A stretch of DNA of 64,000 bases from Phycisphaerae bacterium (GTDB lineage Bacteria; Planctomycetota; Phycisphaerae; UBA1845). The notes beneath the pieces were generated by a model. It searched no databases, was not told the origin of the DNA, and saw nothing but the letters and a program-made list of their open reading frames with translations. Location: the NCBI GenBank assembly GCA_013360585.1, contig JABWBH010000011.1:1-64000 (forward strand), read 5' to 3'. Shown here piece by piece: positions 1-64,000 of this stretch. Made by a program: the position numbers and the translations under genes. Every line of letters begins with the position of its first letter. The stretch's first letter is position 1.

Positions 1-90
1 CGGGAGGAGAACCTCTTCGACCGCCTCATCGCCGCCGCGCTCGGCGCTAAACCTATCACGTGCAGACAGTTAGTCACCGGAGGCAGTTAG
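1..90 (+). CDS. C-terminal end of an unidentified protein (partial)
   Basis: Frame 1 is open from the window edge to a TAG stop at 88-90 and encodes 29 residues. It begins with an acidic, amphipathic stretch (REENLFDRLIAAALGAKP) that looks like a normal helical protein end. The other two plus frames stop earlier or read as arginine/serine-rich noise. Too little is present to name a family. About 290 bases without a recognisable gene follow. Confidence 0.35.
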   Translation, partial: REENLFDRLIAAALGAKPITCRQLVTGGS

Positions 91-381
91 AGATTCAGGA
101 CGCCCCATAACAGCCCAGTTCTATCCCGTCCAGTTGTCGAGGGTCGATCGCGTCTTCTTACGAACCCGTTTTGGTTCCAGCTCCGGAAGGGCCGGGATGG
201 CCGCGGGATCCGTCTCCCCCAACCGACCTGGATGAAGAATGCTTCCTGACAGGGGAGATTCGGTCTCGACACGGACCCCAGATGCAGCCGCCGTCGTTGT
301 GACGCGCGTGGTCGCCGGATATGCTCGCGCTTCGGGATTGAACCTCGGGGCACGTGACGCCTCGATCAACTCTGGAGAGCG
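91..381. other. Intergenic region before the SRPBCC gene
   Basis: About 290 bases with no convincing coding sequence. Open frames here are arginine/proline-rich shadows. The only clear signal is a purine-rich ribosome binding site, GGAGA, about five bases before the ATG at 382. No hairpin terminator for the preceding gene end was recognised. Confidence 0.4.
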
Positions 382-870
382 ATGATGACGACTCCGTCCG
401 CCGACTCCGCCGGACCGCATTCCGGCAACACCGTCCGCCTTCACCGCGTCCTGCGCGCTCCGGCTGAGCGGGTGTACCGGGCGTTCCTCGACCCCGACGC
501 GATGGTCAAGTGGCTCCCGCCGCACGGGTTCTCGGGACGGATACACGAGATGGATGCCCGCGTGGGCGGCGGATATCGGATGTCCTTCACCAACTTCGGC
601 ACGGGTAAGTCGCACTCGTTCGGCGCGACGTTCGTGGAGCTTACGCCGCACGAACGACTTCGTTACACGGACCGTTTTGACGATCCGAACCTCCCCGGCG
701 ACATGCAGGTGACGGTCACGCTTCGGACGGTCGCCTGCGGCACGGAGCTTCAGATCGTGCAGTCCGGGATTCCGCCGATGATCCCCGTGGAGTTCTGCTA
801 CCTTGGCTGGCAGGAATCGCTGTCGATGCTGGCGAACCTGGTCGAGCCGCAGATTCCGGACGGTCCCTGA
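382..870 (+). CDS. SRPBCC / AHSA1-family protein
   Basis: A 162-residue protein of the START-like SRPBCC superfamily (activator of Hsp90 ATPase homologue 1 type). Seen: an N-terminal strand and helix with RAPAERVYRAFLDPDAMVKW, the usual 'position a hydrophobic pocket' opening; the central GGGYRMSF with GATFVELTPHERLRYTDRF typical of the beta sheet; and a C-terminal helix after GWQESLSMLANLVE. Length fits a single-domain member. Such proteins bind small hydrophobic ligands in the cytoplasm; the ligand cannot be inferred. The ATG at 382 has GGAGA just upstream; the ATG at 385 is equally possible. The downstream DinB-like gene may be co-transcribed. Confidence 0.8.
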   Translation: MMTTPSADSAGPHSGNTVRLHRVLRAPAERVYRAFLDPDAMVKWLPPHGFSGRIHEMDARVGGGYRMSFTNFGTGKSHSFGATFVELTPHERLRYTDRFDDPNLPGDMQVTVTLRTVACGTELQIVQSGIPPMIPVEFCYLGWQESLSMLANLVEPQIPDGP

Positions 871-969
871 CGCCCTGAACGTCGGGAACCGCAGACGCAC
901 CGCACGAAATGAACCGGACCGGATTTGCGGCGCACCCGGCACGCCGCCGAGCCGGGATCGGAGGCGATG

Positions 970-1518
970 ATGGACCCGCTGAGGATTTATGACTACCTCG
1001 CTGCGGCGAGAAGGCGCGTGCTCGACGCCGTCCGCACGCTGACGCCGGAGGAGTACCTGCGCCCCTTCCCTTTCGGGTTGACGACGGTCGGGGCGACCGT
1101 CACGCACATGATGCTCAGTGAGTGGTACTACATCGAACGGGTCGAGGGTCGGGAAGTGCCGCCGTATGAGCGGTGGCCGATCCAGTATGAGAACCCGCCG
1201 AGCCTGACCGTCATCGAGCCGATCTGGCGGGAGCAGGAAGTCCGCGTGCGTTCCGTCCTCGCCGCGCAGACGGACGCCGTCGGGGCCGACGGGTCACGGG
1301 GCTGGGATCGCCGGATCGCCTACGAGAGCTTCCCCGATGACACGCGCGGGCGCCGCCGCTTCCTCCTCTGCGCAACCGCCGGCGACTACGTCATCCAACT
1401 CGCGCTTCACGAGGTCCACCACCGGTCGCAGGCGATGTCGATGCTCCGCCAACTCGGCCAGCCGGTCCAGGACATCGATTACAATGATCTGATGTTCGAG
1501 CGGCGGGAGCTGAGCTAA
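970..1518 (+). CDS. DinB-like four-helix-bundle protein
   Basis: A 182-residue protein resembling the DinB/YfiT family, cytoplasmic four-helix bundles that often hold a metal with three histidines. Seen: IYDYLAAARRRVLDAVRTL (helix 1), a histidine in TVTHMMLSEWYY (helix 2) and the paired histidines of LALHEVHHRSQAMSMLRQLG (helix 3/4), which match the usual metal ligand positions. The frame is open from a TTG at 925, but ATG codons at 967 and 970 lie just after GGAGG, so 970 is chosen. The stop codon TAA lies inside a dispersed repeat that begins here (see the repeat entry at 1514). Function of this member is unknown; thiol transfer or detoxification is typical of relatives. Confidence 0.7.
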   Translation: MDPLRIYDYLAAARRRVLDAVRTLTPEEYLRPFPFGLTTVGATVTHMMLSEWYYIERVEGREVPPYERWPIQYENPPSLTVIEPIWREQEVRVRSVLAAQTDAVGADGSRGWDRRIAYESFPDDTRGRRRFLLCATAGDYVIQLALHEVHHRSQAMSMLRQLGQPVQDIDYNDLMFERRELS

Positions 1519-1596
1519 ATCATGATTCACGAATGTGCAGCGCCCCCGAGCCGCGGGCTTTAGCCCGTGCGAGCGCTCGTTTCGTGGCGTGCCGCT
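1514..1596 (+). repeat. 83-bp dispersed repeat, copy 1
   Basis: This segment matches the reverse complement of 24932-25015 at roughly 90 percent identity, with one single-base indel. It runs from AGCTAAATC to GCGCCGC-like sequence and contains a palindromic core (GCGGGCTTTAGCCCGT) that can form a hairpin, plus CGAGCGCTCG. The first bases supply the TAA stop of the DinB-like gene. Copy 2 stands in the same relation to its own upstream gene. Confidence 0.85.
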
Positions 1597-1631
1597 AATG
1601 TGGTGAGTCATAAGTTCTTTGCCTTGGATGA

Positions 1632-1674
1632 GGAGCGCGGAACTCCGCCCGTGCGGACTGGAGGTCCGCGCTCC
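1632..1674. repeat. Palindromic intergenic repeat with 10-bp stem
   Basis: GGAGCGCGGA at 1632-1641 pairs perfectly with TCCGCGCTCC at 1665-1674; the enclosed segment has further partial symmetry (CTCCGCCCGTGCGGACTGGAG). From memory, sequences of this kind recur as dispersed intergenic palindromes in planctomycetes and verrucomicrobia. No uridine run follows, so it is not a typical intrinsic terminator. Confidence 0.6.
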
Positions 1675-1830
1675 CGATGTGAGCAACGAATTTGCAACTC
1701 GGTACACCAAGACCGCCGGAGGATCGTCCGGGGCCGAGGCTTGCGGATGATCCTTGGAAGGCGACGAGAGCGGGACGATCGACGAGAGACAAGGCACAGA
1801 GGCCGCCCGGGGATTGGTGAGGCCCGGCTG

Positions 1831-1930
1831 CGGCGGCGAGGGGGGAATCTCTCGCCGCGAGGATCTGCGTGAACTCGGAAGTTCATATGAACTCAACGCC
1901 CGGCGACCGGAGTCCGAGGGAGAGTCAGGC
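1831..1930. repeat. Dispersed repeat family B, copy 1
   Basis: Shares two conserved blocks with 13186-13294: GGCGAGG-n-GGAA followed by CCGCGAGG near the start, and CTCAACGCCCGGC-n-ACCGGA followed by GGGAGA near the end. The middle has diverged and includes the palindrome at 1880-1893 only in this copy. The relation is seen by eye; exact boundaries are uncertain. Confidence 0.5.
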
Positions 1931-1975
1931 GACGGGACTGAGGATCCGGGCGAACCAACGCCGTAACCGCTCCGT

Positions 1976-2560
1976 CTACGGCTGCTGCAGAAAGCGGCGC
2001 AGGTCGTCGACGGCGACGGGCCGGGGCAGCCAGCCGTGAAAGCCCGCGTCGAGCAGAGCTTTCACTTGTTCGGCGGAGCGCGGGGCGCCGAACGCCACCA
2101 GCTTCGTTGGCGTTTCCGCGGATTCGTTGCGGATCAGGAGCGGCGTCAGACCGAGGTCCAGCCCTGGGGCATCCGCGTCCAGAAAAACGACGCACGGATC
2201 GAGGCGGGCGATGAGAAGCCCTGCCTCCAATGCGGTGGCGGCGACGTGCAGATCGAGGTCGGGGCGGTCGTGAAAAGCAAAGCGCCAGGGATCCACGTCC
2301 GCTCCCGCGCCGGGCGCCTCCCGGGAGTCGAGGGCGACGACCGATGCGCGGTCTGGAGGAAGGGCTTCGAGGGGAAGCCCGTGGGCGCGCATGAACTGGA
2401 CCAGCTCCTTGATGGGGACGCGGCGGTCGCGGCTTCCGGGGATGCGGTAGCCGTGCAGTTCGCCGGTGTCGAACCACTTGGCGACGGTGCGGGGGGCGAC
2501 TTTGCAGATGCGCGCGATCTGGCCGGTCGTCAGAACCTCTTTTTTCGTCTGGCTCCTCAT
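1976..2560 (-). CDS. HTH protein with receiver-like C-terminal domain
   Basis: A 194-residue regulator. Residues about 9-55 form an excisionase/MerR-like helix-turn-helix (LTTGQIARICKVAPRTVAKW, then GYRIPGSRDRRVPIKEL). Residues about 72-192 resemble a response-regulator receiver: CVVFLDADAPG places a candidate phospho-acceptor at D128. The conserved lysine near the end is replaced by arginine (WLPRPV, R180) and the N-terminal acidic pair is not evident, so phosphorylation may be lost. The frame extends upstream to 2689, but the ATG at 2560 starts directly at the HTH. It is divergent from the two sorting-tail proteins and could regulate them; that is inference. Confidence 0.75.
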   Translation of the reverse strand: MRSQTKKEVLTTGQIARICKVAPRTVAKWFDTGELHGYRIPGSRDRRVPIKELVQFMRAHGLPLEALPPDRASVVALDSREAPGAGADVDPWRFAFHDRPDLDLHVAATALEAGLLIARLDPCVVFLDADAPGLDLGLTPLLIRNESAETPTKLVAFGAPRSAEQVKALLDAGFHGWLPRPVAVDDLRRFLQQP

Positions 2561-3094
2561 GATCGTCAAACTCGGATCACGGCAAGTATCGCATATGACG
2601 CTCGCGTGAGCGGTTGGGTCGCCGTTGATCAGGCCGCGTTTTCCGGCATTGGGTCTGGGCGTCGAATCCTCAGTTCGCATCTCGCGCAATTATGAGTCAG
2701 TATTGGCAACACAAAGGTGGTCCAATAACCTGCCAGTTCTCGGACTTGGCGGGCGCACGCCCCAGAATAATGCGGATGCATGCGTCTTGGTCGCTGTTTT
2801 TGTGGACTACGTCATTATTGTTGTCTGCAAGTCCTCATATGCACGAAATAAGGCTAAATGCACGCAGATATCGCTTGTAATCACGAGTCTTCACTCGTAG
2901 AATCCGGGCGACTTGTGTTAAAAACAGGGGTCATAAATCCACTGCGGGTCAGTGGAGTGGTCAGTCCGCATTCATGGCCGAAGACGAAATGTCAATTCGG
3001 CACTGCAAGGTGGACCGGGCCATCCAGGATTGGGGAAAGAAGGTTGTCCGATCGCGGTCCCTCCCGGGCCGTGAACGGGAGTGGAGGCACATTT
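2561..3094. other. Divergent intergenic region, AT-richer than surroundings
   Basis: About 530 bases separate the regulator from the exported-protein pair. Positions about 2700-2940 are visibly AT-richer than the flanks. Inverted repeats seen: ACGAGT-4-ACTCGT at 2883-2898 and CCACTG-5-CAGTGG at 2939-2955; either could be a protein binding site. The open frame from 2858 that would extend the next gene has no coding character. Confidence 0.4.
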
Positions 3095-3886
3095 ATGATG
3101 AGGAGAGGGATATTGGCCTTGTGGGCTGCGGCGGCGTCGCTGGCGTTCGCCGGCGCGGCGCAGGCGGGCGTCGGGTTCTTCATTGACGCGAGCACGTTGC
3201 AGTTCACGTACACGAAGGGCGCCGGGGGTCCGGGCAGCTTCGGGCAGATCGAGATTCACGACATCGTGAGCTCGAATCTGGTGGTTCAGCACCTGAATCT
3301 CGGGGCGAACGGCGAAGTCGGCGGCGGCGACGACACGCTGCTGGACCTGGCGGAAATCGGCGACTCGGGTCAGTTCAGCGTTTCGTTCGTGGGCGATGTG
3401 TTCAAACACGGCGCAAACAGCTACTCGATCGTCGGTTCGGTGAGCATCGGCGACGTGAATTCACCTCCGGACGTCATTGTGGGCAATTTCAAGAGCGACT
3501 CGTTGACGATCGGCGGCGGGTTCTTCTCGTTCGGCGGAGCGCTGGGCAACCCGGACGGGATTCTTCAGCCGTCGCAGGGCGACTCGTGGGTGTTCACGGG
3601 TCTTGCCGCCGACACGAACGACATTATCAACGGTCAGTTCGGGGGTCAGGACGGGGTGGACGGTACGGTCAGCATCGCGGACGGACGCGGTTCGTACCGG
3701 TCCGGGAACCTGCTGGACTTCCAGTTTGTCGGCCAGTTTGCGGACCTGGACGCGTTTTTCAACGCGAACAAGCAGGGAAGCAGCGGGGCGGACATGAAAC
3801 TGACGGTTGTGCCGGTTCCGGGTGCGGTGCTGCTGGCGTCGCTGGGTCTGGCGGGTGCGTGGATCGCCCGTCGCCGGGTGGCGTGA
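3095..3886 (+). CDS. Exported protein with VPxP-type C-terminal sorting tail
   Basis: A 263-residue secreted protein. It has an N-terminal signal peptide (MMRRGILALWAAAASLAFAG, cleavage near AQAG), a beta-rich domain, and a C-terminal tripartite tail: VPVPG, a hydrophobic helix (AVLLASLGLAGAWIA) and RRR. That layout matches PEP-CTERM/VPLPA-type exosortase substrates. It is a paralogue of the next gene: both share a GGGDD-x-x-LD-x-AEIG motif, a W-hydrophobic-F DSWVF/SDWIF motif and an LDAFF motif before the tail. ATG 3095 follows GGAGG at eight bases spacing. No exosortase gene is present in the window. Role is unknown; surface or matrix localisation is expected. Confidence 0.8.
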   Translation: MMRRGILALWAAAASLAFAGAAQAGVGFFIDASTLQFTYTKGAGGPGSFGQIEIHDIVSSNLVVQHLNLGANGEVGGGDDTLLDLAEIGDSGQFSVSFVGDVFKHGANSYSIVGSVSIGDVNSPPDVIVGNFKSDSLTIGGGFFSFGGALGNPDGILQPSQGDSWVFTGLAADTNDIINGQFGGQDGVDGTVSIADGRGSYRSGNLLDFQFVGQFADLDAFFNANKQGSSGADMKLTVVPVPGAVLLASLGLAGAWIARRRVA

Positions 3887-3958
3887 GCGGTTTTCATCGG
3901 AAAATCAGGTCTCCGAAAGTGGATCGGAGCCTGAAACGCGGGTATGATGTAAACACGG

Positions 3959-3999
3959 AGCCGCGGTCGGTTCGACGCCGGCCGCGGCTTTCTGGGTTT
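3959..3999 (+). terminator. Intrinsic terminator after the first sorting-tail gene
   Basis: AGCCGCGG-t-CGG at 3959-3970 pairs with CCG-g-CCGCGGCT at 3978-3989 around a seven-base loop. It is followed by TTCTGGGTTTC, a modest T-rich run. It lies between the tandem paralogues and may separate or attenuate their transcripts. Confidence 0.65.
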
Positions 4000-4123
4000 C
4001 GCGGATGCTTGTCGGGATGCTTATCGGGTTGATCTCCGGGGGAGACGGAGGGTCAGCCGCCGCGGGCCCGATAGATCATTCAGTCCAGGACTTGGCGTAA
4101 AAACCTGGGAGAGAGAGGGCGCC

Positions 4124-4942
4124 ATGAGGTCCGTTATTGCATCGGCAGGCGCGCGCGCTGCGCGGGTCTGGGTGTTCATTCTAAGTAGTCTGATCGCCGC
4201 GCCGCAAGTGCGCGCCGGAGAGGGCGTCTTCCTTGACGTGACGTCCCTCCTGTTCAACTACGATGCGATCAATCCGAATGCGGGCGAGGGTGAACTCGTC
4301 GGGCGCATCGTCATCTTGCCCGGCACATCGTCGCATCTGAGCCTTCAGCAACTCGACCTCGGCGTCGACGGCGGGTTCGGCGGCGGTGATGACGTCATCC
4401 TCGACGTGGCTGAAATCGGCAACGCCGCCAACTTCGACGTCCTGCTCGCCCTCGACGTGATCCGCGGCGGCGGTCCGAATCAGTACCGTCTGCGCGGGGA
4501 CTTCGCGGCGACGGACACGGTGACAACGCTCGCGGATCCGTCGATTCTTGGCGCGCTGGACACCACGGCGGTGTCGCTGGTCGGGCCGATTTTCCAGTTC
4601 GACGGGACGCTTGCGACGCAGGCGTTCCGGGACTCGCTGCTGGGTCCGGAAGGGAGCTCTGACTGGATTTTCCAAGGCGTTCCCGCCGACACGGGTCCGG
4701 TTCCTGACGGCGACGGCTCGCGCGGTCGGGTGACGCTTCTTTCCGACCGGGAGTTCTTTGACTTCGGGGCGCTGGGGGAGTTTCACTTTGCGGGTTTCGG
4801 GTTCAACGATCTGGACGCCTTCTTCGCCGCAGACCGGAACGCTCTGTCGGCGGATGTGAAACTGGCGATCGTTCCGGAACCGGCGACGCTGGCGCTTCTG
4901 CTCGCGGGTCTTTTCGGATTGCGACGAATGCGGTCGCGGTGA
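4124..4942 (+). CDS. PEP-CTERM sorting domain protein
   Basis: A 272-residue exported protein with a signal peptide (to about residue 31, APQVRAG) and a textbook PEP-CTERM tail: VPEPATLALLLAGLFGLRRMRSR-like ending, that is VPEP, hydrophobic helix, then basic residues. The body is a paralogue of the previous protein (shared motifs GFGGGDDVILDVAEIG, LDAFFAAD and the aspartate/glycine-rich strands). PEP-CTERM proteins are recognised by exosortase and anchored or released at the cell surface. The ATG at 4124 follows GGGAGAGAGAGGG-type purine sequence. The two paralogues carry different sorting motifs, VPVP against VPEP. Confidence 0.88.
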   Translation: MRSVIASAGARAARVWVFILSSLIAAPQVRAGEGVFLDVTSLLFNYDAINPNAGEGELVGRIVILPGTSSHLSLQQLDLGVDGGFGGGDDVILDVAEIGNAANFDVLLALDVIRGGGPNQYRLRGDFAATDTVTTLADPSILGALDTTAVSLVGPIFQFDGTLATQAFRDSLLGPEGSSDWIFQGVPADTGPVPDGDGSRGRVTLLSDREFFDFGALGEFHFAGFGFNDLDAFFAADRNALSADVKLAIVPEPATLALLLAGLFGLRRMRSR

Positions 4943-5346
4943 GACCGGCGACCTTTTCCAAACCTCTCTGATCCAGCGCGGGAACGACGGTTTGAGGGCG
5001 CCGGGGACGGTGCGCCGTCGATTCTGCGCCGTCATATTTTCTCCGTCAGCCGCGGCGTGAAGTTACTGCGCGGTACTCCGTGACGGGATGCCGCGCGAGC
5101 GTTAACGGATGCCGGACGGCCGTCTCTTCTCGGCGGCGCTTCAAAGCCCCTCCGTAACTTTCGTCGATGTGAACATCGCCAGACCTTGCGCGACACGGTT
5201 CGGCAGGTTCCGGGGTCGTGCGTGTCGTCGAGCGGTCGCGGCATGCGGCGCGGGAACTGGGAGCGGCGGGGATCACGGTTACAATGCCGCGCGGGGCGAG
5301 GGGGCGCGACGCTCGATCAAGGATGTACGCCGCAGGAGTAAGCGAC
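4943..5346. other. Intergenic region before the large TPR gene
   Basis: About 400 bases without a supported gene. A GC-rich inverted segment (GACGGTGCGCCGTC near 5006-5019) followed by ATATTTTCT could act as a weak terminator for the PEP-CTERM gene. Just before the TPR gene, AGGAG at 5335-5339 is the likely ribosome binding site. Confidence 0.35.
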
Positions 5347-8300
5347 ATGTACATGCGAGGTGCGAAATCCATCATAAGCGAGGCGGTTCGAGGGCGTCGT
5401 TCGGGTCGTGTGAACCTCAGTCTGGTCCTGACGCTGCTGGTTGTTGCGGGGGTTGTGGGGGTGGGGGCGGTTTCGCTGCGGAAGTGGCGTCATCGGTCGC
5501 TGGCGGCGCAAGCCCTGGCGGAGGCCCGACGGCTGGAAGGGACCGGCGATTACGACACCGCGTCGAAACGGTACCAGGACTACCTGGAGCGGAACCCGAC
5601 GGACATCGAGGTGTTGGAGGCGTATGCGCGAGCGAACCTGATGGCGCGTCCGCGCGAGCCGAAGCACTTCCGCAAGGCGGTGGGGGCGTATCAGGAGCTT
5701 CTGCGGCTGCGTCAGGGGCACGAGGCGTACCTGGATGCGCTGGTGCGGCTGCACGCGAGGGGACAGGCGCCGCCGGATCAGCTTCTGTACTGGGCGAAGC
5801 AGTGGGCGTCGGCGCATCCGCAGAACGCCCGGGCGCGGTTGTGGCTGGCGCGGGCGCAGACGGAGAGCGGGCAGTATGACGAGGCGCGCAAGACGTTTGA
5901 GGAGATTCTCGCGTCGCCTGAGGCGTCCCCGGATGCGTACATCCTCGCGGGATTGATGGAGGCTCGGGGGGCGACGGTCGCTGCGCAGGGTCTTACGGCG
6001 GCGGCGGAACGTTATGACGCGGGCGTTGCGCGGTTTCCTGATTCAGCGAAGATGCACGCCTACCGCGCGCGGTTCCGGTTGCGGGTTGCGGGCGACAACG
6101 CGGGGGCGCGGGCGGACCTGGAGCGTGCGGAGGCGCTGGGTGCGGCGGACCCGATGCTGCACATGCGTCTGTTTGATGAGTGGAGCGACCTGGGCGAACT
6201 GGCGAAGGCGGAGGCGCACCTGCGGGCGGCACAAGCTGCGAATGCCGCGGCGCGGCGGTCGGCGGTGGAGTCGGAGGTTGTCGTCGACGTCGGCGAGGAT
6301 GAAGAGAGCTGGGCCCTGTTTCTTTTCAAGGCCGAGGCGAAGCTGGCGCTGCGCAAGATCGGCGCGGGCCGGATGACGGCGGCGCAGGTGGGGGATCTGG
6401 CGGCGGCGGAGGAGGCGCGTCTGAAGGCGGTTGTCGGACGGGAGTGGGACTACCTGCCGTCATTGACGGAGATGTACGCGGCGGCGGAGCGTGGCGAGGA
6501 CGCGTGGCGGTGTGCGGAGGCGCTGCGGAAGCTGATCGACCCGGCGTCGCCGATCGTGGAGACCCAGCGGGCGATCTGGGCGAAGGCGGAGGGCATCGCG
6601 GCGTTCGCGACGAACCGGACGGACAGTCCGTACCGGGTGATCCGGCTTCCGGAGCGGGCGGACATTGATCCGCGGATACTGGTGATGAAGGCGTTGGCGT
6701 ACCGGCGGATCAACATGCCGGCGCGGGCGGCGTCCTGCCTGGAGCGGTATTTGCGCGTGGCGCCGGAGGATGCGGAAGCGCTGGCGCTGCTGGGGCAGAC
6801 CCAGCTCGAGATGGGCGACTGGGCGCGGGCGCGGGCGACGGCGGAACGGCTTGCGGGGTCGGCGCGGCACGCGGAGGAGGCGAGGCTGATTCACGTGCGG
6901 GCGGCGATCAGCGAGCTGCGACCGGAGCAGGCGCAGCGGTATCCGGCGCTGGTTGAAGCCTTGCGGAATCAATTGACGTCGCTGCCTCCCGAGATCGGCG
7001 GTTCCGCGCAGGCGATTCTTCTTTCGGCGGTTCTGGAGGAAAAGTCGGGGCGGGTCGCCGAAGCGGAGGCGCTGTTGCGGGCGAACCTGCGCATCGACGA
7101 TCCGAAGGATCTGATTCTGGGAGGTCTGGTCAGGTTGCTGGAGCGCGCTGGTCGGTCTGACGAGGCGATCGATGCGGCGCGGACGGCGGCGGAGGAAGCG
7201 TCGAATCGCGCGCGACGGTGGATGTTCCTGGCGGAGGTCTGCCTGCGCGGCGGGCGAGGCGACGACGCGCGGTCTGCGCTGGATCGTGCGGTGGCGGTGG
7301 CGGAAGACCCGGGCGCGGCGCGGGATGCGCGTCTCATGCGGGCGAGGCTTCTGCTGGAGACGGGTAAGGCGGAGGAGGGCGTCGGGGAGCTGGAGGCGAT
7401 GCGGAAGGCGGACCCGACGGACCCGGTGTGCCGCTCCGCGCTGCTGGACGCAGCGCTATCGGACCGGAAGGGCGTTCCGGCGTTTACGACCGAGCAGATC
7501 AACGAGCTGATTAACGAGTTGAAGGGGATCGAGTCGGAGTCGGAGGGGGTGCATTGGCGGGTGTACCTGGCGCGTCTCATGCTGCGGGCTTCGACGCCCG
7601 AGACGGCGCCTCCGGTGAATCTGCCTCAGGTTGAAGCCTTGCTGTCGCAAGCGCTGACGCTGGACCCATCGCGGGTGGATGCCTGTCTGATGCTGGCGGA
7701 TCTGTACCGCCGGCGCGGGGACACGGTGCGCGAGGAGGAGACGTATCGACGGGTGCTGGTGGTGTATCCCAGCGTTGTGGAGGTGGCGGAACGGTTGCTC
7801 GGCCTGCTCAACGGGCAGATGCGGTTCAAAGAGGCGTTGCAACTGATTGACGAATTTGAGCAGCGCGGTGTGCTGATGCCCGGAGCGCGTCTCGAGGTGG
7901 CGCTGCGTTCGGATCAGCCGACGGAGGCGGTGGCGGCGCTGGAGGAGCTGCGCGCGGCTGAACCGGGGAACGTTCAGGCGCTGCTGCTTCTGGCGAAGGT
8001 GAAGTTCTCCAACGGGTCGAGGTACGCGGAGATCGCGCCGCTGCTCGATGAAGCGGAGAAGTCGGGGGGGCACGTTCCGCTGGCGACGTATCTTCGCAGC
8101 TCGATGCTGGAGGCGGAAGGGCGGTTCGACGAGGCGGAGGCGGTGTTGAACCGCGAGGTGGAAGCGCATCCGGGCTACGCGGCGTACGTGATGCGCGGGC
8201 CGTATTACTTCCGTCGCGGCCGACTCGCGGAGTCTGAGGCGGATTTTCGGAAGCTGACGGAGCTTCCGGACAACCCGGCGGAGGGTGCGCTGCTGCTGGG

Positions 8301-9858
8301 TCGATTTTATGACGAGACGGGAAACCGCGATCAGGCGCTTTCGACGCTGGAGTCGGCGATCGCGGCTTATCCGGATCACCTGAAGCTGGAGCAGGCGCGG
8401 CTGGAGATTCTGCTGGGGTCGCCGTCGTCGGAGCATCGGGCGGCGGGCGAAACGCGGCTCAAGGAACTGCTGGCGAAGCACGCGGAGGATCCGCTGCTTC
8501 GGCTGATGCAGGCGGCGGTGCTGCACTCGCGTCCGGATTCGGCGTCGCGGCAGGAGTCTGAGCGTATTCTTTCGGCGCTGACGGCGTCGCATCCGCGGAT
8601 TCTTCAGGCGCATCTTCTGCGCATTCAGATCGCGCGGGAGCAATCGGACGCGGGGCAGGCGCGGGAGGTGCTGCGACAGGCCAAGGCGCTGTTTCCGCGG
8701 AGTTCCGAGCTGCTGCTGGTGGAGGCGGACATCGACCGATCCGCGGGCAACCTCGTGCGTGCGCGGCAGCTTGCGGAGGAGGTGCGTCAGCGCGAACCGT
8801 CGAACGTGGTGGCGAAGATGTTCCTGGCGGACCTGGACATTCAGGCGGGCCGGTTTTCCGACGGAGCGTTCGCGGTGCTGGAGGAGTTGATCGCGGCGGA
8901 TCCGAAAAACGAGGATGCGCATCTGAAGCTGGCGGTGGCGCGGCAGAGCGCCGGTCGGCTGGAGGAGGCGATCGCCGGATTGAAGGCGTATTGCGCGACG
9001 CGTGCGCCGGCGTCTGCGAAAGCGCAGGCGCTGCTGGCGGATCTGCTGCGGATCGCCGGTCGTCATGATGAAGCCCGATCGGTGCTGGACGAGGGGGGGA
9101 GGACCGCGCCGGAATCGCCGGACTTGCGGTCGGTGCGTGCGCGTCTTCTGGCGTCGAGGGGGGATTATGAGGGATTGTCGGAGCTGCTTCGAGCGGAGAT
9201 GGCGCGGAAGGACGCGGACCGCGCGATCTGTGTGAGCGGCGCGCAGCTTCTGGCGGCGTCGGGCCGCCCGGAGGCGCTGGCGACGGCGCGACGCACGTTC
9301 GAGTTTGTGACGCATGCGTGGCCTGAGGAGCCGGAGGGCTGGCTGGGGCTGGCGACGGCGGCGTATCTTCAGGGGGAGTCCGCCGCGGCGCGTCGGGCTT
9401 ATGAGAAGGTGCTGGAGTCGGGGAAGGGGCGTCCGGATCAGCAGATGCGTGCGCTGAACGGCGCGGCGTGGATGCTGTATGTTGAGGGCGGAGACCTGTC
9501 GAAAGCGCTGCAGCTTGCGGACCGGGCGGTGGCGCTGGGGGAGAACGCGCTGGATCCCGAGGTGCTCGACACGCGCGGGCACATTCTGGAGAAATCGGGT
9601 CAACTGGCGCGGGCCCGCGCCGACTTCGAGCGATGCTACCGGATCGCGGAGGAGCGCGTCAGCGAGGCGCCTCAGGTGTTCCGTCCGGTGTGGGCGAAGG
9701 CGCTGGTGAACCTGGCGCGGGTCGCGCTGGCCTTGGGGGAGAAGGAGGCGGCGCTGGGGTACCTGAATCAGGCCGGGGCGTTGCACACGGAGTCCCCTGT
9801 CCTGGATGCGGCGACGCAGGCGGAACTGGAGGCGCTCCTCAAGCGCGCCGGCGGGTAG
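5347..9858 (+). CDS. Giant TPR-repeat membrane protein
   Basis: A 1503-residue protein. A single transmembrane helix near residues 22-44 (LSLVLTLLVVAGVVGVGAVS) follows a basic N-terminus, so the rest should lie outside the cytoplasm. The remainder is a long chain of tetratricopeptide-like helical hairpins with repeated signatures such as EARRLEGTGDYDTASKRYQD, ERYLRVAPEDAEALALLGQ and RRAYEKVLESG. The architecture suggests a scaffold that binds several partners. It follows the two sorting-tail proteins, and long TPR proteins accompany several exosortase/exopolysaccharide systems, but membership is inference. The frame opens at 5218, but ATG 5347 has AGGAG upstream and starts just before the membrane helix. 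Confidence 0.82.
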   Translation: MYMRGAKSIISEAVRGRRSGRVNLSLVLTLLVVAGVVGVGAVSLRKWRHRSLAAQALAEARRLEGTGDYDTASKRYQDYLERNPTDIEVLEAYARANLMARPREPKHFRKAVGAYQELLRLRQGHEAYLDALVRLHARGQAPPDQLLYWAKQWASAHPQNARARLWLARAQTESGQYDEARKTFEEILASPEASPDAYILAGLMEARGATVAAQGLTAAAERYDAGVARFPDSAKMHAYRARFRLRVAGDNAGARADLERAEALGAADPMLHMRLFDEWSDLGELAKAEAHLRAAQAANAAARRSAVESEVVVDVGEDEESWALFLFKAEAKLALRKIGAGRMTAAQVGDLAAAEEARLKAVVGREWDYLPSLTEMYAAAERGEDAWRCAEALRKLIDPASPIVETQRAIWAKAEGIAAFATNRTDSPYRVIRLPERADIDPRILVMKALAYRRINMPARAASCLERYLRVAPEDAEALALLGQTQLEMGDWARARATAERLAGSARHAEEARLIHVRAAISELRPEQAQRYPALVEALRNQLTSLPPEIGGSAQAILLSAVLEEKSGRVAEAEALLRANLRIDDPKDLILGGLVRLLERAGRSDEAIDAARTAAEEASNRARRWMFLAEVCLRGGRGDDARSALDRAVAVAEDPGAARDARLMRARLLLETGKAEEGVGELEAMRKADPTDPVCRSALLDAALSDRKGVPAFTTEQINELINELKGIESESEGVHWRVYLARLMLRASTPETAPPVNLPQVEALLSQALTLDPSRVDACLMLADLYRRRGDTVREEETYRRVLVVYPSVVEVAERLLGLLNGQMRFKEALQLIDEFEQRGVLMPGARLEVALRSDQPTEAVAALEELRAAEPGNVQALLLLAKVKFSNGSRYAEIAPLLDEAEKSGGHVPLATYLRSSMLEAEGRFDEAEAVLNREVEAHPGYAAYVMRGPYYFRRGRLAESEADFRKLTELPDNPAEGALLLGRFYDETGNRDQALSTLESAIAAYPDHLKLEQARLEILLGSPSSEHRAAGETRLKELLAKHAEDPLLRLMQAAVLHSRPDSASRQESERILSALTASHPRILQAHLLRIQIAREQSDAGQAREVLRQAKALFPRSSELLLVEADIDRSAGNLVRARQLAEEVRQREPSNVVAKMFLADLDIQAGRFSDGAFAVLEELIAADPKNEDAHLKLAVARQSAGRLEEAIAGLKAYCATRAPASAKAQALLADLLRIAGRHDEARSVLDEGGRTAPESPDLRSVRARLLASRGDYEGLSELLRAEMARKDADRAICVSGAQLLAASGRPEALATARRTFEFVTHAWPEEPEGWLGLATAAYLQGESAAARRAYEKVLESGKGRPDQQMRALNGAAWMLYVEGGDLSKALQLADRAVALGENALDPEVLDTRGHILEKSGQLARARADFERCYRIAEERVSEAPQVFRPVWAKALVNLARVALALGEKEAALGYLNQAGALHTESPVLDAATQAELEALLKRAGG

Positions 9859-9948
9859 GCGAGGTTTTGCCTCAGGGTCGGGAGAGGTCTATCATTTCAT
9901 ACCTTCGATCATTGTAGCGGCGCGGAGAGGCAGGACAGGGAACGGACG

Positions 9949-10986
9949 TTGGCGCACGATCAGGCCAGTACGTTTGACGCGGCGGAACTGGTCATCGCCC
10001 TGAGTCATTACGATCTCGGCGTGATCGAGTCGCTGACGCCGCTGACGAAGGGCTCCCGCCGCAGTCCGAAGACGGGGATTGTCGCGGAGCGCGGGAAGTT
10101 CCTTCTGAAGCGTCGCGACGCCGCGCACTGCGATCCCGAGCGCATTCGTTTTGCACATGCCCTTCAAGCGCATCTGAAGCGTGCGGGGTTTCCGGCGCCG
10201 GGGGTCATCCCGACGCGGAGCGGCGGTCGCACGTTTCTGCGCGTCGGCGAACACGTTTACGAATTGTTCGAGTTCGTCGCGGGACAGCGTTACCGGGCGA
10301 CGCCGGCTGAGGCGTGGAGCGCGGGAGAGACGCTGGCGGAGTTTCACGCGGCCGCCGCGTCGCTAGAAGCACGGGGGCCGGTCCCTCGCGCGGATTATCA
10401 CGACAACGCGGTCGTGCGGCGGGCGTTTGACTCGATCCGGGAGCAAGCGCCGGGGACGGAAGGGGCGGCGGCGGCGGGGATTCTGCAACGTCTGCATCGT
10501 GCGTATGACGCGGCGTCCCGCGCGGCGGCGGCGTGCGGGTTGCCGACGTTTCCCGCAGCGGTGATTCACTGTGACTGGCACCCCGGAAACATGCTTTTCC
10601 GCGAAGGGCGGGTGGCGGCGGTGATCGACTACGACACGGCGCGGGTCTCGCGGCGGGTGATCGACGTAGCCAACGGCGCGCTGCAATTCTCGCTGGTCGG
10701 TGGGGAGGACGTTCGTGACTGGCCGGATGAGCCGGACCTGGACCGGTTCGGCGCGTTTCTTTCGGGGTACGAAAGCCGAAGCCGGTTTCAGCCGGGGGAG
10801 CGTGACGCAATCCCGCCCCTGATGGTGGAGGCGCTGATCGCGGAGGCAGTGGCGCCGCTGGCGCGGACGGGGCGCTTCGGAGATCTGCCCGCGGGGGCGA
10901 TTCTTCCGGTGATTGAGCGCAAGGCGGCGTGGATCGAGGCGCATGCCGAGGCGCTTTCACGGCGACCGGACGCCGCCACCGTTTGA
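9949..10986 (+). CDS. APH-fold kinase (aminoglycoside/homoserine kinase type)
   Basis: A 345-residue phosphotransferase of the APH/choline kinase superfamily. Seen: a nucleotide-binding lobe with FLLKRR near residue 54 (candidate ATP lysine), the Brenner-type catalytic motif HCDWHPGN with H207, D209 and N214, and the metal aspartate in VIDYDTAR (D227). The substrate is unclear; a small hydroxylated metabolite is likely, and resistance is not implied. The start is taken as TTG at 9949, about 90 bases after the TPR gene; no better ATG exists before the conserved region. Family membership is strong, substrate unknown. Confidence 0.8.
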   Translation: MAHDQASTFDAAELVIALSHYDLGVIESLTPLTKGSRRSPKTGIVAERGKFLLKRRDAAHCDPERIRFAHALQAHLKRAGFPAPGVIPTRSGGRTFLRVGEHVYELFEFVAGQRYRATPAEAWSAGETLAEFHAAAASLEARGPVPRADYHDNAVVRRAFDSIREQAPGTEGAAAAGILQRLHRAYDAASRAAAACGLPTFPAAVIHCDWHPGNMLFREGRVAAVIDYDTARVSRRVIDVANGALQFSLVGGEDVRDWPDEPDLDRFGAFLSGYESRSRFQPGERDAIPPLMVEALIAEAVAPLARTGRFGDLPAGAILPVIERKAAWIEAHAEALSRRPDAATV

Positions 10987-11321
10987 CCGTCCGAGGCCTG
11001 GTCCGGCGTCGATCTTCCGCGTTTTTTCCGAGGGTGCGGACGCGCCCGCGTCCGATAGCGGTCGAATTCGTTGAGGTTGAGGTGCGAATCTTTTGCGTGA
11101 CAGTCGGCGCTTATCGGGCATCGGAGGGGCGCTGTCCGGTAATACCCCGGCGCGAACCGGGAGAGGCACGCCCGCGGCGCCGGTCTGACGCCGACATGAA
11201 GACGCGGTGAAGTTACGGGGATCGTCCGGTTCATTCCCGTGTCGCGCGGATACTAAAGCGAGGTTATCGACGGGTCGATGCGTGCATTGACTTCACGAGC
11301 CCTTGGGAGGCACGAATACCG
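10987..11321. other. Upstream region of the flagellin gene
   Basis: About 335 bases with no supported gene. A possible promoter near 11254-11281 and a ribosome binding site GGGAGG at 11305-11310 are the only signals recognised. Confidence 0.4.
11254..11281 (+). promoter_or_regulatory. Possible sigma-28-like flagellar promoter
   Basis: TAAAG at 11254-11258 is followed after about 16 bases by GTCGATGC (11274-11281), a five-of-eight match to the FliA -10 consensus GCCGATAA. It lies about 40 bases before the flagellin start. The match is weak and could be chance in this GC-rich context. Confidence 0.25.
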
Positions 11322-12764
11322 ATGAGTCGCATCAATACCAACGTTCAGTCGATTCTCGCCACGCGGGTTCTGTCCGGGAACCAGAATACGCTTAACCGGG
11401 CGCTGACCCGGTTGAGCACGGGTTTGCGGATCAACTCCGGCAAGGACGATCCCGCGGGATTGATCGCGTCCGAGACGCTGCGGGCGTCGAAGGTGGCGAT
11501 CACGGCGGCGATCGACAACGCGAACCGCGCCGACAGCATCATGGCGGTGGCGGAAGGCGGGCTTCAGGAGATCAACTCGCTGCTCCTGGAGATCGAGTCG
11601 CTGCTGGACAAGTCGGCGAACGAAGGGGGTCTCAGCGACGAGGAGGTCGCCGCGAACCAGCTTCAGCTTGACGCGATTCTTCAGTCGATCAACCGCATCT
11701 CGGAGCAGTCGTCGTTCGGCACGAAGAAGCTGCTGAACGGCGCGTTCGACTACACCACGTCGGGCGTGAGCACGACCAACATCGACAACCTGCGGGTGAA
11801 CTCCGCAAGGGTGCCGGAGGGATCGTACTCCAACGTGGTGATCAACGTGGTCACGCCGTCGGAGTTCGCTTACGTCAGCGCCGTCGGCGGGGGGACGGGC
11901 GGAACGCTCGGCGACGACGTGACGATCCAGGTGCGCGGCAATTACGGCACGGAGATCTTCAGCTTCGTTTCCGGATCCTCGACGGCGACGGTCCGCGACG
12001 CGATCAACGCGGTGACGCAGTTGACGGGCGTCTCGGCGGTCGTGTCCGGGCAGGCGGTGGTGTTCTCGAGCACCGGGTACGGGGACAACGCCTTCGTCTC
12101 AGTCGAACGCATCGACACCAACGGTCAATCGGAATTCGATATTCATGGCGCCACGACGACGAAGCGGTTCGGCGTGGACGGGACGATGACCGTCAACGGC
12201 ACGGCGGCGATCGTCAACGGTCTGGAGCTTCAGGTCCGGTCGGGGACGATCTCGCTGGACGTGACGCTGGACGCCTCGTTCGCCAGTGTTGCGGGCGGGA
12301 CGACGAGCTTCCAGATCACCGGCGGCGGGGCGAAGTTCGCCATCTCGCCGGACCTCGGGCTTTCGGGACAGGAGTCGATCGGGCTTTACGAGGTGTCGAC
12401 CGCGAACCTCGGGAACGGGTCGGCGACGATCGGATACATTTCGTCGCTGGCGACGGGGCAGGCAAACAGCCTGACCTCGGGGAACTTCGCGCAAAGCCAG
12501 CGCATCGTGCGGTCGGCGATTGAGCAGATTTCGTCGCTGCGGGGGCGGATCGGCGCCTTCCAGCGCAACACGCTTCAGACGACGGTGAACTCGCTGGGCG
12601 TGGCATTCGAGAACATCGCCGCAGCGGAGAGCGCGATCCGCGACGCGGACTTCGCGCAGGAGACGAGCAACCTGACGCGAAGCCAGATCCTCGTGAACGC
12701 GGCGACGGCGGCGTTGCAGCTCGCCAACTCCGCGCCACAGAACGTCCTGGCGCTCCTCGGATAA
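11322..12764 (+). CDS. fliC: Flagellin
   Basis: A 480-residue flagellin, the filament subunit. The N-terminal D0/D1 region is diagnostic (MSRINTNVQSILATRVL, LNRALTRLSTGLRINSGKDD, DNANRADSIMAVAEGGLQEI). The C-terminal D1/D0 region closes with IRDADFAQETSNLTRSQILV and SAPQNVLALLG. The central domain of roughly 230 residues is threonine/serine/glycine-rich, as expected for the variable surface-exposed part. Conserved ends pack as the coiled-coil filament core. GGGAGG lies eleven bases before the ATG. It is monocistronic here, bounded by a strong terminator, and no other flagellar genes are in the window. Confidence 0.95.
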   Translation: MSRINTNVQSILATRVLSGNQNTLNRALTRLSTGLRINSGKDDPAGLIASETLRASKVAITAAIDNANRADSIMAVAEGGLQEINSLLLEIESLLDKSANEGGLSDEEVAANQLQLDAILQSINRISEQSSFGTKKLLNGAFDYTTSGVSTTNIDNLRVNSARVPEGSYSNVVINVVTPSEFAYVSAVGGGTGGTLGDDVTIQVRGNYGTEIFSFVSGSSTATVRDAINAVTQLTGVSAVVSGQAVVFSSTGYGDNAFVSVERIDTNGQSEFDIHGATTTKRFGVDGTMTVNGTAAIVNGLELQVRSGTISLDVTLDASFASVAGGTTSFQITGGGAKFAISPDLGLSGQESIGLYEVSTANLGNGSATIGYISSLATGQANSLTSGNFAQSQRIVRSAIEQISSLRGRIGAFQRNTLQTTVNSLGVAFENIAAAESAIRDADFAQETSNLTRSQILVNAATAALQLANSAPQNVLALLG

Positions 12765-12802
12765 TCCGAAGACGCTCGGGCTCTGAAACGGATTCAATCG
12801 AC

Positions 12803-12832
12803 GGACGCCGCTTTGCGGCGTCCTTTCTTTTC
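12803..12832 (+). terminator. Strong intrinsic terminator after flagellin
   Basis: GGACGCCGC (12803-12811), loop TTT, GCGGCGTCC (12815-12823) is a perfect nine-base-pair hairpin followed directly by TTTCTTTTC. It lies about 40 bases after the flagellin stop. Confidence 0.9.
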
Positions 12833-12983
12833 ATCTAAGTCCCCTCCGACGCCGATGCTCGGCGCTTTGAATGTTCTGTCGTTGTGACGCGACGTGCGTT
12901 CGGGTCTGGGAGGGGCGAGGGCGTTCGCTTCTTCCTGAACTTCTGTCGTCCCTCCGGGACTTCCGGATCTTCGGTGACGGCTT

Positions 12984-13029
12984 CCCAGCCCTGGCGGGCT
13001 GGGCTGTATTCCAGCGCCCCTTCCGGGGC
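12984..13029. repeat. Double-hairpin dispersed repeat
   Basis: Two hairpins in succession: CCCAGCCC-TGGC-GGGCTGGG at 12984-13003 and GCCCC-TTCC-GGGGC at 13016-13029. From memory, the combined sequence has the character of palindromic intergenic repeats frequent in planctomycete and verrucomicrobial genomes. No second copy was found in this window. Confidence 0.5.
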
Positions 13030-13185
13030 TAGGAATCCCAGAGGGTTCTCCGGAGAGCGACAGATCCCTGAGGGCTTCCGGGGCGACGGTTCGCGGAGGG
13101 TTCTCCAGGGTGACGGCTCGCGGATGCCGCTTGTGCGGGCCGACGATGCTTGGACGCCTTCCGGGACACATGAAGGTCGGCGGTT

Positions 13186-13294
13186 CCGGCGAGGCGGAAC
13201 CCCTTGCCGCGAGGTTTCAGGCGCGAGGTCTTACATGATCGTAGGCTCCTGCGGACTCAACGCCCGGCAACCGGAACCGGGGGAGATTAAGGTC
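13186..13294. repeat. Dispersed repeat family B, copy 2
   Basis: Shares the start block (GGCGAGG-n-GGAA, CCGCGAGG) and end block (CTCAACGCCCGGC, ACCGGA, GGGAGA) with 1831-1930, in the same orientation. The central part differs. Boundaries are approximate. Confidence 0.5.
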
Positions 13295-13443
13295 TTTTCA
13301 AACCCTCTCCGGTGGTTCTCGGTTACCCAGGCCGTCCTGGCGCCGCGCGCCGGGTGCGGGTCACGTGGGTCAGCGGCGTTACGTTCACGGGCGCGGCGCC
13401 TTATAATCCTGCCGCGTCCGGAAGTCGGCGCCGGAGATTCAAT

Positions 13444-14556
13444 GTGAGCAACCGTATTCAGCAGCTTTATGAACTCGGGCAGTCCGTCTGGTGCGATCAT
13501 CTGAGCCGCGGCATGATCGTGTCGGGGGAGCTGGATCGCCTGATCGGACTGGGGGTCGTCGGGATCACGTCGAACCCGACGATCTTTATGAAATCGGTCA
13601 CGAGCGGACACGACTACGACGATCGCCTGACCGCGCTGCCGGACGATCTCCGTGACATAGAGGCGTACGAGGCGCTGGTTCTGCCGGACATCCGCGACGC
13701 GGCGGATCACCTTCGCCCGGTGTACGACCGCACGGACGGCGTGGACGGTTACGTCAGCCTCGAAGTGAATCCGCACCTGGCGCATGATCCGCGCGGCACG
13801 GTGGAGGAAGCGCGGCGGTTGTGGGGCGAGGTGGACCGCCCGAACCTGATGATCAAGGTTCCGGCGACGCCGGCGGGGATTCCGGCGATCGAGACGCTGC
13901 TTTCCGAAGGGATCAACGTCAACGTGACGCTCATCTTCGGGCTGGCGGCGTACGAGCAGGTGATGAAGGCGTACGTGGCGGGGGTCGATCATTTTCGATC
14001 CCGGGGCGGTGATGTGCGACGGCTGGCGTCGGTGGCGTCGTTCTTCGTCAGCCGGGTGGACAGCCTGGTGGACAAGCGGCTGGAAGCCCTGGGTGCGGAA
14101 GGGCGTCCGATCGACGCGCTTCCGGGGAAAGCGGCGATCGCCAACGCGCGGCTGGCGTACGCGGCGTTCGAGCGCACCTTCGGTTCCGGAGGCGTATTTT
14201 CGGCGTCATTGTCGGCGGGAGCGCGGGTGCAGCGGCCGTTGTGGGCGAGCACGAGTACGAAGAACCCCCGGTACCCCGACACGATCTACGTGGACGGGCT
14301 GATCGGACCTCAGACCGTCAATACGCTTCCTCCCGCCACGATCGAGGCGTTTCTGGACCACGGCCGCCCGGCGGTGACGCTCGCGGGTGGACAGGAAGAC
14401 GCGCGGCGCGTGATGTCGTCGCTGAGCGGACTGGGCATTCGGATCGAGCACGTCACGGACCAGCTCCTGGCGGAAGGCGTGAAGCTCTTCTCTGACTCGT
14501 TCGATGAACTGCTGCGGAACATCGCACAGCGCCGGCGATCCCTCGCCCGCGCGTGA
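13444..14556 (+). CDS. tal: Transaldolase
   Basis: A 370-residue transaldolase of the pentose phosphate pathway, transferring the dihydroxyacetone unit from sedoheptulose 7-phosphate to glyceraldehyde 3-phosphate. Seen: GITSNPTIF near residues 40-48, DGYVSLEVNP (101-110), the Schiff-base lysine K138 in LMIKVPAT, and INVNVTLIF. Length and motif set fit the longer actinobacterial/cyanobacterial type. GTG at 13444 begins the conserved N-terminus (SNRIQQLYELGQSVWCDHL) and follows GGAG; the frame open from 13312 has no coding character before this point. Cytoplasmic. No other pentose phosphate genes are adjacent. Confidence 0.93.
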   Translation: MSNRIQQLYELGQSVWCDHLSRGMIVSGELDRLIGLGVVGITSNPTIFMKSVTSGHDYDDRLTALPDDLRDIEAYEALVLPDIRDAADHLRPVYDRTDGVDGYVSLEVNPHLAHDPRGTVEEARRLWGEVDRPNLMIKVPATPAGIPAIETLLSEGINVNVTLIFGLAAYEQVMKAYVAGVDHFRSRGGDVRRLASVASFFVSRVDSLVDKRLEALGAEGRPIDALPGKAAIANARLAYAAFERTFGSGGVFSASLSAGARVQRPLWASTSTKNPRYPDTIYVDGLIGPQTVNTLPPATIEAFLDHGRPAVTLAGGQEDARRVMSSLSGLGIRIEHVTDQLLAEGVKLFSDSFDELLRNIAQRRRSLARA

Positions 14557-14616
14557 TCGTCGCAACGGGGCCGCGGCGGATCGGCGGGTTTTCCGAAAGA
14601 GCGCCGCAACGCGCGG

Positions 14617-15264
14617 TTACGCCCCGGTGCGGGGCGGCGCGCCGGGCCAGTCGACCTGTCCGGACGCGAGCATCCGGATCGCCTCGGGATAGGCCTTCAA
14701 CTCCTCGTGAAACACGAGGTGGGCAAGTTGATCGGCGGAGCATCCGGGGGGGATGGCGACGGTTCGCCGGCAGATGACCGGTCCGTGATCATACTCGTTG
14801 TCACAGAAATGCACGGTGCAGCCGGATTCGGTGCGTCCCGCCGCCAGGACGGCCTCATGAACGTGGCGTCCGTACATGCCCTTGCCGCCGAAGTCGGGAA
14901 GCAGCGCGGGGTGAATATTGATGACCCGCCCCGCGTAGTCGTCGGGAATGCGCCACAGGTGCAGGAACCCGGCGAGGCAGACGAGGTCCGCGCAACTGGC
15001 TCGCACGGCGCGGGTGAGTTCGAACTGGAAGGCATCGTCGCCCAGCGTTCGCCGATTCACCAGCAACGTGGGGAGCCCCTGTTCCGCGGCGAGCACCAGT
15101 CCGCGTGCGTCCGGACGCGAGGAGATGACCAGCGCCAGCCGAGCGGGAATGCGGCCGGCGACCGACTCGCGGTGCAGGTTCAACATCGTTCGCCCTCCGC
15201 CGGAGATCATCGCCACGATGCGCAGGATTCGCGGGTCGGGGGGTATGTGGTTGGAGGACTTCAA
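14617..15264 (-). CDS. purN: Phosphoribosylglycinamide formyltransferase
   Basis: A 215-residue enzyme of purine synthesis, moving a formyl group from 10-formyltetrahydrofolate to GAR. Seen: the phosphate-binding SGGGRTMLNL near residue 21, LAGFLHLW, the catalytic pair N116 and H118 in VINIHPALLPDFGGKG, and the catalytic aspartate D159 in NEYDHGPVI. The N-terminal loop carries GGGRT where SGxGSN is usual, a modest divergence. The start is TTG at 15264 with AAGGAAAG upstream; no ATG occurs before the first conserved strand. It is convergent with transaldolase. Confidence 0.88.
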   Translation of the reverse strand: MKSSNHIPPDPRILRIVAMISGGGRTMLNLHRESVAGRIPARLALVISSRPDARGLVLAAEQGLPTLLVNRRTLGDDAFQFELTRAVRASCADLVCLAGFLHLWRIPDDYAGRVINIHPALLPDFGGKGMYGRHVHEAVLAAGRTESGCTVHFCDNEYDHGPVICRRTVAIPPGCSADQLAHLVFHEELKAYPEAIRMLASGQVDWPGAPPRTGA

Positions 15265-15541
15265 GGCGCTTTCCTTACGTGATCCGGAATCAGGGCGACC
15301 CGATAAATGACAAAAAGGTCATGAAAGGACCAACGAATTCCGCTGAACGTAGAAGAGTATCAGAGTCGCGCGGGAAAGCGACCGGTTGGGACCGCCGAAT
15401 GTTACGTTTCAGGTAGTCGCCCTAGTCGCACCCCTTCATTGATCGGATCATCGTCGATCCGGTGCGTGCAATACCCGTTTTCGGGGCAGGCTCCCGTCCT
15501 GGAGCGGACGCTGAAGGCGACAGGGCCGTCGAGCTTCGACG

Positions 15542-17275
15542 ATGAAGCGCATCCTCATTGCCGATGACCTGGCGATCGTCCGCGAGCCGATCGAAATAGC
15601 CCTGCGGCACGCCGGGTATGAAACCCTCGCGGCGCGTGACGGCCGAGAGGCTCTGAAACTCGCGCAGCAGCACCGTCCGGACCTGGTGATCCTCGATGTC
15701 GAGATGCCGAACATGAGCGGTCTGGAGTGTCTTCGCGTCATGCGGACGCTCGAGGACACCCGTCATATTCCCGTCATTATTCTCACCGTCCACGCCGAAC
15801 GATCGACGGTTCAGCAGATCGTTGCGTGCGGAGTGGCGGGATACCTGCTGAAGGGGCGGTTTTCGTTTCCGGAGCTGCTGGCGAAGATCAAGGCGCTTCT
15901 CGAGGCGGCGCCGGTCCATGTCTCGGAACCTTCTCCCGGCGACTTCGCCGCCGCGCCTTCTCCGCGCTGCGAAGCCGACGATGCCCCTGCCATCCCGGCG
16001 CCGAAGCGCCGCCCCGAAGTGCTCGAGCGGATCGCGGAAGAGACTTCGCTACGGGCCATCCCGCCGGTGTTGCACCACATACTGTCGCTGGTCAACAACC
16101 GCTCGACGACCCTGGATGAGATCGCGCAAGTCGTCCGGCAGGATCAGGCCCTCGCCGTGCGGATCCTCAAGTTCGCCAATTCGAGCTTCTTCCGGTCCGA
16201 GAAGCGCGCCGAGACGTTGCTCGACGCGGTTCACCGGATCGGACTTTCGAGCATCGGCAACATCGTCGCCGCGCTGGTGACGATGGAGCAGTTCACCTCC
16301 GCGGAACGCAGCGGACTGGTGCCTCAGTATTTCTGGGAGCACAGTCTGGCCGTCGGGGCGGTCGCCGAGGAAATCGGGCAAGCGGTCCAGCTCGAAGCCG
16401 TGGATCAGGAGATGCTTTTCCTCGCCGGACTGATGCACGACGTGGGGCGGATGCTCCTGGCGACCGCGTACCCGGAGGAATACGGCGTGCTGCTGGAGGT
16501 CGCGCCGCGGCAGCGCGCGTCCCTTGGCGCGCTCGAACGCCGGGTCTTCCGCGTCACGCACGCCGAGGCGACCCGGCACGCTCTGATCTCCTGGAAGCTG
16601 GCTTCGGCGGTCGCCACGGCCGCCTCGCTCCACGACGGCACGATCGACGAGTTGCGCCGTGCAGGCTCGCCCGGCAAGACCGGGATGATCGTCGCCCTGG
16701 CTGACCGGCTTACGCATGCGCTGATCATCGGTCACAGCGGTGACGGGACGCTGCTCCCGATCCGCGAGTGCGCCCGGGCCGTCGGCATCACGGAGGAAGC
16801 GCTTCAGCGCGTCGCGGACCGCATCGTGGAGCGGATGCAGGATCAGATCTTCTTCTACGCCTCGCGCGAGTATCAGCCGATGGCGGGGACCGTCGCCGAG
16901 CAGCTCGCGGCGCGAGTCGCCGGCGCGCCGACGGTGTCGGTCCGCGCTTCGACTCCGGGCTTCGATCCCCTCGCGCATTTTTTCCGCCGCCTCGGCTGGA
17001 TGACCGGAGGCGCGCCCGACGTCGAGATCGTCAGCGCCTCGTCCCGGTCCGAGTGCGACCGGCTGGTCAAGGAGGCCGTGGACGCGCGAAGCCGGACCGG
17101 TCATGCGTGCCCGATGCTCGTCTGCGCCTGGGCGCCGCTCGAGGGCGGATTCACCCCGCCGCCAGAACGTCCCTTCCGGATGATCGAAGGCGTCATTCGT
17201 TATGAGGATGTCGTCGACGCGGTCGCTACGCTCATCGGTCAAAAAAAGAGCGCCGTGGAACCGGTCGCGGTCTGA
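15542..17275 (+). CDS. Response regulator with HDOD domain
   Basis: A 577-residue signalling protein. Residues 1-120 form a complete receiver: D8/D9, phospho-acceptor D52 (LVILDVEMPN), T82 and K104. Residues about 150-365 form an HDOD domain (LRAIPPVLHHILSLVNN, ILKFANSSFF, GLMHDVGRMLL), the HD-GYP-related fold that usually lacks catalysis and serves as an output module. About 200 further residues follow; the last 120 contain no motif I recognise. No partner kinase is adjacent. Proteins of this design act in chemotaxis, motility or stress circuits. ATG 15542 begins exactly at the receiver. Confidence 0.88.
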   Translation: MKRILIADDLAIVREPIEIALRHAGYETLAARDGREALKLAQQHRPDLVILDVEMPNMSGLECLRVMRTLEDTRHIPVIILTVHAERSTVQQIVACGVAGYLLKGRFSFPELLAKIKALLEAAPVHVSEPSPGDFAAAPSPRCEADDAPAIPAPKRRPEVLERIAEETSLRAIPPVLHHILSLVNNRSTTLDEIAQVVRQDQALAVRILKFANSSFFRSEKRAETLLDAVHRIGLSSIGNIVAALVTMEQFTSAERSGLVPQYFWEHSLAVGAVAEEIGQAVQLEAVDQEMLFLAGLMHDVGRMLLATAYPEEYGVLLEVAPRQRASLGALERRVFRVTHAEATRHALISWKLASAVATAASLHDGTIDELRRAGSPGKTGMIVALADRLTHALIIGHSGDGTLLPIRECARAVGITEEALQRVADRIVERMQDQIFFYASREYQPMAGTVAEQLAARVAGAPTVSVRASTPGFDPLAHFFRRLGWMTGGAPDVEIVSASSRSECDRLVKEAVDARSRTGHACPMLVCAWAPLEGGFTPPPERPFRMIEGVIRYEDVVDAVATLIGQKKSAVEPVAV

Positions 17276-17438
17276 GACCGAGTTGCGTTCCCGGACCGCG
17301 CCCGTCAGACGTTGCTGCAAAACCGAGCCGCACTCGTGAGGAAGCGGGCATTTCGATCCGTCCGGGAAAGCGGATTCGCCAGAGTGTACGCTGCTTTCGG
17401 TAACCGGTGGGGGGGATGCTCAGCGACGCGGGATACGC

Positions 17439-18263
17439 TCAGGTGTCCGATGCGAGGCGCGTGAGGAAGGTCCGCAGCGGATCGGGTGTTCCGTACCACG
17501 CCGGCCAGACCCGCGGCGCAACCCCGATCCACGCAATCATCGCCGCCATCGCCGCAAGATAGGCCGGTCCTCCTCGACGCAGTTCGCGCGGTGGCGGCGG
17601 TGGGCCGGCGCCGGTTCGGCCATCGCGGTCGCGCAAAGCGTCGCAGGCGAGGCGCAGGCGCAGGATCACCGTGGTGACGGGCAGCACGGCGAGGATCGCC
17701 AGCGCCGCCGCCGCGTGTCCGGTCGCCACGCCGGCCGTGAAAAGGATGCAGCGCTCGCCGCGCTGCCAGAACCCGTGATTGCCGGTTCGGACGAAGTTTT
17801 CCGTCCGCGCCTTGGCGTAGCTGATGACGACGGCGTGCATGCCCGCCAACAGACTCGCCGCCGTCCAGGTCAGGTTCCCCCGCATCGAAAAATGCAGCGC
17901 GCATCCGCCGAAGATCAGCAGGTCGCTGTAACGATCGAGCGTCGAGTCCAGCACCGCGCCGAAGGGCGTCACCCGTCCCGACAACCGCGCCAGCGCGCCG
18001 TCGGCGAGGTCAATCAGGAACGCGAGGCTCATCACCGCGAGGGTGAGCATCGGCCAGGCGCTGACGGGAACCGGGGCGTCGGGTTCCCAAGGTGGGGCGT
18101 GGCTGGCGCCGACGGTCAGAAGGCCCGCGGTCCCGACGCTCAAGGCCAGGTTCAACACGGTCAGGCGGTTCGGCGTGACTCCGGCGCGGAGGATCCGCTC
18201 CGTCCACGGCGCCGCTTCCGCTTCGTCAGCCATGTCCTCCGGTCTTGAGGAATCGCCCCGCAT
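17439..18263 (-). CDS. CDP-alcohol phosphatidyltransferase
   Basis: A 274-residue membrane enzyme that exchanges CMP on a CDP-alcohol for a second alcohol, as in phospholipid head-group synthesis. The family signature D-x2-DG-x2-AR-x8-G-x3-D-x3-D is present without error at residues 85-110 (DLADGALARLSGRVTPFG then D106 and D110). Several hydrophobic helices surround it. The C-terminus has a proline-rich loop (TGAGPPPPPREL). The start lies ten bases after the stop of the FabZ-like gene, so the two are probably co-transcribed. Substrate is uncertain; phosphatidylglycerol phosphate, phosphatidylserine or inositol-type lipids are possible. Confidence 0.9.
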   Translation of the reverse strand: MRGDSSRPEDMADEAEAAPWTERILRAGVTPNRLTVLNLALSVGTAGLLTVGASHAPPWEPDAPVPVSAWPMLTLAVMSLAFLIDLADGALARLSGRVTPFGAVLDSTLDRYSDLLIFGGCALHFSMRGNLTWTAASLLAGMHAVVISYAKARTENFVRTGNHGFWQRGERCILFTAGVATGHAAAALAILAVLPVTTVILRLRLACDALRDRDGRTGAGPPPPPRELRRGGPAYLAAMAAMIAWIGVAPRVWPAWYGTPDPLRTFLTRLASDT

Positions 18264-18273
18264 GTGCGTCGCC

Positions 18274-18768
18274 TCAGGACATCGTCAACCCGGAGATCGT
18301 CGCCTCGAATACGAGGCGACGCTCGACCCAGCCTTGCACCTGCGACGTGAAACGGCGCGGACGACACTCGACGCCCCGGCAAAGAATAAGAAACGTGGCT
18401 GGGGGCGAGACGGCGTCGCGGAATTTGCACTCGTCCACGCCTCCGAACGCGACGAACGCCCTTCGCGGGGCACCCGCGTGCGCATCCAGGAGATGCACCC
18501 CGACGCATGCCGTCTGTGCTGCCATCTCCAGCATCAATACGCCAGGCAGGATGGGACGTCCCGGAACGTGTCCCCGGACCCACCACGCATCCTCACGGAG
18601 GCGGCAGACGCCCGCCACGATCGCGGCCGGAAGGTCCACGTGGCAGATGCCGTCCAGCAACATGAACTCGTGACGGTGAGGCAGGAAACGTTCATACACG
18701 TCGGCGCGCGACAGGACGACATGGTCCGCGTCGAGGTGTTCCAGCGGCATCAGCGGCTGTGACGGCAT
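18274..18768 (-). CDS. FabZ/FabA-like 3-hydroxyacyl-ACP dehydratase
   Basis: A 164-residue hot-dog-fold protein. Seen: FLPHRHEFMLLDGI (residues 29-41), then GHVPGRPILPGVLMLEMAAQ with catalytic H67 and E81, matching the FabZ GHFPG-x-PIMPG-x-x-x-E-x-x-AQ site. It should dehydrate 3-hydroxyacyl-ACP in fatty acid or lipid A-type acyl synthesis. ATG 18768 gives the usual FabZ N-terminal length; a GTG at 18801 is possible. It sits directly before a phospholipid synthase gene, supporting a lipid-synthesis role. The 67/81 spacing is the usual one. Its closest FabZ-like subgroup is not resolvable here. Confidence 0.85.
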   Translation of the reverse strand: MPSQPLMPLEHLDADHVVLSRADVYERFLPHRHEFMLLDGICHVDLPAAIVAGVCRLREDAWWVRGHVPGRPILPGVLMLEMAAQTACVGVHLLDAHAGAPRRAFVAFGGVDECKFRDAVSPPATFLILCRGVECRPRRFTSQVQGWVERRLVFEATISGLTMS

Positions 18769-18850
18769 GTCGGCATCTTGCCACGAGCCCGCCCGCGACA
18801 CCAGCGAGAACGCCCGGTGTGCGTCAGGAGTGAACCACCTTCTCCGGGGA

Positions 18851-20161
18851 TCACGGATCCTTCTTCGGATCGGTCGGCGGCGGCGTCTTGTCCGGAGGAC
18901 TCTTTTCCGGCGGCGACTTGGCGTCCGCGGGAGGGGTCGCCGGTTTTCCGGCGTCGCCCCCGGCCGGCGTCGTCGCGCCGGCGGGTGCGGTGCCGTCGGC
19001 AGGTTTCGCTGGCGCGGAGGGGGGGGCGACGGGCTTGGCGTTCACCTTGGCGGCGTTCTTCGCCTTCGAAATCAACCCTTCGACGACGCCCTTGAGGCGT
19101 TCTTTCTCGATTTTCTGATGCGCGATGACGCCTTCGGCGTCGATGACGTAAAGCGTCGGGAAGTCCTCGACGCTCCACGATGCGGCGATCGACCGCTCGG
19201 AGTCATCGACGATATGAGGCCACTCATATCCGCGCCGCTTTGTGATCTTCTTCACTTCATCCGGCGGTTTGCGGTCCACGTTGATCCCCAGCCAGACAAA
19301 CGGACCGTTCTTGTGCTTCTCCCAGAGCTCCTTGGCGATTTCGTGAATCTCCGCGCAGTGCTCGCACTCCACCGTCCAGAAGTCCACCACCACGACCTTG
19401 CCGCGGAACTTCGACAGCTCGATCGGCTGCTGGTCCGGGTCACGCCCGACGAGGTTCGGCGCCTTGCTGCCCGGGCGCAGGTCGGTGACTTCGCGCAGGT
19501 GCCGTCGAGCCGGATCCGCGGCCGGCGTGTCCGCGTACTGATCGACGACCTTCTTGAAAAGCTCCTCGGCCTTCTTGCGGTTCTCCTCGCGCTTGCCGGC
19601 GTTGCGCGTTGTGGGGTCGCCGTAGTTCTCGCAGAATGTCTCCGCCAGCGCGAACGTGGCCCACGCCTTCGCCTCGCGCGACGGGTTGTCCCGGATCGCT
19701 GCCTCGTAAATTTCGCGGAAAGGCACAGGTCCGTAGTGATAGGGCAGTTCAATGAGTCGCGGGATCGCCGCGGCCAGCCCGGGCTGCGACGCCTGCGGCC
19801 CCTTCAGGAGCTCCAGCGCCCAGCGGTAGACCGCCTCCTTGTCTTCCAGATTCGTGTACCGGACGAACTTGCAGTTCTCCAGCGCCCAGACCGCGCTTTC
19901 CAGCGCTACGGCGCTTTTCGGATCCTTCTCCGCCAGCGCCCGGATCTTCGGCATGTACTCGGTGATCGGGTGGGTCTTGTAGTCGCGCTTCTCCGGCTTC
20001 TTGTTCTTCTTGAACCAGTCCTCCTGCGCGGAGGCGTAGGCCTTGGTGAGTTTGTCCAGCTCGGCGTCCTCGCCCCAGACGGGTGTCGCAAGAAACACCC
20101 CCGTCATCATCAAACACGCCAGCGCCCTGCGCGAACTTCCAGAATGCATCATTCGAAACAT
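18851..20161 (-). CDS. TlpA/thioredoxin-like exported protein with helical N-domain
   Basis: A 436-residue exported protein. It has a signal peptide (RRALACLMMTGVFLATPVWG, to about residue 30), a helical TPR-like region (about 35-230) and a TlpA/AhpC-type redoxin domain (about 230-375: GKVVVVDFW, active-site C266-x-x-C269 in VECEHCAE, then SVEDFPTLYVID with the cis-proline). A Lys/Pro/Ala/Thr-rich tail of about 60 residues ends it. It probably acts as a thiol-disulphide reductant outside the cytoplasm, for example in cytochrome c or cell-wall protein maturation. ATG 20161 follows GGGAG at eight bases. It may head an operon with the FabZ-like and lipid synthase genes. Confidence 0.85.
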   Translation of the reverse strand: MFRMMHSGSSRRALACLMMTGVFLATPVWGEDAELDKLTKAYASAQEDWFKKNKKPEKRDYKTHPITEYMPKIRALAEKDPKSAVALESAVWALENCKFVRYTNLEDKEAVYRWALELLKGPQASQPGLAAAIPRLIELPYHYGPVPFREIYEAAIRDNPSREAKAWATFALAETFCENYGDPTTRNAGKREENRKKAEELFKKVVDQYADTPAADPARRHLREVTDLRPGSKAPNLVGRDPDQQPIELSKFRGKVVVVDFWTVECEHCAEIHEIAKELWEKHKNGPFVWLGINVDRKPPDEVKKITKRRGYEWPHIVDDSERSIAASWSVEDFPTLYVIDAEGVIAHQKIEKERLKGVVEGLISKAKNAAKVNAKPVAPPSAPAKPADGTAPAGATTPAGGDAGKPATPPADAKSPPEKSPPDKTPPPTDPKKDP

Positions 20162-20358
20162 CAATATCGCTCCCAACCGACTCGAGACCCGCTCATCCCG
20201 GACCACATTCCCCTGCTTGTTGCGTTTTAACCCCGTAATCGCCGATGCTATTGCAGCGGGTTGCCAAAGTTCCTAAGGTGGAGCAACCTCCAAACCAACG
20301 CGGCGACGGGGGAACGCTTGCACACATACTACGGTTGAACGAAGGAAAGGATACAGGA

Positions 20359-21510
20359 ATGTCGCAGGTCGGGATCATTGAGCCTCACGGCGGGAAACTC
20401 GTCATTCGTACTGGAGCAAAAGAAGAGAAACTTAACAACGCCGTCGCGCTCACCCTCACCCAGCGCCAACAGTGTGACCTGGAGATGATCGCCGTCGGCG
20501 CGATGAGCCCGCTATCCGGTTTCATGGGGCAGGCCGATTTTGACGCGGTATGCGACAAGATCACGCTCGCCGACGGCAAAACGGTCTGGCCGTTTCCCGT
20601 CACGATGAACGTGGACAAAGCCACCGCGGACAAAATCAAGGTCGGTGACAAGGTCGTTCTCAACGACGACAAAGGCCGGCTCCTCGGTTATCAGACGGTT
20701 AAGGAGATTTACAAGGAAGACAAGAAGAAGCACGCCGCCAAGTGCTTCGGCACGGAAGACCCGGCGCACCCCGGCGTCAAGAGCGTGATGGACGAGGGCG
20801 AGTACTGCCTGGCCGGTCCGATCGACGTGGTCACCGCGCGTCACGACCCGATGTTCAAGGATCACCGCCTCTCGCCCGCGCAGACGCGCGAGGCGTTCAG
20901 CAAGAAGGGGTGGAAGACGGTCGTGGCGTTTCAGACGCGTAATCCGATCCACCGGGCGCATGAGTACCTGACGAAATGCGCTCAGGAGATCGTGGACGGT
21001 CTGCTGATCCACCCGCTGATGGGCGCGACGAAGGACGGGGACATCCCGGCCGAGGTGCGGATGGAGTGCTACCTGGCGCTGATCCAGGGCTACTATCACC
21101 CGGATCGCACGATGCTGGCGGTGATGCCGGCGGCGATGCGCTACGGCGGTCCGCGCGAGGCGATCCTGCACGCGATCTACCGGCAGAACTACGGTTGCTC
21201 GCACTTCATCGTCGGGCGCGATCACGCGGGCGTGGGGACGTACTACGGCACGTACGACGCGCAGAACATCTTCGACAAGCTGCCGGACGGCGGGTTGAAG
21301 ATCCAGCCGATGAAGTTCGAGAACACGTTCTGGTCGAAGCGCGCCGGCGGCATGGTGAGCAACAAGACGTTCCCGACGATCGAGGGCGATCAGGTGTCGC
21401 TGTCGGGCACGAAGGTGCGCGAGATGCTGATGAAGGGCGAGCGCCCGCCGCAGGAGTTCACCCGTCCGGAGATCGCGGACATTCTGATCAAGTCGATGAA
21501 GCAGGGGTAA
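20359..21510 (+). CDS. sat: Sulfate adenylyltransferase (ATP sulfurylase)
   Basis: A 383-residue homo-oligomeric-type ATP sulfurylase, forming APS and pyrophosphate from sulfate and ATP (or the reverse). Seen: QTRNPIHRAHE at residues 192-202 with the QxRN and HxxH active-site motifs, MRYGGPREAILHA, and FIVGRDHAGVG. The C-terminus ends at the normal catalytic core with no APS-kinase domain. ATG 20359 follows AAGGAAAGG and CAGGA. No APS kinase, APS reductase or cysD/N genes are adjacent, so assimilatory and dissimilatory use cannot be separated. Its last 90 bases are partly duplicated at 22069-22150. Confidence 0.95.
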   Translation: MSQVGIIEPHGGKLVIRTGAKEEKLNNAVALTLTQRQQCDLEMIAVGAMSPLSGFMGQADFDAVCDKITLADGKTVWPFPVTMNVDKATADKIKVGDKVVLNDDKGRLLGYQTVKEIYKEDKKKHAAKCFGTEDPAHPGVKSVMDEGEYCLAGPIDVVTARHDPMFKDHRLSPAQTREAFSKKGWKTVVAFQTRNPIHRAHEYLTKCAQEIVDGLLIHPLMGATKDGDIPAEVRMECYLALIQGYYHPDRTMLAVMPAAMRYGGPREAILHAIYRQNYGCSHFIVGRDHAGVGTYYGTYDAQNIFDKLPDGGLKIQPMKFENTFWSKRAGGMVSNKTFPTIEGDQVSLSGTKVREMLMKGERPPQEFTRPEIADILIKSMKQG

Positions 21511-21577
21511 GCCGCAGGGCGAGTTCAGGCGACTTCGCGGTTGTTTTCGCCGTTCCGAGGTTCTATCGTTTATTACG

Positions 21578-21802
21578 ATGATTCAGATTCGATTCGACTC
21601 CGGAGCGGAGCAACGCAAGGCGCTGGGCTGGCTGCCCGGACGGTATTCCTTCAAGAGCTGGCCTGACGGAACGATGGTGGTTCCCGAGGAAGCGCTGCCC
21701 TCGTTGGCGCTGGAGGGGATGTCGTTTTCGGTGGAAGGTTCTGCGCGATATGAGCAGATCGTACCGTCGGTTCGAAATCCTGCTTCCGCTCCGATTCAGT
21801 GA
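21578..21802 (+). CDS. Small conserved-looking protein, first gene of a two-gene module
   Basis: A 74-residue cytoplasmic protein of unknown function (MIQIRFDSGAEQRKALGWLP, then FKSWPDGTMVVPEEALPSLA and a terminal ARYEQIVP). Codon use resembles neighbouring genes, with strong third-position G/C. From memory it resembles small proteins encoded just before a second short gene in several bacterial genomes; I cannot name a family. It overlaps the next gene by 53 bases in another frame. No signal peptide or cysteine motif is seen. No role is inferred; a toxin-antitoxin function is possible for any such pair but unsupported. Confidence 0.6.
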   Translation: MIQIRFDSGAEQRKALGWLPGRYSFKSWPDGTMVVPEEALPSLALEGMSFSVEGSARYEQIVPSVRNPASAPIQ

Positions 21803-22069
21803 CGGTCGGCCCGTGCCGGACGAATTGATCGGAGAGACGCTGGAAGAACTCCAGAACCGGTTTGGCGCCGTCTCTTGTGAAACCCAGGCGATCCGAGGAT
21901 TCCGGCGGCATGAGGGCAGACGTATCGCGATGAGTTGATCCGCGTGTTTGTGGATGTGCCCGATACGGGTGAATCGCTGGTTTTTATCCTGGAATTCAAG
22001 GAGCGGGCGAAACGACGTTTCGAGCCGCTCGACATCTGGATGACGAGCTACGCCGTCGAGGTTTTGTAG
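21750..22069 (+). pseudogene. Frameshifted second gene of the small module
   Basis: The frame opening at ATG 21750 (MSRSYRRFEILLPLRFSDG, VPDELIGETLEELQNRFGAV) runs to a TGA at 21936. Coding then continues in another frame from the TAT at 21923 (YRDELIRVFVDVPDTGE, then FILEFKERAKRRFEPLDIW and SYAVEVL) to TAG at 22067-22069. The two parts join naturally if one base is restored near 21921-21923, giving a protein of about 106 residues. This is either a real one-base deletion or a sequencing error. It starts inside the preceding gene. Function unknown. Confidence 0.65.
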
Positions 22070-22150
22070 AGCTGCGCGAAAGCAAGCGTTCGCCGCAGGA
22101 GTTCACTCGGCCGGAGATTGCGGACATGCTGACGAAGTCGAGGATGCGAG
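22069..22150 (+). pseudogene. Remnant of a second sat 3' end
   Basis: The frame starting at 22069 encodes SPQEFTRPEIADMLTKS, which matches the end of the intact Sat (PPQEFTRPEIADILIKS). Nucleotide similarity covers about 65-70 bases (right copy about 22085-22150, left copy about 21439-21510). No start codon or other Sat part is visible, so it is a fragment. It lies immediately after the small two-gene module, so the module is bracketed by two copies of the sat 3' end in direct orientation. Confidence 0.75.
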
Positions 22151-22443
22151 GGTGGGTCCATCGGGGGCCTATCCCGGGATCATCGCGATTCCGCAGCGCT
22201 TCGTCGGATGTGGGCTGTCGTGCAGGCCCGCGCCCCACGGGCCATCCGGGTTCATAGAACCCCTCGTCGGCGATCCAAGCATCATGAGCGATGACGCACG
22301 TTCCCATCCGGCGAATTGCCCGCCAGGGAAAGCTTGACTCCTTTCGGCGGGATATTGATGATCCTGCCGCAGGTCGGTATTCCGGAAACGCGTAAAAGGC
22401 CGGTGTGCCGTCGACCCACTCAAACAAACGGAGCGCCTAAGCG
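22150..22443. other. Gap with no intact gene, possibly decayed coding
   Basis: About 290 bases with no believable open frame on the plus strand. On the minus strand three registers contain protein-like fragments (for example FEWVDGTPAFYAF from 22427, CVIAHDAWIADEGFYEPG, and NPDGPWGAGLHDSPHPTKRC), as if a gene had been broken by frameshifts. I could not assign a family. Confidence 0.3.
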
Positions 22444-23736
22444 ATGATGGAGCGAGTCAGCGGTATTCTGGGTTTGCTGGCGACTCTTTTCAGCGGGGTG
22501 CCGGCTCTCGCGCAAGCGCAACTCGGCAAGAGTGACCGGACCATCGATGACCTGGCTTCCGCGAGGAAAAAATACGAGAAATACGTCGCCGAGCGATCGG
22601 ACGAGGTGCTGACCGCGTGTGCGAAAGCCGAGGAGGCTCTCCGGAGCAAGAACGCAACATGGGAAGAGATCGAAGGGGTCACGAAACAACGAGAGGCGTT
22701 TCAGTCGACGGGCGCCTGGCCTGCTTCGGTTAACGTCGCGAGCCAACTCAAGAGGTTCATCGACCACCGCGAGTATATGGTCAAGAACTATGAAACGGCC
22801 ATCAGGGAAAGCAAAAAGGCGATGGCCGACCCTATCGCCAAGATCCTCGAAGCGGAGCGCGATGCGTTCCAGAACGAAAGCGACATCGCTCCCTGGCGCC
22901 CGCTTCTGTCTCCCAAGCCTGACAAGCCCGATTCCGCCGCGGCGGATCCCTTTGTTGTCGGCACGGACAAGAAAACGATCCCGCTCGGAGAATTCGCGAC
23001 GGGCGCCTACAAACTTGAGTTGAAGGCGAAGCGAAGCGAGGGCGGCGAGGGGCCGCTGTACATGCAGTTTCCGCTTCCCGATGGGCGGCAGGGAAGCGCG
23101 CAGGCATGGCCCGACGGCGAGCGCGGGTATCACGCCCTGATTTCCATCCGAGACGCGCTGGTCAGCGCCGATCTCGGCGTTACGCGTCCGCTGAGCATTC
23201 CGTCTGACGAAGAGAGTGAGGATTCGAGCGAGAGCCGTGACCTTGTGCTCTGGGCGGATATCGGTGCGGTGTCGGTGGAGTCGGTCAGCATCAAGCCGCT
23301 CCGCTCGGCCACGGAGGCGGAACTCGAAGCCAAGATAACACCCCGGCCGACCCGGGACGATTCTGGTCCCTTGGTCCGCAAGGTCGTTGATCCGGCGGCC
23401 GAATTGACGGAGGGGAGTGTCTGGAAAGGCGAGTATGATGGAGAACCAGACCAGACTCTAAAAGTACTTTCACGAAGCGATAATGAGGTTGTAGTCTCAG
23501 TCACGAGACCACGTGCGCCAGGCACGTTCAAGTTTTGCTTCGGGATAAAGGGCGATCAGCTAACACTCAAATGGATGCGGGGAGGAGCGGCATCAGAAGA
23601 TGTCACCTTTGCGGATGAATCTGGTGCCGGACAGATCAAGGGTCGCCAATTGCGGTGGACATATTCCTGCCGCGCCAATTTCGGCCACAACGCAAGCAAA
23701 CTTAGAAATGGCGCTGCGAGTTTTATACGAGAATAG
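22444..23736 (+). CDS. Exported protein of unknown function
   Basis: A 430-residue protein with a signal peptide (GILGLLATLFSGVPALAQA, cleavage near residue 25). Residues about 35-165 are highly charged and probably helical/coiled-coil (ASARKKYEKYVAERSDEVL, VKNYETAIRESKKAMADP). Residues about 180-300 look beta-rich. The last 130 residues include SVWKGEYDGEPDQTLKV and KFCFGIKGDQLTLKWMRGG, resembling the small lipocalin/calycin-like modules that planctomycetes attach to exported proteins, though this is only an impression. The 3' third of the gene is less GC-rich than the 5' part. Probably periplasmic. Not recognised as a named family. Confidence 0.7.
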   Translation: MMERVSGILGLLATLFSGVPALAQAQLGKSDRTIDDLASARKKYEKYVAERSDEVLTACAKAEEALRSKNATWEEIEGVTKQREAFQSTGAWPASVNVASQLKRFIDHREYMVKNYETAIRESKKAMADPIAKILEAERDAFQNESDIAPWRPLLSPKPDKPDSAAADPFVVGTDKKTIPLGEFATGAYKLELKAKRSEGGEGPLYMQFPLPDGRQGSAQAWPDGERGYHALISIRDALVSADLGVTRPLSIPSDEESEDSSESRDLVLWADIGAVSVESVSIKPLRSATEAELEAKITPRPTRDDSGPLVRKVVDPAAELTEGSVWKGEYDGEPDQTLKVLSRSDNEVVVSVTRPRAPGTFKFCFGIKGDQLTLKWMRGGAASEDVTFADESGAGQIKGRQLRWTYSCRANFGHNASKLRNGAASFIRE

Positions 23737-23752
23737 TGCAAGTCAGGTCTGA

Positions 23753-24811
23753 ATGACCAACTGCTCGAGGCCGAACACAGGCTTGGATATTATGTCAATC
23801 ACTCGCTGTCCATCCGCGCAAGACACTTTCCCACGCAAAGTTGTGGATTGTATTGCATCCCTGCGCCGCCCCGTCGTCGTCGCGCATGTTGTCCCCGACA
23901 CGGATGCGCTCGGGTCGATGTTCGGGTTCGCACTGGCGTATTCGGGCGACGGCTGCCGGCCGAAGGTGGCGCTGCCCGCGGGGTCGCTGTCGCAGAAGAA
24001 CGCCTTCATGTATGACTGGGCGAAGGTCGAGGTTGCTTCGCCGGAGGATTACAAGAGCGCCGACGGATTCGTCGTGCTGGACACGGCCAAGAAGCCGCGA
24101 TGCAACGTCGAGCCGGTGTTCAAGGACGTGGACTGGTCGGCGGGCCGGCCGGTCGTGAACATTGACCATCACGACACCAACACGCAGTTCGGCGATCTCA
24201 ACTGGGTCGTCGCGGACGCCACGAGTTGCGCGGAGCTGGTCTATCGCCTGCTCGTCGCCGCGGGCAAACCGATCAGCCCGATGGCGGCGACGATGCTCTA
24301 CGGCGGCATCCACGGCGACACGCTGGGCTTCTCGCTGCCGAGCACGTCGGCGGAGAGTCTGCGCATCGCGGCGGAACTGGTCACGCTCGGCGCCAACGTG
24401 AACGAGTTGTGCGAGAACCTCTGCCGCAGTCAGACGCGCAGCGAGTTCGATCTGCTGCGTCACGTTTACGCGAACACGAAGGTCGTCGCCGACGGGCGCG
24501 TCGCCTACAGCACGCTGACGCACGCGGAGATCACCGGCGCCGGATGCACGGCGCAGGACATCGACGACCAAGTGTCGATCCCGCGCAGCCTGCGCGGCGT
24601 GAAGCTCTCTTTCCTGCTCAGCGAGGGCAACAAGGGCAAGACACGCATCAACTTCCGCGGCGAGGGCAACGTCGACGTGCTGGATCTGGCGAAGCAGTTC
24701 AACGGCGGCGGTCACAACCAGGCCGCCGGCGCGGTCGTGGACGGGACGATCCCCGAAGTCGAGTCGCGCATCGTCGCCGCGGCCGTGGCGCATATCGGCA
24801 AGTACGCCTGA
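23753..24811 (+). CDS. DHH/DHHA1 phosphoesterase (NrnA-like)
   Basis: A 352-residue protein of the DHH superfamily, like the bifunctional oligoribonuclease/PAP phosphatase NrnA. Seen: VVAHVVPDTDALGS (motif I; the usual PDGDA is PDTDA here), VVLDTA, the DHH motif in NIDHHDTN, GIHGDTLGFS, and the DHHA1 motif GGGHNQAAGA. It would remove 5' mononucleotides from nano-RNA or dephosphorylate pAp with Mn2+ in the cytoplasm. ATG 23753 is the longest start; ATG 23792 is also possible. pAp arises from sulfate assimilation, and sat is 2.3 kb upstream, but no APS/PAPS kinase gene is present, so the link is only suggestive. Confidence 0.85.
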   Translation: MTNCSRPNTGLDIMSITRCPSAQDTFPRKVVDCIASLRRPVVVAHVVPDTDALGSMFGFALAYSGDGCRPKVALPAGSLSQKNAFMYDWAKVEVASPEDYKSADGFVVLDTAKKPRCNVEPVFKDVDWSAGRPVVNIDHHDTNTQFGDLNWVVADATSCAELVYRLLVAAGKPISPMAATMLYGGIHGDTLGFSLPSTSAESLRIAAELVTLGANVNELCENLCRSQTRSEFDLLRHVYANTKVVADGRVAYSTLTHAEITGAGCTAQDIDDQVSIPRSLRGVKLSFLLSEGNKGKTRINFRGEGNVDVLDLAKQFNGGGHNQAAGAVVDGTIPEVESRIVAAAVAHIGKYA

Positions 24812-24931
24812 CGCCCAAAACCGATGATCCCGGCACGACCTCCCCTCAGACCTCCTCAGAGGGGTTGCGCCCTGGGGGTCGTCGCATGAGCTGAACCGCT
24901 CTGCACGAGTTCAAATCGTCATTCTCAGTTC

Positions 24932-25015
24932 CGCGGCGCACCACGAAACGAGCGTTCGCGCGGGCTGAAGCCCGCGGCTCGGAGGGCGCTCCACATTCGT
25001 GAATCTTGATTTAGC
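24932..25015 (-). repeat. 83-bp dispersed repeat, copy 2
   Basis: Reverse complement of copy 1 (1514-1596) at about 90 percent identity with one indel. Read on the minus strand it begins AGCTAAATC, supplying the TAA stop of the minus-strand gene ending at 25011, then the hairpin core GCGGGCTTCAGCCCGC, and ends near GCGCCGC. The hairpin core differs from copy 1 by substitutions that keep or restore pairing (TTT/TTC loop, T to C in the stem). Confidence 0.85.
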
Positions 25016-25364
25016 TTGTGCTGGAACGGGCGGGGTTTTGCGGCTGGGGATCGAGGCGGCGCTGGGCTTCGTGCGCGCACTTTTCGTAGACGGTGGCGAG
25101 GAAGCCGATCAGCGGGAATCCGCCGCGTTCAAAGGGCGACGCGCCGAGTTGTTCGAGCATTGACGGTTCCGGTTGAGGGGAAGGGTCGTGCGGCGGCGTT
25201 TCGGGCAGTGCGCCGCCCAGCGACCAGAATTGCGCGGCGTCCGTGACGCCGCAAACCCCGGTCGAACTGGAACCCCCGGCAACGTCGGAAGCACCGGTCG
25301 CGCTGGAAGCGCCGGCAATGTCGGAATCGTCGATCGCGGGCGGGTGAGCGGGGTTGTCGATCAT
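25011..25364 (-). CDS. Hypothetical protein, 117 residues
   Basis: A short cytoplasmic-looking protein. The first half is low-complexity, rich in Ala/Ser/Gly/Thr with the repeated element GASSATG/GGSSSTG. The second half is more ordered (MLEQLGASPFERGGFPLIGF then LATVYEKCAHEAQRR), suggesting a short conserved helical segment. Third-position G/C is high, which supports real coding. The frame extends to 25457, but ATG 25364 is the first start after a non-coding-looking N-terminus. Its stop codon is the first TAA of repeat copy 2. Function unknown. Confidence 0.5.
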   Translation of the reverse strand: MIDNPAHPPAIDDSDIAGASSATGASDVAGGSSSTGVCGVTDAAQFWSLGGALPETPPHDPSPQPEPSMLEQLGASPFERGGFPLIGFLATVYEKCAHEAQRRLDPQPQNPARSSTS

Positions 25365-25472
25365 GCTTGCTTTCGAGAGGGCGTCCAGATGATTTCCTGG
25401 GTGCAGATGAGACGGGCCGCGACGCCCTGGCGCCGCGGCCCGCTCGTTATTCGTCAACCGAAACGTGGCGCA

Positions 25473-25922
25473 TCAGCCGCCGTTTTTGCCCTTATCCTTC
25501 TTGTCACCCTTTTCCGGCTTTTCCTTCTCGACTTTTTCGGGTTTGGCTTTGTCGCCCTTCTTACCCGTCGGCGCATCATCGCCGTCGTCATCGAGGGGCA
25601 GCTCGGTCGCTTCCTCACTTGCCGAGACCTTGCCCGTCGCATCCACCGTCACGTTCATCAGCTTGTCGCCGACGACGCAGTAGACGGAATACGACAGCTT
25701 GCCTTCCGTGACGGCGCCCATCGCCAGGACGGCGCGACCTTTCGCATGTGCCTCAGCCGCCTCGACGGCCTTGCCGAGCGGAACCTTCGACTCGTCCATC
25801 TTGGCGACGACCGCCTTGCAGTCGGCGATCACGTCGCTGAACCGCGCCGACACGGGCACGGCTACCGCGACGATCAGCCCCAGCGCCATCAACCCACGCA
25901 CAAACGATTTTGAACGAAGCAT
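25473..25922 (-). CDS. Exported PepSY-like protein with lysine-rich tail
   Basis: A 149-residue exported protein. A signal peptide (GLMALGLIVAVAVPVSA, residues about 10-26) is followed by a small alpha/beta domain of about 70 residues (GKAVEAAEAHAKGRAVLAMG, then LSYSVYCVVGDKLMNVTVD) with the pattern of PepSY-type modules. The last 40 residues are very rich in Lys, Glu, Asp and Gly (KPEKVEKEKPEKGDKKDKG). PepSY domains often inhibit proteases or sense the envelope; the function here is not known. ATG 25922 follows AGGAG at seven bases. The neighbouring minus gene at 25011 may be co-transcribed. Confidence 0.7.
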   Translation of the reverse strand: MLRSKSFVRGLMALGLIVAVAVPVSARFSDVIADCKAVVAKMDESKVPLGKAVEAAEAHAKGRAVLAMGAVTEGKLSYSVYCVVGDKLMNVTVDATGKVSASEEATELPLDDDGDDAPTGKKGDKAKPEKVEKEKPEKGDKKDKGKNGG

Positions 25923-26465
25923 CTTCGATCTCCTGGATCCCTTGTATCCGCCAGCCCGATCGGCGGCACATCGCCGCCGCGTGAAGTCCGGTAACTGCGC
26001 GGAATGCTATCTCAGTCAGGTTCGGCGACGCAAATCCGGCCCGCCGACCGGGGCGCCCGCGCACCTTGTCCCAGCCGGATCGTCATGTCCGCCCGCGCAG
26101 ACCGGTTCCGGCTGGTTCCAGATTACTTCAACGTCGCATTCCGGCAGGTTCTTGCATTCCCCCTACCTTATCTGACGAAGGCACCGGGGATGCTCCCGCA
26201 GGGGTCGCCAGGGACCGAGGCAGGTTCCGGCCGGTGTCGGTGCGCCGGTCAGAAAGCGTCTCCCGGAGTTTGCAGAGGGGATGACCGGTTTCTTGGCGGG
26301 TGCGGTTCGGTCTGACCCGAGTTCGGGCACCCCCCGGTGTTGCTGGCTCGCCAACTTGCCTTGACGCCATCCCGTCGGCCTTCCACCGTATCCAGCTCAG
26401 GCGGCGCACCGGGTGCGGGTGGGGGCGCCGGTTCGGTGAGGTGAGTTTGTTGCGGGGAATCGCGC
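25923..26465. other. Long intergenic region before the GNAT gene
   Basis: About 540 bases between divergent genes. All frames give short Pro/Arg/Thr-rich peptides with no family signal. I see no convincing terminator, promoter or repeat shared with other parts of the window. Confidence 0.4.
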
Positions 26466-26897
26466 ATGACGGTGCAGTTCATGTCGACGCCGGAGGAAGT
26501 CGCCTCATGTTACCCGGTGATGGTTCAGCTTCGCCCGCATCTGAGTCGAGAAGGGTTTCTCGCCGCGGTGATTCGCCAGCGTGAGCAGGGCTACCGGCTG
26601 GCCGGGGCGGTTGATGCCGGCGGGAAGGTTGCGGCGGTAGCGGGATTCCGGTTCTTCGACGCGCTGGCGTGGGGGCGCATCCTGTATGTTGATGATCTGG
26701 TGACGGACGAGGCTCGGCGGTCACAAGGGTTGGGGCAGGCGTTGTTCGACTTTCTGGTTGCGCTGGCGCGTCAGGAGGGGTGCGACGAGTTTCACCTCGA
26801 TTCCGGCGTGCAGCGCTTTGATGCACACCGATTTTACCTTCGCAATCGAATGCGGATTTCGAGTCATCACTTTGCCCTGCCGCTGGCGACCCGTTGA
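26466..26897 (+). CDS. GNAT-family N-acetyltransferase
   Basis: A 143-residue acetyltransferase of the GNAT fold. Seen: VAAVAGFRFFDALAWGRILY (strands 2-4), YVDDLVTDEARRSQGLGQAL with the acetyl-CoA pyrophosphate loop R-x-x-G-x-G, and a helical C-terminal part ending in a short strand. Length matches a single-domain GNAT. The acceptor could be an amine on a small molecule or protein; it cannot be told from sequence. GGGGAA about nine bases before ATG 26466 is a modest ribosome binding site. Its stop is about 65 bases before the cytochrome gene's chosen start. Confidence 0.85.
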   Translation: MTVQFMSTPEEVASCYPVMVQLRPHLSREGFLAAVIRQREQGYRLAGAVDAGGKVAAVAGFRFFDALAWGRILYVDDLVTDEARRSQGLGQALFDFLVALARQEGCDEFHLDSGVQRFDAHRFYLRNRMRISSHHFALPLATR

Positions 26898-26962
26898 CGG
26901 GGGCTTACAATCCGCCGCGGACCGAACCGACGATCGTGCTCCGGTCCGACGAACTGCGACGG

Positions 26963-28831
26963 ATGCCGATGCGAAGGACGTATCTCGTCAGCCTGTGCCT
27001 GTTGCTGGAGCCGGCCGCCGCAACGTCGAGCGTCGCGCAGAGCGTCGATCCGGACAACTGCCTGTTGTGTCATCAGTTTCGCGGGCTTTCACGTTTCGAC
27101 CGTCAGCGGGACGAGCTGCACGTCTACTTCGTCGACCCGTCGTACATGCACGATCTGGCTGGTCCGCACGCGCGACTTGCCTGCACTGACTGCCACCCGC
27201 GCGAGGAGGTTCGCGTGGTTCCTCATGCGCCGGTGTCGCGCGTGGACTGCACGCGGACGTGCCACATCGCCGGGGCGTCGGGCGTGATGACGACGTTCAG
27301 TCATGCGGGAGTCGCCGAGGCGCTTCGCGGCGGCGTGCATGATCCCGCGATCATGCGGGGCTTGCCTCTGTCGGAAGGTCCGCTGCTGGCGCAGGACCAG
27401 TCCGCCTGTCTTTACTGTCATGACGAGCCGGTGTTCCGCGGGATCGAGCGTGCGCTGCCGCAACTGGCGAGGTTCGGGGATGATGCCCTCGCACGTTGCA
27501 CGACGTGTCATAAGGACCAGCTCGGCGTGGACGTGGCGTACGCGTTGAAGCACGTCGCTGCCCGGCTTCAACCGTCGCGATCGACGCTGGATGTCGCGCA
27601 GGTCTGTGCCGTGTGCCACAGCGACCCGGCGTTTCACGCTGAACCCGGTCGTCACGACGCGGTGGCGAGCTACATGCGCACCTTTCACGGGAAGGCAGCG
27701 CTTCTCGGGGACGAGTCGACCGCGTCATGCATTTCGTGTCATGCTTCAGGCAACCGCGATGTTCACGCGATGCTTGCGCATACCGACCCGGCCTCTCCGA
27801 CGCACACGGATCGGCTCCCGACGACATGCAGCACGATCGCCTGTCACCCCGGGGCGTCGCCCAGCCTGGCGGACACCGGTGTGCATCTCGATCTGGCGGC
27901 GTCGCGCGGAACGATCGAGTACCTGCTGGCGGCGGCGTTCATCCTGCTGACGACGCTGACGTTCGGGCCGTCCGCGATTCTGGCCGTGCTTGAACTGGTG
28001 CAGCTTGTCGCCGGGCGGGAGTCGCCGCGCGACGAACACGTGCGTGAACTGACCGATCGGTTGATGGCGCGCCCGGACGGGCGTCGTCGGCTGGTGCGTT
28101 TCACCGTTCCGCAGCGGATTCAACACTGGATTCTGGCGGGGTTGTTCGTGCTGCTGGTGCTCACGGGCTTTCCGCTGAAGTTCGCGGATCAGGGGTGGTC
28201 GGCGTGGTTGATCCGCGGGTTCGGGGGGCTGGCGGCGGCGCGGGCCTTGCATCACTGGGCGGGGATTCTGCTGGTGCTGGGTTTCCTGAGTCACATGATG
28301 CACACGATGCTGCTGGTGGTGCGGCGCTCGCGACGACCCGGTCTGGACGGACGGCCGACCGGCATGCTGGCGTCACTGCTGGCGCTGCCGATGTGGATGA
28401 CGCTGGATGATCTGCGGAAGCTTCGGCATCTTCTGGCCTATCTTTTCTTCCTGCGGTCCGATCGTCCGAAGTTCGGGCGTTTTGCGCTGAAGGAGAAGTT
28501 TGAGTACATCGGGGTCTTCTGGGGGACGATGATCCTCGGCGTCACGGGCATGATTCTCTGGGGCGAGCAGACGGCGTCGCACCTGATGTCGGGCCGGGTG
28601 TTCAACCTCGCGGCGATTGCGCACACGTACGAAGCGTTTCTCGCGCTTGTCCACGTCGGCATCCTGCACACGTACAACGTGATGCTTTCGCCCCACGTGT
28701 TTCCGCTGTCGCCGGCGACGATCACCGGAACAACGCCGCCGGGGGAACTCATCGAAGGACACGCCGCGTTTGTTGAAGACGCTGCGCGGGAGCTGGGGCT
28801 GCATCCGCACGAGGAGGGAGGCGCGCCATGA
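26963..28831 (+). CDS. Eight-haem-motif cytochrome c fused to cytochrome b-like membrane domain
   Basis: A 622-residue fusion. After a signal peptide (TYLVSLCLLLEPAAA), residues about 33-295 hold eight c-type haem sites: six CxxCH (CLLCH, CTDCH, CLYCH, CTTCH, CAVCH, CISCH), one CxxxCH (CTRTCH) and one CxxxxCH (CSTIACH). A hydrophobic helix (IEYLLAAAFILLTTLTF) leads into four or more membrane helices with histidines in typical b-haem positions (IQHWILAGLF, LHHWAGILLV, LSHMMHTMLL, AHTYEAFLALVH). This resembles the gamma/membrane subunits of formate dehydrogenases and other quinol-linked enzymes. It should pass electrons between the quinone pool and periplasmic haems. ATG 26963 is chosen because it precedes the signal peptide. 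Its stop overlaps the next start by four bases. Confidence 0.88.
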   Translation: MPMRRTYLVSLCLLLEPAAATSSVAQSVDPDNCLLCHQFRGLSRFDRQRDELHVYFVDPSYMHDLAGPHARLACTDCHPREEVRVVPHAPVSRVDCTRTCHIAGASGVMTTFSHAGVAEALRGGVHDPAIMRGLPLSEGPLLAQDQSACLYCHDEPVFRGIERALPQLARFGDDALARCTTCHKDQLGVDVAYALKHVAARLQPSRSTLDVAQVCAVCHSDPAFHAEPGRHDAVASYMRTFHGKAALLGDESTASCISCHASGNRDVHAMLAHTDPASPTHTDRLPTTCSTIACHPGASPSLADTGVHLDLAASRGTIEYLLAAAFILLTTLTFGPSAILAVLELVQLVAGRESPRDEHVRELTDRLMARPDGRRRLVRFTVPQRIQHWILAGLFVLLVLTGFPLKFADQGWSAWLIRGFGGLAAARALHHWAGILLVLGFLSHMMHTMLLVVRRSRRPGLDGRPTGMLASLLALPMWMTLDDLRKLRHLLAYLFFLRSDRPKFGRFALKEKFEYIGVFWGTMILGVTGMILWGEQTASHLMSGRVFNLAAIAHTYEAFLALVHVGILHTYNVMLSPHVFPLSPATITGTTPPGELIEGHAAFVEDAARELGLHPHEEGGAP

Positions 28832-29946
28832 GCGGATCGTCGCGCGGTCGCGCGATCAGGTGGTTGGGCGCGCTGGGTCGCGCCGGGCGCGCCGCCGGGA
28901 AGCGGGCTTACGCGCTCGCCCTGATCGGGGTGATCGGTTACTCGAGCTTTTTTGCGTTCCGCTACCTGGTTTACACGTTGATGCTTCCAGCGGAGGCGCC
29001 GGCGCAAGTGACGCAGCTTCCGCGGCGCCTGGACAGCCGCGTTCTCGAGACCGACCGCGCGGCGTGGGCGGGGCTGCGGACGGCGGAGCACGCCCGAGCG
29101 CCACTCTCGCATTATCATCGCCTCGACACGTGGATCCAGCCGGACCGGGCGAACAATTGCACGACCAGCGGGTGTCACCCGCCGCTGCCTCATGCGGAGC
29201 GCAAGGAGGTCCGGGCCTTTCTCAACATGCACGCCACGAGCATGCACTGCGGCGTCTGTCACATGCAGACGAATGAGCAACCGCTGAACCTGGCCTGGTA
29301 TGACCCGGCAACAGGCGCGTCCCGAGGCGTACCGGCCGTGCTCGAAGCTTACGCGAAACTCTTGTCGATCGAGGACCAACCCGGAGGGTATGACGAAGAC
29401 GCCCGTCGCGTGCTCGTGGACCTCCTGCGCCGCGCGGCGGTTGAGGCCCAGGACGGCGCGATCCTCATCACGTTGGCGGATCATCTTCGCCGTCTGTCGC
29501 CGGAAGCGGTCGAAACCGCAGATGTACTTGCCGGGGCGAGGGCGGTTCTGCCCCGCTTCTTCCGGGGCGAATACGGCGCGAAGCTCGCCCTGCGCGCCGC
29601 AGGCACCGAGGCGCCGATCCTGGCGCATCCTGGGGTGGAAAGCGAGATCGAGCGCTACCGGGCGACCGCTGGCGCGATGACCGACGCGGAAAGAAAGGAT
29701 CTCGTCGATCGGCTGCACTCGCTGCGGCGGACTGAGGCGTTGAAATGTTCGGATTGTCACGCGGACGGCGGGATCGTGGATTTCACCGCCGCCGGGTATC
29801 CGCCGCAGCGCGTCCGCGAGCTGACGGGTACGATCGTCGCCCGCATGATTCAGCACATTTCCGACGGTTCGCCGTTTTATCTTCCGGAGTTTCTCACGGC
29901 CCCCGGGACGGGTGAGCCGGAGACGGGTGAGGGTTCTGCGCCGTAG
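28828..29946 (+). CDS. Membrane-anchored three-haem-motif protein
   Basis: A 372-residue protein, overlapping the previous gene by ATGA, so translation is likely coupled. A basic N-terminus and one transmembrane helix (residues about 27-53, YALALIGVIGYSSFFAFRYL) anchor a large extracytoplasmic domain. Three haem motifs are seen: CxxxxCH in NNCTTSGCHPP, CGVCH and CSDCH. The haem motifs flank a roughly 170-residue haem-free helical region rich in Arg/Ala (LLRRAAVEAQDG, IEDQPGGYDEDARR). I do not recognise the family. It probably forms a complex with the upstream fusion and is its electron acceptor or donor. No terminal oxidase or reductase catalytic subunit is adjacent. Confidence 0.82.
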   Translation: MSGSSRGRAIRWLGALGRAGRAAGKRAYALALIGVIGYSSFFAFRYLVYTLMLPAEAPAQVTQLPRRLDSRVLETDRAAWAGLRTAEHARAPLSHYHRLDTWIQPDRANNCTTSGCHPPLPHAERKEVRAFLNMHATSMHCGVCHMQTNEQPLNLAWYDPATGASRGVPAVLEAYAKLLSIEDQPGGYDEDARRVLVDLLRRAAVEAQDGAILITLADHLRRLSPEAVETADVLAGARAVLPRFFRGEYGAKLALRAAGTEAPILAHPGVESEIERYRATAGAMTDAERKDLVDRLHSLRRTEALKCSDCHADGGIVDFTAAGYPPQRVRELTGTIVARMIQHISDGSPFYLPEFLTAPGTGEPETGEGSAP

Positions 29947-30096
29947 TGCAATACCGTCACTTTGGATCGCTTTTTCAGGGGGTCTGAAGATCAAGTAACC
30001 TTGTTGTCCGGTGGATGCGGCGCCAACGAAGTTGCGGCGGGGCGCAGGTTGACGAACGTATCCGCCTTGTGACCGCAATCAGGTGTGAGGCAGGGT

Positions 30097-30639
30097 ATGA
30101 ACGAAGGAAAAGGCGGGGGCAGCCTGCCGCGGATCGGCCGCAACGTGTACATCGCACCGACCTCGTACGTCGGCGGCGACGTTTCGATCGGCGAGGAGTC
30201 GACGATCATGCATCATGTGATGATCCGTGGTGACGTGTCCGCAATCCGGATCGGGCGCCGGGTCAACGTGCAGGACGGGACGATCATTCACACGCAGACC
30301 GGCGTCCCGCTGCACATCGAGGATGAGGTGTCGATCGGTCACCGGGCGGTGGTGCATTGTCGTCGGGTCGGGCGCGAGGCTCTGATCGGAACGGGAGCGG
30401 TGGTGCTGGACGGGTGCGACGTGGGTGAGGGATGCATTATCGGAGCTTGTGCGCTGGTGACGCCCGGAACGACGATCCCAGCGAGGACGGTCTGGATGGG
30501 GGTTCCCGCACGTCAGATTCGTGAGGTCAGCCCTTCTGAACGCGAGTACGTGCGTCAAGTGGTGCAAACGTACTTCCGCCTCGGTCGTCTACACGGGAGC
30601 GGAGCATACCCGCCCGCGGCCTGCGGACTGCATGAGTAG
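30097..30639 (+). CDS. Gamma-class carbonic anhydrase-like hexapeptide protein
   Basis: A 180-residue left-handed beta-helix protein with hexapeptide repeats (VMIRGDVSAIRIGRRVNVQD, IGTGAVVLDGCDVGEGCII) and a C-terminal helix. The three zinc histidines of Cam-type gamma carbonic anhydrases align with H65 (TIIHTQ) and H82/H87 (IGHRAVVH), the last two spaced as in active enzymes. It would form a trimer with metal at subunit interfaces; carbonic anhydrase activity is plausible but many relatives are inactive. ATG 30097 follows GAGGCAGGG. It lies alone between the cytochrome pair and the TPR kinase. Confidence 0.8.
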   Translation: MNEGKGGGSLPRIGRNVYIAPTSYVGGDVSIGEESTIMHHVMIRGDVSAIRIGRRVNVQDGTIIHTQTGVPLHIEDEVSIGHRAVVHCRRVGREALIGTGAVVLDGCDVGEGCIIGACALVTPGTTIPARTVWMGVPARQIREVSPSEREYVRQVVQTYFRLGRLHGSGAYPPAACGLHE

Positions 30640-30988
30640 AAAACCTTCAGACCAGGGGACGGACCGCCCGGCGACACTTTGAATCATTTAACATATTATA
30701 TTCATTAAAGTTATGAAGTGGCCCGGGGTGCGTGAGCCTCGCGAGAGCCGTCCACTCTGTGCGAACATCGGCGCGGCCCCAACCTGAGTGCGTCGGCGGG
30801 GTTATAATCGGTGGAGCGAACTTGAATCGCATATTGCCCGGAGGTCTGCGAATCTACCTGAGCGGAAAGCCCGGCGACCCGCGGCTTTGATCGGGATGTT
30901 CGCGGGAATTGGCGCAGTCTGGCGGGACGGCAGGACGCGGTTTCGTCAATAACGGCAGAAGAGGATCGGGAACGCGCAGGAGGCCTGT
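30640..30988. other. Intergenic region with an AT-rich island
   Basis: About 350 bases. Positions about 30676-30716 are strongly AT-rich (AACATATTATATTCATTAAA) in an otherwise GC-rich region, a likely upstream or promoter element for the kinase. AGGAGG at 30979-30984 is a near-perfect ribosome binding site before the GTG at 30989. No gene is supported. Confidence 0.5.
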
Positions 30989-33508
30989 GTGTCGACAAAT
31001 GAACCCTCCACCAACCCGCCGCCCAACGGCGCAGGGGAACGTGCGTCTTTCGACGCCACGGGATCCGGGGTGAACCGTCCCGGGCAGGTGATCGGCGAGT
31101 TCGAGCTGCGCGAGATGATCGGGCGCGGCGGGATGGGGACGGTGTACAAGGCGTGGCAGCAGTCGCTGCGGCGGCTGGTGGCGGTCAAGGTTCTTGCGCC
31201 ACACATCGCCGGATCGCGCGGGAACGTCGTGCGTTTTCAGCGCGAGGCGCAGGCGGCGGCGAAGCTGCATCACCCCAACATCGTTCCGATCTTCGCGCTG
31301 GGCGAGGATCAGGGGATTTACTACTACGCGATGGAGTTGATCGAGGGGCGGGGACTTCACGAGATCATCCGCGAGGAGCGCCAGCGCGCGGGACTGGAGG
31401 CGCCGGAAGAGGATCTTGACGCGACGCGCATATTGAACCGGACGGGTTCGGGGGCGATGCCCGCGCCGAAGGCGCGCGAGCTTTCCGCCGAAGACACGGC
31501 GGTGATGCTGGTCGGCAGCGGGGCGTGGTCGGCGGCGGCGGACCGGTTCGAGATCATTGCAGCGCAGCTTTCGCGCATCGCCGACGCGCTCGCGTATGCG
31601 CATGATCAGGGGGTCATTCACCGCGACATCAAGCCGCATAACCTGATGCTCTGCCGCGACGGGCGGTTGCTGCTGACGGATTTCGGGCTGGCGCGGATCA
31701 TCGAGCAACCGGGCATCACAATGACCAGCGAGGTCGTCGGCTCACCGCTTTACATGGCGCCTGAGCAGATCAGCGGGGACGGGACGGTGACGGCGCGCAG
31801 CGACATCTACTCGCTGGGCGCGACGCTGTATGAGTGGATGACGCTGCACCCGCCGTTTTCCGGGCGGACGCGCGAGACGGTGATCACGCAGATTCTGACG
31901 GGCGACGTGCGCGCCCCTCGGCTGGTCAATGAGCGGATTCCGGGGGATTTGGAGACGATCTGCCTGAAAAGCCTGGAGCGCGACCCCTCGCGTCGTTATG
32001 CCACGGCGCACGATTTCCGGGACGACCTGAACGCGTTTCTGTCGCGCGGTCGGATCAAGGCCCGGCGGGCGGGCGCGGTCGAGCGGGGAAGGCGTTTTCT
32101 GGCGCGTCACAAGTTCAGCGTGGTCGCGGCTGCGGTGCTGCTGATCGTGGCGTGCGGAGCGTACGTGATCGTCCGTCAGCGGGACACGATCCGCCGGATT
32201 CAGCGTGACGGGACGCTGGTGGAAGGCGGCGACCGGATTGAGCGTCCCGTCGCGACCGCGCCGGATCCGTCGGAGCCGCCGCCGGGACCGCCGGGACCGC
32301 CGCCGCGTCCGGGTCCGGGACGCGGGATCGACGGCCCGCAATCGCCATCCGGGAGCCGCCCGCGCCCCGATGCACGTCCCGGCGACCCCGTCAGCGCGAT
32401 GCTGGCCCGTCTCTTCCCTGCGGAGTCGCTGGTGTTTGACGCCGGGCGAGAGATTGTCGAGCGGAACGCGCCGTCGATTGTGTCGCAGGCCGAGGGCATC
32501 ACGGGGAGCGTCGCCAACCTTCTGACGATGAACGTGCAGGCAGGTGATCTGGGCACGCTCGACGGTCTAAGCCGGCTGGCGGCGGCGGAGGTGTTCACGC
32601 AGGCCGGTCCGCTCAACGACCTGGTGCTGGTGTTTGACCCGCTGGAGCCGGACCCGAAACTCGACATTCTGATTCGGGCGCTTGAGGACGACGCCGGGCC
32701 ACAGCGTCACCTGGAAGTGATCACACTGCTGATCGACAGCGATCCGAACAACGACGCCGCGCGGTACGTGCGCGCCTTGCTTTACGGTCGGACGGAGCGT
32801 TTCGATCTGATGGAGACGGACGCTTCGGAATTCATTCAGCGGCATCCTCGGGACGCGCATGCGTACCTGCTGCGGGCGGTGGCGCGTCTGATGGCCGGGC
32901 GGGCGGAGTCGGCGCGCGAGGACATCGCCAAGGCGCTGGAACTCGATCCTCAGATTGATCTTGGGCGTACCCTGCGCGGGATCGTCGAGCTGCATCTCGG
33001 GGATACCGGCGCGGCCGCTGCGTCGTTCGACGAGGCGCTGCAGCGCCGGCCGGACGCCGTCCTGGCGATGCTCGGGCGGGCGATGGTGCGGATGATGCGA
33101 TCGGAACATCCGGCGGCGATCGCCGATCTGGACCGCGTGCTCGAGTTGTTTCCGGATAACGTCAGCGCCCTGGTTCTGCGCGGGAATTGTGCGACGGAAC
33201 TCGGGGACCACGCCCGGGCCCGCGAGGATTACGGGAAAGCGATCCTGATTGCAGGGCAGTCTCCGGCGCTGATGAGCAAGCTTCTGTCCGCGATGGCTGC
33301 GGAACAAGGGAACCTGGCCCGTCAGCAGGAGCAGGCCCGCAGGTCGTCCGAAGGCGTTCCCGCCGACCGCACGGGTTCAACACCGGTCGAGGGAGCGGCG
33401 ACGCCTCAGGATCGCGCGGCGACGGAGCGCCCCGGGGCCTCGCTTCGATCGGACGGGTCTGTCGCCGCGCCGCCGGGGATGCACCTCGGATATCGGCGTC
33501 AGCCTTAA
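30989..33508 (+). CDS. Ser/Thr protein kinase with membrane helix and TPR domain
   Basis: An 839-residue Hanks-type kinase. Seen: glycine loop IGRGGMG (44-50), ATP lysine K67 (VAVKVLAP), catalytic HRDIKPHN (H211, D213), DFG 231-233, and APEQ activation segment. An unusual insertion of about 60 residues (about 127-187) lies between the hinge and the helix before the catalytic loop. A transmembrane helix (about 377-395) is followed by a Pro/Arg-rich linker (EPPPGPPGPPPRPGPG) and a TPR-like region (about 570-770). The kinase is cytoplasmic and the TPR part external. Start is GTG with AGGAGG upstream. Substrates unknown. Confidence 0.93.
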   Translation: MSTNEPSTNPPPNGAGERASFDATGSGVNRPGQVIGEFELREMIGRGGMGTVYKAWQQSLRRLVAVKVLAPHIAGSRGNVVRFQREAQAAAKLHHPNIVPIFALGEDQGIYYYAMELIEGRGLHEIIREERQRAGLEAPEEDLDATRILNRTGSGAMPAPKARELSAEDTAVMLVGSGAWSAAADRFEIIAAQLSRIADALAYAHDQGVIHRDIKPHNLMLCRDGRLLLTDFGLARIIEQPGITMTSEVVGSPLYMAPEQISGDGTVTARSDIYSLGATLYEWMTLHPPFSGRTRETVITQILTGDVRAPRLVNERIPGDLETICLKSLERDPSRRYATAHDFRDDLNAFLSRGRIKARRAGAVERGRRFLARHKFSVVAAAVLLIVACGAYVIVRQRDTIRRIQRDGTLVEGGDRIERPVATAPDPSEPPPGPPGPPPRPGPGRGIDGPQSPSGSRPRPDARPGDPVSAMLARLFPAESLVFDAGREIVERNAPSIVSQAEGITGSVANLLTMNVQAGDLGTLDGLSRLAAAEVFTQAGPLNDLVLVFDPLEPDPKLDILIRALEDDAGPQRHLEVITLLIDSDPNNDAARYVRALLYGRTERFDLMETDASEFIQRHPRDAHAYLLRAVARLMAGRAESAREDIAKALELDPQIDLGRTLRGIVELHLGDTGAAAASFDEALQRRPDAVLAMLGRAMVRMMRSEHPAAIADLDRVLELFPDNVSALVLRGNCATELGDHARAREDYGKAILIAGQSPALMSKLLSAMAAEQGNLARQQEQARRSSEGVPADRTGSTPVEGAATPQDRAATERPGASLRSDGSVAAPPGMHLGYRRQP

Positions 33509-33552
33509 CGGCGCGGGTGGCGGGCGCGTCGCTGCGCCGACGCGCGGCGCAG

Positions 33553-33594
33553 AACCTGAGGCGCTCGCCGCAGAGCCTAAGACGCTTGCCGCAG
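33553..33594. repeat. Imperfect 21-bp tandem repeat
   Basis: Two 21-base units, AACCTGAGGCGCTCGCCGCAG and AGCCTAAGACGCTTGCCGCAG, are about 80 percent alike, with a partial, more diverged unit before them (ending GCGCAG at 33552). They lie in the short gap after the kinase and before the convergent ABC gene. The significance is unclear. Confidence 0.4.
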
Positions 33595-33607
33595 CACCGG
33601 TTGCCGC

Positions 33608-34420
33608 TCATCCGCGAATCCGCCGGTCATCCGGTAGCGGCGCCGGGGGGACCGCAGCCAGCAGGTTCCGTGTGTACTCCGCGACCGGGGATCCGAAGAC
33701 TGCGCTCACCTCCCCCGACTCGACCAGCCTCCCGCACTTGAGCACCGCGACGCGCTCGCACAGGAAAGGCACGATCGAGAGGTTGTGCGTAATCAGCAGG
33801 CACGACAGGCCGCGTCGCTTGCGCAGGTCGATCAGCAGGTTGAGCACCTCCGCCTGCACGGACACATCCAGCGCGCTGGTCGGCTCGTCCAGAATGAGCA
33901 GTCGGGGATCCGTGACGACGGCCCGCGCGAGCGCGACGCGCTGCCGCTGTCCGCCGGAAAGCTCGCCCGGGTAACGATCGAGGAAACCGGCGCGTAAGCC
34001 GACGTCCTCAAGAGCTCGCACGACGCGGGCGGAAACCGCTTTGTGAGACTCTGCGCCGTGAATTCGCAACGGCTCGGACACCAGATCGCGGACCGACAGG
34101 CGCGGATTCAGACTTCCTGCGGGGTCTTGAAACACCAGGTGGGCCTCGCGCCGAAAGCGGCGCAGCGCGTCGCCCCGCAGTGAGGGCACATCGTCTCCGC
34201 GAAACCGGATGCTGCCGTCGTCCAGATCGATCAACCGCATCACCGCGCGGGCCAGGGTGGACTTGCCGCTTCCGCTTTCGCCGACGAGGGCCAGTCCTTC
34301 GCCTTCGTGGAGGCGGAGGCTGACCTCATCGAGCGCGCGGACCGTCGCGCCTGCGGAAGTCCGGTAGCAGACCGTCGCGCGATCCACGTCGAGCAGATAA
34401 CCGTCCTCGCTATCGGACAT
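33608..34420 (-). CDS. ABC transporter ATP-binding protein (OppF/DppF-like)
   Basis: A 270-residue ATPase resembling the oligopeptide/dipeptide transporter subunits OppF and DppF. Seen: Walker A GESGSGKST (47-55), Q-loop VFQDP, signature LSGGQRQRVALARAVV, Walker B LLILDEPTSALD and switch ITHNL. No permease or binding protein genes lie nearby, so it is an orphan subunit here. The start ATG 34420 opens directly before the ABC domain. The C-terminus ends with a short Pro/Arg-rich tail. It is convergent with the TPR kinase and divergent from the PilZ gene. Confidence 0.88.
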   Translation of the reverse strand: MSDSEDGYLLDVDRATVCYRTSAGATVRALDEVSLRLHEGEGLALVGESGSGKSTLARAVMRLIDLDDGSIRFRGDDVPSLRGDALRRFRREAHLVFQDPAGSLNPRLSVRDLVSEPLRIHGAESHKAVSARVVRALEDVGLRAGFLDRYPGELSGGQRQRVALARAVVTDPRLLILDEPTSALDVSVQAEVLNLLIDLRKRRGLSCLLITHNLSIVPFLCERVAVLKCGRLVESGEVSAVFGSPVAEYTRNLLAAVPPAPLPDDRRIRG

Positions 34421-34610
34421 GCTTCATCGACCTTGCCGCGGGTTGCCGGGCCGCTGGTCCCAGAACATCAGAATAAGACCCCCAACGGATTCAACCTCCA
34501 GGATGCGGCGTCCGTCAATCCGTATAAGCATCCACGCAGGATCTTCCTGGAGGCGTTAGGGAATGCGGAGCGAGAGATCGGAGGGCGGAAGGGCGGCAGG
34601 GAGCTGAACG

Positions 34611-34994
34611 ATGGCGTACATCACCGCGAAACCGCAGGGAACTGCAACCCGCAAACCGGCGGACATCGTCCGTGAGTGGCTTGAGCAGGCGGCGTCCGAA
34701 GGCCGCCCGGATCATTACTCGGGCAAGCGGAAGCATCCGCGGATTGACTGGTACGCCCCGGCGATCGTGCGGGTGCGGGCGGGGCAGCCTGACGAGCGTG
34801 CGTATTACGGTCAATGCTCAAACCTGAGCACGAAGGGCGCCGCGGTACGATGCAGCGAAGGCGTGCCTGAGGGGTCGATCGTTGTCCTGCACATCAATGA
34901 CGGCGAGGAGTCCGTGTCGGCAAAGGTGAAGCATTGCTCGGTGGGCGTGGGCAGCTACCTGCTGGGGCTCGAGTTCCTGCTGGACGCCACCTGA
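34611..34994 (+). CDS. PilZ-domain protein
   Basis: A 127-residue single-domain protein. Residues about 38-122 match PilZ: RKHPRIDWYAPAIVRV (an RxxxR-type c-di-GMP site), then NLSTKGAAVRCSEGVPEGS with the D/N-x-S-x-x-G element, and a beta-barrel end (GLEFLL). It should bind cyclic di-GMP and alter motility, polysaccharide or secretion. ATG 34611 follows GGGAG. Its last 40 bases overlap the end of the convergent symporter gene. Confidence 0.82.
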   Translation: MAYITAKPQGTATRKPADIVREWLEQAASEGRPDHYSGKRKHPRIDWYAPAIVRVRAGQPDERAYYGQCSNLSTKGAAVRCSEGVPEGSIVVLHINDGEESVSAKVKHCSVGVGSYLLGLEFLLDAT

Positions 34995-36556
34995 CCGGCG
35001 GCTCCGGAAGCCGGCGCGACCGGCTTCGCAAAGCAACATCCCCACCCGAAGGTCCACGCCGTTCCGATGATGATCCACCACGGCCAGACCACCGCCGACT
35101 GCCACGCCGGAAACAGGATCAGCTTCCAGGACGAGACCCCGTCGTCGGACCGCGCCAGCTCCGTCGGGAACACCGACTGCCCGATTTTGAACCACGCCAG
35201 CAGCGCCGCCGAGGACAGCATGATCCAGAGGTTGGCCCGGTCGCTGCCGCGCGTCTTCGTCAGTACGCCGAGAAGAAACACGCCGAGCATCGCTCCGAAA
35301 ACGAGTCCGGCCCAACTGAGCGCCTCCCACAAAAGTCCCTGCGACTGTCTTAACGCGTAAGCAACGACGGCCAGCAGCGCACCGAACGCGAACGTCAGTC
35401 CGCGCGCCACCCGAAGATGATGCCCTTCGGAACGCGCCGCCCGGTCACGCCCGCGCGCCGCCAGGAAAGGCCGGTACAGGTCCGTCACCGCGCTGGAGGA
35501 CAGCGCTCCCAGCGCCGACGCGGCGCTGGACATCGACGCCGCGAAGATTGCCGTCACGAGCAGTCCGCGCAGGCCCGCTCCTTCCGGAAGCGTGTTCGCA
35601 ATGAAGAAGGGAAACACGCGCTCGCGCGAGACATTCGATGCAGGTCCGTCCGCGTGCCCGCCGGAGTACGCGAGAAAAAGCATCGTCCCGATCGACAGGA
35701 ACAGGCAAACGATCGGAAACCCGGCGAAAAGATTGAAGATCAGCGAGCGCTGGCTTTCGCGCACGTCCCGACAGGTCAGCATGCGCTGGGTCAGATCCTG
35801 ATCCGTCCCGAGCGCGGCCATGTTCTGGAGCGTCGAGCTGACCAGCAGCAGCCAGAAGACCTTCTCCCAGGACACGCCCTCGGCCGGTCGCCACGTGAAG
35901 GTGTGCAGTTTGCCTGAATGCCACGCGGCGGCGACGTTCTCATGCCACGCACCTGGCACCAGCAGGAAGAGGAACACCAGCGCCGCGACGCCGCCGCCGA
36001 TGAACGTCAGCGCCTGAAGCAGGTCCGTCCAGAGGATCGCCTTGATTCCCCCGTGCGTGGTGTACGCGGTGACGACCACCATCATTCCGCCGATCACCCA
36101 CGGTAACGACCAGTTAAACGTCTCCGACACCGCGATGGCGGACGCCAGGACGCGGATCGACCCGCCGACGATCTTCGAGAACATGAAGCACAAGGCGGCC
36201 GTGGTCTGCGTGCGGTGTCCGAAGCGCTGCCCGAGATACTCGTAGACGGTGGTCACCGATCCGCCGTAGAACGCCGGCAGCAGCAGGAACACGATCAACC
36301 AGCGCCCGAGGAACGCGCCGGCATAAAGCTGAAGGTAGCTCCAGTCCGTCGCGTAGGCTTCGGCGGGCACGCTGATCAGCGTCAGAGCGCTGACCTCGGT
36401 GGCGATGATCGACACGCCAGCCAGCAGCCAGTGCTGGCGCCGCCCGCCGAGAAAGAAATCCGTCGTGTTCCGCTCGCGACGTCCGGACCAGAACCCCACC
36501 GCCAGCGTTACGGCGAAGTATCCGATGAAGATCACCCAGTCCGCCGGACCGAACAC
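34955..36556 (-). CDS. Sodium/solute symporter family protein
   Basis: A 533-residue transporter of the SSS family with about 13 hydrophobic helices. Seen near the N-terminus: GPADWVIFIGYFAVTLAVGFW and FFLGGRRQHWLLAGVSIIATEVSA, the conserved helix-1/2 region of sodium/glucose or proline symporters, then AYTTHGGIKAILWTDLLQA and the FAASMSSAASALGALSS sodium-site helix. The substrate is unknown; sugars, proline, iodide or monocarboxylates are possible. The frame runs to 36751, but GTG 36556 is directly at the first membrane helix and the earlier part is Arg/Pro-rich shadow. Its 3' end overlaps the PilZ gene end by 40 bases. Confidence 0.88.
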   Translation of the reverse strand: MFGPADWVIFIGYFAVTLAVGFWSGRRERNTTDFFLGGRRQHWLLAGVSIIATEVSALTLISVPAEAYATDWSYLQLYAGAFLGRWLIVFLLLPAFYGGSVTTVYEYLGQRFGHRTQTTAALCFMFSKIVGGSIRVLASAIAVSETFNWSLPWVIGGMMVVVTAYTTHGGIKAILWTDLLQALTFIGGGVAALVFLFLLVPGAWHENVAAAWHSGKLHTFTWRPAEGVSWEKVFWLLLVSSTLQNMAALGTDQDLTQRMLTCRDVRESQRSLIFNLFAGFPIVCLFLSIGTMLFLAYSGGHADGPASNVSRERVFPFFIANTLPEGAGLRGLLVTAIFAASMSSAASALGALSSSAVTDLYRPFLAARGRDRAARSEGHHLRVARGLTFAFGALLAVVAYALRQSQGLLWEALSWAGLVFGAMLGVFLLGVLTKTRGSDRANLWIMLSSAALLAWFKIGQSVFPTELARSDDGVSSWKLILFPAWQSAVVWPWWIIIGTAWTFGWGCCFAKPVAPASGAAGQVASSRNSSPSR

Positions 36557-36749
36557 GCGAGCGCGTCCCCCTGGTTTCCCGGCGACGTGCGAGAGGTGCG
36601 TCAGCCGCGCCGCCGTCGCGTGCCTCTGGCGTTGTCGCAGCGGCGAGCTTAACCTTGAACGTCGTGAAGGGGTAGCGCGGATTCCGAACGCGGGGCGCGG
36701 CGGGGGTCCGGTCGTTTCCCGGGTTGGGCACGCGGAAGGAAAACGAAAC

Positions 36750-37601
36750 ATGATGAGATTCGTCGCAGGCTTGGCGTTGACGGGATGCTGGTGGGCGATC
36801 GCGGGCTGTCAGTCTGGCGGGGAGCCGGCGGCGCAGGCGGATACGCAGAAGTCGGCGCTTTCGGGACAGGCGGAAACGGCGCAGGCGGCGCCGGCCGCCG
36901 CTCCGCAGACCGAAGTCAAGGACGAGGCGAAAGAGGCGAAGGAGAAGGAGCGCAAGCTGGCGGACCTCCTTCAGCGCCACGCCGTCGCGAAGCAGCGGCT
37001 GAAGAAGGCGCGCCTTTCGATCGACCAGTCCGAGGAAGATCACAAGTCGAACATGACCCGCATGACCGCGGAGCTGAATCTGGCGAAGCGCCGCCTCGAG
37101 GACTTCGAGAAGAACGGTGCCCCGCAGCGCATTGATCGGGCCACGCTCGGCGTGCAGTGGGGCGAAGACAGCATCAAGGAGCAGGAGGAGGAGCTGGCCC
37201 AGCTCGAAATCACGTACAAGGCGGACGAGATCGCCACTGAGACGAAGGAGATCGTGCTGGAGCGCGCCCGCCGACGCCTCGAGCGGTCCCGCCGCGACCT
37301 CGTGCTTCAAAAGAAGGATCTCAACACGCTCAAGACCGAGACGATCCCCCGTGAGAAAGAGGAGATGAAGCTCGGCGTCGAGAACAAGGAGCGGGAGATC
37401 GCCGCCGCTCAGCGCAACATCCAGTCCTCGCGGATCGACCGCAGGATGGAGCTGATGAACGCGGAGAACGACCTGGCGAAGATCGAGCAGGAAATCTCGG
37501 ACCTCGATCCCGAGGCGCTGAAGAAGCTTCAGGCCCAGCCGGACAAGGACGAGCCGGTCAAGACCGACGCCGCCGAAACGAAACCCGCCGGGGAGAATTG
37601 A
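36750..37601 (+). CDS. Coiled-coil lipoprotein
   Basis: A 283-residue lipoprotein. A signal peptide with a lipobox (WWAIAGCQSG, lipidated cysteine near residue 18) is followed by an Ala/Gln-rich linker and about 200 residues of strongly charged, heptad-like helix (KERKLADLLQRHAVAKQRLK, AQLEITYKADEIATETKE), a long coiled coil. It should be tethered to the membrane and extend into the periplasm. ATG 36750 follows GAAGGA. The next gene starts three bases after its stop, so the two are probably one operon. The family is not recognised; the design resembles a structural or spacing protein. Confidence 0.8.
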   Translation: MMRFVAGLALTGCWWAIAGCQSGGEPAAQADTQKSALSGQAETAQAAPAAAPQTEVKDEAKEAKEKERKLADLLQRHAVAKQRLKKARLSIDQSEEDHKSNMTRMTAELNLAKRRLEDFEKNGAPQRIDRATLGVQWGEDSIKEQEEELAQLEITYKADEIATETKEIVLERARRRLERSRRDLVLQKKDLNTLKTETIPREKEEMKLGVENKEREIAAAQRNIQSSRIDRRMELMNAENDLAKIEQEISDLDPEALKKLQAQPDKDEPVKTDAAETKPAGEN

Positions 37602-37604
37602 ACC

Positions 37605-38894
37605 ATGTCAGCGATCTGGTTCCGCAGAGGTGTCGTGCCGGCGCGGGCGGAGCGCCCGGCGCATCCGTCTTTTTCCCGGAGAAACGCGTGGGTTCCGGTG
37701 CTTTGCCTCGCCGGGTCCGTCGCGATCGCCGCCTCAGCGCAGGAGTCGGCGCCACCCGTCGGCGAAGCGCCCGCCGCAACGGCCCCCGAGTCCGTCAAAC
37801 CTGAGCCTTCCGTCGAGCAGGTGCGGACCGCGATTACGCGGGGGCTGGGCTTCCTCGCGAAGGATCAGAATCCGGACGGGTCGTGGGGCGGGCTGAAGGA
37901 CGGGACGAACACCTTCACCGGCGACGTCTGGAGCAACCCGGAGACGCACCTGACGTGGAAGGTTGCGACGACCGGTTTGTGTGTGCTCGCTTTGCTGGAG
38001 GCGGGAGGTACGCCTGAAGATGCGGTTTCGCTGAACAAGGGCATTGACTATCTTCTGGCGAATCCGGTGCTGCGGCGGCCCAGCGACTGGGACACGATGA
38101 ACTGCTGGGCGAACATCTACGCGCTTCAGGCGCTGGCGGAGGTTGCAGCGCACCCGCGTTTCGCGGAGTCGCCGCAGCGAGATCGGATCCGCGAGGTGGC
38201 CGCGGGACACGCGAGGCAGCTTACGCAGTATCAGTCTGTCAACGGCGGCTGGGGGTATCTTGAGTTTGATATTCCGCGCACGAGGCGCCCGCAGTGGTCC
38301 ACGAGCTTCACGACCGCCGCCGCCGTCATCGCGCTTCAGGATGCGAAGCGCTGCGGGATCGAGGTGGATGCGAAGACGATCGAGCGCGGCGCGCGGGCGA
38401 TCCGGCAGTGCCGTCTGCCGACCGGCGCGTTCACCTACAGCGTCAACGCGATCCCCAGTCCGGGCGGAGCGGAGTGGATCGACCAGATCAAAGGGTCGCT
38501 TTCGCGGATTCAGGTGTGCAACCTGGCGTTGCTGTATTGCGGCGATCCGGTGACGCAGGACACGTTGCGCTGGGGGATGGACGTCTTCTTTGAGCATCAT
38601 CGCTGGCTGGACAACGCCCTGCACAAGCCGATTCCGCACGAGACGTACTACCTGAACTCGGGATATTTTTATCTTTTCGGTCACTACTACGCGGCGCGGG
38701 TGCTGGAGCTGCTGCCTGAGACGGACCGGGTGAAGTACCGGGCGGCGTTGCAGCGCGAAGTGATGAAGATTCAGGGGACCGACGGCGCGATCTGGGATTA
38801 CCCGATGCACGCCTACGACAAGCCTTACGGCGCGGCGTTCGGCGTGATGGCGCTCCAGCGATCGCTGAAGACGCCCGATCGTCCGTCCCCGTGA
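37605..38894 (+). CDS. Terpenoid-cyclase/prenyltransferase-fold repeat protein
   Basis: A 429-residue exported protein. A hydrophobic segment (VPVLCLAGSVAIAASA) serves as signal peptide. The mature part contains alpha/alpha-barrel repeats of the squalene cyclase/prenyltransferase type: GLGFLAKDQNPDGSWGGLKD, KGIDYLLANPVL, YQSVNGGWGYLEF and CRLPTGAFTYSVN. No DxDD acid motif of squalene-hopene cyclases is seen, so catalysis as a cyclase is doubtful. Planctomycetes have many exported proteins of this fold, probably binding or scaffold proteins. It follows the coiled-coil lipoprotein by three bases, which points to joint function in the envelope. Confidence 0.8.
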   Translation: MSAIWFRRGVVPARAERPAHPSFSRRNAWVPVLCLAGSVAIAASAQESAPPVGEAPAATAPESVKPEPSVEQVRTAITRGLGFLAKDQNPDGSWGGLKDGTNTFTGDVWSNPETHLTWKVATTGLCVLALLEAGGTPEDAVSLNKGIDYLLANPVLRRPSDWDTMNCWANIYALQALAEVAAHPRFAESPQRDRIREVAAGHARQLTQYQSVNGGWGYLEFDIPRTRRPQWSTSFTTAAAVIALQDAKRCGIEVDAKTIERGARAIRQCRLPTGAFTYSVNAIPSPGGAEWIDQIKGSLSRIQVCNLALLYCGDPVTQDTLRWGMDVFFEHHRWLDNALHKPIPHETYYLNSGYFYLFGHYYAARVLELLPETDRVKYRAALQREVMKIQGTDGAIWDYPMHAYDKPYGAAFGVMALQRSLKTPDRPSP

Positions 38895-38936
38895 TGCGAC
38901 GCGCGGACGACGCCGACGCCCGGCGCCACCTCAGGC

Positions 38937-40433
38937 ATGACCACGGCCTTGCTTCAACTCGACGGTCTGACGAAGCGGTTCGGCGCGGTGACCGCGCTGG
39001 ACGGCGTGTCGTTTGAGATCCGCGCGGGGGAGTGTCACGCCGTGATCGGCGAGAACGGCGCGGGCAAGAGCACGCTCGGCAAGATCGTCGCGGGCATTCA
39101 CCGTCCCGACGCCGGGCGCGTCATCTTCGACGGACGTGCGGTCGCGTTTCGTTCGCCGCTTGACGCGGCCCGCGCCGGCGTCCGCATCGTGCATCAGGAG
39201 CTGGCCACCTGCCCGAACCTGTCCGTCGCGGAGAACCTGTTTCTCGGAGAATTGCCGGCCCGCTGGGGATTCGTTCGACGCGGCGAGCTGAACCGACGCG
39301 CGACGGCGCTCCTCGCCGAAGTCGGCCTCGACGTTGATCCGCGCACGCCGATGAGCCGTCTGTCCACCGGGCAGGAGCAGCTTGTGCAGATCGCCGTCGC
39401 GGTCGGGCGCAAGGCGCGCCTCATCATCATGGACGAGCCGACCAGTTCGCTGACCGAGGGCGAGTCGCGGCGTCTCTTCGACATCATCGCCCGCCTGCGC
39501 CGCGAGGGCGTCACGCTCATCTACGTCTCGCATCGCCTCGACGAGATTCAGCGTCTCTGCGACCGCGTCACCGTCCTGCGCGACGGGAAGCACGTCGAGA
39601 CCCGGTCGATCGCTGACGCGAGCACGGACGATCTCGTCCGCCTCATGATCGGCCGACCCGTCGGAGAGTATTTTCCTCATCATGCCTCCGTTGCCCGCGG
39701 TCCGGTCCGCCTGTCGCTGCGATCGCTCACCGCCGCCGGCCGGTTTCACGACATCACGTTCGACGTCCACGCCGGCGAGATCGTCGGACTGGCGGGGCTG
39801 GTCGGCGCGGGGCGCAGCGAGATCGCCCGCGCCGTCTTCGGCGTCGACCGCTACGACTCGGGCGAAATCCTTCTCGACGGTCAGCCGCTTCGCGTCCGCG
39901 GTCCGGGGGATGCGATCCGCCGCGGCATCGGCCTCCTTCCGGAGGACCGCAAACGTCAGGCGCTGGTCATATCGATGTCGTGCAAGGAGAACCTCTCGCT
40001 GCCCCTGCTGGACCGCCTGCGCCGCTGGATCTTCGTCGATCGTCGGGCGGAGCGCGCCGTCGCCCGCGAGTATTTCGACAAGATGCGCGTCGCCGCCGCG
40101 GGGATCGACGCGCCGGTGGCGTCGCTTTCGGGCGGCAACCAGCAGAAGATCGCGCTGGCCCGCTGGCTCGCCCGCCGGTGCGACGTGCTGATCCTCGACG
40201 AGCCGACGCGCGGCGTGGATGTCGGCGCCAAGGCCGAGATTCACGCCCTCATCGACGACCTCGCCGCCTCCGGAAAGGCCGTGCTCCTCATCAGCTCCGA
40301 GCTTCCCGAACTGCTGAACCTCAGCAGCCGCGTGCTCATCCTCGCCCGAGGACGCCTCGTCGGCGAACTCCCCCGCGCCGACGCCACCCAGGACCGCCTC
40401 CTGCGCCTGATGGCCGGAATCCAGGCGGCGTAG
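38937..40433 (+). CDS. Two-domain sugar-type ABC ATPase
   Basis: A 498-residue protein with two fused ATP-binding cassettes, as in RbsA/MglA/XylG. First half: Walker A GENGAGKST, signature LSTGQEQLVQIA, Walker B LIIMDEPTSS. Second half: degenerate Walker A GLVGAGRSE (usual for the second domain of this family), signature LSGGNQQK and Walker B LILDEPTRGVD. It would power a ribose/galactose/xylose or related ABC importer. No permease or sugar-binding protein gene is adjacent, so its partners lie elsewhere or are lost. Start ATG 38937; no membrane segment. Confidence 0.9.
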   Translation: MTTALLQLDGLTKRFGAVTALDGVSFEIRAGECHAVIGENGAGKSTLGKIVAGIHRPDAGRVIFDGRAVAFRSPLDAARAGVRIVHQELATCPNLSVAENLFLGELPARWGFVRRGELNRRATALLAEVGLDVDPRTPMSRLSTGQEQLVQIAVAVGRKARLIIMDEPTSSLTEGESRRLFDIIARLRREGVTLIYVSHRLDEIQRLCDRVTVLRDGKHVETRSIADASTDDLVRLMIGRPVGEYFPHHASVARGPVRLSLRSLTAAGRFHDITFDVHAGEIVGLAGLVGAGRSEIARAVFGVDRYDSGEILLDGQPLRVRGPGDAIRRGIGLLPEDRKRQALVISMSCKENLSLPLLDRLRRWIFVDRRAERAVAREYFDKMRVAAAGIDAPVASLSGGNQQKIALARWLARRCDVLILDEPTRGVDVGAKAEIHALIDDLAASGKAVLLISSELPELLNLSSRVLILARGRLVGELPRADATQDRLLRLMAGIQAA

Positions 40434-40439
40434 CCCGTC

Positions 40440-40690
40440 GCACCACCCTCGCCCGTAAAAACCGGAGCCGCAACCGCAAGACTCGACCGCCTAACCGAGC
40501 CGCGACTCCCCTGCTTGAGGCTGCGCAGAGGTCAAGGGCCGGGAAGCGGAGGGTTTCATGCCTCGGACGCGGGTTCATCATCCTCGGGATAAGGTGAAAT
40601 AAGAGCGCCTTCTTACAGGCGCGGTTCAGTTGCGAAGGAGCGTTTTACCGGGTCGCCGATTCCGGGGGCATTCAGGCCTGCAACGGCGGA
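40440..40690. other. Intergenic region with small hairpins
   Basis: About 250 bases between convergent genes. It holds two related GAGCCGCRAC-type words (near 40462 and 40498), the same word found in the palindrome near 47693, and a hairpin GCGCC-7-GGCGC near 40606-40622. No gene is supported; a bidirectional terminator role is possible. Confidence 0.35.
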
Positions 40691-41614
40691 TCAGCCTGAG
40701 CGGTACACGTCCGTGCTGAGGTATTTAAGTCCGGAATCCGGCAGGAGGGTGACGACGGCGCCTCGCGGACCGAGGCGGCGGGCCGTCTCGATCGCCGCCA
40801 GGACGTTCGCTCCGGAGGACGTGCCGCCGAAAAGGCCCTCCTCGCGCGCCAGCCGTCTCGCCATCGCTTTCGCGTCATCCGTGGGGATCGCGAGGATTTC
40901 GTCCACCAGCTCCGGCACCCACAGCGGCGGGACGTAGCCGATGCCCACGCCTTCGATCTTGTGCGGGCCTGCCGGACGGCCGCTCAGCACCGCCGACTCG
41001 GCCGGCTCCACCGCGACGATCCGCACCCGTGTATTGTGTTGCTTCAGGACGGTTGCGACGCCGCGCGAGGATGCGGCGGTTCCGACGCTGTGAACGAACG
41101 CATCCACGGCGCCGCCGGTCTGCCGCCAGATTTCCTCGCCGAGCGCGTGATACCCCGCGACGCTGTCGAGATTGTTGAGTTGATCCGTCCAGTAGGTGCG
41201 CGGTTCGCGGCTGAGGGTCCGGGCGGCTTCAATCATGTCGAGGATGAGTTTCTTCGTGGTGCGGCCGCCCTCGCTGGGAACAAGCGTGAGTTCGGCACCG
41301 AGCGCCGCCATGTGATCCAGTTTCTCCCGGCTGAAGGCGTCCGAGGTCACGATCCGGATGCGGTAGCCCTTCGTCGCGCAGACCAGGGCGAGCGAAGCGC
41401 CGGTGCTCCCGCCGGTGTATTCGACGACGGTGTCGCCGGGGGCGAGCCGGCCGTCGGCTTCGGCGCGGGTGATGACCGCGTGCGCCATCCGGTCCTTCAT
41501 GCTTCCGGTGGGGTTCTCCCACTCCAGCTTCACGAACACGCCGGCGGATCCAGCCGGGACGACGCGACGAAGCTGAACGAGCGATGTTCCGCCGATGACA
41601 TTCAGGAGATCCAC
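40691..41614 (-). CDS. Cysteine synthase-like PLP enzyme
   Basis: A 307-residue beta-family PLP enzyme, like O-acetylserine sulfhydrylase or cystathionine beta-synthase. Seen: VIGGTSLVQL, LEWENPTGSMKDRMA with the PLP lysine in SMKDR, the phosphate-binding TGGSTGASLA, and the C-terminal GGTSSGAN. It probably forms cysteine from O-acetylserine or a related activated serine. The sequence SVGTAASSRG replaces the common GTGGT glycine loop, which suggests altered substrate preference. GTG 41614 is the best start (VDLLNVIGGTS); the open frame to 41845 has no coding character. No serine acetyltransferase is adjacent. Confidence 0.88.
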   Translation of the reverse strand: MDLLNVIGGTSLVQLRRVVPAGSAGVFVKLEWENPTGSMKDRMAHAVITRAEADGRLAPGDTVVEYTGGSTGASLALVCATKGYRIRIVTSDAFSREKLDHMAALGAELTLVPSEGGRTTKKLILDMIEAARTLSREPRTYWTDQLNNLDSVAGYHALGEEIWRQTGGAVDAFVHSVGTAASSRGVATVLKQHNTRVRIVAVEPAESAVLSGRPAGPHKIEGVGIGYVPPLWVPELVDEILAIPTDDAKAMARRLAREEGLFGGTSSGANVLAAIETARRLGPRGAVVTLLPDSGLKYLSTDVYRSG

Positions 41615-41895
41615 GACGAGACGAGGTCTACCTTGTCGTGCTGCAACAGGCAATCCGCGGCAAAGTGCGCCAGGGTCGACAACCTGAGGTCGGAACCGGG
41701 GATCAGGACGAACGTCGGTGGAGTGGTGGTCGCTGGGCAGGAGATGGACTTTCGGGGTGTGAGGAACGCCCGGGGGGCATTTGCATAAGAGGTTCGGTCG
41801 CGGGGGGTCGGGAGTCTTATTGTCGGGCCCGTGTCCCTCCTGCAAAGAGGAAGGGTCGGCTTGACACCCCGAAATAAAAGACGACAGTCGGGGAG

Positions 41896-42435
41896 ATGAC
41901 CGCCCGCAGTCAGTTGGAGCGGCTGCAAAAGCTTCTGAAGGAGACCCTTGCGCCGAAGCTACCGGGGGTGGAGGTGGAGGTGACCCCGCCTGCGCGGTGG
42001 AAGCGTCCGGTGGCGGTTGTGCGCTGGGGAGGGTTCGCGGGGCTTCTCGCGGAGCAGCGTTTCCGCGTGGTGGTGAGCAACATTCCCGCCGAGACGTTTG
42101 AGCGGGATTTCCACGGTCTGATCTGGTTCGAGCTGACCCCCGGCGAGGAGATCGACGACTACCTGCGGATGCCGCGGTCGGACGACGTCGCGAAGAAGGC
42201 GGAGTCGTTGATGGCGTCGGCGATGAAATCCGGGTTGGCCGGGAAGATCAAGGAAGCGTTGGGGAATGACGCGGGAGAGTCATGCAGCGGCTCCTTTGAG
42301 GAGACGCGCCGCGTGCTGGCGGGAGCAGGCTGGTCAAAGGCTCGGATTGAGGAGTTCTGTCTGGCGGCGGTAGGGCGAGGCGCGTACTGTGACTGCGAAG
42401 TCATTGCGTTGCTGATTCCCGAGTCTGCGACTTAG
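41896..42435 (+). CDS. Hypothetical protein, 179 residues
   Basis: A cytoplasmic-looking mixed alpha/beta protein with charged helices (SQLERLQKLLKETLAPKLPG) and a strand-rich middle (WKRPVAVVRWGGFAGLLAE, FHGLIWFELTPGEEID). The C-terminal part contains two helices and a cysteine-containing segment (RGAYCDCEV). Codon use is normal for the region and the start ATG at 41896 is preceded by GGGGAG. I recognise no family. The upstream 280 bases contain TTGACA at 41861-41866 that could be a -35 element, but no convincing -10. Confidence 0.6.
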   Translation: MTARSQLERLQKLLKETLAPKLPGVEVEVTPPARWKRPVAVVRWGGFAGLLAEQRFRVVVSNIPAETFERDFHGLIWFELTPGEEIDDYLRMPRSDDVAKKAESLMASAMKSGLAGKIKEALGNDAGESCSGSFEETRRVLAGAGWSKARIEEFCLAAVGRGAYCDCEVIALLIPESAT

Positions 42436-42660
42436 TAACGAATGCGAGGCTCGCCGGTCCAGATTTAGCTTGGCGCGGTCGGTGTGCGGGATACGATGGC
42501 GCTGTTGTCTGCACAGTTTGCCGGGTGGACCCGTGCGGGGGTTCGAGCCGAGGCGCGGCGGACCGGGACTGAGCGGACAGGTGAAAAGCGGGCTTTGCTC
42601 CGGTCGGCGGGCGTTCGCCGCGGAGCGTCGTTTCGTGGCATTGATCCAGGAGAAACGTTC

Positions 42661-42828
42661 ATGTCGAAGCAGAATGTCATCAGTCGGGCGCTGATTGCGA
42701 TGTTGGCGGTGTTCGCGGTGGCGTCGGTTTCGGGTTGCCGGGATGCGCTGCGGGACGGGATTACCTCAGGAATCGAGGACGGGGTCAACGGACTGGTGGT
42801 GACGGCGCTGGAGCGCATCTTTGAGTAA
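42661..42828 (+). CDS. Very small lipoprotein
   Basis: A 55-residue protein with a signal sequence (ALIAMLAVFAVASVSGC) and a lipobox VSGC, so the lipidated cysteine starts a mature peptide of about 29 residues (RDALRDGITSGIEDGVNGLV, then a short amphipathic helix). GGAGAA precedes the ATG by six bases. Small lipoproteins of this kind seem to occur in planctomycetes, but I know of no function. It lies about 90 bases before the porin gene and could be co-transcribed with it. Confidence 0.7.
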   Translation: MSKQNVISRALIAMLAVFAVASVSGCRDALRDGITSGIEDGVNGLVVTALERIFE

Positions 42829-42918
42829 TGCGGTGGGCTTTCCGGGTTCGGTCCTTGTGCCGCGGAGACGGCGCGGGCCGAAGGGACACGAAAACACGTC
42901 GACTCGGAGAACAATCGC

Positions 42919-44481
42919 ATGACCCAGCGCAGAACGGTGAGGGCGGGATCGCGTCTGCGGATTGCACAAGCAGTGATGATTTGCCTCTTCGTGTTCCAGA
43001 TCGAAGCGGCGGTGGCGCAGGAGGGTTCGCCGCCGCCGGAAGCCCCCGCGGGACAGACTCCGCCGGAGATCGAACCGCCCGCCGACGTTCCCGCGACCGA
43101 GCCGCAGACCGGTGAGGGCGCGAAGGCGGAGAGCGCCCCGGACGCCGCAGCCCCTGCGGAAGCGGAGCAACCGGCCGAGAAAAACTACTTCAAAGCGTCG
43201 AAGGCGGACGGAGTCAATCATCGACCTCAGCCGCCGTCGTACGTGCAGACGTTCGACAAGTACGGGCTGCCGGGGACGGAGGATCTGACGTGGCTGGAGT
43301 TCGGTCTCGAACACCGGACGCGCTTTGAGTACCGGGATGACGACTACCGCAATGCGTTGGAGGACGAGCACCAGTTTCTGCTGCGGACGGACGTGTACAT
43401 CGGGATCCGGGACATCTTTGACCCGCTGCGGTTCGGCTTCGAGTTTCAGGACTCGCGTCAGTTTCAGGCGGATTTTCCTGAGAACGTCGGGGATGTGGAT
43501 CAGTACGACGTGCTTCAGGGCTTCGGGGAACTGTATTTCAAGGACGCGCTGGGTCCGGACCGTCCGCTGAGCTTTCGCGTCGGGCGGCAGGCGTTCGACC
43601 TGGCGAACCGGCGGCAGGTGGCGCGCAACGGGTTCCGAAACACGACGAACGCGTTCGACGGGTTCCGCCTGACGCTCGGGCAGCAGAAGAATGACTGGCA
43701 GGTGGACGTGGTGGCCGTGATGCCGGTTGAGCGGCTGCTTCGCGAGCCGGATCGTCCGGATGAGGAGCGGTGGTTATACGGATTCGTACATACGTGGCGG
43801 GCGTGGTCGGATGTGGCGACGATCGAGACGTTCTACTTTGTGCTGGACGAGGACCGGAAGGATCGGGCGCTGCTGGACCGGGAGGTGCATTCGATCGGCA
43901 CGCACGTGTTCGGACCGATCGGCAAGACCGGGTTCGATTATGATGTGGACTTCAACTGGCAGTTCGGCAACGACGGGGACAACACCCGCCGGGCGTACGC
44001 CACGCATGCGGAACTGGGGTACACGTTCGATCACGCGTGGAAGCCGCGGCTGGCGGTCCTGTGCAACTACGCGACGGGCGACCAGGATGCGACGGACCAC
44101 CTCGCCGAGCGCTTCGACCCGATGTTCAGCGACTCGACGGGTTACGGGTACTTCAACATCCAGCGCCTGGAGAACCTCATCAACCCGAACCTGCGGCTTC
44201 AATTGAAACCGCATGAAAAGATCGAGTTCAACGGGTACTACCGGGCGTACTGGCTGGCCCGGGATGAGGATCGCTCGAACTGGGGGGGGCGCATTGATCC
44301 GACCGGGCGCAGCGGAGACTGCGTGGGTCAGACGGTGGACCTGGTGATGAAGTACAAGATGTGCCCGAAGTCCGAGCTTGAGATCGGGTATGCACACTTC
44401 TTCCCGGGCAGCTTCATCGGGAACACGGGTCCGGCGGAGGACAGTGATTTCCTCTTTGTGGCGGCGACCGTGAAGTTTTAA
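42919..44481 (+). CDS. Alginate-export-like outer membrane porin
   Basis: A 520-residue outer membrane protein. A signal peptide (AQAVMICLFVFQIEAAVAQ) leads to a Pro/Ala/Glu-rich linker (about 38-85), then a beta-barrel region with alternating hydrophobic strands: LTWLEFGLEHRTRFEYR, EHQFLLRTDVYIGIRD, DRPLSFRVGRQAFDLANRR. This is typical of the AlgE/alginate export family. The last residue is phenylalanine (VKF), the usual barrel-terminal signal for BAM-dependent insertion. The substrate is unknown; many relatives are general or sugar porins rather than alginate channels. ATG 42919; a strong terminator follows the gene. Confidence 0.85.
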   Translation: MTQRRTVRAGSRLRIAQAVMICLFVFQIEAAVAQEGSPPPEAPAGQTPPEIEPPADVPATEPQTGEGAKAESAPDAAAPAEAEQPAEKNYFKASKADGVNHRPQPPSYVQTFDKYGLPGTEDLTWLEFGLEHRTRFEYRDDDYRNALEDEHQFLLRTDVYIGIRDIFDPLRFGFEFQDSRQFQADFPENVGDVDQYDVLQGFGELYFKDALGPDRPLSFRVGRQAFDLANRRQVARNGFRNTTNAFDGFRLTLGQQKNDWQVDVVAVMPVERLLREPDRPDEERWLYGFVHTWRAWSDVATIETFYFVLDEDRKDRALLDREVHSIGTHVFGPIGKTGFDYDVDFNWQFGNDGDNTRRAYATHAELGYTFDHAWKPRLAVLCNYATGDQDATDHLAERFDPMFSDSTGYGYFNIQRLENLINPNLRLQLKPHEKIEFNGYYRAYWLARDEDRSNWGGRIDPTGRSGDCVGQTVDLVMKYKMCPKSELEIGYAHFFPGSFIGNTGPAEDSDFLFVAATVKF

Positions 44482-44512
44482 CACCTTGGCGGCGCTCCGC
44501 GTCGAAACCGGC

Positions 44513-44568
44513 GGCGGGGACGTGCGACGAAGCTGTGTCGCGCGTCCCCGCCGTCATTTTCGTTTTAA
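44513..44568 (+). terminator. Strong intrinsic terminator after the porin gene
   Basis: GGCGGGGACG-t-GCGAC (44513-44528) pairs with GTCGC-g-CGTCCCCGCC (44537-44552), a 15-base-pair stem with one mismatch, followed by GTCATTTTCGTTTTA. It is about 30 bases after the stop. Confidence 0.88.
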
Positions 44569-44825
44569 GAAAGCCCGGAGCGTGCTGCGTTGCTAATACG
44601 TTCAAGAGCGCAAAGAAAACAGTGCGTTGTTCAATCGCGCGCGGCCCGCGAACCCGTCTGATCCGGCGGACTTGAGACCTCGAAGGCGGTGAGGTCGGAC
44701 GGTCGAAGCGGTCTGGGGTCGCACGACAGCGGTCGATCGGGGAGAAGGTCGTGGCTGCGCCTAGAGGTTGTTTCAAGGCCTCGGCTTGTTTCCAGCGCGA
44801 ATGCGTCGCGGTATGACGGTGGTGG

Positions 44826-47570
44826 GTGGCGGGAGGGTTGCAACAAACCGTGTCCAGGCTCACAAGCCGGTTGGTCAGCGCCTTGGAAGAAGGATGGCGG
44901 CGCGCGCCGTTTGTTTACCCGGCGACGGGGTTGATTGCGGGGATCGCGCTGGGTTCGAGGTTGGGCGACGGGACCGGGGGACCGCCTGCGCCAGGCGGGG
45001 AGAACGTTGCCCTTGCCGTCGGCGCGGGGGTTCTTGTGCTGGTTGGGGGCTGGGCCGGCGCCGCGACGTTGAGCAGGAAGATCTGGGCGGCGGCGCTGCT
45101 GGTGGCGGTTGGGGGTGCGGGGGGCGGACTCGCGTTGGAGCGGATCGCGGCGCGCCGGTTAGCCTCCGGGATCGGCTTGTATGCGGAGACGCCTTTCTGT
45201 CTGGCGCGTGTGCGCGGCACGGTGGTGAAAGTCACGCCGACATCGACGCCTCGGGCGTTTGTGTTCGATCATTACCTGCCGGCGGAGCGGCGCGGAACGC
45301 TGATGCTGGACGTCCGGCAGATCGAACGATTTCAGGGGTGGGTCCGGACCAGCGGACTGGTGCGTGTGACGTGCGACGAGCCTCTGCTGGATCTGCGTCC
45401 CGGGGACGAGGTCGAAGCCTTCGGGCGCTTGTATGCGTTCCGGTCCGCGTCCAACCCGGGCGGATTCGACGCGGCGGCGCATTATCGCGGCGAGGGGATC
45501 GGGGCGGGGCTTTCATGTGAATACGCCGCGAACATCCGGCTGGTTGAAGGTGCGGCCTGGTCAACCCGGGCGCTCGGGCTTGAGCACGTTCGCGCGTGGT
45601 TCCGACGGCTGCTGACGGAGGACTGGCCTGATGTTACGGAGGGGACGCGTGGATTGCTGGAGACGATGGTGCTCGGTCATCGTGCGACGCTGGACCGTCG
45701 GATCGATCGTCTTTTCGCGGAGCTTGGGGTTTCGCATCTGCTGGCGGTGAGCGGCGCGCAGGTGGCGGCGATCGCGTGGGGGGCGTGGTTTGCGGCGAGG
45801 CTGCTGGGGTTTCAGCGCCGGGCGGCGGCGGCGCTGACGTTCGCGGCGACGGCGGTGTACGCGGGCGCGACGGAGCCGAGCGCGCCGATCCTGCGCGCGG
45901 TGGTGGTGTGCGGGTTGGTGAGTCTCGGATTCGGGATCGGTCGGGCGGTGCGTCCGGTGAACCTTCTGGCACTGGCGTGTTTCTTGCTGCTGCTGATCCG
46001 GCCGGGGTATGCGTTTTCTGCGGCGTTTCAGTTATCGTTTGCGGCGGCGGTGGGGATCGTGACGCTGACGCCCGCGGCGTCGGGGGGGTGGCGGGCGCTT
46101 GTGCGGTGGGTTGAGGATCGGCGTCACGGTCCGCTGGCGGCGGAGTTGCGGCGCCGCCTGGCGGCGATTGATCGTCCCGTGGTGGCGCCGAAGGACATCG
46201 GTCCGCTGCCGGTGTGGCGCCTGGCGTCACGGTTGCGGGACGCGGCGGGGGGGTTGCCTCGGCGTGCGGGCCGGGTGATCGGATTGTCGATCGCGGTGTC
46301 GGTTTCGGCGTGGGCGGCGACGGCGCCGCTGGTGGCGTGGCACTTTCACCAGATTCAGTGGGCGGGGCCGCTGAATACGCTGGCGTTGTCGCTGCCGGTG
46401 ACGCTGATGATCGACGCGGGGTTCGCGGCGATTCTGCTCGGTGCGATCTCCCCCGAAGCCGCGCTGCCGCTGAAGGGGGCATTGTTCGTGCTTCAGGAAG
46501 CGATCCTGCGGATCGCGGAGGCGCTGCCGCGCGGATATCCGTGGATCATGTCGGTGTCGAGACCTTCGTGGGCGGGCCTGGTCGGGTGGTATGCGGTGCT
46601 GGCGTGTGCGGCGTGGCGTTTTCGCCGGATGGCGCAGCCGTTGTCGCGAGAGCACCGGTTTGAGGCGCTGAAGGCGCCGGAAAAGACGGGGCTCCGGGCG
46701 AAGCCGGTTGCGGTGATGCTGGTATGCGCGGCGGCGGGGGCGATCGGAGGGAGTTGGGCGGCGTGGGGTCGTGACAAGGATGCGGTCCTTACGATGACGG
46801 CGCTTTCGGTCGGGCGGGGGCTGGCCGTGGTGATCGAGCTTCCGGACGGGGGGACTCTTCTTTATGACGCCGGGAGCGACGCGCGCTACGATGTCGGGTC
46901 GTCCGTCATCGCGCCGTTTTTGCGAAGTCGCGGGGTTCAGCAGGTGGACGGCGTGTACGTCAGTCACGCGAACCTGGATCATTTCTCGGGACTTCCGGGT
47001 TTGATCGAAGCGCTGCCGACCGGTCCGGTGCTTCTGACGCCGTATTTTCTTCACGGGGCGCCGACGGGTTCGCCGGCGCGCAGGTTGATCGACGTTTTGT
47101 GCGCGGCGGGGCATCCGGTCGAGGTGGCGGATCTGAAGAGCGCCACAGTGACAGAGCGAGGGGGCGTGCGGATCGAGCGGGTCTGGCCGCCGCCGGATTT
47201 GCCGTCGCATGTTGAGGCGAACGAGACGTCGCTGGTTCTGCGTCTGACGTACGCGGGGAAGTCGATGCTGCTGACCGGAGACATCGAGGACGAGGCGCAG
47301 CAGGCGCTGATGTCGCGGGGCGAGCTTGACGCGGACGTTCTGGTTCTGCCGCATCACGGAAGCCCGCGAGCGAGCACCGATCGGTTCGTGGAGCATGTGC
47401 GTCCGTCGATCGTGGTGCAGTCGGCGCGAGAGGGCGCTGGGGCGGTGCTGGAGCGGTTTACGAGATCGGGGCGCATCCGGGCGTACAACACGGGCGATGA
47501 CGGGGCGGTGACGGTGCGGCTGAGCGAATCCGTGGTGGAGGTCTCGGCGTGGCAGAGCAAGGGGCGTTGA
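44826..47570 (+). CDS. comEC: ComEC/Rec2-type DNA uptake channel protein
   Basis: A 914-residue multi-domain membrane protein. N-terminal DUF4131-like region (helices near residues 30-60 and 80-105), a central competence domain with about eight helices (TMVLGHRATLDRRIDRLF, FAELGVSHLLAVSGAQVAAI), and a C-terminal metallo-beta-lactamase-like domain (VYVSHANLDHFSGLPGLIEA, LTGDIEDEAQQAL, VLPHHGSPRAS). ComEC carries single-stranded DNA across the inner membrane during natural transformation. The first metal motif reads HANLDH where HxHxDH is usual, so one histidine is missing. Start GTG 44826. No other com genes are adjacent. Confidence 0.92.
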   Translation: MAGGLQQTVSRLTSRLVSALEEGWRRAPFVYPATGLIAGIALGSRLGDGTGGPPAPGGENVALAVGAGVLVLVGGWAGAATLSRKIWAAALLVAVGGAGGGLALERIAARRLASGIGLYAETPFCLARVRGTVVKVTPTSTPRAFVFDHYLPAERRGTLMLDVRQIERFQGWVRTSGLVRVTCDEPLLDLRPGDEVEAFGRLYAFRSASNPGGFDAAAHYRGEGIGAGLSCEYAANIRLVEGAAWSTRALGLEHVRAWFRRLLTEDWPDVTEGTRGLLETMVLGHRATLDRRIDRLFAELGVSHLLAVSGAQVAAIAWGAWFAARLLGFQRRAAAALTFAATAVYAGATEPSAPILRAVVVCGLVSLGFGIGRAVRPVNLLALACFLLLLIRPGYAFSAAFQLSFAAAVGIVTLTPAASGGWRALVRWVEDRRHGPLAAELRRRLAAIDRPVVAPKDIGPLPVWRLASRLRDAAGGLPRRAGRVIGLSIAVSVSAWAATAPLVAWHFHQIQWAGPLNTLALSLPVTLMIDAGFAAILLGAISPEAALPLKGALFVLQEAILRIAEALPRGYPWIMSVSRPSWAGLVGWYAVLACAAWRFRRMAQPLSREHRFEALKAPEKTGLRAKPVAVMLVCAAAGAIGGSWAAWGRDKDAVLTMTALSVGRGLAVVIELPDGGTLLYDAGSDARYDVGSSVIAPFLRSRGVQQVDGVYVSHANLDHFSGLPGLIEALPTGPVLLTPYFLHGAPTGSPARRLIDVLCAAGHPVEVADLKSATVTERGGVRIERVWPPPDLPSHVEANETSLVLRLTYAGKSMLLTGDIEDEAQQALMSRGELDADVLVLPHHGSPRASTDRFVEHVRPSIVVQSAREGAGAVLERFTRSGRIRAYNTGDDGAVTVRLSESVVEVSAWQSKGR

Positions 47571-47881
47571 TGGCTGGGTGGCGTCTCAGTCCGGACGCGC
47601 GGCGGGCGGACGGGTGGTTTTCAAAGCCGCGCGCACCCGCAAGCGACGGGTACACCCAATGAATGCGTCCGCCGGGGTTCGAAATCGGTTCCGATGCGGT
47701 GCGACAGGGATTCGCTCCCTGACGGTCGCGGCTCTGACATCCAGAATGAGACGCGATCGCGGGACCGAGGCAATTTGACGCCCCGTCGGACGGACCCTAG
47801 ATTCGCGGGGCTGGTCGGACGGAATCCGCGCGATGCGGCGCGGGCGGATCATCCGGGGACGGGGCCGGGCTCAGCGCCAAC
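47571..47881. other. Intergenic region with a palindromic repeat
   Basis: About 310 bases between comEC and the phosphodiesterase gene. Only the palindromic element at 47693-47735 is recognisable. No gene is supported. GGGACGGGG lies some bases before the GTG start at 47882 but is not a clear ribosome binding site. Confidence 0.4.
47693..47735. repeat. Palindromic intergenic repeat
   Basis: Contains CGAC-AGGGA-5-TCCCT-4-GTCG, a nested hairpin, followed by CGGCTC. The reverse complement begins GAGCCGCGACCGTCAGGGAG. From memory this word recurs as a dispersed element in planctomycete genomes and often yields spurious short ORFs. Related words occur at 40440-40520. Confidence 0.5.
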
Positions 47882-48706
47882 GTGTACGCAATAATCTCCG
47901 ACATTCATTCGAACCTTGAAGCCCTCGAAGCGGTGCTGGCGGACATCGACCGGCGCGGGATCCGGGAGATCTACTGCCTGGGGGACGTGATCGGATACGG
48001 GGCGAGTCCGCGCGAATGCCTCGACCGGGTGATCGAGCGGTGCGTGGTCTGCCTTTGCGGGAACCACGATCAGGCCGTGTTCTACGAGCCGTGCAATTTC
48101 AACGTCGGGGCGGAGCGGGCGGCGTACTGGACGCGGTCGGTGCTGGAGGACGAGCCGAACAAGGCAAAGCGGAACCGGCGGTGGGAGATGCTGGCGAACC
48201 TTCCGCTGCGTCACGAGGCGAAGGGGCTGCTGATGGTTCATGCGTCGCCGCGTCGTCCGGTGAACGAGTATCTTTTTGCGGAAGACGTTTACACCAATCC
48301 GCACAAGATTCTCTCGAATTTCGAGAAGCTGGAGGCGCGGCATCAGGCGTGCGTCGTGGGACACACGCATGTTCCGGGGGTGTTCCTCGACGATCCGTAT
48401 TTCGAGCCTCCGGACGAGCTGCCGGAACCGATGGTGTACTCGATCACGAACGAGGAGAAGGCGATCATCAACGTGGGGAGCGTTGGTCAGCCGCGCGATC
48501 GGGATGCGCGGGCGTGCTACGTGGTCGTCTACGAAGGCGAGGAGGCGCCGGAGGATTATGATCCGCCGCAGGCGGGCCCGGGGGAGCAGGTGTCCACGCT
48601 GGAGTTCGTGCGGCTGGAGTATGACATTGACAAGGCTGCCCGGAAGATTTTCGAGATCGCGGAGCTGGATGATTTTCTCGGGAACCGCCTGTATGAGGGG
48701 AAGTGA
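47882..48706 (+). CDS. Calcineurin-like metallophosphoesterase
   Basis: A 274-residue metallophosphoesterase. All family motifs are present: SDIHSNLEAL (D7, H9), GDVIGYG (D35), GNHDQA, MVHASP and GHTHVPG. These bind two metal ions. Members related by this pattern include predicted phosphodiesterases and diadenosine tetraphosphatase-like proteins; the substrate is unknown. A region of about 40 residues beyond the core (YEGEEAPEDYDPPQAGP) is acidic and proline-rich. Start is GTG 47882; no signal peptide, so cytoplasmic. The yidC gene begins 76 bases after its stop. Confidence 0.9.
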   Translation: MYAIISDIHSNLEALEAVLADIDRRGIREIYCLGDVIGYGASPRECLDRVIERCVVCLCGNHDQAVFYEPCNFNVGAERAAYWTRSVLEDEPNKAKRNRRWEMLANLPLRHEAKGLLMVHASPRRPVNEYLFAEDVYTNPHKILSNFEKLEARHQACVVGHTHVPGVFLDDPYFEPPDELPEPMVYSITNEEKAIINVGSVGQPRDRDARACYVVVYEGEEAPEDYDPPQAGPGEQVSTLEFVRLEYDIDKAARKIFEIAELDDFLGNRLYEGK

Positions 48707-48782
48707 CCGGGCGGCGCGGTTGGGCGGCGCGGTTGGGCGGCGGAAAGCGACGGATCCTGAACGACAGTTGAGCGTTTGATTC

Positions 48783-50858
48783 ATGCCTGAAGGACAACCT
48801 CGGAATAAACAGGACTTACTGTCGGCGCTGATGTGGGCGAGCGCGGCGTTTCTGCTCGCTGTGTACATCCTGCCGCGGTTTATGATGCCTCCTCAGCCGA
48901 CGACGCCGGTTTCGGCGGACGGCGCGGGCGGTGCGAGCGAAGGCAGCGGGACGACGGGGGGCGTCTCGGGGGGCAGCGCGCCGGCTTCGGCGTCGGGAAA
49001 CGCGCAGGAACTGTCCGTCGCGGAGGCGGATCGGATCGAGACGTTCACGCTGGGTTCGGCGGAGCCGGGCGGGCCTTACCGGATGGGCGTGACGGTGACG
49101 AACGCAGGCGCGGCGGTGGTCGAGACGCGCCTGTCGGACTTCCGGGAGCGCGTCAAAGGCGACGAGCGTTATCGACTGCTGCATGAGGTGGCGTCCGACC
49201 CGCATCCGCGCCGGTCGTTCGTTGTCGAGCGGATCAACGTGGACGGTCAGGACATCGCGGCAGAGGGCCGGCGGTGGACGGCGCGGCGGCTTGAGGGGAC
49301 GGATCGGGACGGCGTCGAGTTTTCGCTGGAGGTTCGGCGCGGCGGATCGCCGCTGTTGCGGATCGCGCGGACGTACGTGCTGCCGCGTCAGACGGCGGAG
49401 AGCGGGCTTCACGATTTTTCGGCGGATCTTTCGATCGAGAATCTCGGCAATGACACGCACACGGTGATCGTCACGTTCACGGGCGGAGTCGGGGTGCAGC
49501 AGACAGGCGGTCGCGGGGAGGCGCGCGGGTTCAACGTCGGCATCCTTGCGGAGGGCGCGGTGTCGGGGACGCGCAAGGGGTTGACGGAGCTGCACAAGTC
49601 TGCGGCGGCCGGTTTGAAGCTCTTTGACGCGGCGGAGCAGGAGCCGGGGGCCGCCTTGTCCTGGGTGGCGCTGGATAACCAATACTTCACGTGTACCCTC
49701 GCTCCGCAGAAGCGGGGGAGCGGCGGCGACACGGCGGGGTTTGTGCGGCAGGTCTGGGGGGCGGACGGGGACGGACTGGCGGAGACAACGGACGACGCGA
49801 CCCTGCGGTTCATCACGCATCCGCAAACGTTGTCGCCGGCGGGACAGACGGGATCGACGGTGAGCTTTCCCGTCGAGGCGTATCTCGGGCCGAAGGCGTC
49901 GAAGGCGTTCAAGTCGGTCGAGAAGTACCGGGCGCGGAATTATTACTTCCAGATCGCGGTCGGGTTCGGCTGGTGTACGTTCACGTGGCTGGTCGAGTTC
50001 ATGATCTGGCTGCTGAACGTGCTGGACGCGGTGACGCGCGACTACGGGATCGCGATCATCATTCTGGTGCTGCTGGTGCGGATGCTGCTTCACCCGCTGA
50101 CGAAGGCGGGGCAGGTCAGCATGGTGCGGATGCAGAAGCGGATGGGGACGCTTCAGGGGAAGTTCGAGGAGATCAAGCGGAAATATCCGAACGACCGGCT
50201 GAAGCAGAGTCAGGAGCAAAGCGCGGTGCTGCGCGAGGCGGGGATCAACCCGGCGGGGCAGTTGCTGACGTGTCTGCCGATGTTCTTTCAGGTTCCGATC
50301 TGGGCGGCGCTGTACCTGAGCCTGTCGACGAACATCCTGATGCGGCATGAGCCTTTTCTGTGGACGTGGCCCGCGGATCTGACGGCGCCGGACGCGCTGA
50401 TCCCCTTCTCCTCGGCGATCCACATTCCTCTGATGGGTCCGATCCACAGCTTCAACCTGCTGCCGTTTCTGCTGGGGATTTCGATGTATATCCAGCAGAA
50501 GCTGATGCCGAAGCCGACACCGCCTCCGAATCAGACGCCGGAGCAGAAGGCCCAGATGGAGATGATGCAGAAGATGATGCCGATCATGAGCGTCATGATG
50601 GTGTTCTTCTTCTACAGCGCTCCGAGCGGGTTGAATCTGTATATCATGGCGAGTTCGATCTTCGGCGCGATTGAGCAGAAGCGGATCCGGGCGCATATCG
50701 CGCAGGAGGAGGCCGCGGGGACGTTCGACAAACCGAAGGAGAAATCCCGGTCGATGAACCGCCCGAAGGGGCGCTTCGCGTTGTGGCTGGAGCGCGTGCA
50801 GAAGATGGCCGAGGATGCGCAGCGCCAGCAGTCTCGTCGTCCGACGCGCGGGAAATGA
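48783..50858 (+). CDS. yidC: Membrane protein insertase YidC
   Basis: A 691-residue YidC/Oxa1 insertase. N-terminal helix (LLSALMWASAAFLLAVYILP), a Gly/Ser/Ala-rich stretch (ASEGSGTTGGVSGGSAPAS), a large periplasmic beta-sandwich domain (about 80-370), then the conserved five-helix insertase core: YGIAIIILVLLVRMLLHPLT, the cytoplasmic hairpin (QKRMGTLQGKFEEIKRKYPN), FQVPIWAALYLSLS, and MMVFFFYSAPSGLNLYIMAS. It inserts small proteins into the inner membrane and cooperates with SecYEG. The Met-rich helical loop (MQKMMPIMSVMM) is normal for the family. ATG 48783. Confidence 0.95.
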   Translation: MPEGQPRNKQDLLSALMWASAAFLLAVYILPRFMMPPQPTTPVSADGAGGASEGSGTTGGVSGGSAPASASGNAQELSVAEADRIETFTLGSAEPGGPYRMGVTVTNAGAAVVETRLSDFRERVKGDERYRLLHEVASDPHPRRSFVVERINVDGQDIAAEGRRWTARRLEGTDRDGVEFSLEVRRGGSPLLRIARTYVLPRQTAESGLHDFSADLSIENLGNDTHTVIVTFTGGVGVQQTGGRGEARGFNVGILAEGAVSGTRKGLTELHKSAAAGLKLFDAAEQEPGAALSWVALDNQYFTCTLAPQKRGSGGDTAGFVRQVWGADGDGLAETTDDATLRFITHPQTLSPAGQTGSTVSFPVEAYLGPKASKAFKSVEKYRARNYYFQIAVGFGWCTFTWLVEFMIWLLNVLDAVTRDYGIAIIILVLLVRMLLHPLTKAGQVSMVRMQKRMGTLQGKFEEIKRKYPNDRLKQSQEQSAVLREAGINPAGQLLTCLPMFFQVPIWAALYLSLSTNILMRHEPFLWTWPADLTAPDALIPFSSAIHIPLMGPIHSFNLLPFLLGISMYIQQKLMPKPTPPPNQTPEQKAQMEMMQKMMPIMSVMMVFFFYSAPSGLNLYIMASSIFGAIEQKRIRAHIAQEEAAGTFDKPKEKSRSMNRPKGRFALWLERVQKMAEDAQRQQSRRPTRGK

Positions 50859-50944
50859 CGAAAAGACCGGGCGGTCGGGCGCGCCTACGGGAGGGTTCCC
50901 CCCCTCGCGGCGAGCGGATGCGGGGAGGAGGGGGTCAGGCGAAG

Positions 50945-51589
50945 ATGCGTCAGGGGGGACAAGCCGCTGAAACGTCGGTCCCTTCGGCGTCGTTTCCGGT
51001 GATCGATGGCGCAACCGGCGCCTCCGGCGCGGCGCGAGTCGGCGGCGTCGAATTGTTCCTCGGGTGCATGTTCAGCGGGAAGACGACGCGGATGCTGCGG
51101 CGGATTCTGTCGTGCGCGCCGGCAAGAGCGATCGCGATCAAGCATGCGCAGGACACGCGGTGCCAGGCGGACGTGATCGTCAGCCACGCGGGGCTTTCCG
51201 TCCCCGCGCGGATCGTCGCAGAAGCGGCGGAGTTGTCCGGCGCCGTCGGGGATGCGAACGTGATCGGCATCGACGAGGCGCACTTTTTCGACGCCGCTTT
51301 GCCGGATGTCTGCCGCCGGCTGGCGGATGCGGGCGTCACGGTGATGCTGACCGGACTGGACCGGACGAGCTGGGGGCGTCCGTTTCCGGTGATTGAGGCG
51401 CTGCGCGAGATCGCCGACGGCGTGATCCGCCTGACGGCGACGTGTGCGCGATGCGGCGCGGTCGCCGAGCACACCCAGCGCTTGACGCCGGTGGTGGAGG
51501 GGCGGATCGTCGGAGGATCGGAGGCGTTCGAGCCCCGGTGCGCGGCATGCTGGCGTCCGCCGCCGGAAGCGCCGGTCGATCGGGTATGA
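50945..51589 (+). CDS. tdk: Thymidine kinase
   Basis: A 214-residue class II thymidine kinase phosphorylating deoxythymidine with ATP. Seen: P-loop GCMFSGKTTRML (residues 40-51), the KHAQDTR region, DEAHFFD Walker B-like motif, GLDRTSWGRPF lasso loop, and two cysteine pairs (CARCG and CAACW) for the structural zinc. The open frame starts earlier, and an ATG at 50855 overlaps the yidC stop (ATGA), but the first 50 residues from there are Gly/Arg-rich and unlike the family; ATG 50945 is chosen, with a purine-rich GGAGGAGGG region about 15 bases upstream. Confidence 0.9.
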   Translation: MRQGGQAAETSVPSASFPVIDGATGASGAARVGGVELFLGCMFSGKTTRMLRRILSCAPARAIAIKHAQDTRCQADVIVSHAGLSVPARIVAEAAELSGAVGDANVIGIDEAHFFDAALPDVCRRLADAGVTVMLTGLDRTSWGRPFPVIEALREIADGVIRLTATCARCGAVAEHTQRLTPVVEGRIVGGSEAFEPRCAACWRPPPEAPVDRV

Positions 51590-51605
51590 CGCGAGGGGGC
51601 GCAAC

Positions 51606-52808
51606 ATGAAGGATCAGTTCGCCGTTGCGGTCGTGGGGTGTCTTTTCGCCGCCGCGGCCGTCATTGCCCAGGAGCGTCCGACGCCGGACCGCCCCGCGCC
51701 GAAACCGCCGCCCCGCCGGGGCTACCTCCTTCCTGAAGATCGCGCGATCGGCCACTTCCTGGTTCGCGAGAAAGGCTCCAAGGCGGGAGAGGTGTGGGAG
51801 GACTTGGTGGAAGCGCGCGGGGCGGTGCTGACGCCGCCGGAACGGGAGGTCAAGCTCGCTTTCAACGAATCCGCCGTCGCGGATGTGAAGCTTCTTGCAG
51901 ATTTCAAGGCGGAGAGCCTTGCCGGCTTGTCCCTGCGTCGTCTGACGATCAAGAATGACGATCTCGCGTTCATCCGCCACCTGAAAGGTCTGCGCGAGCT
52001 GGATCTGAGCGGGACAGGGATTACGAACGAAGGACTTAAGCACCTGGAACCGCTGAAGGAGCTTGAGCTTCTGAACCTTTCCGGAACGAAGATCACCGAT
52101 GCGGGGCTCAGCGAGGTGGTGCGGTTGGAAAAGTTGATGATCCTCGATCTTCCGTCGCAGATTACGCCGGACGGGCTGGTCCGCCTGTCGGAGCGTCCGA
52201 CGTTGGCTTCGCTGTCGCTTCGCGGCAACCCGAACCTGACGGCGACGGATGCGCTTCGCGGACTGGTCGCGCTGAAGGCGCTGGCCCGGCTGGACCTGGC
52301 GGAGTCCACATTGACGGACGCGGCGGGGGAGGCGCTGGGATCATGCAAGCGTCTCGAGGATGTTGATCTGTCGCGGACGGGCGTCGGAGACGGAACGGCG
52401 CGAGCGTTGTCGTCGTCGCGGATCTTGACGCACCTGAACCTGACAAGAACGGCGGTCACGGACGGTGGCGTCGGGGCGTTAGCGTCGGCGACGTCGCTGG
52501 AGACGCTGCTTCTGGGGGGTACGAAGATAACAGATGGGGCGTTGGAGGCGGTCTGCTCCCTGCCGTTACTGAAGCGTGTCTCCCTGGCGGGGACGGCGGT
52601 GACGGACATCGGCGCCGCCCGTCTGTCACGGTTGGCGGGTACGCTGGAAGATCTGTCGCTTCAGGACGTTAAAGTGACGGACGCCGTTTGCGGCGATCTG
52701 GAGCGACTGACCGGTTTGCGGCGGCTGGTTTTGCGGGGGACCGGATTGACGTCCGCGTGCCGGGAGCGCCTCCGGAGGCAGTTGCCGAAGTGCGCGATCG
52801 TGAATTAA
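51606..52808 (+). CDS. Exported leucine-rich-repeat protein
   Basis: A 400-residue exported protein. A signal peptide (AVAVVGCLFAAAAVIAQE) and Pro-rich linker (PTPDRPAPKPPPRRG) precede about ten leucine-rich repeats of 23-25 residues, of the cysteine-free type with consensus L-x-x-L-x-L-S-G-T-x-I-T-D (LRELDLSGTGITNEGLKHLE, LELLNLSGTKITDAGLSEVV). The superhelix should present a binding surface outside the cytoplasm. Planctomycetes have many such proteins; partners are unknown. The start ATG 51606 lies 16 bases after the thymidine kinase stop, so co-transcription is likely. Confidence 0.88.
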   Translation: MKDQFAVAVVGCLFAAAAVIAQERPTPDRPAPKPPPRRGYLLPEDRAIGHFLVREKGSKAGEVWEDLVEARGAVLTPPEREVKLAFNESAVADVKLLADFKAESLAGLSLRRLTIKNDDLAFIRHLKGLRELDLSGTGITNEGLKHLEPLKELELLNLSGTKITDAGLSEVVRLEKLMILDLPSQITPDGLVRLSERPTLASLSLRGNPNLTATDALRGLVALKALARLDLAESTLTDAAGEALGSCKRLEDVDLSRTGVGDGTARALSSSRILTHLNLTRTAVTDGGVGALASATSLETLLLGGTKITDGALEAVCSLPLLKRVSLAGTAVTDIGAARLSRLAGTLEDLSLQDVKVTDAVCGDLERLTGLRRLVLRGTGLTSACRERLRRQLPKCAIVN

Positions 52809-53062
52809 GGTCCTGCTTCGGGAGGGCTTGCCGACGGTTTCCGAGGCGTGCAAGGCGGTAGGCGCCTCTTCAAGGCGTCCGTCACGAATACTCCTCCTGA
52901 GTTGACGGTTCGGTGAAGCCGCAGGGTTGAGAGGTGCGACGTTCGCGCGTTTCGGGGGTTCAGGTTGGTTGTCGTTCGTTGGAACAGTCGTGTGCGCGCG
53001 TTCGCGTCTCGAAGCCGCACCGAGTTTGTCAGTCAGAGAGGTTTCTGGTAGAGAGCCGCGCC

Positions 53063-53698
53063 GTGAGCAAAGCAAAAAAGAAAAAGGTGAAAAACGAAAC
53101 GGAGATTGTTGACGATCTCGAGGAACCGGAAACGGTTCCAGCGGCGGACGAACCGCCTGCGGACCTCGCAGACGCCGATGTGCTCCCGGAGGTGGACCTC
53201 GTGGACGTGCCCGAAGTCGGCGACCCGGTGGACGCTCCCGAAGCACCGGCGGGGCGACCCTCCGGTCGCAGGTCGATCGGCGCCAAGGAAGTCATCCCTT
53301 TCGCGTGGAAGCTGGTGGGGCGATCCGACGGAATGACGTTGACGCTGTTCAAGGCGATCGAACGCGACGAGGTCGAGGCGCAGCTCGAGCGCTCCGTGCG
53401 TGAGGGGTATTACACGGACCTGAAGATTCTCCCGATTGCGCCGCCGCCTCCTCCGCCGGTCATCGCGGCCACCGCGCCGTTGCCGATGCCTGAGAAGTCG
53501 GCGCCGAAAGGTGCTCCGTCTCCGAAGACCAAGGTTGAGGCGAAGCCGGCCGCCCGAGCTGAGTCAAAGCCCGCCAAGTCCGCCGCGCCGTCAAAGAAGG
53601 AGGCCGCGCCGGGGAAGCGGACGAAGCCTGCCGCGGTCAAGTCGGCCAAGGCAAGCTCCAAGAAAACGACGAAGAAGGCGGCTGCGCGAAGGAAGTAG
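53063..53698 (+). CDS. Protein with histone H1-like basic tail
   Basis: A 211-residue protein with three parts: an N-terminal basic/acidic segment (SKAKKKKVKNETEI, then a run of Asp/Glu/Pro/Val), a compact central block (about 75-128: KEVIPFAWKLVGRSDGMTLT, LFKAIERDEVEAQLERSVRE), and a C-terminal tail of about 75 residues rich in Lys, Ala, Pro and Ser (PSKKEAAPGKRTKPAAVKSA). The tail composition resembles eukaryotic histone H1 and bacterial Hc1-like DNA-binding proteins. It may bind nucleic acid, but the central block is unknown. GTG 53063 is chosen; the earlier frame looks non-coding. Confidence 0.6.
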   Translation: MSKAKKKKVKNETEIVDDLEEPETVPAADEPPADLADADVLPEVDLVDVPEVGDPVDAPEAPAGRPSGRRSIGAKEVIPFAWKLVGRSDGMTLTLFKAIERDEVEAQLERSVREGYYTDLKILPIAPPPPPPVIAATAPLPMPEKSAPKGAPSPKTKVEAKPAARAESKPAKSAAPSKKEAAPGKRTKPAAVKSAKASSKKTTKKAAARRK

Positions 53699-54140
53699 CC
53701 GCCGCAGTCATCTGCGGTCCCTGGGACATCCAAAGTTGTCGCCTCCTGCAACCTTCCCGACCGTGACGTCATCGGATCGTTCGGGGGGTTCGGGATAAGC
53801 GGCGGCGCGGGTGGGAGAACGTTGAAGGCGTCCTCGCCCCGCTAGGGGGCTTTTGTCCTCGCTTTGGGTGAGGGCTTGCGGAAACCTTGCCGGTTCGGTA
53901 GAAAAACGAACGTATTTGTTCGGGCTGGGGGTCGCCGAGGCGCGGTTCGGACTTAACAGCCCGTTGAAGAAGGGTTCGCGTCCCTCCGGGTCGCGAATTT
54001 CACCGAGAAAAAAGGACATCGGAAAGGCCGATCGTGAGTTTTTCAACGAGCGGTTAAGCGCCGGGCTGTCGCGGACCCCGCCGTCAGGATGCGGACCGGG
54101 GCGGCGAACTTCATGATGTCGACGCGATCGAGACGGACGG
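53699..54140. other. Intergenic region containing a small inverted-repeat element
   Basis: About 440 bases before the hydrolase gene. It carries element copy A at 53957-54056. No other gene is seen; the remaining sequence has no recognised terminator. Confidence 0.45.
53957..54056. mobile_element. MITE-like element, copy A (~100 bp)
   Basis: Ends are inverted repeats: CAGCCCGTTGAAGAAGGG at the left and TTTTTCAACGAGCGGTTAAG at the right pair with few mismatches, and the flanking bases read TTAA on both sides. A second element of the same length and ends lies at 57024-57123. It is non-coding; open frames across it are spurious. Confidence 0.6.
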
Positions 54141-55280
54141 ATGTCTGAAGCGGCGATGCTGAGTGCGGTGTCACCGTGGGAGCTTCCGGTCTACGCCTGG
54201 TGGGGGCTGGCGGCGGTCTGCGCGGTCCTTGTGCTGGGCGTGTATCCGGCGCTCGTCCTGCGCAAGTACGTCGGCATCATGATCAACCTGATCGACGAGC
54301 AGGCGCCGGACCCGGGGGCGGATTCGCGCGGCGCCAACGGGATCGTCGGCGAACCGATCGAATTTTCCGCTGCGGACGGTCACCCGCTCCACGGGTTTCT
54401 GCTTCGCGGCAACCCTGACCGTCCCCGGCGCGGTCTGATCATTTTCGCGCACGAGTTCGACAGTGATCACCGCAGTTGCCTGCGTTACTGCCGCTTTCTC
54501 CAGGACGCCGGGTATGATCTCTTCACGTTCGACTTCCGTGGGCACGGGCTGTCTGCGTCGGAACCGGGGTACAAACCGCGGCAGTGGGCGAGCGACCGCG
54601 AACTTGCAGACATGACCGGAGCGATCCGGTGCATGTGCGACAATCTGGAGGGGAGGGGGCTTCCGCGGGTGCTGGCACTTTTCGGAGTGTCGCGCGGGGC
54701 GGGCGCGGCGATCCTTGCGTCAGTCAGGGCGCCGGAGGTCGAGGCGATCATCGCGGACAGCGCCTTCTCCAGCGACACGACGCTCGAGTACCTGATGAAG
54801 CGCTTTGCGACGATCTTCGCCCGGATTCGCGTCGTCGCGGAGAACCACCCGCCGACGTTCTGGCGGTTCCTGCGCTGGTTGCTTTTCCGCGAGTTCCGCC
54901 GCCGGTTCGGGTGTGAGTTTCCGTCGGTTCGCAAGGCGATGCGACGGCTCGGGCGGCGTCCGGTTCTGCTGATTCACGGCGGGCGCGACAGTTACATCCC
55001 CACGTCACAGTCGCAGCTCTTGTATGATCGGGCGCTGGGCCCCAAGCAGCTCTGGATCGTTCCCGACGCCCGACACAACCAGAGCATCCTCACCGAACCG
55101 CGCGAGTACCAGCGTCGCGTGCTCGACTTTCTCGACGAGCATCTGGCGTGGAAGAGCGCGATCGTTTCGCCGACGGTCCGCATTCGTCCGGCGGATCGCG
55201 CGACGGTCATGCCCGCGCTGGCGACGTCGCGCGGGGGATCTCCCTCTGCGGTTCCCGCCGCAGCCGCCCAGGATTCGTGA
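54141..55280 (+). CDS. Membrane-anchored alpha/beta hydrolase
   Basis: A 379-residue protein. A membrane helix near residues 17-38 (VYAWWGLAAVCAVLVLGVYP) precedes an alpha/beta hydrolase domain: FAHEFDSD oxyanion region, TFDFRGHG, nucleophile elbow GVSRGAG, IHGGRDSYIP with the acid, and DARHNQS with the histidine. Motif order is normal for the fold. The C-terminal 40 residues are Pro/Ala-rich. It is probably a carboxylesterase, thioesterase or peptidase; the substrate is unknown. ATG 54141 follows GACGG, a poor ribosome binding site. Confidence 0.85.
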   Translation: MSEAAMLSAVSPWELPVYAWWGLAAVCAVLVLGVYPALVLRKYVGIMINLIDEQAPDPGADSRGANGIVGEPIEFSAADGHPLHGFLLRGNPDRPRRGLIIFAHEFDSDHRSCLRYCRFLQDAGYDLFTFDFRGHGLSASEPGYKPRQWASDRELADMTGAIRCMCDNLEGRGLPRVLALFGVSRGAGAAILASVRAPEVEAIIADSAFSSDTTLEYLMKRFATIFARIRVVAENHPPTFWRFLRWLLFREFRRRFGCEFPSVRKAMRRLGRRPVLLIHGGRDSYIPTSQSQLLYDRALGPKQLWIVPDARHNQSILTEPREYQRRVLDFLDEHLAWKSAIVSPTVRIRPADRATVMPALATSRGGSPSAVPAAAAQDS

Positions 55281-55457
55281 CCGTCCGTCGTCCGAAAACG
55301 CATCTTCGTCCCGATGAGGCGCGAGGGTCCGCGCTTCTGCGTCGAACCCGGCCCAAGTCGCAAGAAGAGCACACATCTGCGGACCCGCGCGGAATCCGCG
55401 CTTTCGGGATGGAAGCCGCGTCACCCCCGGACTACGATCCCCCGGAGGGAAAAGAAG

Positions 55458-56297
55458 ATGCGGCATCTGCCTCTGCTAGGTCTGATGATCCTTTCCGGTT
55501 GCGGGAATGCGGCCCTGATTCCGATGACGGCTTCCGATGCCGCACCGGCATTTGCGGACCTTGGCGGTCCGGCTGAAACATGCAACCCCGGCCGGGAGCT
55601 TGCGGTTCAGATTGTCACCGGGGCCGCGATCCTGCTGCGCGACCTGCCCGACGCCGGGTTCCACGCGGGAACCCTTCTTCCGTCGTTCGACGTCCGCGCG
55701 TTCGATCTTCAGCCGGACGATCGGGAGGAAGTCATCGCCGCGGTTCATGCGCTCGCGGGTCAGCGCCTTTCCGAATTCGGGCTTCGCATTGTCGGCGAGG
55801 AGGCGACGGAGGAATCCGAAGGCGCCGAAGCGCCGGAGATCATCGCCCGCGTCGTCGTCACCGATCTTCCGGGCGCGCCGGAGCATTGCGGATGTCAGGG
55901 CAGCACGAGCGCACTGGGACTGCCGTCGGACGGCCCCGCCGAAGCCGTCGTCTTCTCCAACGCGTACGTGGATAACGGCCTTGCGGGCGTCCTGATGCGG
56001 TACTCGCGGAAGGAGCGGATCGAGAAGCTCGCGGCGGCGCTGTCCAACTCGATCCTGCACGAAGTCGGGCACACCCTGGGGCTGGTTCATGTGGACGTTC
56101 CAGGTCAGCCGACGCTCCTGATGGCGCGGGGCGGCTCGAGCGCGACAAAAGTTTCGCTGGCGGCGATGACAACGCTTCAGGCGTATTCCGAGGAGTCGCA
56201 GCCGGTCACGACCGACGCGATCGGCGTCCGTGAGACGCAGTGCGACGTGTGCGTCATCGAGGATACGCTAGCCGCGCGGCGCGAGTGCCTTCGCTGA
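55458..56297 (+). CDS. Putative zinc metalloprotease lipoprotein
   Basis: A 279-residue lipoprotein: signal sequence with lipobox (LLGLMILSGCGN, cysteine at residue 15). The metzincin-type zinc motif HEVGHTLGLVH (residues 201-211, HExxHxxGxxH) is complete, and PTLLMARGG about ten residues on may supply the Met-turn. Several cysteines (EHCGCQGS and CDVCVIED) could form disulphides. It probably degrades protein in the envelope. The 200 residues before the motif match no family I recognise. GGAGGG about eight bases before ATG 55458 is a strong ribosome binding site. Confidence 0.8.
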   Translation: MRHLPLLGLMILSGCGNAALIPMTASDAAPAFADLGGPAETCNPGRELAVQIVTGAAILLRDLPDAGFHAGTLLPSFDVRAFDLQPDDREEVIAAVHALAGQRLSEFGLRIVGEEATEESEGAEAPEIIARVVVTDLPGAPEHCGCQGSTSALGLPSDGPAEAVVFSNAYVDNGLAGVLMRYSRKERIEKLAAALSNSILHEVGHTLGLVHVDVPGQPTLLMARGGSSATKVSLAAMTTLQAYSEESQPVTTDAIGVRETQCDVCVIEDTLAARRECLR

Positions 56298-56452
56298 TCG
56301 CGCGGGGCGCCTGGGCAGAGGTTTCCGCGGATTGAACGGACGGGGCGTGACGACAGGTTCGCGGATCGCGCCGCCGGCTCATCGTGAAAAACGTCGCGGA
56401 TCGAGCGAGGGTCTTCACGGTTCGGGCGAGCGACGAACCGCTTTATCAGGCG

Positions 56453-56953
56453 TTACGAATTCAACAGCCACGTCAGGTGTCCCAGCGTCGGCAGGATGAG
56501 CTTCTCCATCGCCAGGCGCACGGCCCCCGAAGAACCCGGCAGAGCGAACACGGCTTTTCTGTTCCGCATACCGGCCAGCGCACCCGACAACATCGCCGCC
56601 GGACCGATCTCGGCGAAGCTCAGCGAGCGGAACAGTTCACCGAACCCGTCAAGGCGCCGCTCCAGCAGAGGCTCGATCGCGTCGCAGGTCACGTCGCGCG
56701 GGGCGAAGCCCGTCCCGCCGGAGACAATGACCGCCTGGCATGATGCGTTGTTGCACCAGCGTTCGACCTGCGCGGCAATCCACGCCGCCTCGTCGGAAAC
56801 CACCGCGTAGTCGAAGACGCGATGCCCGGCGCCTTCAAGCAACTCCCGGATCAGCCGGCCGCTCGAATCCGTCTCGGGCGTGCGCGTGTCGCTGACGGTC
56901 AGAACTGCGGCGGAGACGACAACGGTCTGATGCTGGTGTTGGGACGGCAACAT
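56453..56953 (-). CDS. MoaB/MogA-type molybdopterin adenylyltransferase
   Basis: A 166-residue molybdenum cofactor protein. Seen: AAVLTVSDTRTPETDSSG (N-terminal MoaB motif), IVSGGTGFAPRDVTCDAIEP with SGGTG at 78-82, and FALPGSSGAVRLAMEKLILP. It would adenylylate molybdopterin before metal insertion. ATG 56953 is the family's usual start; the open frame upstream runs through the inverted-repeat element and is not coding. The gene is alone; no moaA, moaC or moeA is nearby. Confidence 0.88.
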   Translation of the reverse strand: MLPSQHQHQTVVVSAAVLTVSDTRTPETDSSGRLIRELLEGAGHRVFDYAVVSDEAAWIAAQVERWCNNASCQAVIVSGGTGFAPRDVTCDAIEPLLERRLDGFGELFRSLSFAEIGPAAMLSGALAGMRNRKAVFALPGSSGAVRLAMEKLILPTLGHLTWLLNS

Positions 56954-57023
56954 GACAACGCTTTTACTCCTGCTGCGGGATGCCCACCGCCGAGCGGCGA
57001 GATATCCAGCATTCTCTTCTTGA

Positions 57024-57123
57024 CAGCCCGTTGAAAAAGGGGTGCGCCTCCCTCGGAAGGCGAATGTCATCGGGAACAACCAGCATCACAAAGACCGATC
57101 CCGGGTTCTTTAACAGGCTGGTA
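57024..57123. mobile_element. MITE-like element, copy B (~100 bp)
   Basis: Left end CAGCCCGTTGAAAAAGGG and right end TTCTTTAACAGGCTGGTAG are inverted repeats with a few mismatches, matching copy A (53957-54056) in ends, length and orientation. It lies between the prepilin-like gene and moaB, both on the minus strand, and may act as a hairpin between their transcripts. Confidence 0.6.
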
Positions 57124-57138
57124 GTAGGCCACCAGAGG

Positions 57139-58110
57139 TCAGTTGGGCGTCCAGCCTTTGTGCCGCGCGACCTCCTGCGGCCAGAGGTTTTCCGAGGTGA
57201 AGTAGTCCGGGTTGAGCAGGTCCGGCCACTCATAGGTCGTGCTTTCGGGGTAGCGGTTGTTTCCGCCCTCGAAGGGCTGCTCGTCGATCGTGATGGCGTT
57301 GTGCGGGCTGGCGTAGCCGATGTTGGTGTGTTCGCGCTGGCGCCAGAAGAACTCCGTGTCCGGGCGGACGCCGCGCAGGTCGCCGTTGGAATACCGGTCG
57401 GACGTCCGCACCGTGAGTTTGCGCACGCTGCCGTCGCGCAGGAGGAGGTTGGCGGCGGGGGACGCCCGGTTGCCGTGGCGATAGCCGACCGTGTTCGACC
57501 CCCAGTAAGGGTAGTCGAACCCGACGCCGTCGAGCGCGTGCGCGCTGAGGCCGTGCATCCAGGTCCACCAGCCGTCGGCGGCGAGGATGCGGTTGCCGTC
57601 GAACTTCTCGCGCTCGAAATCCATGTCGGCGGTTTTCCCGCCCCAGGACGCCAGCGGGACGGCGATGCCGTAGCTGTAGTCTGCGCCACGCCCTCCGCCC
57701 AGCGGCGTCGGGTAGTTGAAGTTCCACGACGTTCCGCGGGCGACGTTCACCGGGTCCGGACGGGCGTCCTTCTCGCAATACCCGATGTCCCACGTGTCGA
57801 TGTAGCGGTTGACGTAAAGCACGTCGATCCAGGTGGACATGATCCGGTTATGTCCGGGCGATCCGGCGGTCGAGCCGTCGTCCCACTTCGGGTAGGCGTG
57901 GTGCTCGTCGAAGGCGTACTGGAGCCCGAGTCCGATCTGGTGGAGGTTCTGACCGCACGCGACCGTTTTCGCCTGTTCCCGGGCGTTCTGAAGCGACGGC
58001 AGGAGGATCGAGATCAGCAGAGCGATGATCGCAATGACGACCAGCAGTTCGATCAGCGTGAACGCCGCGGGGCCGACGGACCGGATCGGGCGGTGAATTC
58101 GAGGGTTCAT
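57139..58110 (-). CDS. Prepilin-like protein (DUF1559/H-X-DG type)
   Basis: A 323-residue protein with a type IV prepilin N-terminus: [20 protein letters not shown] then [20 protein letters not shown], including the cleavage and methylation segment FTLIE. The rest is a beta-rich extracellular domain with aromatic residues ([20 protein letters not shown]). [19 protein letters not shown] resembles the H-X9-DG motif of planctomycetal prepilin-like proteins, but the spacing here is 13. Its gene overlaps the end of the zinc-ribbon gene by ATGA. It probably forms a pseudopilus or surface appendage. No prepilin peptidase is nearby. Confidence 0.85.
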
Positions 58111-58547
58111 GGCGCTTCCTTGGTTGAGGCGGCGCCGGTGGCCTGGCTGCCGCAACGGGTGCACGAGGGGATCATCGGCTGGCGGGGAGGATCGCCCTCC
58201 AGCGGAGGAAGAAAAAGCTCTCCGCAAGCGTGGCACTTTTTGAGGAACCACGCTTCCTGCGCGCCGCAATCGCTGCATGAAAAAGGCGGCGCGTCCGCGA
58301 CGTCGAGCGAGCGAGCGACGGAGTGTCCGCACTTCATGCATCGCAGCACGGCTCCGAATTCGCGGGAAACCGTCTGATCGCCGCCGCCCGATCGCCAGGA
58401 ATACACGAGGACGGCGACGACGAGGATCAGGATGGCGGCCGCACCGATGAACACACGCTTTGACACAGGCGCGGGCCTCGATGTCGGCAGACCGCCAAGC
58501 AGACGCGTCAGATGATGCGCGACGTGTCCGGCAAGCTGACGAATCAT
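58107..58547 (-). CDS. Zinc-ribbon membrane protein
   Basis: A 146-residue protein with a membrane helix (about 32-52, [20 protein letters not shown]) followed by four CxxC pairs: [18 protein letters not shown] and CTRCG. That makes two candidate zinc ribbons of the double CxxC type. Its stop overlaps the start of the prepilin-like gene (ATGA), so translation is coupled. The partner role is unknown; assembly or quality control of the prepilin-like protein is a guess. ATG 58547 chosen; the frame to 58682 lacks coding character. Confidence 0.75.
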
Positions 58548-58905
58548 CGCTGGGCTCCGCATCCGGCGCCGGTGCGCATCCTGACGCGCCTCCGACGCCA
58601 CGGCAGCCAGTTTACCCTGTCTGCGACTCCAGGAGTAGGTGACAGGGACCGGGACGGACGCGCCCCGCGCGGTGACCGTCAAGCGGGATTTCGCGCAAGA
58701 CGTGCTTCAGGCGCCGGAGCATCCCCCGAAACCTGTGCTCCGACACGAGGCTGGCACGATGCGTGCAGCTTTCGTCGGTCGGGACGGGCTCGCCGTGGGA
58801 AGTTCCCGGCGAGGTTCGGGATTCAGCCCGGCATCTTTCGTCCGGCAGGGTCGCAAGGGGTCGCCCTGCGGCTGCCGGCGTGAGCGGGCGGAAAGGAGCG
58901 GAGTC
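58548..58905. other. Divergent intergenic region
   Basis: About 360 bases between the zinc-ribbon gene and a small membrane protein gene. No gene or repeat shared with other regions is recognised. AAAGGAG about eight bases before ATG 58906 is a good ribosome binding site. Confidence 0.4.
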
Positions 58906-59217
58906 ATGAATGCTCCGCCGTCCACGAGTTCATGCCCGGCGCGAACGTCCCTGGGGCGTCGTGTTCTGCGGACGCTGTATTTCATCTTCGTCGCCTACCC
59001 TTACGGGCTGGTGTCGCTGCCGTTGGCGACGTTCCTGATCTGGCATCTGATTCGCGGCGACGAAGCGCTCGTTGAACACCTGCGGCGCGGATCGCTCAAG
59101 GAGGCGCTGCAATGCGGTGCGGTGATCGCCGCCATCACCGTGTTCGCCCTGCTCGCCGTCACTCATTTCGCGATGACGATGTACACCGGGTGGCGCGAGT
59201 CCGCCCGACGACGCTGA
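58906..59217 (+). CDS. Small two-helix membrane protein
   Basis: A 103-residue protein with two hydrophobic helices (TLYFIFVAYPYGLVSLPLAT and AVIAAITVFALLAVTHFAMT) separated by a charged loop (GDEALVEHLRRGSLKE). Start supported by AAAGGAG. No family recognised. It ends convergently with the PD40 gene, 52 bases apart. Confidence 0.65.
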   Translation: MNAPPSTSSCPARTSLGRRVLRTLYFIFVAYPYGLVSLPLATFLIWHLIRGDEALVEHLRRGSLKEALQCGAVIAAITVFALLAVTHFAMTMYTGWRESARRR

Positions 59218-59269
59218 TCCGCATCGGCGCCGGCGCGTTCGACGCACTTGCACGATCCTGTAGCGGATC

Positions 59270-62200
59270 TCAGCCGCCCTCCACCAGCCGGACCTGCACG
59301 TTCACAAACTCGAAGTCGTCCAGATCCCCCCGGCAGGCTGTCGTCCGAACACGGATCGTATTGACGCCCTCGGCGAGCCAGGCGGCGTTAAAGCGCGCCC
59401 GGAAGGGGCCGAAGCTTCCGTCCGGCGGCGACTCCTCGAAGGAATACCGGAGGCGCTGTCCGTTGATCTCGATCCGGGGCGGACACTGAACGCCTTTCGC
59501 CAACATGCTGATCTCCGCCTCGACCGCCGCCGCGCCGAGACGGCCTGCTTCAATGACGAACTGGGCAACGAAGGACTCGCCTTGAGCACGGCGCTGGAAC
59601 TGGCTGTTGATCGCGCCCTCGAACATGTCGTTGCCGAGGTGATGCACGTCGGGCGTGGCGTCCATCGCGAGGACGTCGGCCGTCAGCGGTTCGAGAGCGA
59701 AATCGACGGCGAGCACGCCGCGCCGCAGGCGGCGCGCCGGAACGTTCTGCGACGAAGGTGCGTAACCCGGAAGCGACGCTGACATCGCGAAATGCTCCGG
59801 CATCGGCGGCAGCGACATCTCGTAGCGCCCCTCGACGTCCGTGGTCGTCAGGATGGACGGGCCGTCAACGATGTCCAGTTGAACCGTCGCGCCCGGCAGC
59901 GGTTCCCCGGTTCCGGCGTCGCGGACACGCCCTTGAATGCGTCCCACCGGCTCGGGCGGCGCGATGGCGCCGGGGATTTCGATCGAAGGATCCGCCTGCG
60001 GGAGCGAAATGTTCATCTGAGCGACGGGCGGAATATCCGGCGTGAGGCGAGTCGTCGGGGGCGGCTCGGGGCGCGGCATCGCCGCCGACGGCGCAATTCC
60101 GGTCAGAGACATCGGTTCGATAACGACGGGAGCCTCAATGCGCGCGGTGAATTCGGGCGCCTCAGGCGTCAACGTCTCGGAATGCAAGGTTGGCAAATCC
60201 ACCGATCGGTGCGAGGTCGGTTCAAGGATTTGAGCCTCGGCCAGCGCCGGTGGGGCGTCCGCCTCGGCTGCCGCCGACAAGGGCTGCTGCTGACGCGGGG
60301 TCCGGACAGTCAGCGCCGGTGCAGGCGCACCGGGAACCTGAAGCAGCTCCGACCGAGAGGTTCGCGGCGCTTCCGCAACCGGCAAGGCCGCGTCTGAAAA
60401 GCGCGGAGCGCCGAGAAGCGTCTCCGGTTCGATCCGCAATTTCGGGCTGGTCGGCGCAGGTTGAGGCGTGATCGGGTCGACGGAAGTCATTGCCGGGGCC
60501 GTCGCACTCGCCCGGACCGCGTTCATCGGAACTACGGTCGGATCGGCGACCGCCGCTTCGTTGGCGATCAACGCCCCCGGCGTGATGTGCGGCGCGAGAG
60601 GCTGCAACAGCGGAGACGCCGGAGGTTCAATGCTCGGCGTGCGCGCCACCGATTGCGGAAGACGCGGATCAGCGACGTCGCGCGGGATCGTCGAAACCGG
60701 CGAGGGCCCCGACGACGCCCGATCCGGAAGCACCAGATCGGTCTTCACCGCGGGCGCCGGCGCAGGCGCCGCCAGCGGCTCGATCCGGGGTGCTTCAGCG
60801 CGACGTGCGGATGACTGCACATGCACGGGGGGTTGCGACGGGGCGGATTCTGCTGTCGCGGTCACCGTGGGGGGCGCGGGAGTTGTCACGTCCAGTTCCG
60901 CCGGCATGTCCGGCGCTTCGGGCGACGGCATCGACGTGGTAGGCGGCTGCGCAGGAGCTGATCCGTCGGGCGGCATGACGGCTTCGAGCGTCGCCGACAC
61001 GGGAAGCTCGATCCGCTGAGAGATCGCCGACTGCTCGATCCGAGGCGCGAGCGACGCCAGTTCGACGAATTCCTTCTGAGACGCTTCCGCTTCCGGATCC
61101 GGCAACGACACGGCGACGAGATCGCCTCGAATCTGCGAGAAGATACTCTCCGCCCCAACGCTCGGCGCCAGGGACACCTTCACCGAACCTCGCCCGCGAA
61201 AAACATCCGCCACGGCTGCGGTCACGTTCCAGAACGTCATCAGCATGAAGATCAGCAGGTGTGCAAAAAGCGATGCCAGCAGACACCGCGCCAGCAGGCT
61301 TAATTGACGGTCGCGCGTCGCCTTGAAAAGTCTCAACAACAAGAGCAGCGCAAGCAACCCCAGCAGAATCCAGAGCAGATTCGGCCAGATTTCCCGCCAG
61401 AACGCAGACCACGGAAATCCACCGTCGACAGGCTCCGACTGTCGAAAAACCTCCCGCGAAGCGGTCGCATAAAGGTTGTAATCCTGCGCCGGATCGGGCG
61501 CCGCGCCGTCCAGCGGTCGGTCGGAGCTGAACGTCAGCGCAAACCCGCCGAGCGACAGCGCCGGATCAAGATCGTTCGACGTGCTGTTGATCGTCGCTCC
61601 GAGAGACTCAGGCGTCTGCACGACACCTGCGAGAATCCGGGCGCGATAAAGATCGAACCCTCCCAGCCCCGCCGGCCGGTCCGACGCGAAATAAAGAAAA
61701 TCTCCCACCGGACTGACGCAGGGAGCGCCCTCGCTGTGCGACGTGTTGAGGACGGAGAGCGGTGCGATGTTGGAAGCCGCGCCGTCGTCGTCGAGTTGCA
61801 CTGAGTAAAGGTCATAAGGACGACGGTGGAACGTCTCGCGCAAGGTCGCCTTCCACGCATCCGCGGTCTCGACGACCGCCTCGCCCGACGCTGGCCGGTT
61901 CGACGCGAAATACAGGGTCCGGCCGTCAGGCGACGGCGCGACGCCGTATTCATTGAACTCGGTGTTGATCCCGCTGCCGAGATTGATCGGCTCCTGCCAG
62001 CCGCTCTCGCCGCGCCTCGCCATCCAGAGGTCGTATCCGCCGCGTCCCCCCGGCCGATTGCTGTAAAAATAAAGGATCCGCCCGTCGACCGTCGGAGCGG
62101 GGCCTAACTCGTCGTCCGGCGTGTTCAGCGCGACGAGAGGCTGCGGGGGCGTCCACCCGTCCGGCGTGCGCGAGGCGACGAAGATGTCCGCGTTTTCTCC

Positions 62201-62479
62201 GGGTTTTCCGCAAACGAAATACAGGGTCAGACCGTCCGGACTGACGCGAGGCTCATACTCGTCGCCGTCCAGATTGATCAGTGAAGGAAGCGGAGTCGGC
62301 GGTTGCCAGAGAACGTCGCGCAGGGCTGCGCTTTCGGCGGGTTCACGGATCGTATCCGCATCCGTGTAATAAACCCGAGCCCGCGATCCGCTCAGAACCA
62401 CGACGACGATCACCGTGGCCAGCGCCACCCCCGCGACGCCCAGCCGCCACGCCCGGCCTCTACCCTCGCTCCGCGTCAT
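59270..62479 (-). CDS. PD40 beta-propeller / proline-rich / carboxypeptidase-regulatory-like membrane protein
   Basis: A 1069-residue protein. N-terminal membrane helix (13-30, LATVIVVVVLSG); five PD40-like propeller blades (about 60-350; SPDGRTLYFASNRP, VDGRILYFYSNRPGGRGG); two or three membrane helices (about 365-435; LLWILLGLLALLLLLRLF and SLFAHLLIFMLMTFWNVTA); a Pro/Ala-rich linker of some 300 residues; a carboxypeptidase-regulatory-like beta sandwich (GRIQGRVRDAGTGEPLPGAT) and a last beta domain. ExbD and ExbB precede it. The proline-rich linker after membrane helices recalls TonB, though no TonB C-terminal fold is seen. ATG 62479 has a strong GGAGGAAGG upstream; a GTG at 62545 overlaps the exbD stop. 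Confidence 0.82.
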   Translation of the reverse strand: MTRSEGRGRAWRLGVAGVALATVIVVVVLSGSRARVYYTDADTIREPAESAALRDVLWQPPTPLPSLINLDGDEYEPRVSPDGLTLYFVCGKPGENADIFVASRTPDGWTPPQPLVALNTPDDELGPAPTVDGRILYFYSNRPGGRGGYDLWMARRGESGWQEPINLGSGINTEFNEYGVAPSPDGRTLYFASNRPASGEAVVETADAWKATLRETFHRRPYDLYSVQLDDDGAASNIAPLSVLNTSHSEGAPCVSPVGDFLYFASDRPAGLGGFDLYRARILAGVVQTPESLGATINSTSNDLDPALSLGGFALTFSSDRPLDGAAPDPAQDYNLYATASREVFRQSEPVDGGFPWSAFWREIWPNLLWILLGLLALLLLLRLFKATRDRQLSLLARCLLASLFAHLLIFMLMTFWNVTAAVADVFRGRGSVKVSLAPSVGAESIFSQIRGDLVAVSLPDPEAEASQKEFVELASLAPRIEQSAISQRIELPVSATLEAVMPPDGSAPAQPPTTSMPSPEAPDMPAELDVTTPAPPTVTATAESAPSQPPVHVQSSARRAEAPRIEPLAAPAPAPAVKTDLVLPDRASSGPSPVSTIPRDVADPRLPQSVARTPSIEPPASPLLQPLAPHITPGALIANEAAVADPTVVPMNAVRASATAPAMTSVDPITPQPAPTSPKLRIEPETLLGAPRFSDAALPVAEAPRTSRSELLQVPGAPAPALTVRTPRQQQPLSAAAEADAPPALAEAQILEPTSHRSVDLPTLHSETLTPEAPEFTARIEAPVVIEPMSLTGIAPSAAMPRPEPPPTTRLTPDIPPVAQMNISLPQADPSIEIPGAIAPPEPVGRIQGRVRDAGTGEPLPGATVQLDIVDGPSILTTTDVEGRYEMSLPPMPEHFAMSASLPGYAPSSQNVPARRLRRGVLAVDFALEPLTADVLAMDATPDVHHLGNDMFEGAINSQFQRRAQGESFVAQFVIEAGRLGAAAVEAEISMLAKGVQCPPRIEINGQRLRYSFEESPPDGSFGPFRARFNAAWLAEGVNTIRVRTTACRGDLDDFEFVNVQVRLVEGG

Positions 62480-62541
62480 CGTCGCCTTCCTCCCGCGTCG
62501 CGCCGGACCTCCCGCGCACCGGTCGACCGCCCTGCTCAACC

Positions 62542-62955
62542 TCACCCGCCCAGCACCGTATCCAGATAAGGCTCCTGAATCCCCGCCTGCTTGCAGATAT
62601 CGAGGACCGTGACGACGTGGGCGTACGCGGCCGCACGATCTCCGCGCACCGTGACCTTCTGCGCCGGATTCGCCTCAACGAGTTCAGCGACCAGCGTCCG
62701 CAAGTCCTCGACGCCGATCGTCCGCCCTCCCACGAGGATCGACCCGTCGTCGTCCACGTTGATGATCAGTTCTCGCAGTGCGGCGCTGATCGGACCGGAG
62801 GACGACGCATGAGGCAGAGCGATCTTCATCTCCCGCTCCTCCTGCTGAAACGTCGTCGCCGCGAGGAAGAAAATCAGCAGCAGGAACACCATGTCGATGA
62901 CCGGCGTCAGATCCAGCGCCGGGTGAGGTCGCGATTGCTCTGCTTGAATAAGCAT
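62542..62955 (-). CDS. exbD: ExbD/TolR-family biopolymer transport protein
   Basis: A 137-residue protein. One membrane helix with LDLTPVIDMVFLLLIFFLAA, containing the essential aspartate D21 of ExbD/TolR, and a C-terminal periplasmic domain (LIINVDDDGSILVGGRTIG, KVTVRGDRAAAYAHVV). With ExbB it forms a proton-driven motor in the inner membrane. Gene order is exbB, exbD, then the PD40 protein on the minus strand. The start lies 45 bases after the exbB stop. Confidence 0.92.
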   Translation of the reverse strand: MLIQAEQSRPHPALDLTPVIDMVFLLLIFFLAATTFQQEEREMKIALPHASSSGPISAALRELIINVDDDGSILVGGRTIGVEDLRTLVAELVEANPAQKVTVRGDRAAAYAHVVTVLDICKQAGIQEPYLDTVLGG

Positions 62956-63000
62956 GTACGTGTCTCCGGAAGGCTTTCACTGCCGCATTCCGACGCCGTT

Positions 63001-63840
63001 TCAGGAGGCGCCACCGACCGTGGCCGCTTCGATCCTCCCGCGCGACGGCGCTTCCGTCGGGGAATCCGGACGTCCGTTGCCGTCGATGCGGGCGGCTTCG
63101 ACGGTCCGCGCCGGCCAGGCGCCCGGTTTCGGACCGTGGGCTTCGAGGAATTCGACAGTCAGCCGGTCCATCTCCCCGACCAGCCGGTCGATGCGCATCG
63201 AGATCAGGTGGTAGCCGAGCATCGACGGAATCGCGACGAGCAGGCCCGCCGCGGTTGTGATCATTGCCTCATAAATCCCTGACGCCAGCAGCTCCGTCTT
63301 GCCCAGCGCCTCGGCGCTGACCGCCACCGTCTGAAAGGCGTCGATCATGCCGAAGATCGTCCCCAGCAGACCCAGCAGCGGAGCGATCGCCGCCACGACC
63401 GACAGCCCGCGGAGGTACTTCTGAAGTTTCGCCACCTCGCGCCGTCCCGCTTCCTCGATGTGTTTCTCGAGAAGCTCGACGGGTTCGTGCAGTCGCTTCA
63501 CGCCGGTGGCGAAAATGCGCGCGACCGGACTGTCGTGCCGCCGGCAGTGCTCCAGCGCCGTCGCCCGGTCCGCATCCGTCGCCAGCGACGCGGGCAACCC
63601 CCGTGCGAATGCGGCGGGAATGACCTTCTCCCGCCGCAAACTCAGCAGGCGCTCGACGAGGATCGTCAGCGCCGCCAGCGATCCCAGCGCAATCGGGATC
63701 ATCAGAGGCCCGCCTTTGACCACGAAATCCCAGACCGACTGAATTTCAACCGGCGCGGTTGAGGCCGGTGCGCTGCCGCCGCCGACCCCCTCCGTCTGCC
63801 CGAGAATCAGGAGAACCGACCGCGCGAACGTCGTCATCAT
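63001..63840 (-). CDS. exbB: MotA/TolQ/ExbB proton-channel protein
   Basis: A 279-residue protein with three membrane helices: GGPLMIPIALGSLAALTILV, GLSVVAAIAPLLGLLGTIFG with the conserved GxxxTV-like core, and TTAAGLLVAIPSMLGYHLIS. The long cytoplasmic helical loop between the first two is typical of ExbB. A signal-like N-terminal helix (FARSVLLILGQTEG) comes first. It forms the stator for ExbD. ATG 63840 chosen. Translation may be coupled to a very short upstream ORF. Confidence 0.92.
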   Translation of the reverse strand: MMTTFARSVLLILGQTEGVGGGSAPASTAPVEIQSVWDFVVKGGPLMIPIALGSLAALTILVERLLSLRREKVIPAAFARGLPASLATDADRATALEHCRRHDSPVARIFATGVKRLHEPVELLEKHIEEAGRREVAKLQKYLRGLSVVAAIAPLLGLLGTIFGMIDAFQTVAVSAEALGKTELLASGIYEAMITTAAGLLVAIPSMLGYHLISMRIDRLVGEMDRLTVEFLEAHGPKPGAWPARTVEAARIDGNGRPDSPTEAPSRGRIEAATVGGAS

Positions 63841-63923
63841 GATGCTGCCTCCGCTTCCACGCCGACCCCGGACGGCGCCTTGTTCAATCTGACCCAGGGG
63901 ATGTCCGCCGTGCGGTCACTCAT
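63837..63923 (-). CDS. Possible micro-ORF before exbB
   Basis: A 28-codon frame starting ATG at 63923 (MSDRTADIPWVRLNKAPSG) ends TGA at 63837, overlapping exbB's ATG by ATGA and overlapping the stop of the upstream partial gene. The arrangement suggests translational coupling, but such a short frame can occur by chance, so this is tentative. Confidence 0.3.
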   Translation of the reverse strand: MSDRTADIPWVRLNKAPSGVGVEAEAAS

Positions 63924-64000
63924 CGTCGCGGCCGGAAGCGACCGTCGCGCCCGCCTCGCCAAGGCGCTTCACTGCCAACGCCGCCCACTTCGTGTCGGAA
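63916..64000 (-). CDS. C-terminal end of an unidentified upstream gene (partial)
   Basis: The minus-strand frame read from 63999 encodes SDTKWAALAVKRLGEAGATV and ends ASGRDDE with TGA at 63916-63918. Amphipathic helix character supports real coding. It lies directly before exbB and would be the first gene of the exbB-exbD-PD40 operon. The family cannot be told from about 27 residues. Confidence 0.45.
   Translation of the reverse strand, partial: SDTKWAALAVKRLGEAGATVASGRDDE

Follow-up and report, generated by a model that had tools for sequence, protein, structure and literature searches.

The stretch of DNA analysed here (the window) comprises 64,000 nt from the genome of a member of the Phycisphaerae (Planctomycetota), and all positions refer to its forward strand. 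It carries a pair of genes, the first encoding an octahaem cytochrome c fused to a cytochrome b domain and the second a trihaem cytochrome, here called the partner. Their features are listed in Table 1. The start of the fusion was placed at the ATG given there; an upstream TTG at 26894 would give a protein of 645 aa, and the alignment favours a start near the ATG.

Table 1. Features of the octahaem cytochrome c-cytochrome b fusion and its trihaem partner.
Feature	Positions	Strand	Basis
Octahaem cytochrome c-cytochrome b fusion, 622 aa	26963-28831	+	ORF reading, Pfam, alignment
Periplasmic octahaem c domain, residues 29-312, with eight invariant non-motif His	27047-27898	+	sequence, alignment
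Fusion haem motif 1, CLLCH	27059-27073	+	sequence, alignment
Fusion haem motif 2, CTDCH	27182-27196	+	sequence, alignment
Fusion haem motif 3, CTRTCH (CX3CH), spacing invariant (n=23 sequences)	27248-27265	+	sequence, alignment
Fusion haem motif 4, CLYCH	27407-27421	+	sequence, alignment
Fusion haem motif 5, CTTCH	27497-27511	+	sequence, alignment
Fusion haem motif 6, CAVCH	27605-27619	+	sequence, alignment
Fusion haem motif 7, CISCH	27728-27742	+	sequence, alignment
Fusion haem motif 8, CSTIACH (CX4CH), spacing invariant (n=23 sequences)	27827-27847	+	sequence, alignment
FdnI-like cytochrome b membrane domain, residues 373-592	28079-28738	+	PF01292, profile match to 1kqf chain C, hhalign
Trihaem partner, 372 aa, start overlapping the fusion stop as ATGA	28828-29946	+	sequence, alignment
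Partner N-terminal membrane anchor, residues 26-50	28903-28977	+	hydropathy; long helix 5-52 in model
Partner haem motif 1, CTTSGCH (CX4CH)	29158-29178	+	sequence, alignment
Partner haem motif 2, CGVCH	29248-29262	+	sequence, alignment
Haem-free helical stretch of partner, residues 151-296, less conserved	29278-29715	+	alignment, model
Partner haem motif 3, CSDCH	29746-29760	+	sequence, alignment

Six CxxCH motifs, one CX3CH and one CX4CH make up the eight haem motifs of the fusion. Pfam returned MtrC/C7-type haem domains and, at residues 379–574, PF01292 (cytochrome b561 type; 1.9e-8); the window's own genome has no other PF01292 match. Exactly eight further histidines of the c domain are invariant among the 23 aligned sequences (69, 88, 114, 126, 197, 242, 268 and 308), and because this number equals that of the haems all eight are expected to be bis-His ligated. 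An AlphaFold model from a six-sequence alignment was too poor to reveal the haem chain (mean pLDDT 39.4). Against genomes of the same genus, dN/dS of the fusion was 0.10–0.23.

The family profile of the membrane domain matches chain C of 1kqf, which is FdnI, the gamma subunit of E. coli formate dehydrogenase-N. Direct alignment of the b domain with FdnI by hhalign gave a probability of 95.9 (E 5.7e-9). Hydropathy and the low-confidence model indicate one helix at ~317–349, followed by four core helices. H388, H430, H554 and H569 of the fusion, all invariant, align with His18, His57, His155 and His169 of FdnI, the b-haem ligands in the structure of FDH-N. Since these four positions are kept, the fusion probably binds two b haems. 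The four-helix b domain and all four ligand positions are thus shared with FdnI, whereas FdnI is without c haems and works with FdnGH, neither of which is true of the fusion. No NrfD-like or bc1-type (PF00033) cytochrome b, looked for as a sign of Alternative complex III or of cytochrome bc1, was found in either protein with Pfam or NCBIfam.

The partner gave nothing above threshold in Pfam and matched no named family in Pfam or NCBIfam. A search of the PDB returned a single weak match, 1sp3 (E 5.5e-4), confined to the region of haems 1–2. The AlphaFold model, again from six aligned sequences, had a mean pLDDT of 54.8 and, like that of the fusion, was of too low quality for a fold search or for tracing the haems; dN/dS against same-genus genomes was 0.20–0.27. 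Mean modal identity is 0.50 in the haem-free stretch, compared with 0.73 around haems 1–2 and 0.59 around haem 3, and two relatives carry large inserts in that stretch. With conservation below that of the parts that bind haem, and with such inserts tolerated, it is probably a helical spacer rather than an unrecognised catalytic domain.

None of the eleven haem motifs of the two proteins, expanded spacings included, varies among the 23 Phycisphaerae pairs aligned. The layout of six CxxCH, one CX3CH and one CX4CH in the fusion and two, none and one in the partner recurs in the loci compared. In two genomes from different families, G055 (L041:10104-13049, 981 aa) and G044 (L036:7571-10540, 989 aa), an extra copy in which the octahaem-b and trihaem genes form one reading frame lies beside the separate pair; each has 11 c-haem motifs, exactly the sum of the two parts (8, 1 and 2). 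Given this invariance, the recurring layout, the exact sums in the fused copies and the low dN/dS, the motif pattern is not due to chance. The partner is present in 21 of 60 genomes searched, and fusion and partner occur together in all loci compared. The overlap of the genes, this joint occurrence and the natural one-frame fusions support a physical complex of the two proteins, predicted to hold eleven c haems. Among 292 genomes sampled across the phylum, the only full-length, high-scoring match to the fusion came from the window's own genome, and as far as sampled the clade appears confined to Phycisphaerae. A plasmid collection gave no match. An apparent split version was seen in family f65 (G403:C18:4597-6244; G431:C50), in which a c-domain frame of ~365 aa adjoins a cytochrome b encoded on its own (297 aa).

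The sequence and the invariance in 23 pairs bear out the initial annotation in its motif count for the fusion and in its description of an ATGA-overlapping trihaem partner with one CX4CH. Its haem-free helical domain is indeed unrecognised, but looks more like a less-conserved spacer than a catalytic domain, and the profile search that it proposed, run here on both proteins, placed the fusion among known domains and left the partner with no named family. Its claim that the expanded motifs require a tolerant ligation machine did not hold. The organism's own genome encodes an ordinary system II, with ResB and CcsA genes adjacent on contig C73; surveys of multihaem proteins routinely count CX3CH and CX4CH motifs (PMC10734462), and a CX3CH is present in homologues of ImcH (PMC6295460). 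With such motifs routine and ordinary system II genes present, no special tolerance need be assumed. Further ResB and CcsA genes lie beside multihaem genes in relatives (L040:13101-16623; L063:1-2627), and CcsA alone does so in L025:1-1155. The genome also contains two COX1 genes, and so the organism probably respires oxygen as well.

The CbcL/MtrH/MtoC proteins combine a multihaem c domain of 3–23 motifs with a HydC/FdnI-like b domain bearing conserved histidines (PMC6295460). They usually have six transmembrane segments, in some cases four or five, and occur in 15 phyla, two planctomycete members being counted; their genes are often found beside other multihaem genes, in hosts such as Geobacter, Rhodoferax and Dechloromonas (PMC6295460). 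They act as inner-membrane quinol/quinone oxidoreductases of extracellular electron transfer (PMC6295460, PMC12307469). The fusion has that architecture, with an N-terminal c domain of eight invariant motifs and a C-terminal HydC/FdnI-like b domain with conserved histidines, the comparison with CbcL being one of description, not of sequence. The two proteins do not both match a named complex, the outcome that would have refuted the initial annotation: the fusion fits an architecture class and the partner no named family. The pair differs from the class in that one CX3CH and one CX4CH are included among its eight haems, in the dedicated, overlapping gene for a membrane-anchored trihaem protein and in the association with a 20-haem NHL cytochrome described below. 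Other planctomycete multihaem–FdnI fusions (L067–L077) have the same domain order and 26–29% identity to the fusion, but carry 10–21 haems, and the trihaem partner was not matched in the flanks searched. Up to 18–21 haem motifs occur in one such protein (L069, L071, L072–L075).

The new element of the system is the trihaem partner. In Geobacter the trihaem PpcA takes electrons from CbcL (PMC12307469), and PpcA-E, being next in line after CbcL, hold a position comparable to that of the partner, by analogy and with no claim of homology. PpcA is small, soluble and diffusing, whereas the partner is a protein of 372 aa anchored in the membrane. By this analogy, the tethered protein could do PpcA's job without diffusion.

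In relatives the pair is surrounded by large multihaem genes. Families that recur there are 20–24-haem cytochromes bearing an NHL beta-propeller, 12-haem proteins whose N-terminus is NapC/NrfH-like, c554-like proteins of 9 haems and proteins of 7 haems. Co-occurrence was assessed in 218 evenly drawn members of the class, the 20-haem NHL gene being called at E up to 1e-60. The partner was found in 26 of these genomes and the 20-haem gene in 27, 25 of them with the partner; the 20-haem gene thus occurs in 25 of 26 partner genomes as against 2 of 192 others (Fisher 2e-29, genomes treated as independent though related). The initial annotation had looked to a conserved neighbour in related genomes, with a reductase as its example. 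The neighbour found is this cytochrome, which lies within 6 kb of the pair in 14 of the 25 genomes. Among the members listed of families f4 and f8, 18 have both partner and 20-haem gene and 6 have neither. Fisher p-values overstate the association by ignoring the relatedness of genomes; firmer evidence comes from the recurring physical linkage and from the clean separation within families. In the window's own genome the 20-haem gene is on contig C1, apart from the pair. It lies directly downstream of the pair in a genome of the same genus (G002), and the two therefore probably became separated in the window's lineage. Its haem number is near that of PCC3 of Gallionellaceae, a periplasmic cytochrome of 21–27 haems proposed to span the periplasm (PMC10734462); the likeness is one of haem number, and the 20-haem protein differs in carrying an NHL propeller. 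Selenocysteine or readthrough in the 20-haem gene was considered and rejected, the reported TGA being a plain terminator.

Other genes near the pair were also recorded. At L027:2023-6152 an OmcA/MtrC-family decahaem gene (TIGR03507) and an octahaem tetrathionate-reductase-family gene (TIGR04315), both above cut-off, are divergent from the pair. At L033:3144-5096, L029:14245-16173 and L034:7489-9543 a nine-haem cytochrome fused to a Rieske domain is followed by a cytochrome b gene, that is, a multihaem bc-type complex.

At loci L040–L043 three genes, for a 4-haem, an NHL and an 8-haem protein, lie upstream of the pair and point the same way; at L041–L043 they are preceded by a second, OmcE-like 12-haem gene. 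At L041 the gene calls show a frame on the opposite strand where the NHL gene would be, and at L043 a NapC-like 12-haem gene lies between. The same OmcE-like set, plus a cyclophilin, is present in the window's own genome on contig C83 (L059), a different contig from that of the pair. The C83 12-haem protein is homologous over residues 20–221 to the OmcE filament subunit (7tfs; E 3.5e-27), and the 4-haem protein matches 9yuq (1.3e-8) and, more weakly, 7tfs (4.2e-5). In Geobacter, OmcE assembles into filaments outside the cell (PMC12954529, PMC12307469). The C83 protein, a genomic associate of the pair and not part of it, differs from the OmcE nanowire (7tfs; PMC12954529) in having eight additional haems, the OmcE-like domain and its extension being one protein (L059:9081-10865), and is a putative wire. 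An OmcE-like 12-haem gene occurs in all 26 partner genomes and in 34 of 192 others (Fisher 2e-17, genomes treated as independent); 34 of the 60 genomes with such a gene, out of 218, are thus without the pair. A beta-barrel-like gene is present as one copy in each of eight genomes tested, the window's own included (C21), and adjoins the OmcE-like genes in G053 and G059. The encoded protein has no Pfam match and, judged from its strand-like pattern and C-terminus, is a putative outer-membrane porin. The initial annotation had left the terminal partner open. In the window no catalytic subunit is adjacent; relatives make the question less open by offering candidates in the 20-haem NHL cytochrome and, in four genomes, the OmcE-like genes.

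We lean towards reading the pair as a cytoplasmic-membrane quinone:cytochrome c oxidoreductase of the Cbc (CbcL-like) kind that feeds a multihaem conduit, probably an extracellular one. The haem motif and ligand inventory, the homology of the b domain to FdnI, the coupling of the two genes and their linkage and co-occurrence with the 20-haem and OmcE-like genes are observations; we infer quinol as the donor, the outward direction and the order of the carriers, as well as the extracellular end point, which is drawn from gene co-occurrence. The FdnI-like domain with its two b haems would exchange electrons with the quinone pool. Quinol would be oxidised there and the electrons passed along the periplasmic domain, by way of its eight c haems with their expected bis-His ligation, then to the three c haems of the membrane-tethered partner, to the 20-haem NHL-propeller cytochrome and finally to a conduit in the outer membrane that has OmcE-like cytochromes on its extracellular side. 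Against this, the window genome has its pair on one contig and the 20-haem gene and OmcE-like set on two others, and many genomes with an OmcE-like gene are without the pair.

The same module might instead feed periplasmic or surface-bound multihaem reductases (9-haem c554-like, octahaem or 7-haem) rather than an extracellular wire. At 12 of 23 loci the 9-haem c554-like protein adjoins the pair or lies close by, often as a divergent neighbour, the 7-haem family is found at 7 loci, and the octahaem gene is that of L027. We regard this as unlikely, since such neighbours are not seen around the window's own pair, the 20-haem gene accompanies the pair with hardly an exception and no pair-bearing genome lacks the OmcE-like gene.

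It is quite unlikely, in our estimate, that electrons flow the other way, from an extracellular donor (Fe(II), another cell or a cathode) through the wire to the quinone pool, as proposed for MtoC-type and Uet-type systems. Nothing here fixes the direction: CbcL/MtrH/MtoC homologues occur in Fe(III) reducers and Fe(II) oxidisers alike, no sequence feature separating the two (PMC6295460), and the two COX1 genes would be available for the final oxidant. The C83 set also resembles, by its list of parts, the Uet pathway of Tenderia and Gallionella (tetrahaem, undeca- or dodecahaem and NHL proteins, peptidyl-prolyl isomerase and porin), in which an FdnI-fusion injector or a 20-haem NHL protein is not listed (PMC10734462). 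That the fusion is an ordinary gamma subunit of a formate dehydrogenase or hydrogenase which happens to bear c haems is highly improbable: TIGR01583 (formate dehydrogenase gamma), TIGR02125 and PF01292 do match the b domain, but the two NCBIfam models score far under their equivalog cut-offs (59.9 against 115.85 bits and 23.4 against 121.5 bits), and beside the pair no molybdopterin or NiFe subunit is seen in the window, where the initial annotation had likewise placed no known catalytic subunit, or among the relatives' annotated neighbours, which are multihaem cytochromes.

Reading the pair as a CbcL-like injector leads to a broader and more tentative proposal, to which we give somewhat less than even credence: Phycisphaerae may possess a complete, undescribed extracellular conduit. 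Its parts would be an injector with 11 c and 2 b haems, whose trihaem partner represents a new family, a 20-haem NHL cytochrome serving as wire in the periplasm, a barrel in the outer membrane, and OmcE-like nanowires that are in part extended by fusion to eight further haems. Literature searches on CbcL in planctomycetes and on nanowires in Phycisphaerae yielded, as specific results, only the two planctomycete homologues counted in PMC6295460, and no paper describing cytochrome nanowires, or such an electron route, in Phycisphaerae was found. The pair would tie a membrane cytochrome that reacts with quinones to genes for OmcE-type wires, in a class that is large and for the most part uncultured. 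If this is true, planctomycetes of reactors and groundwater could trade electrons with minerals, electrodes or neighbouring cells.
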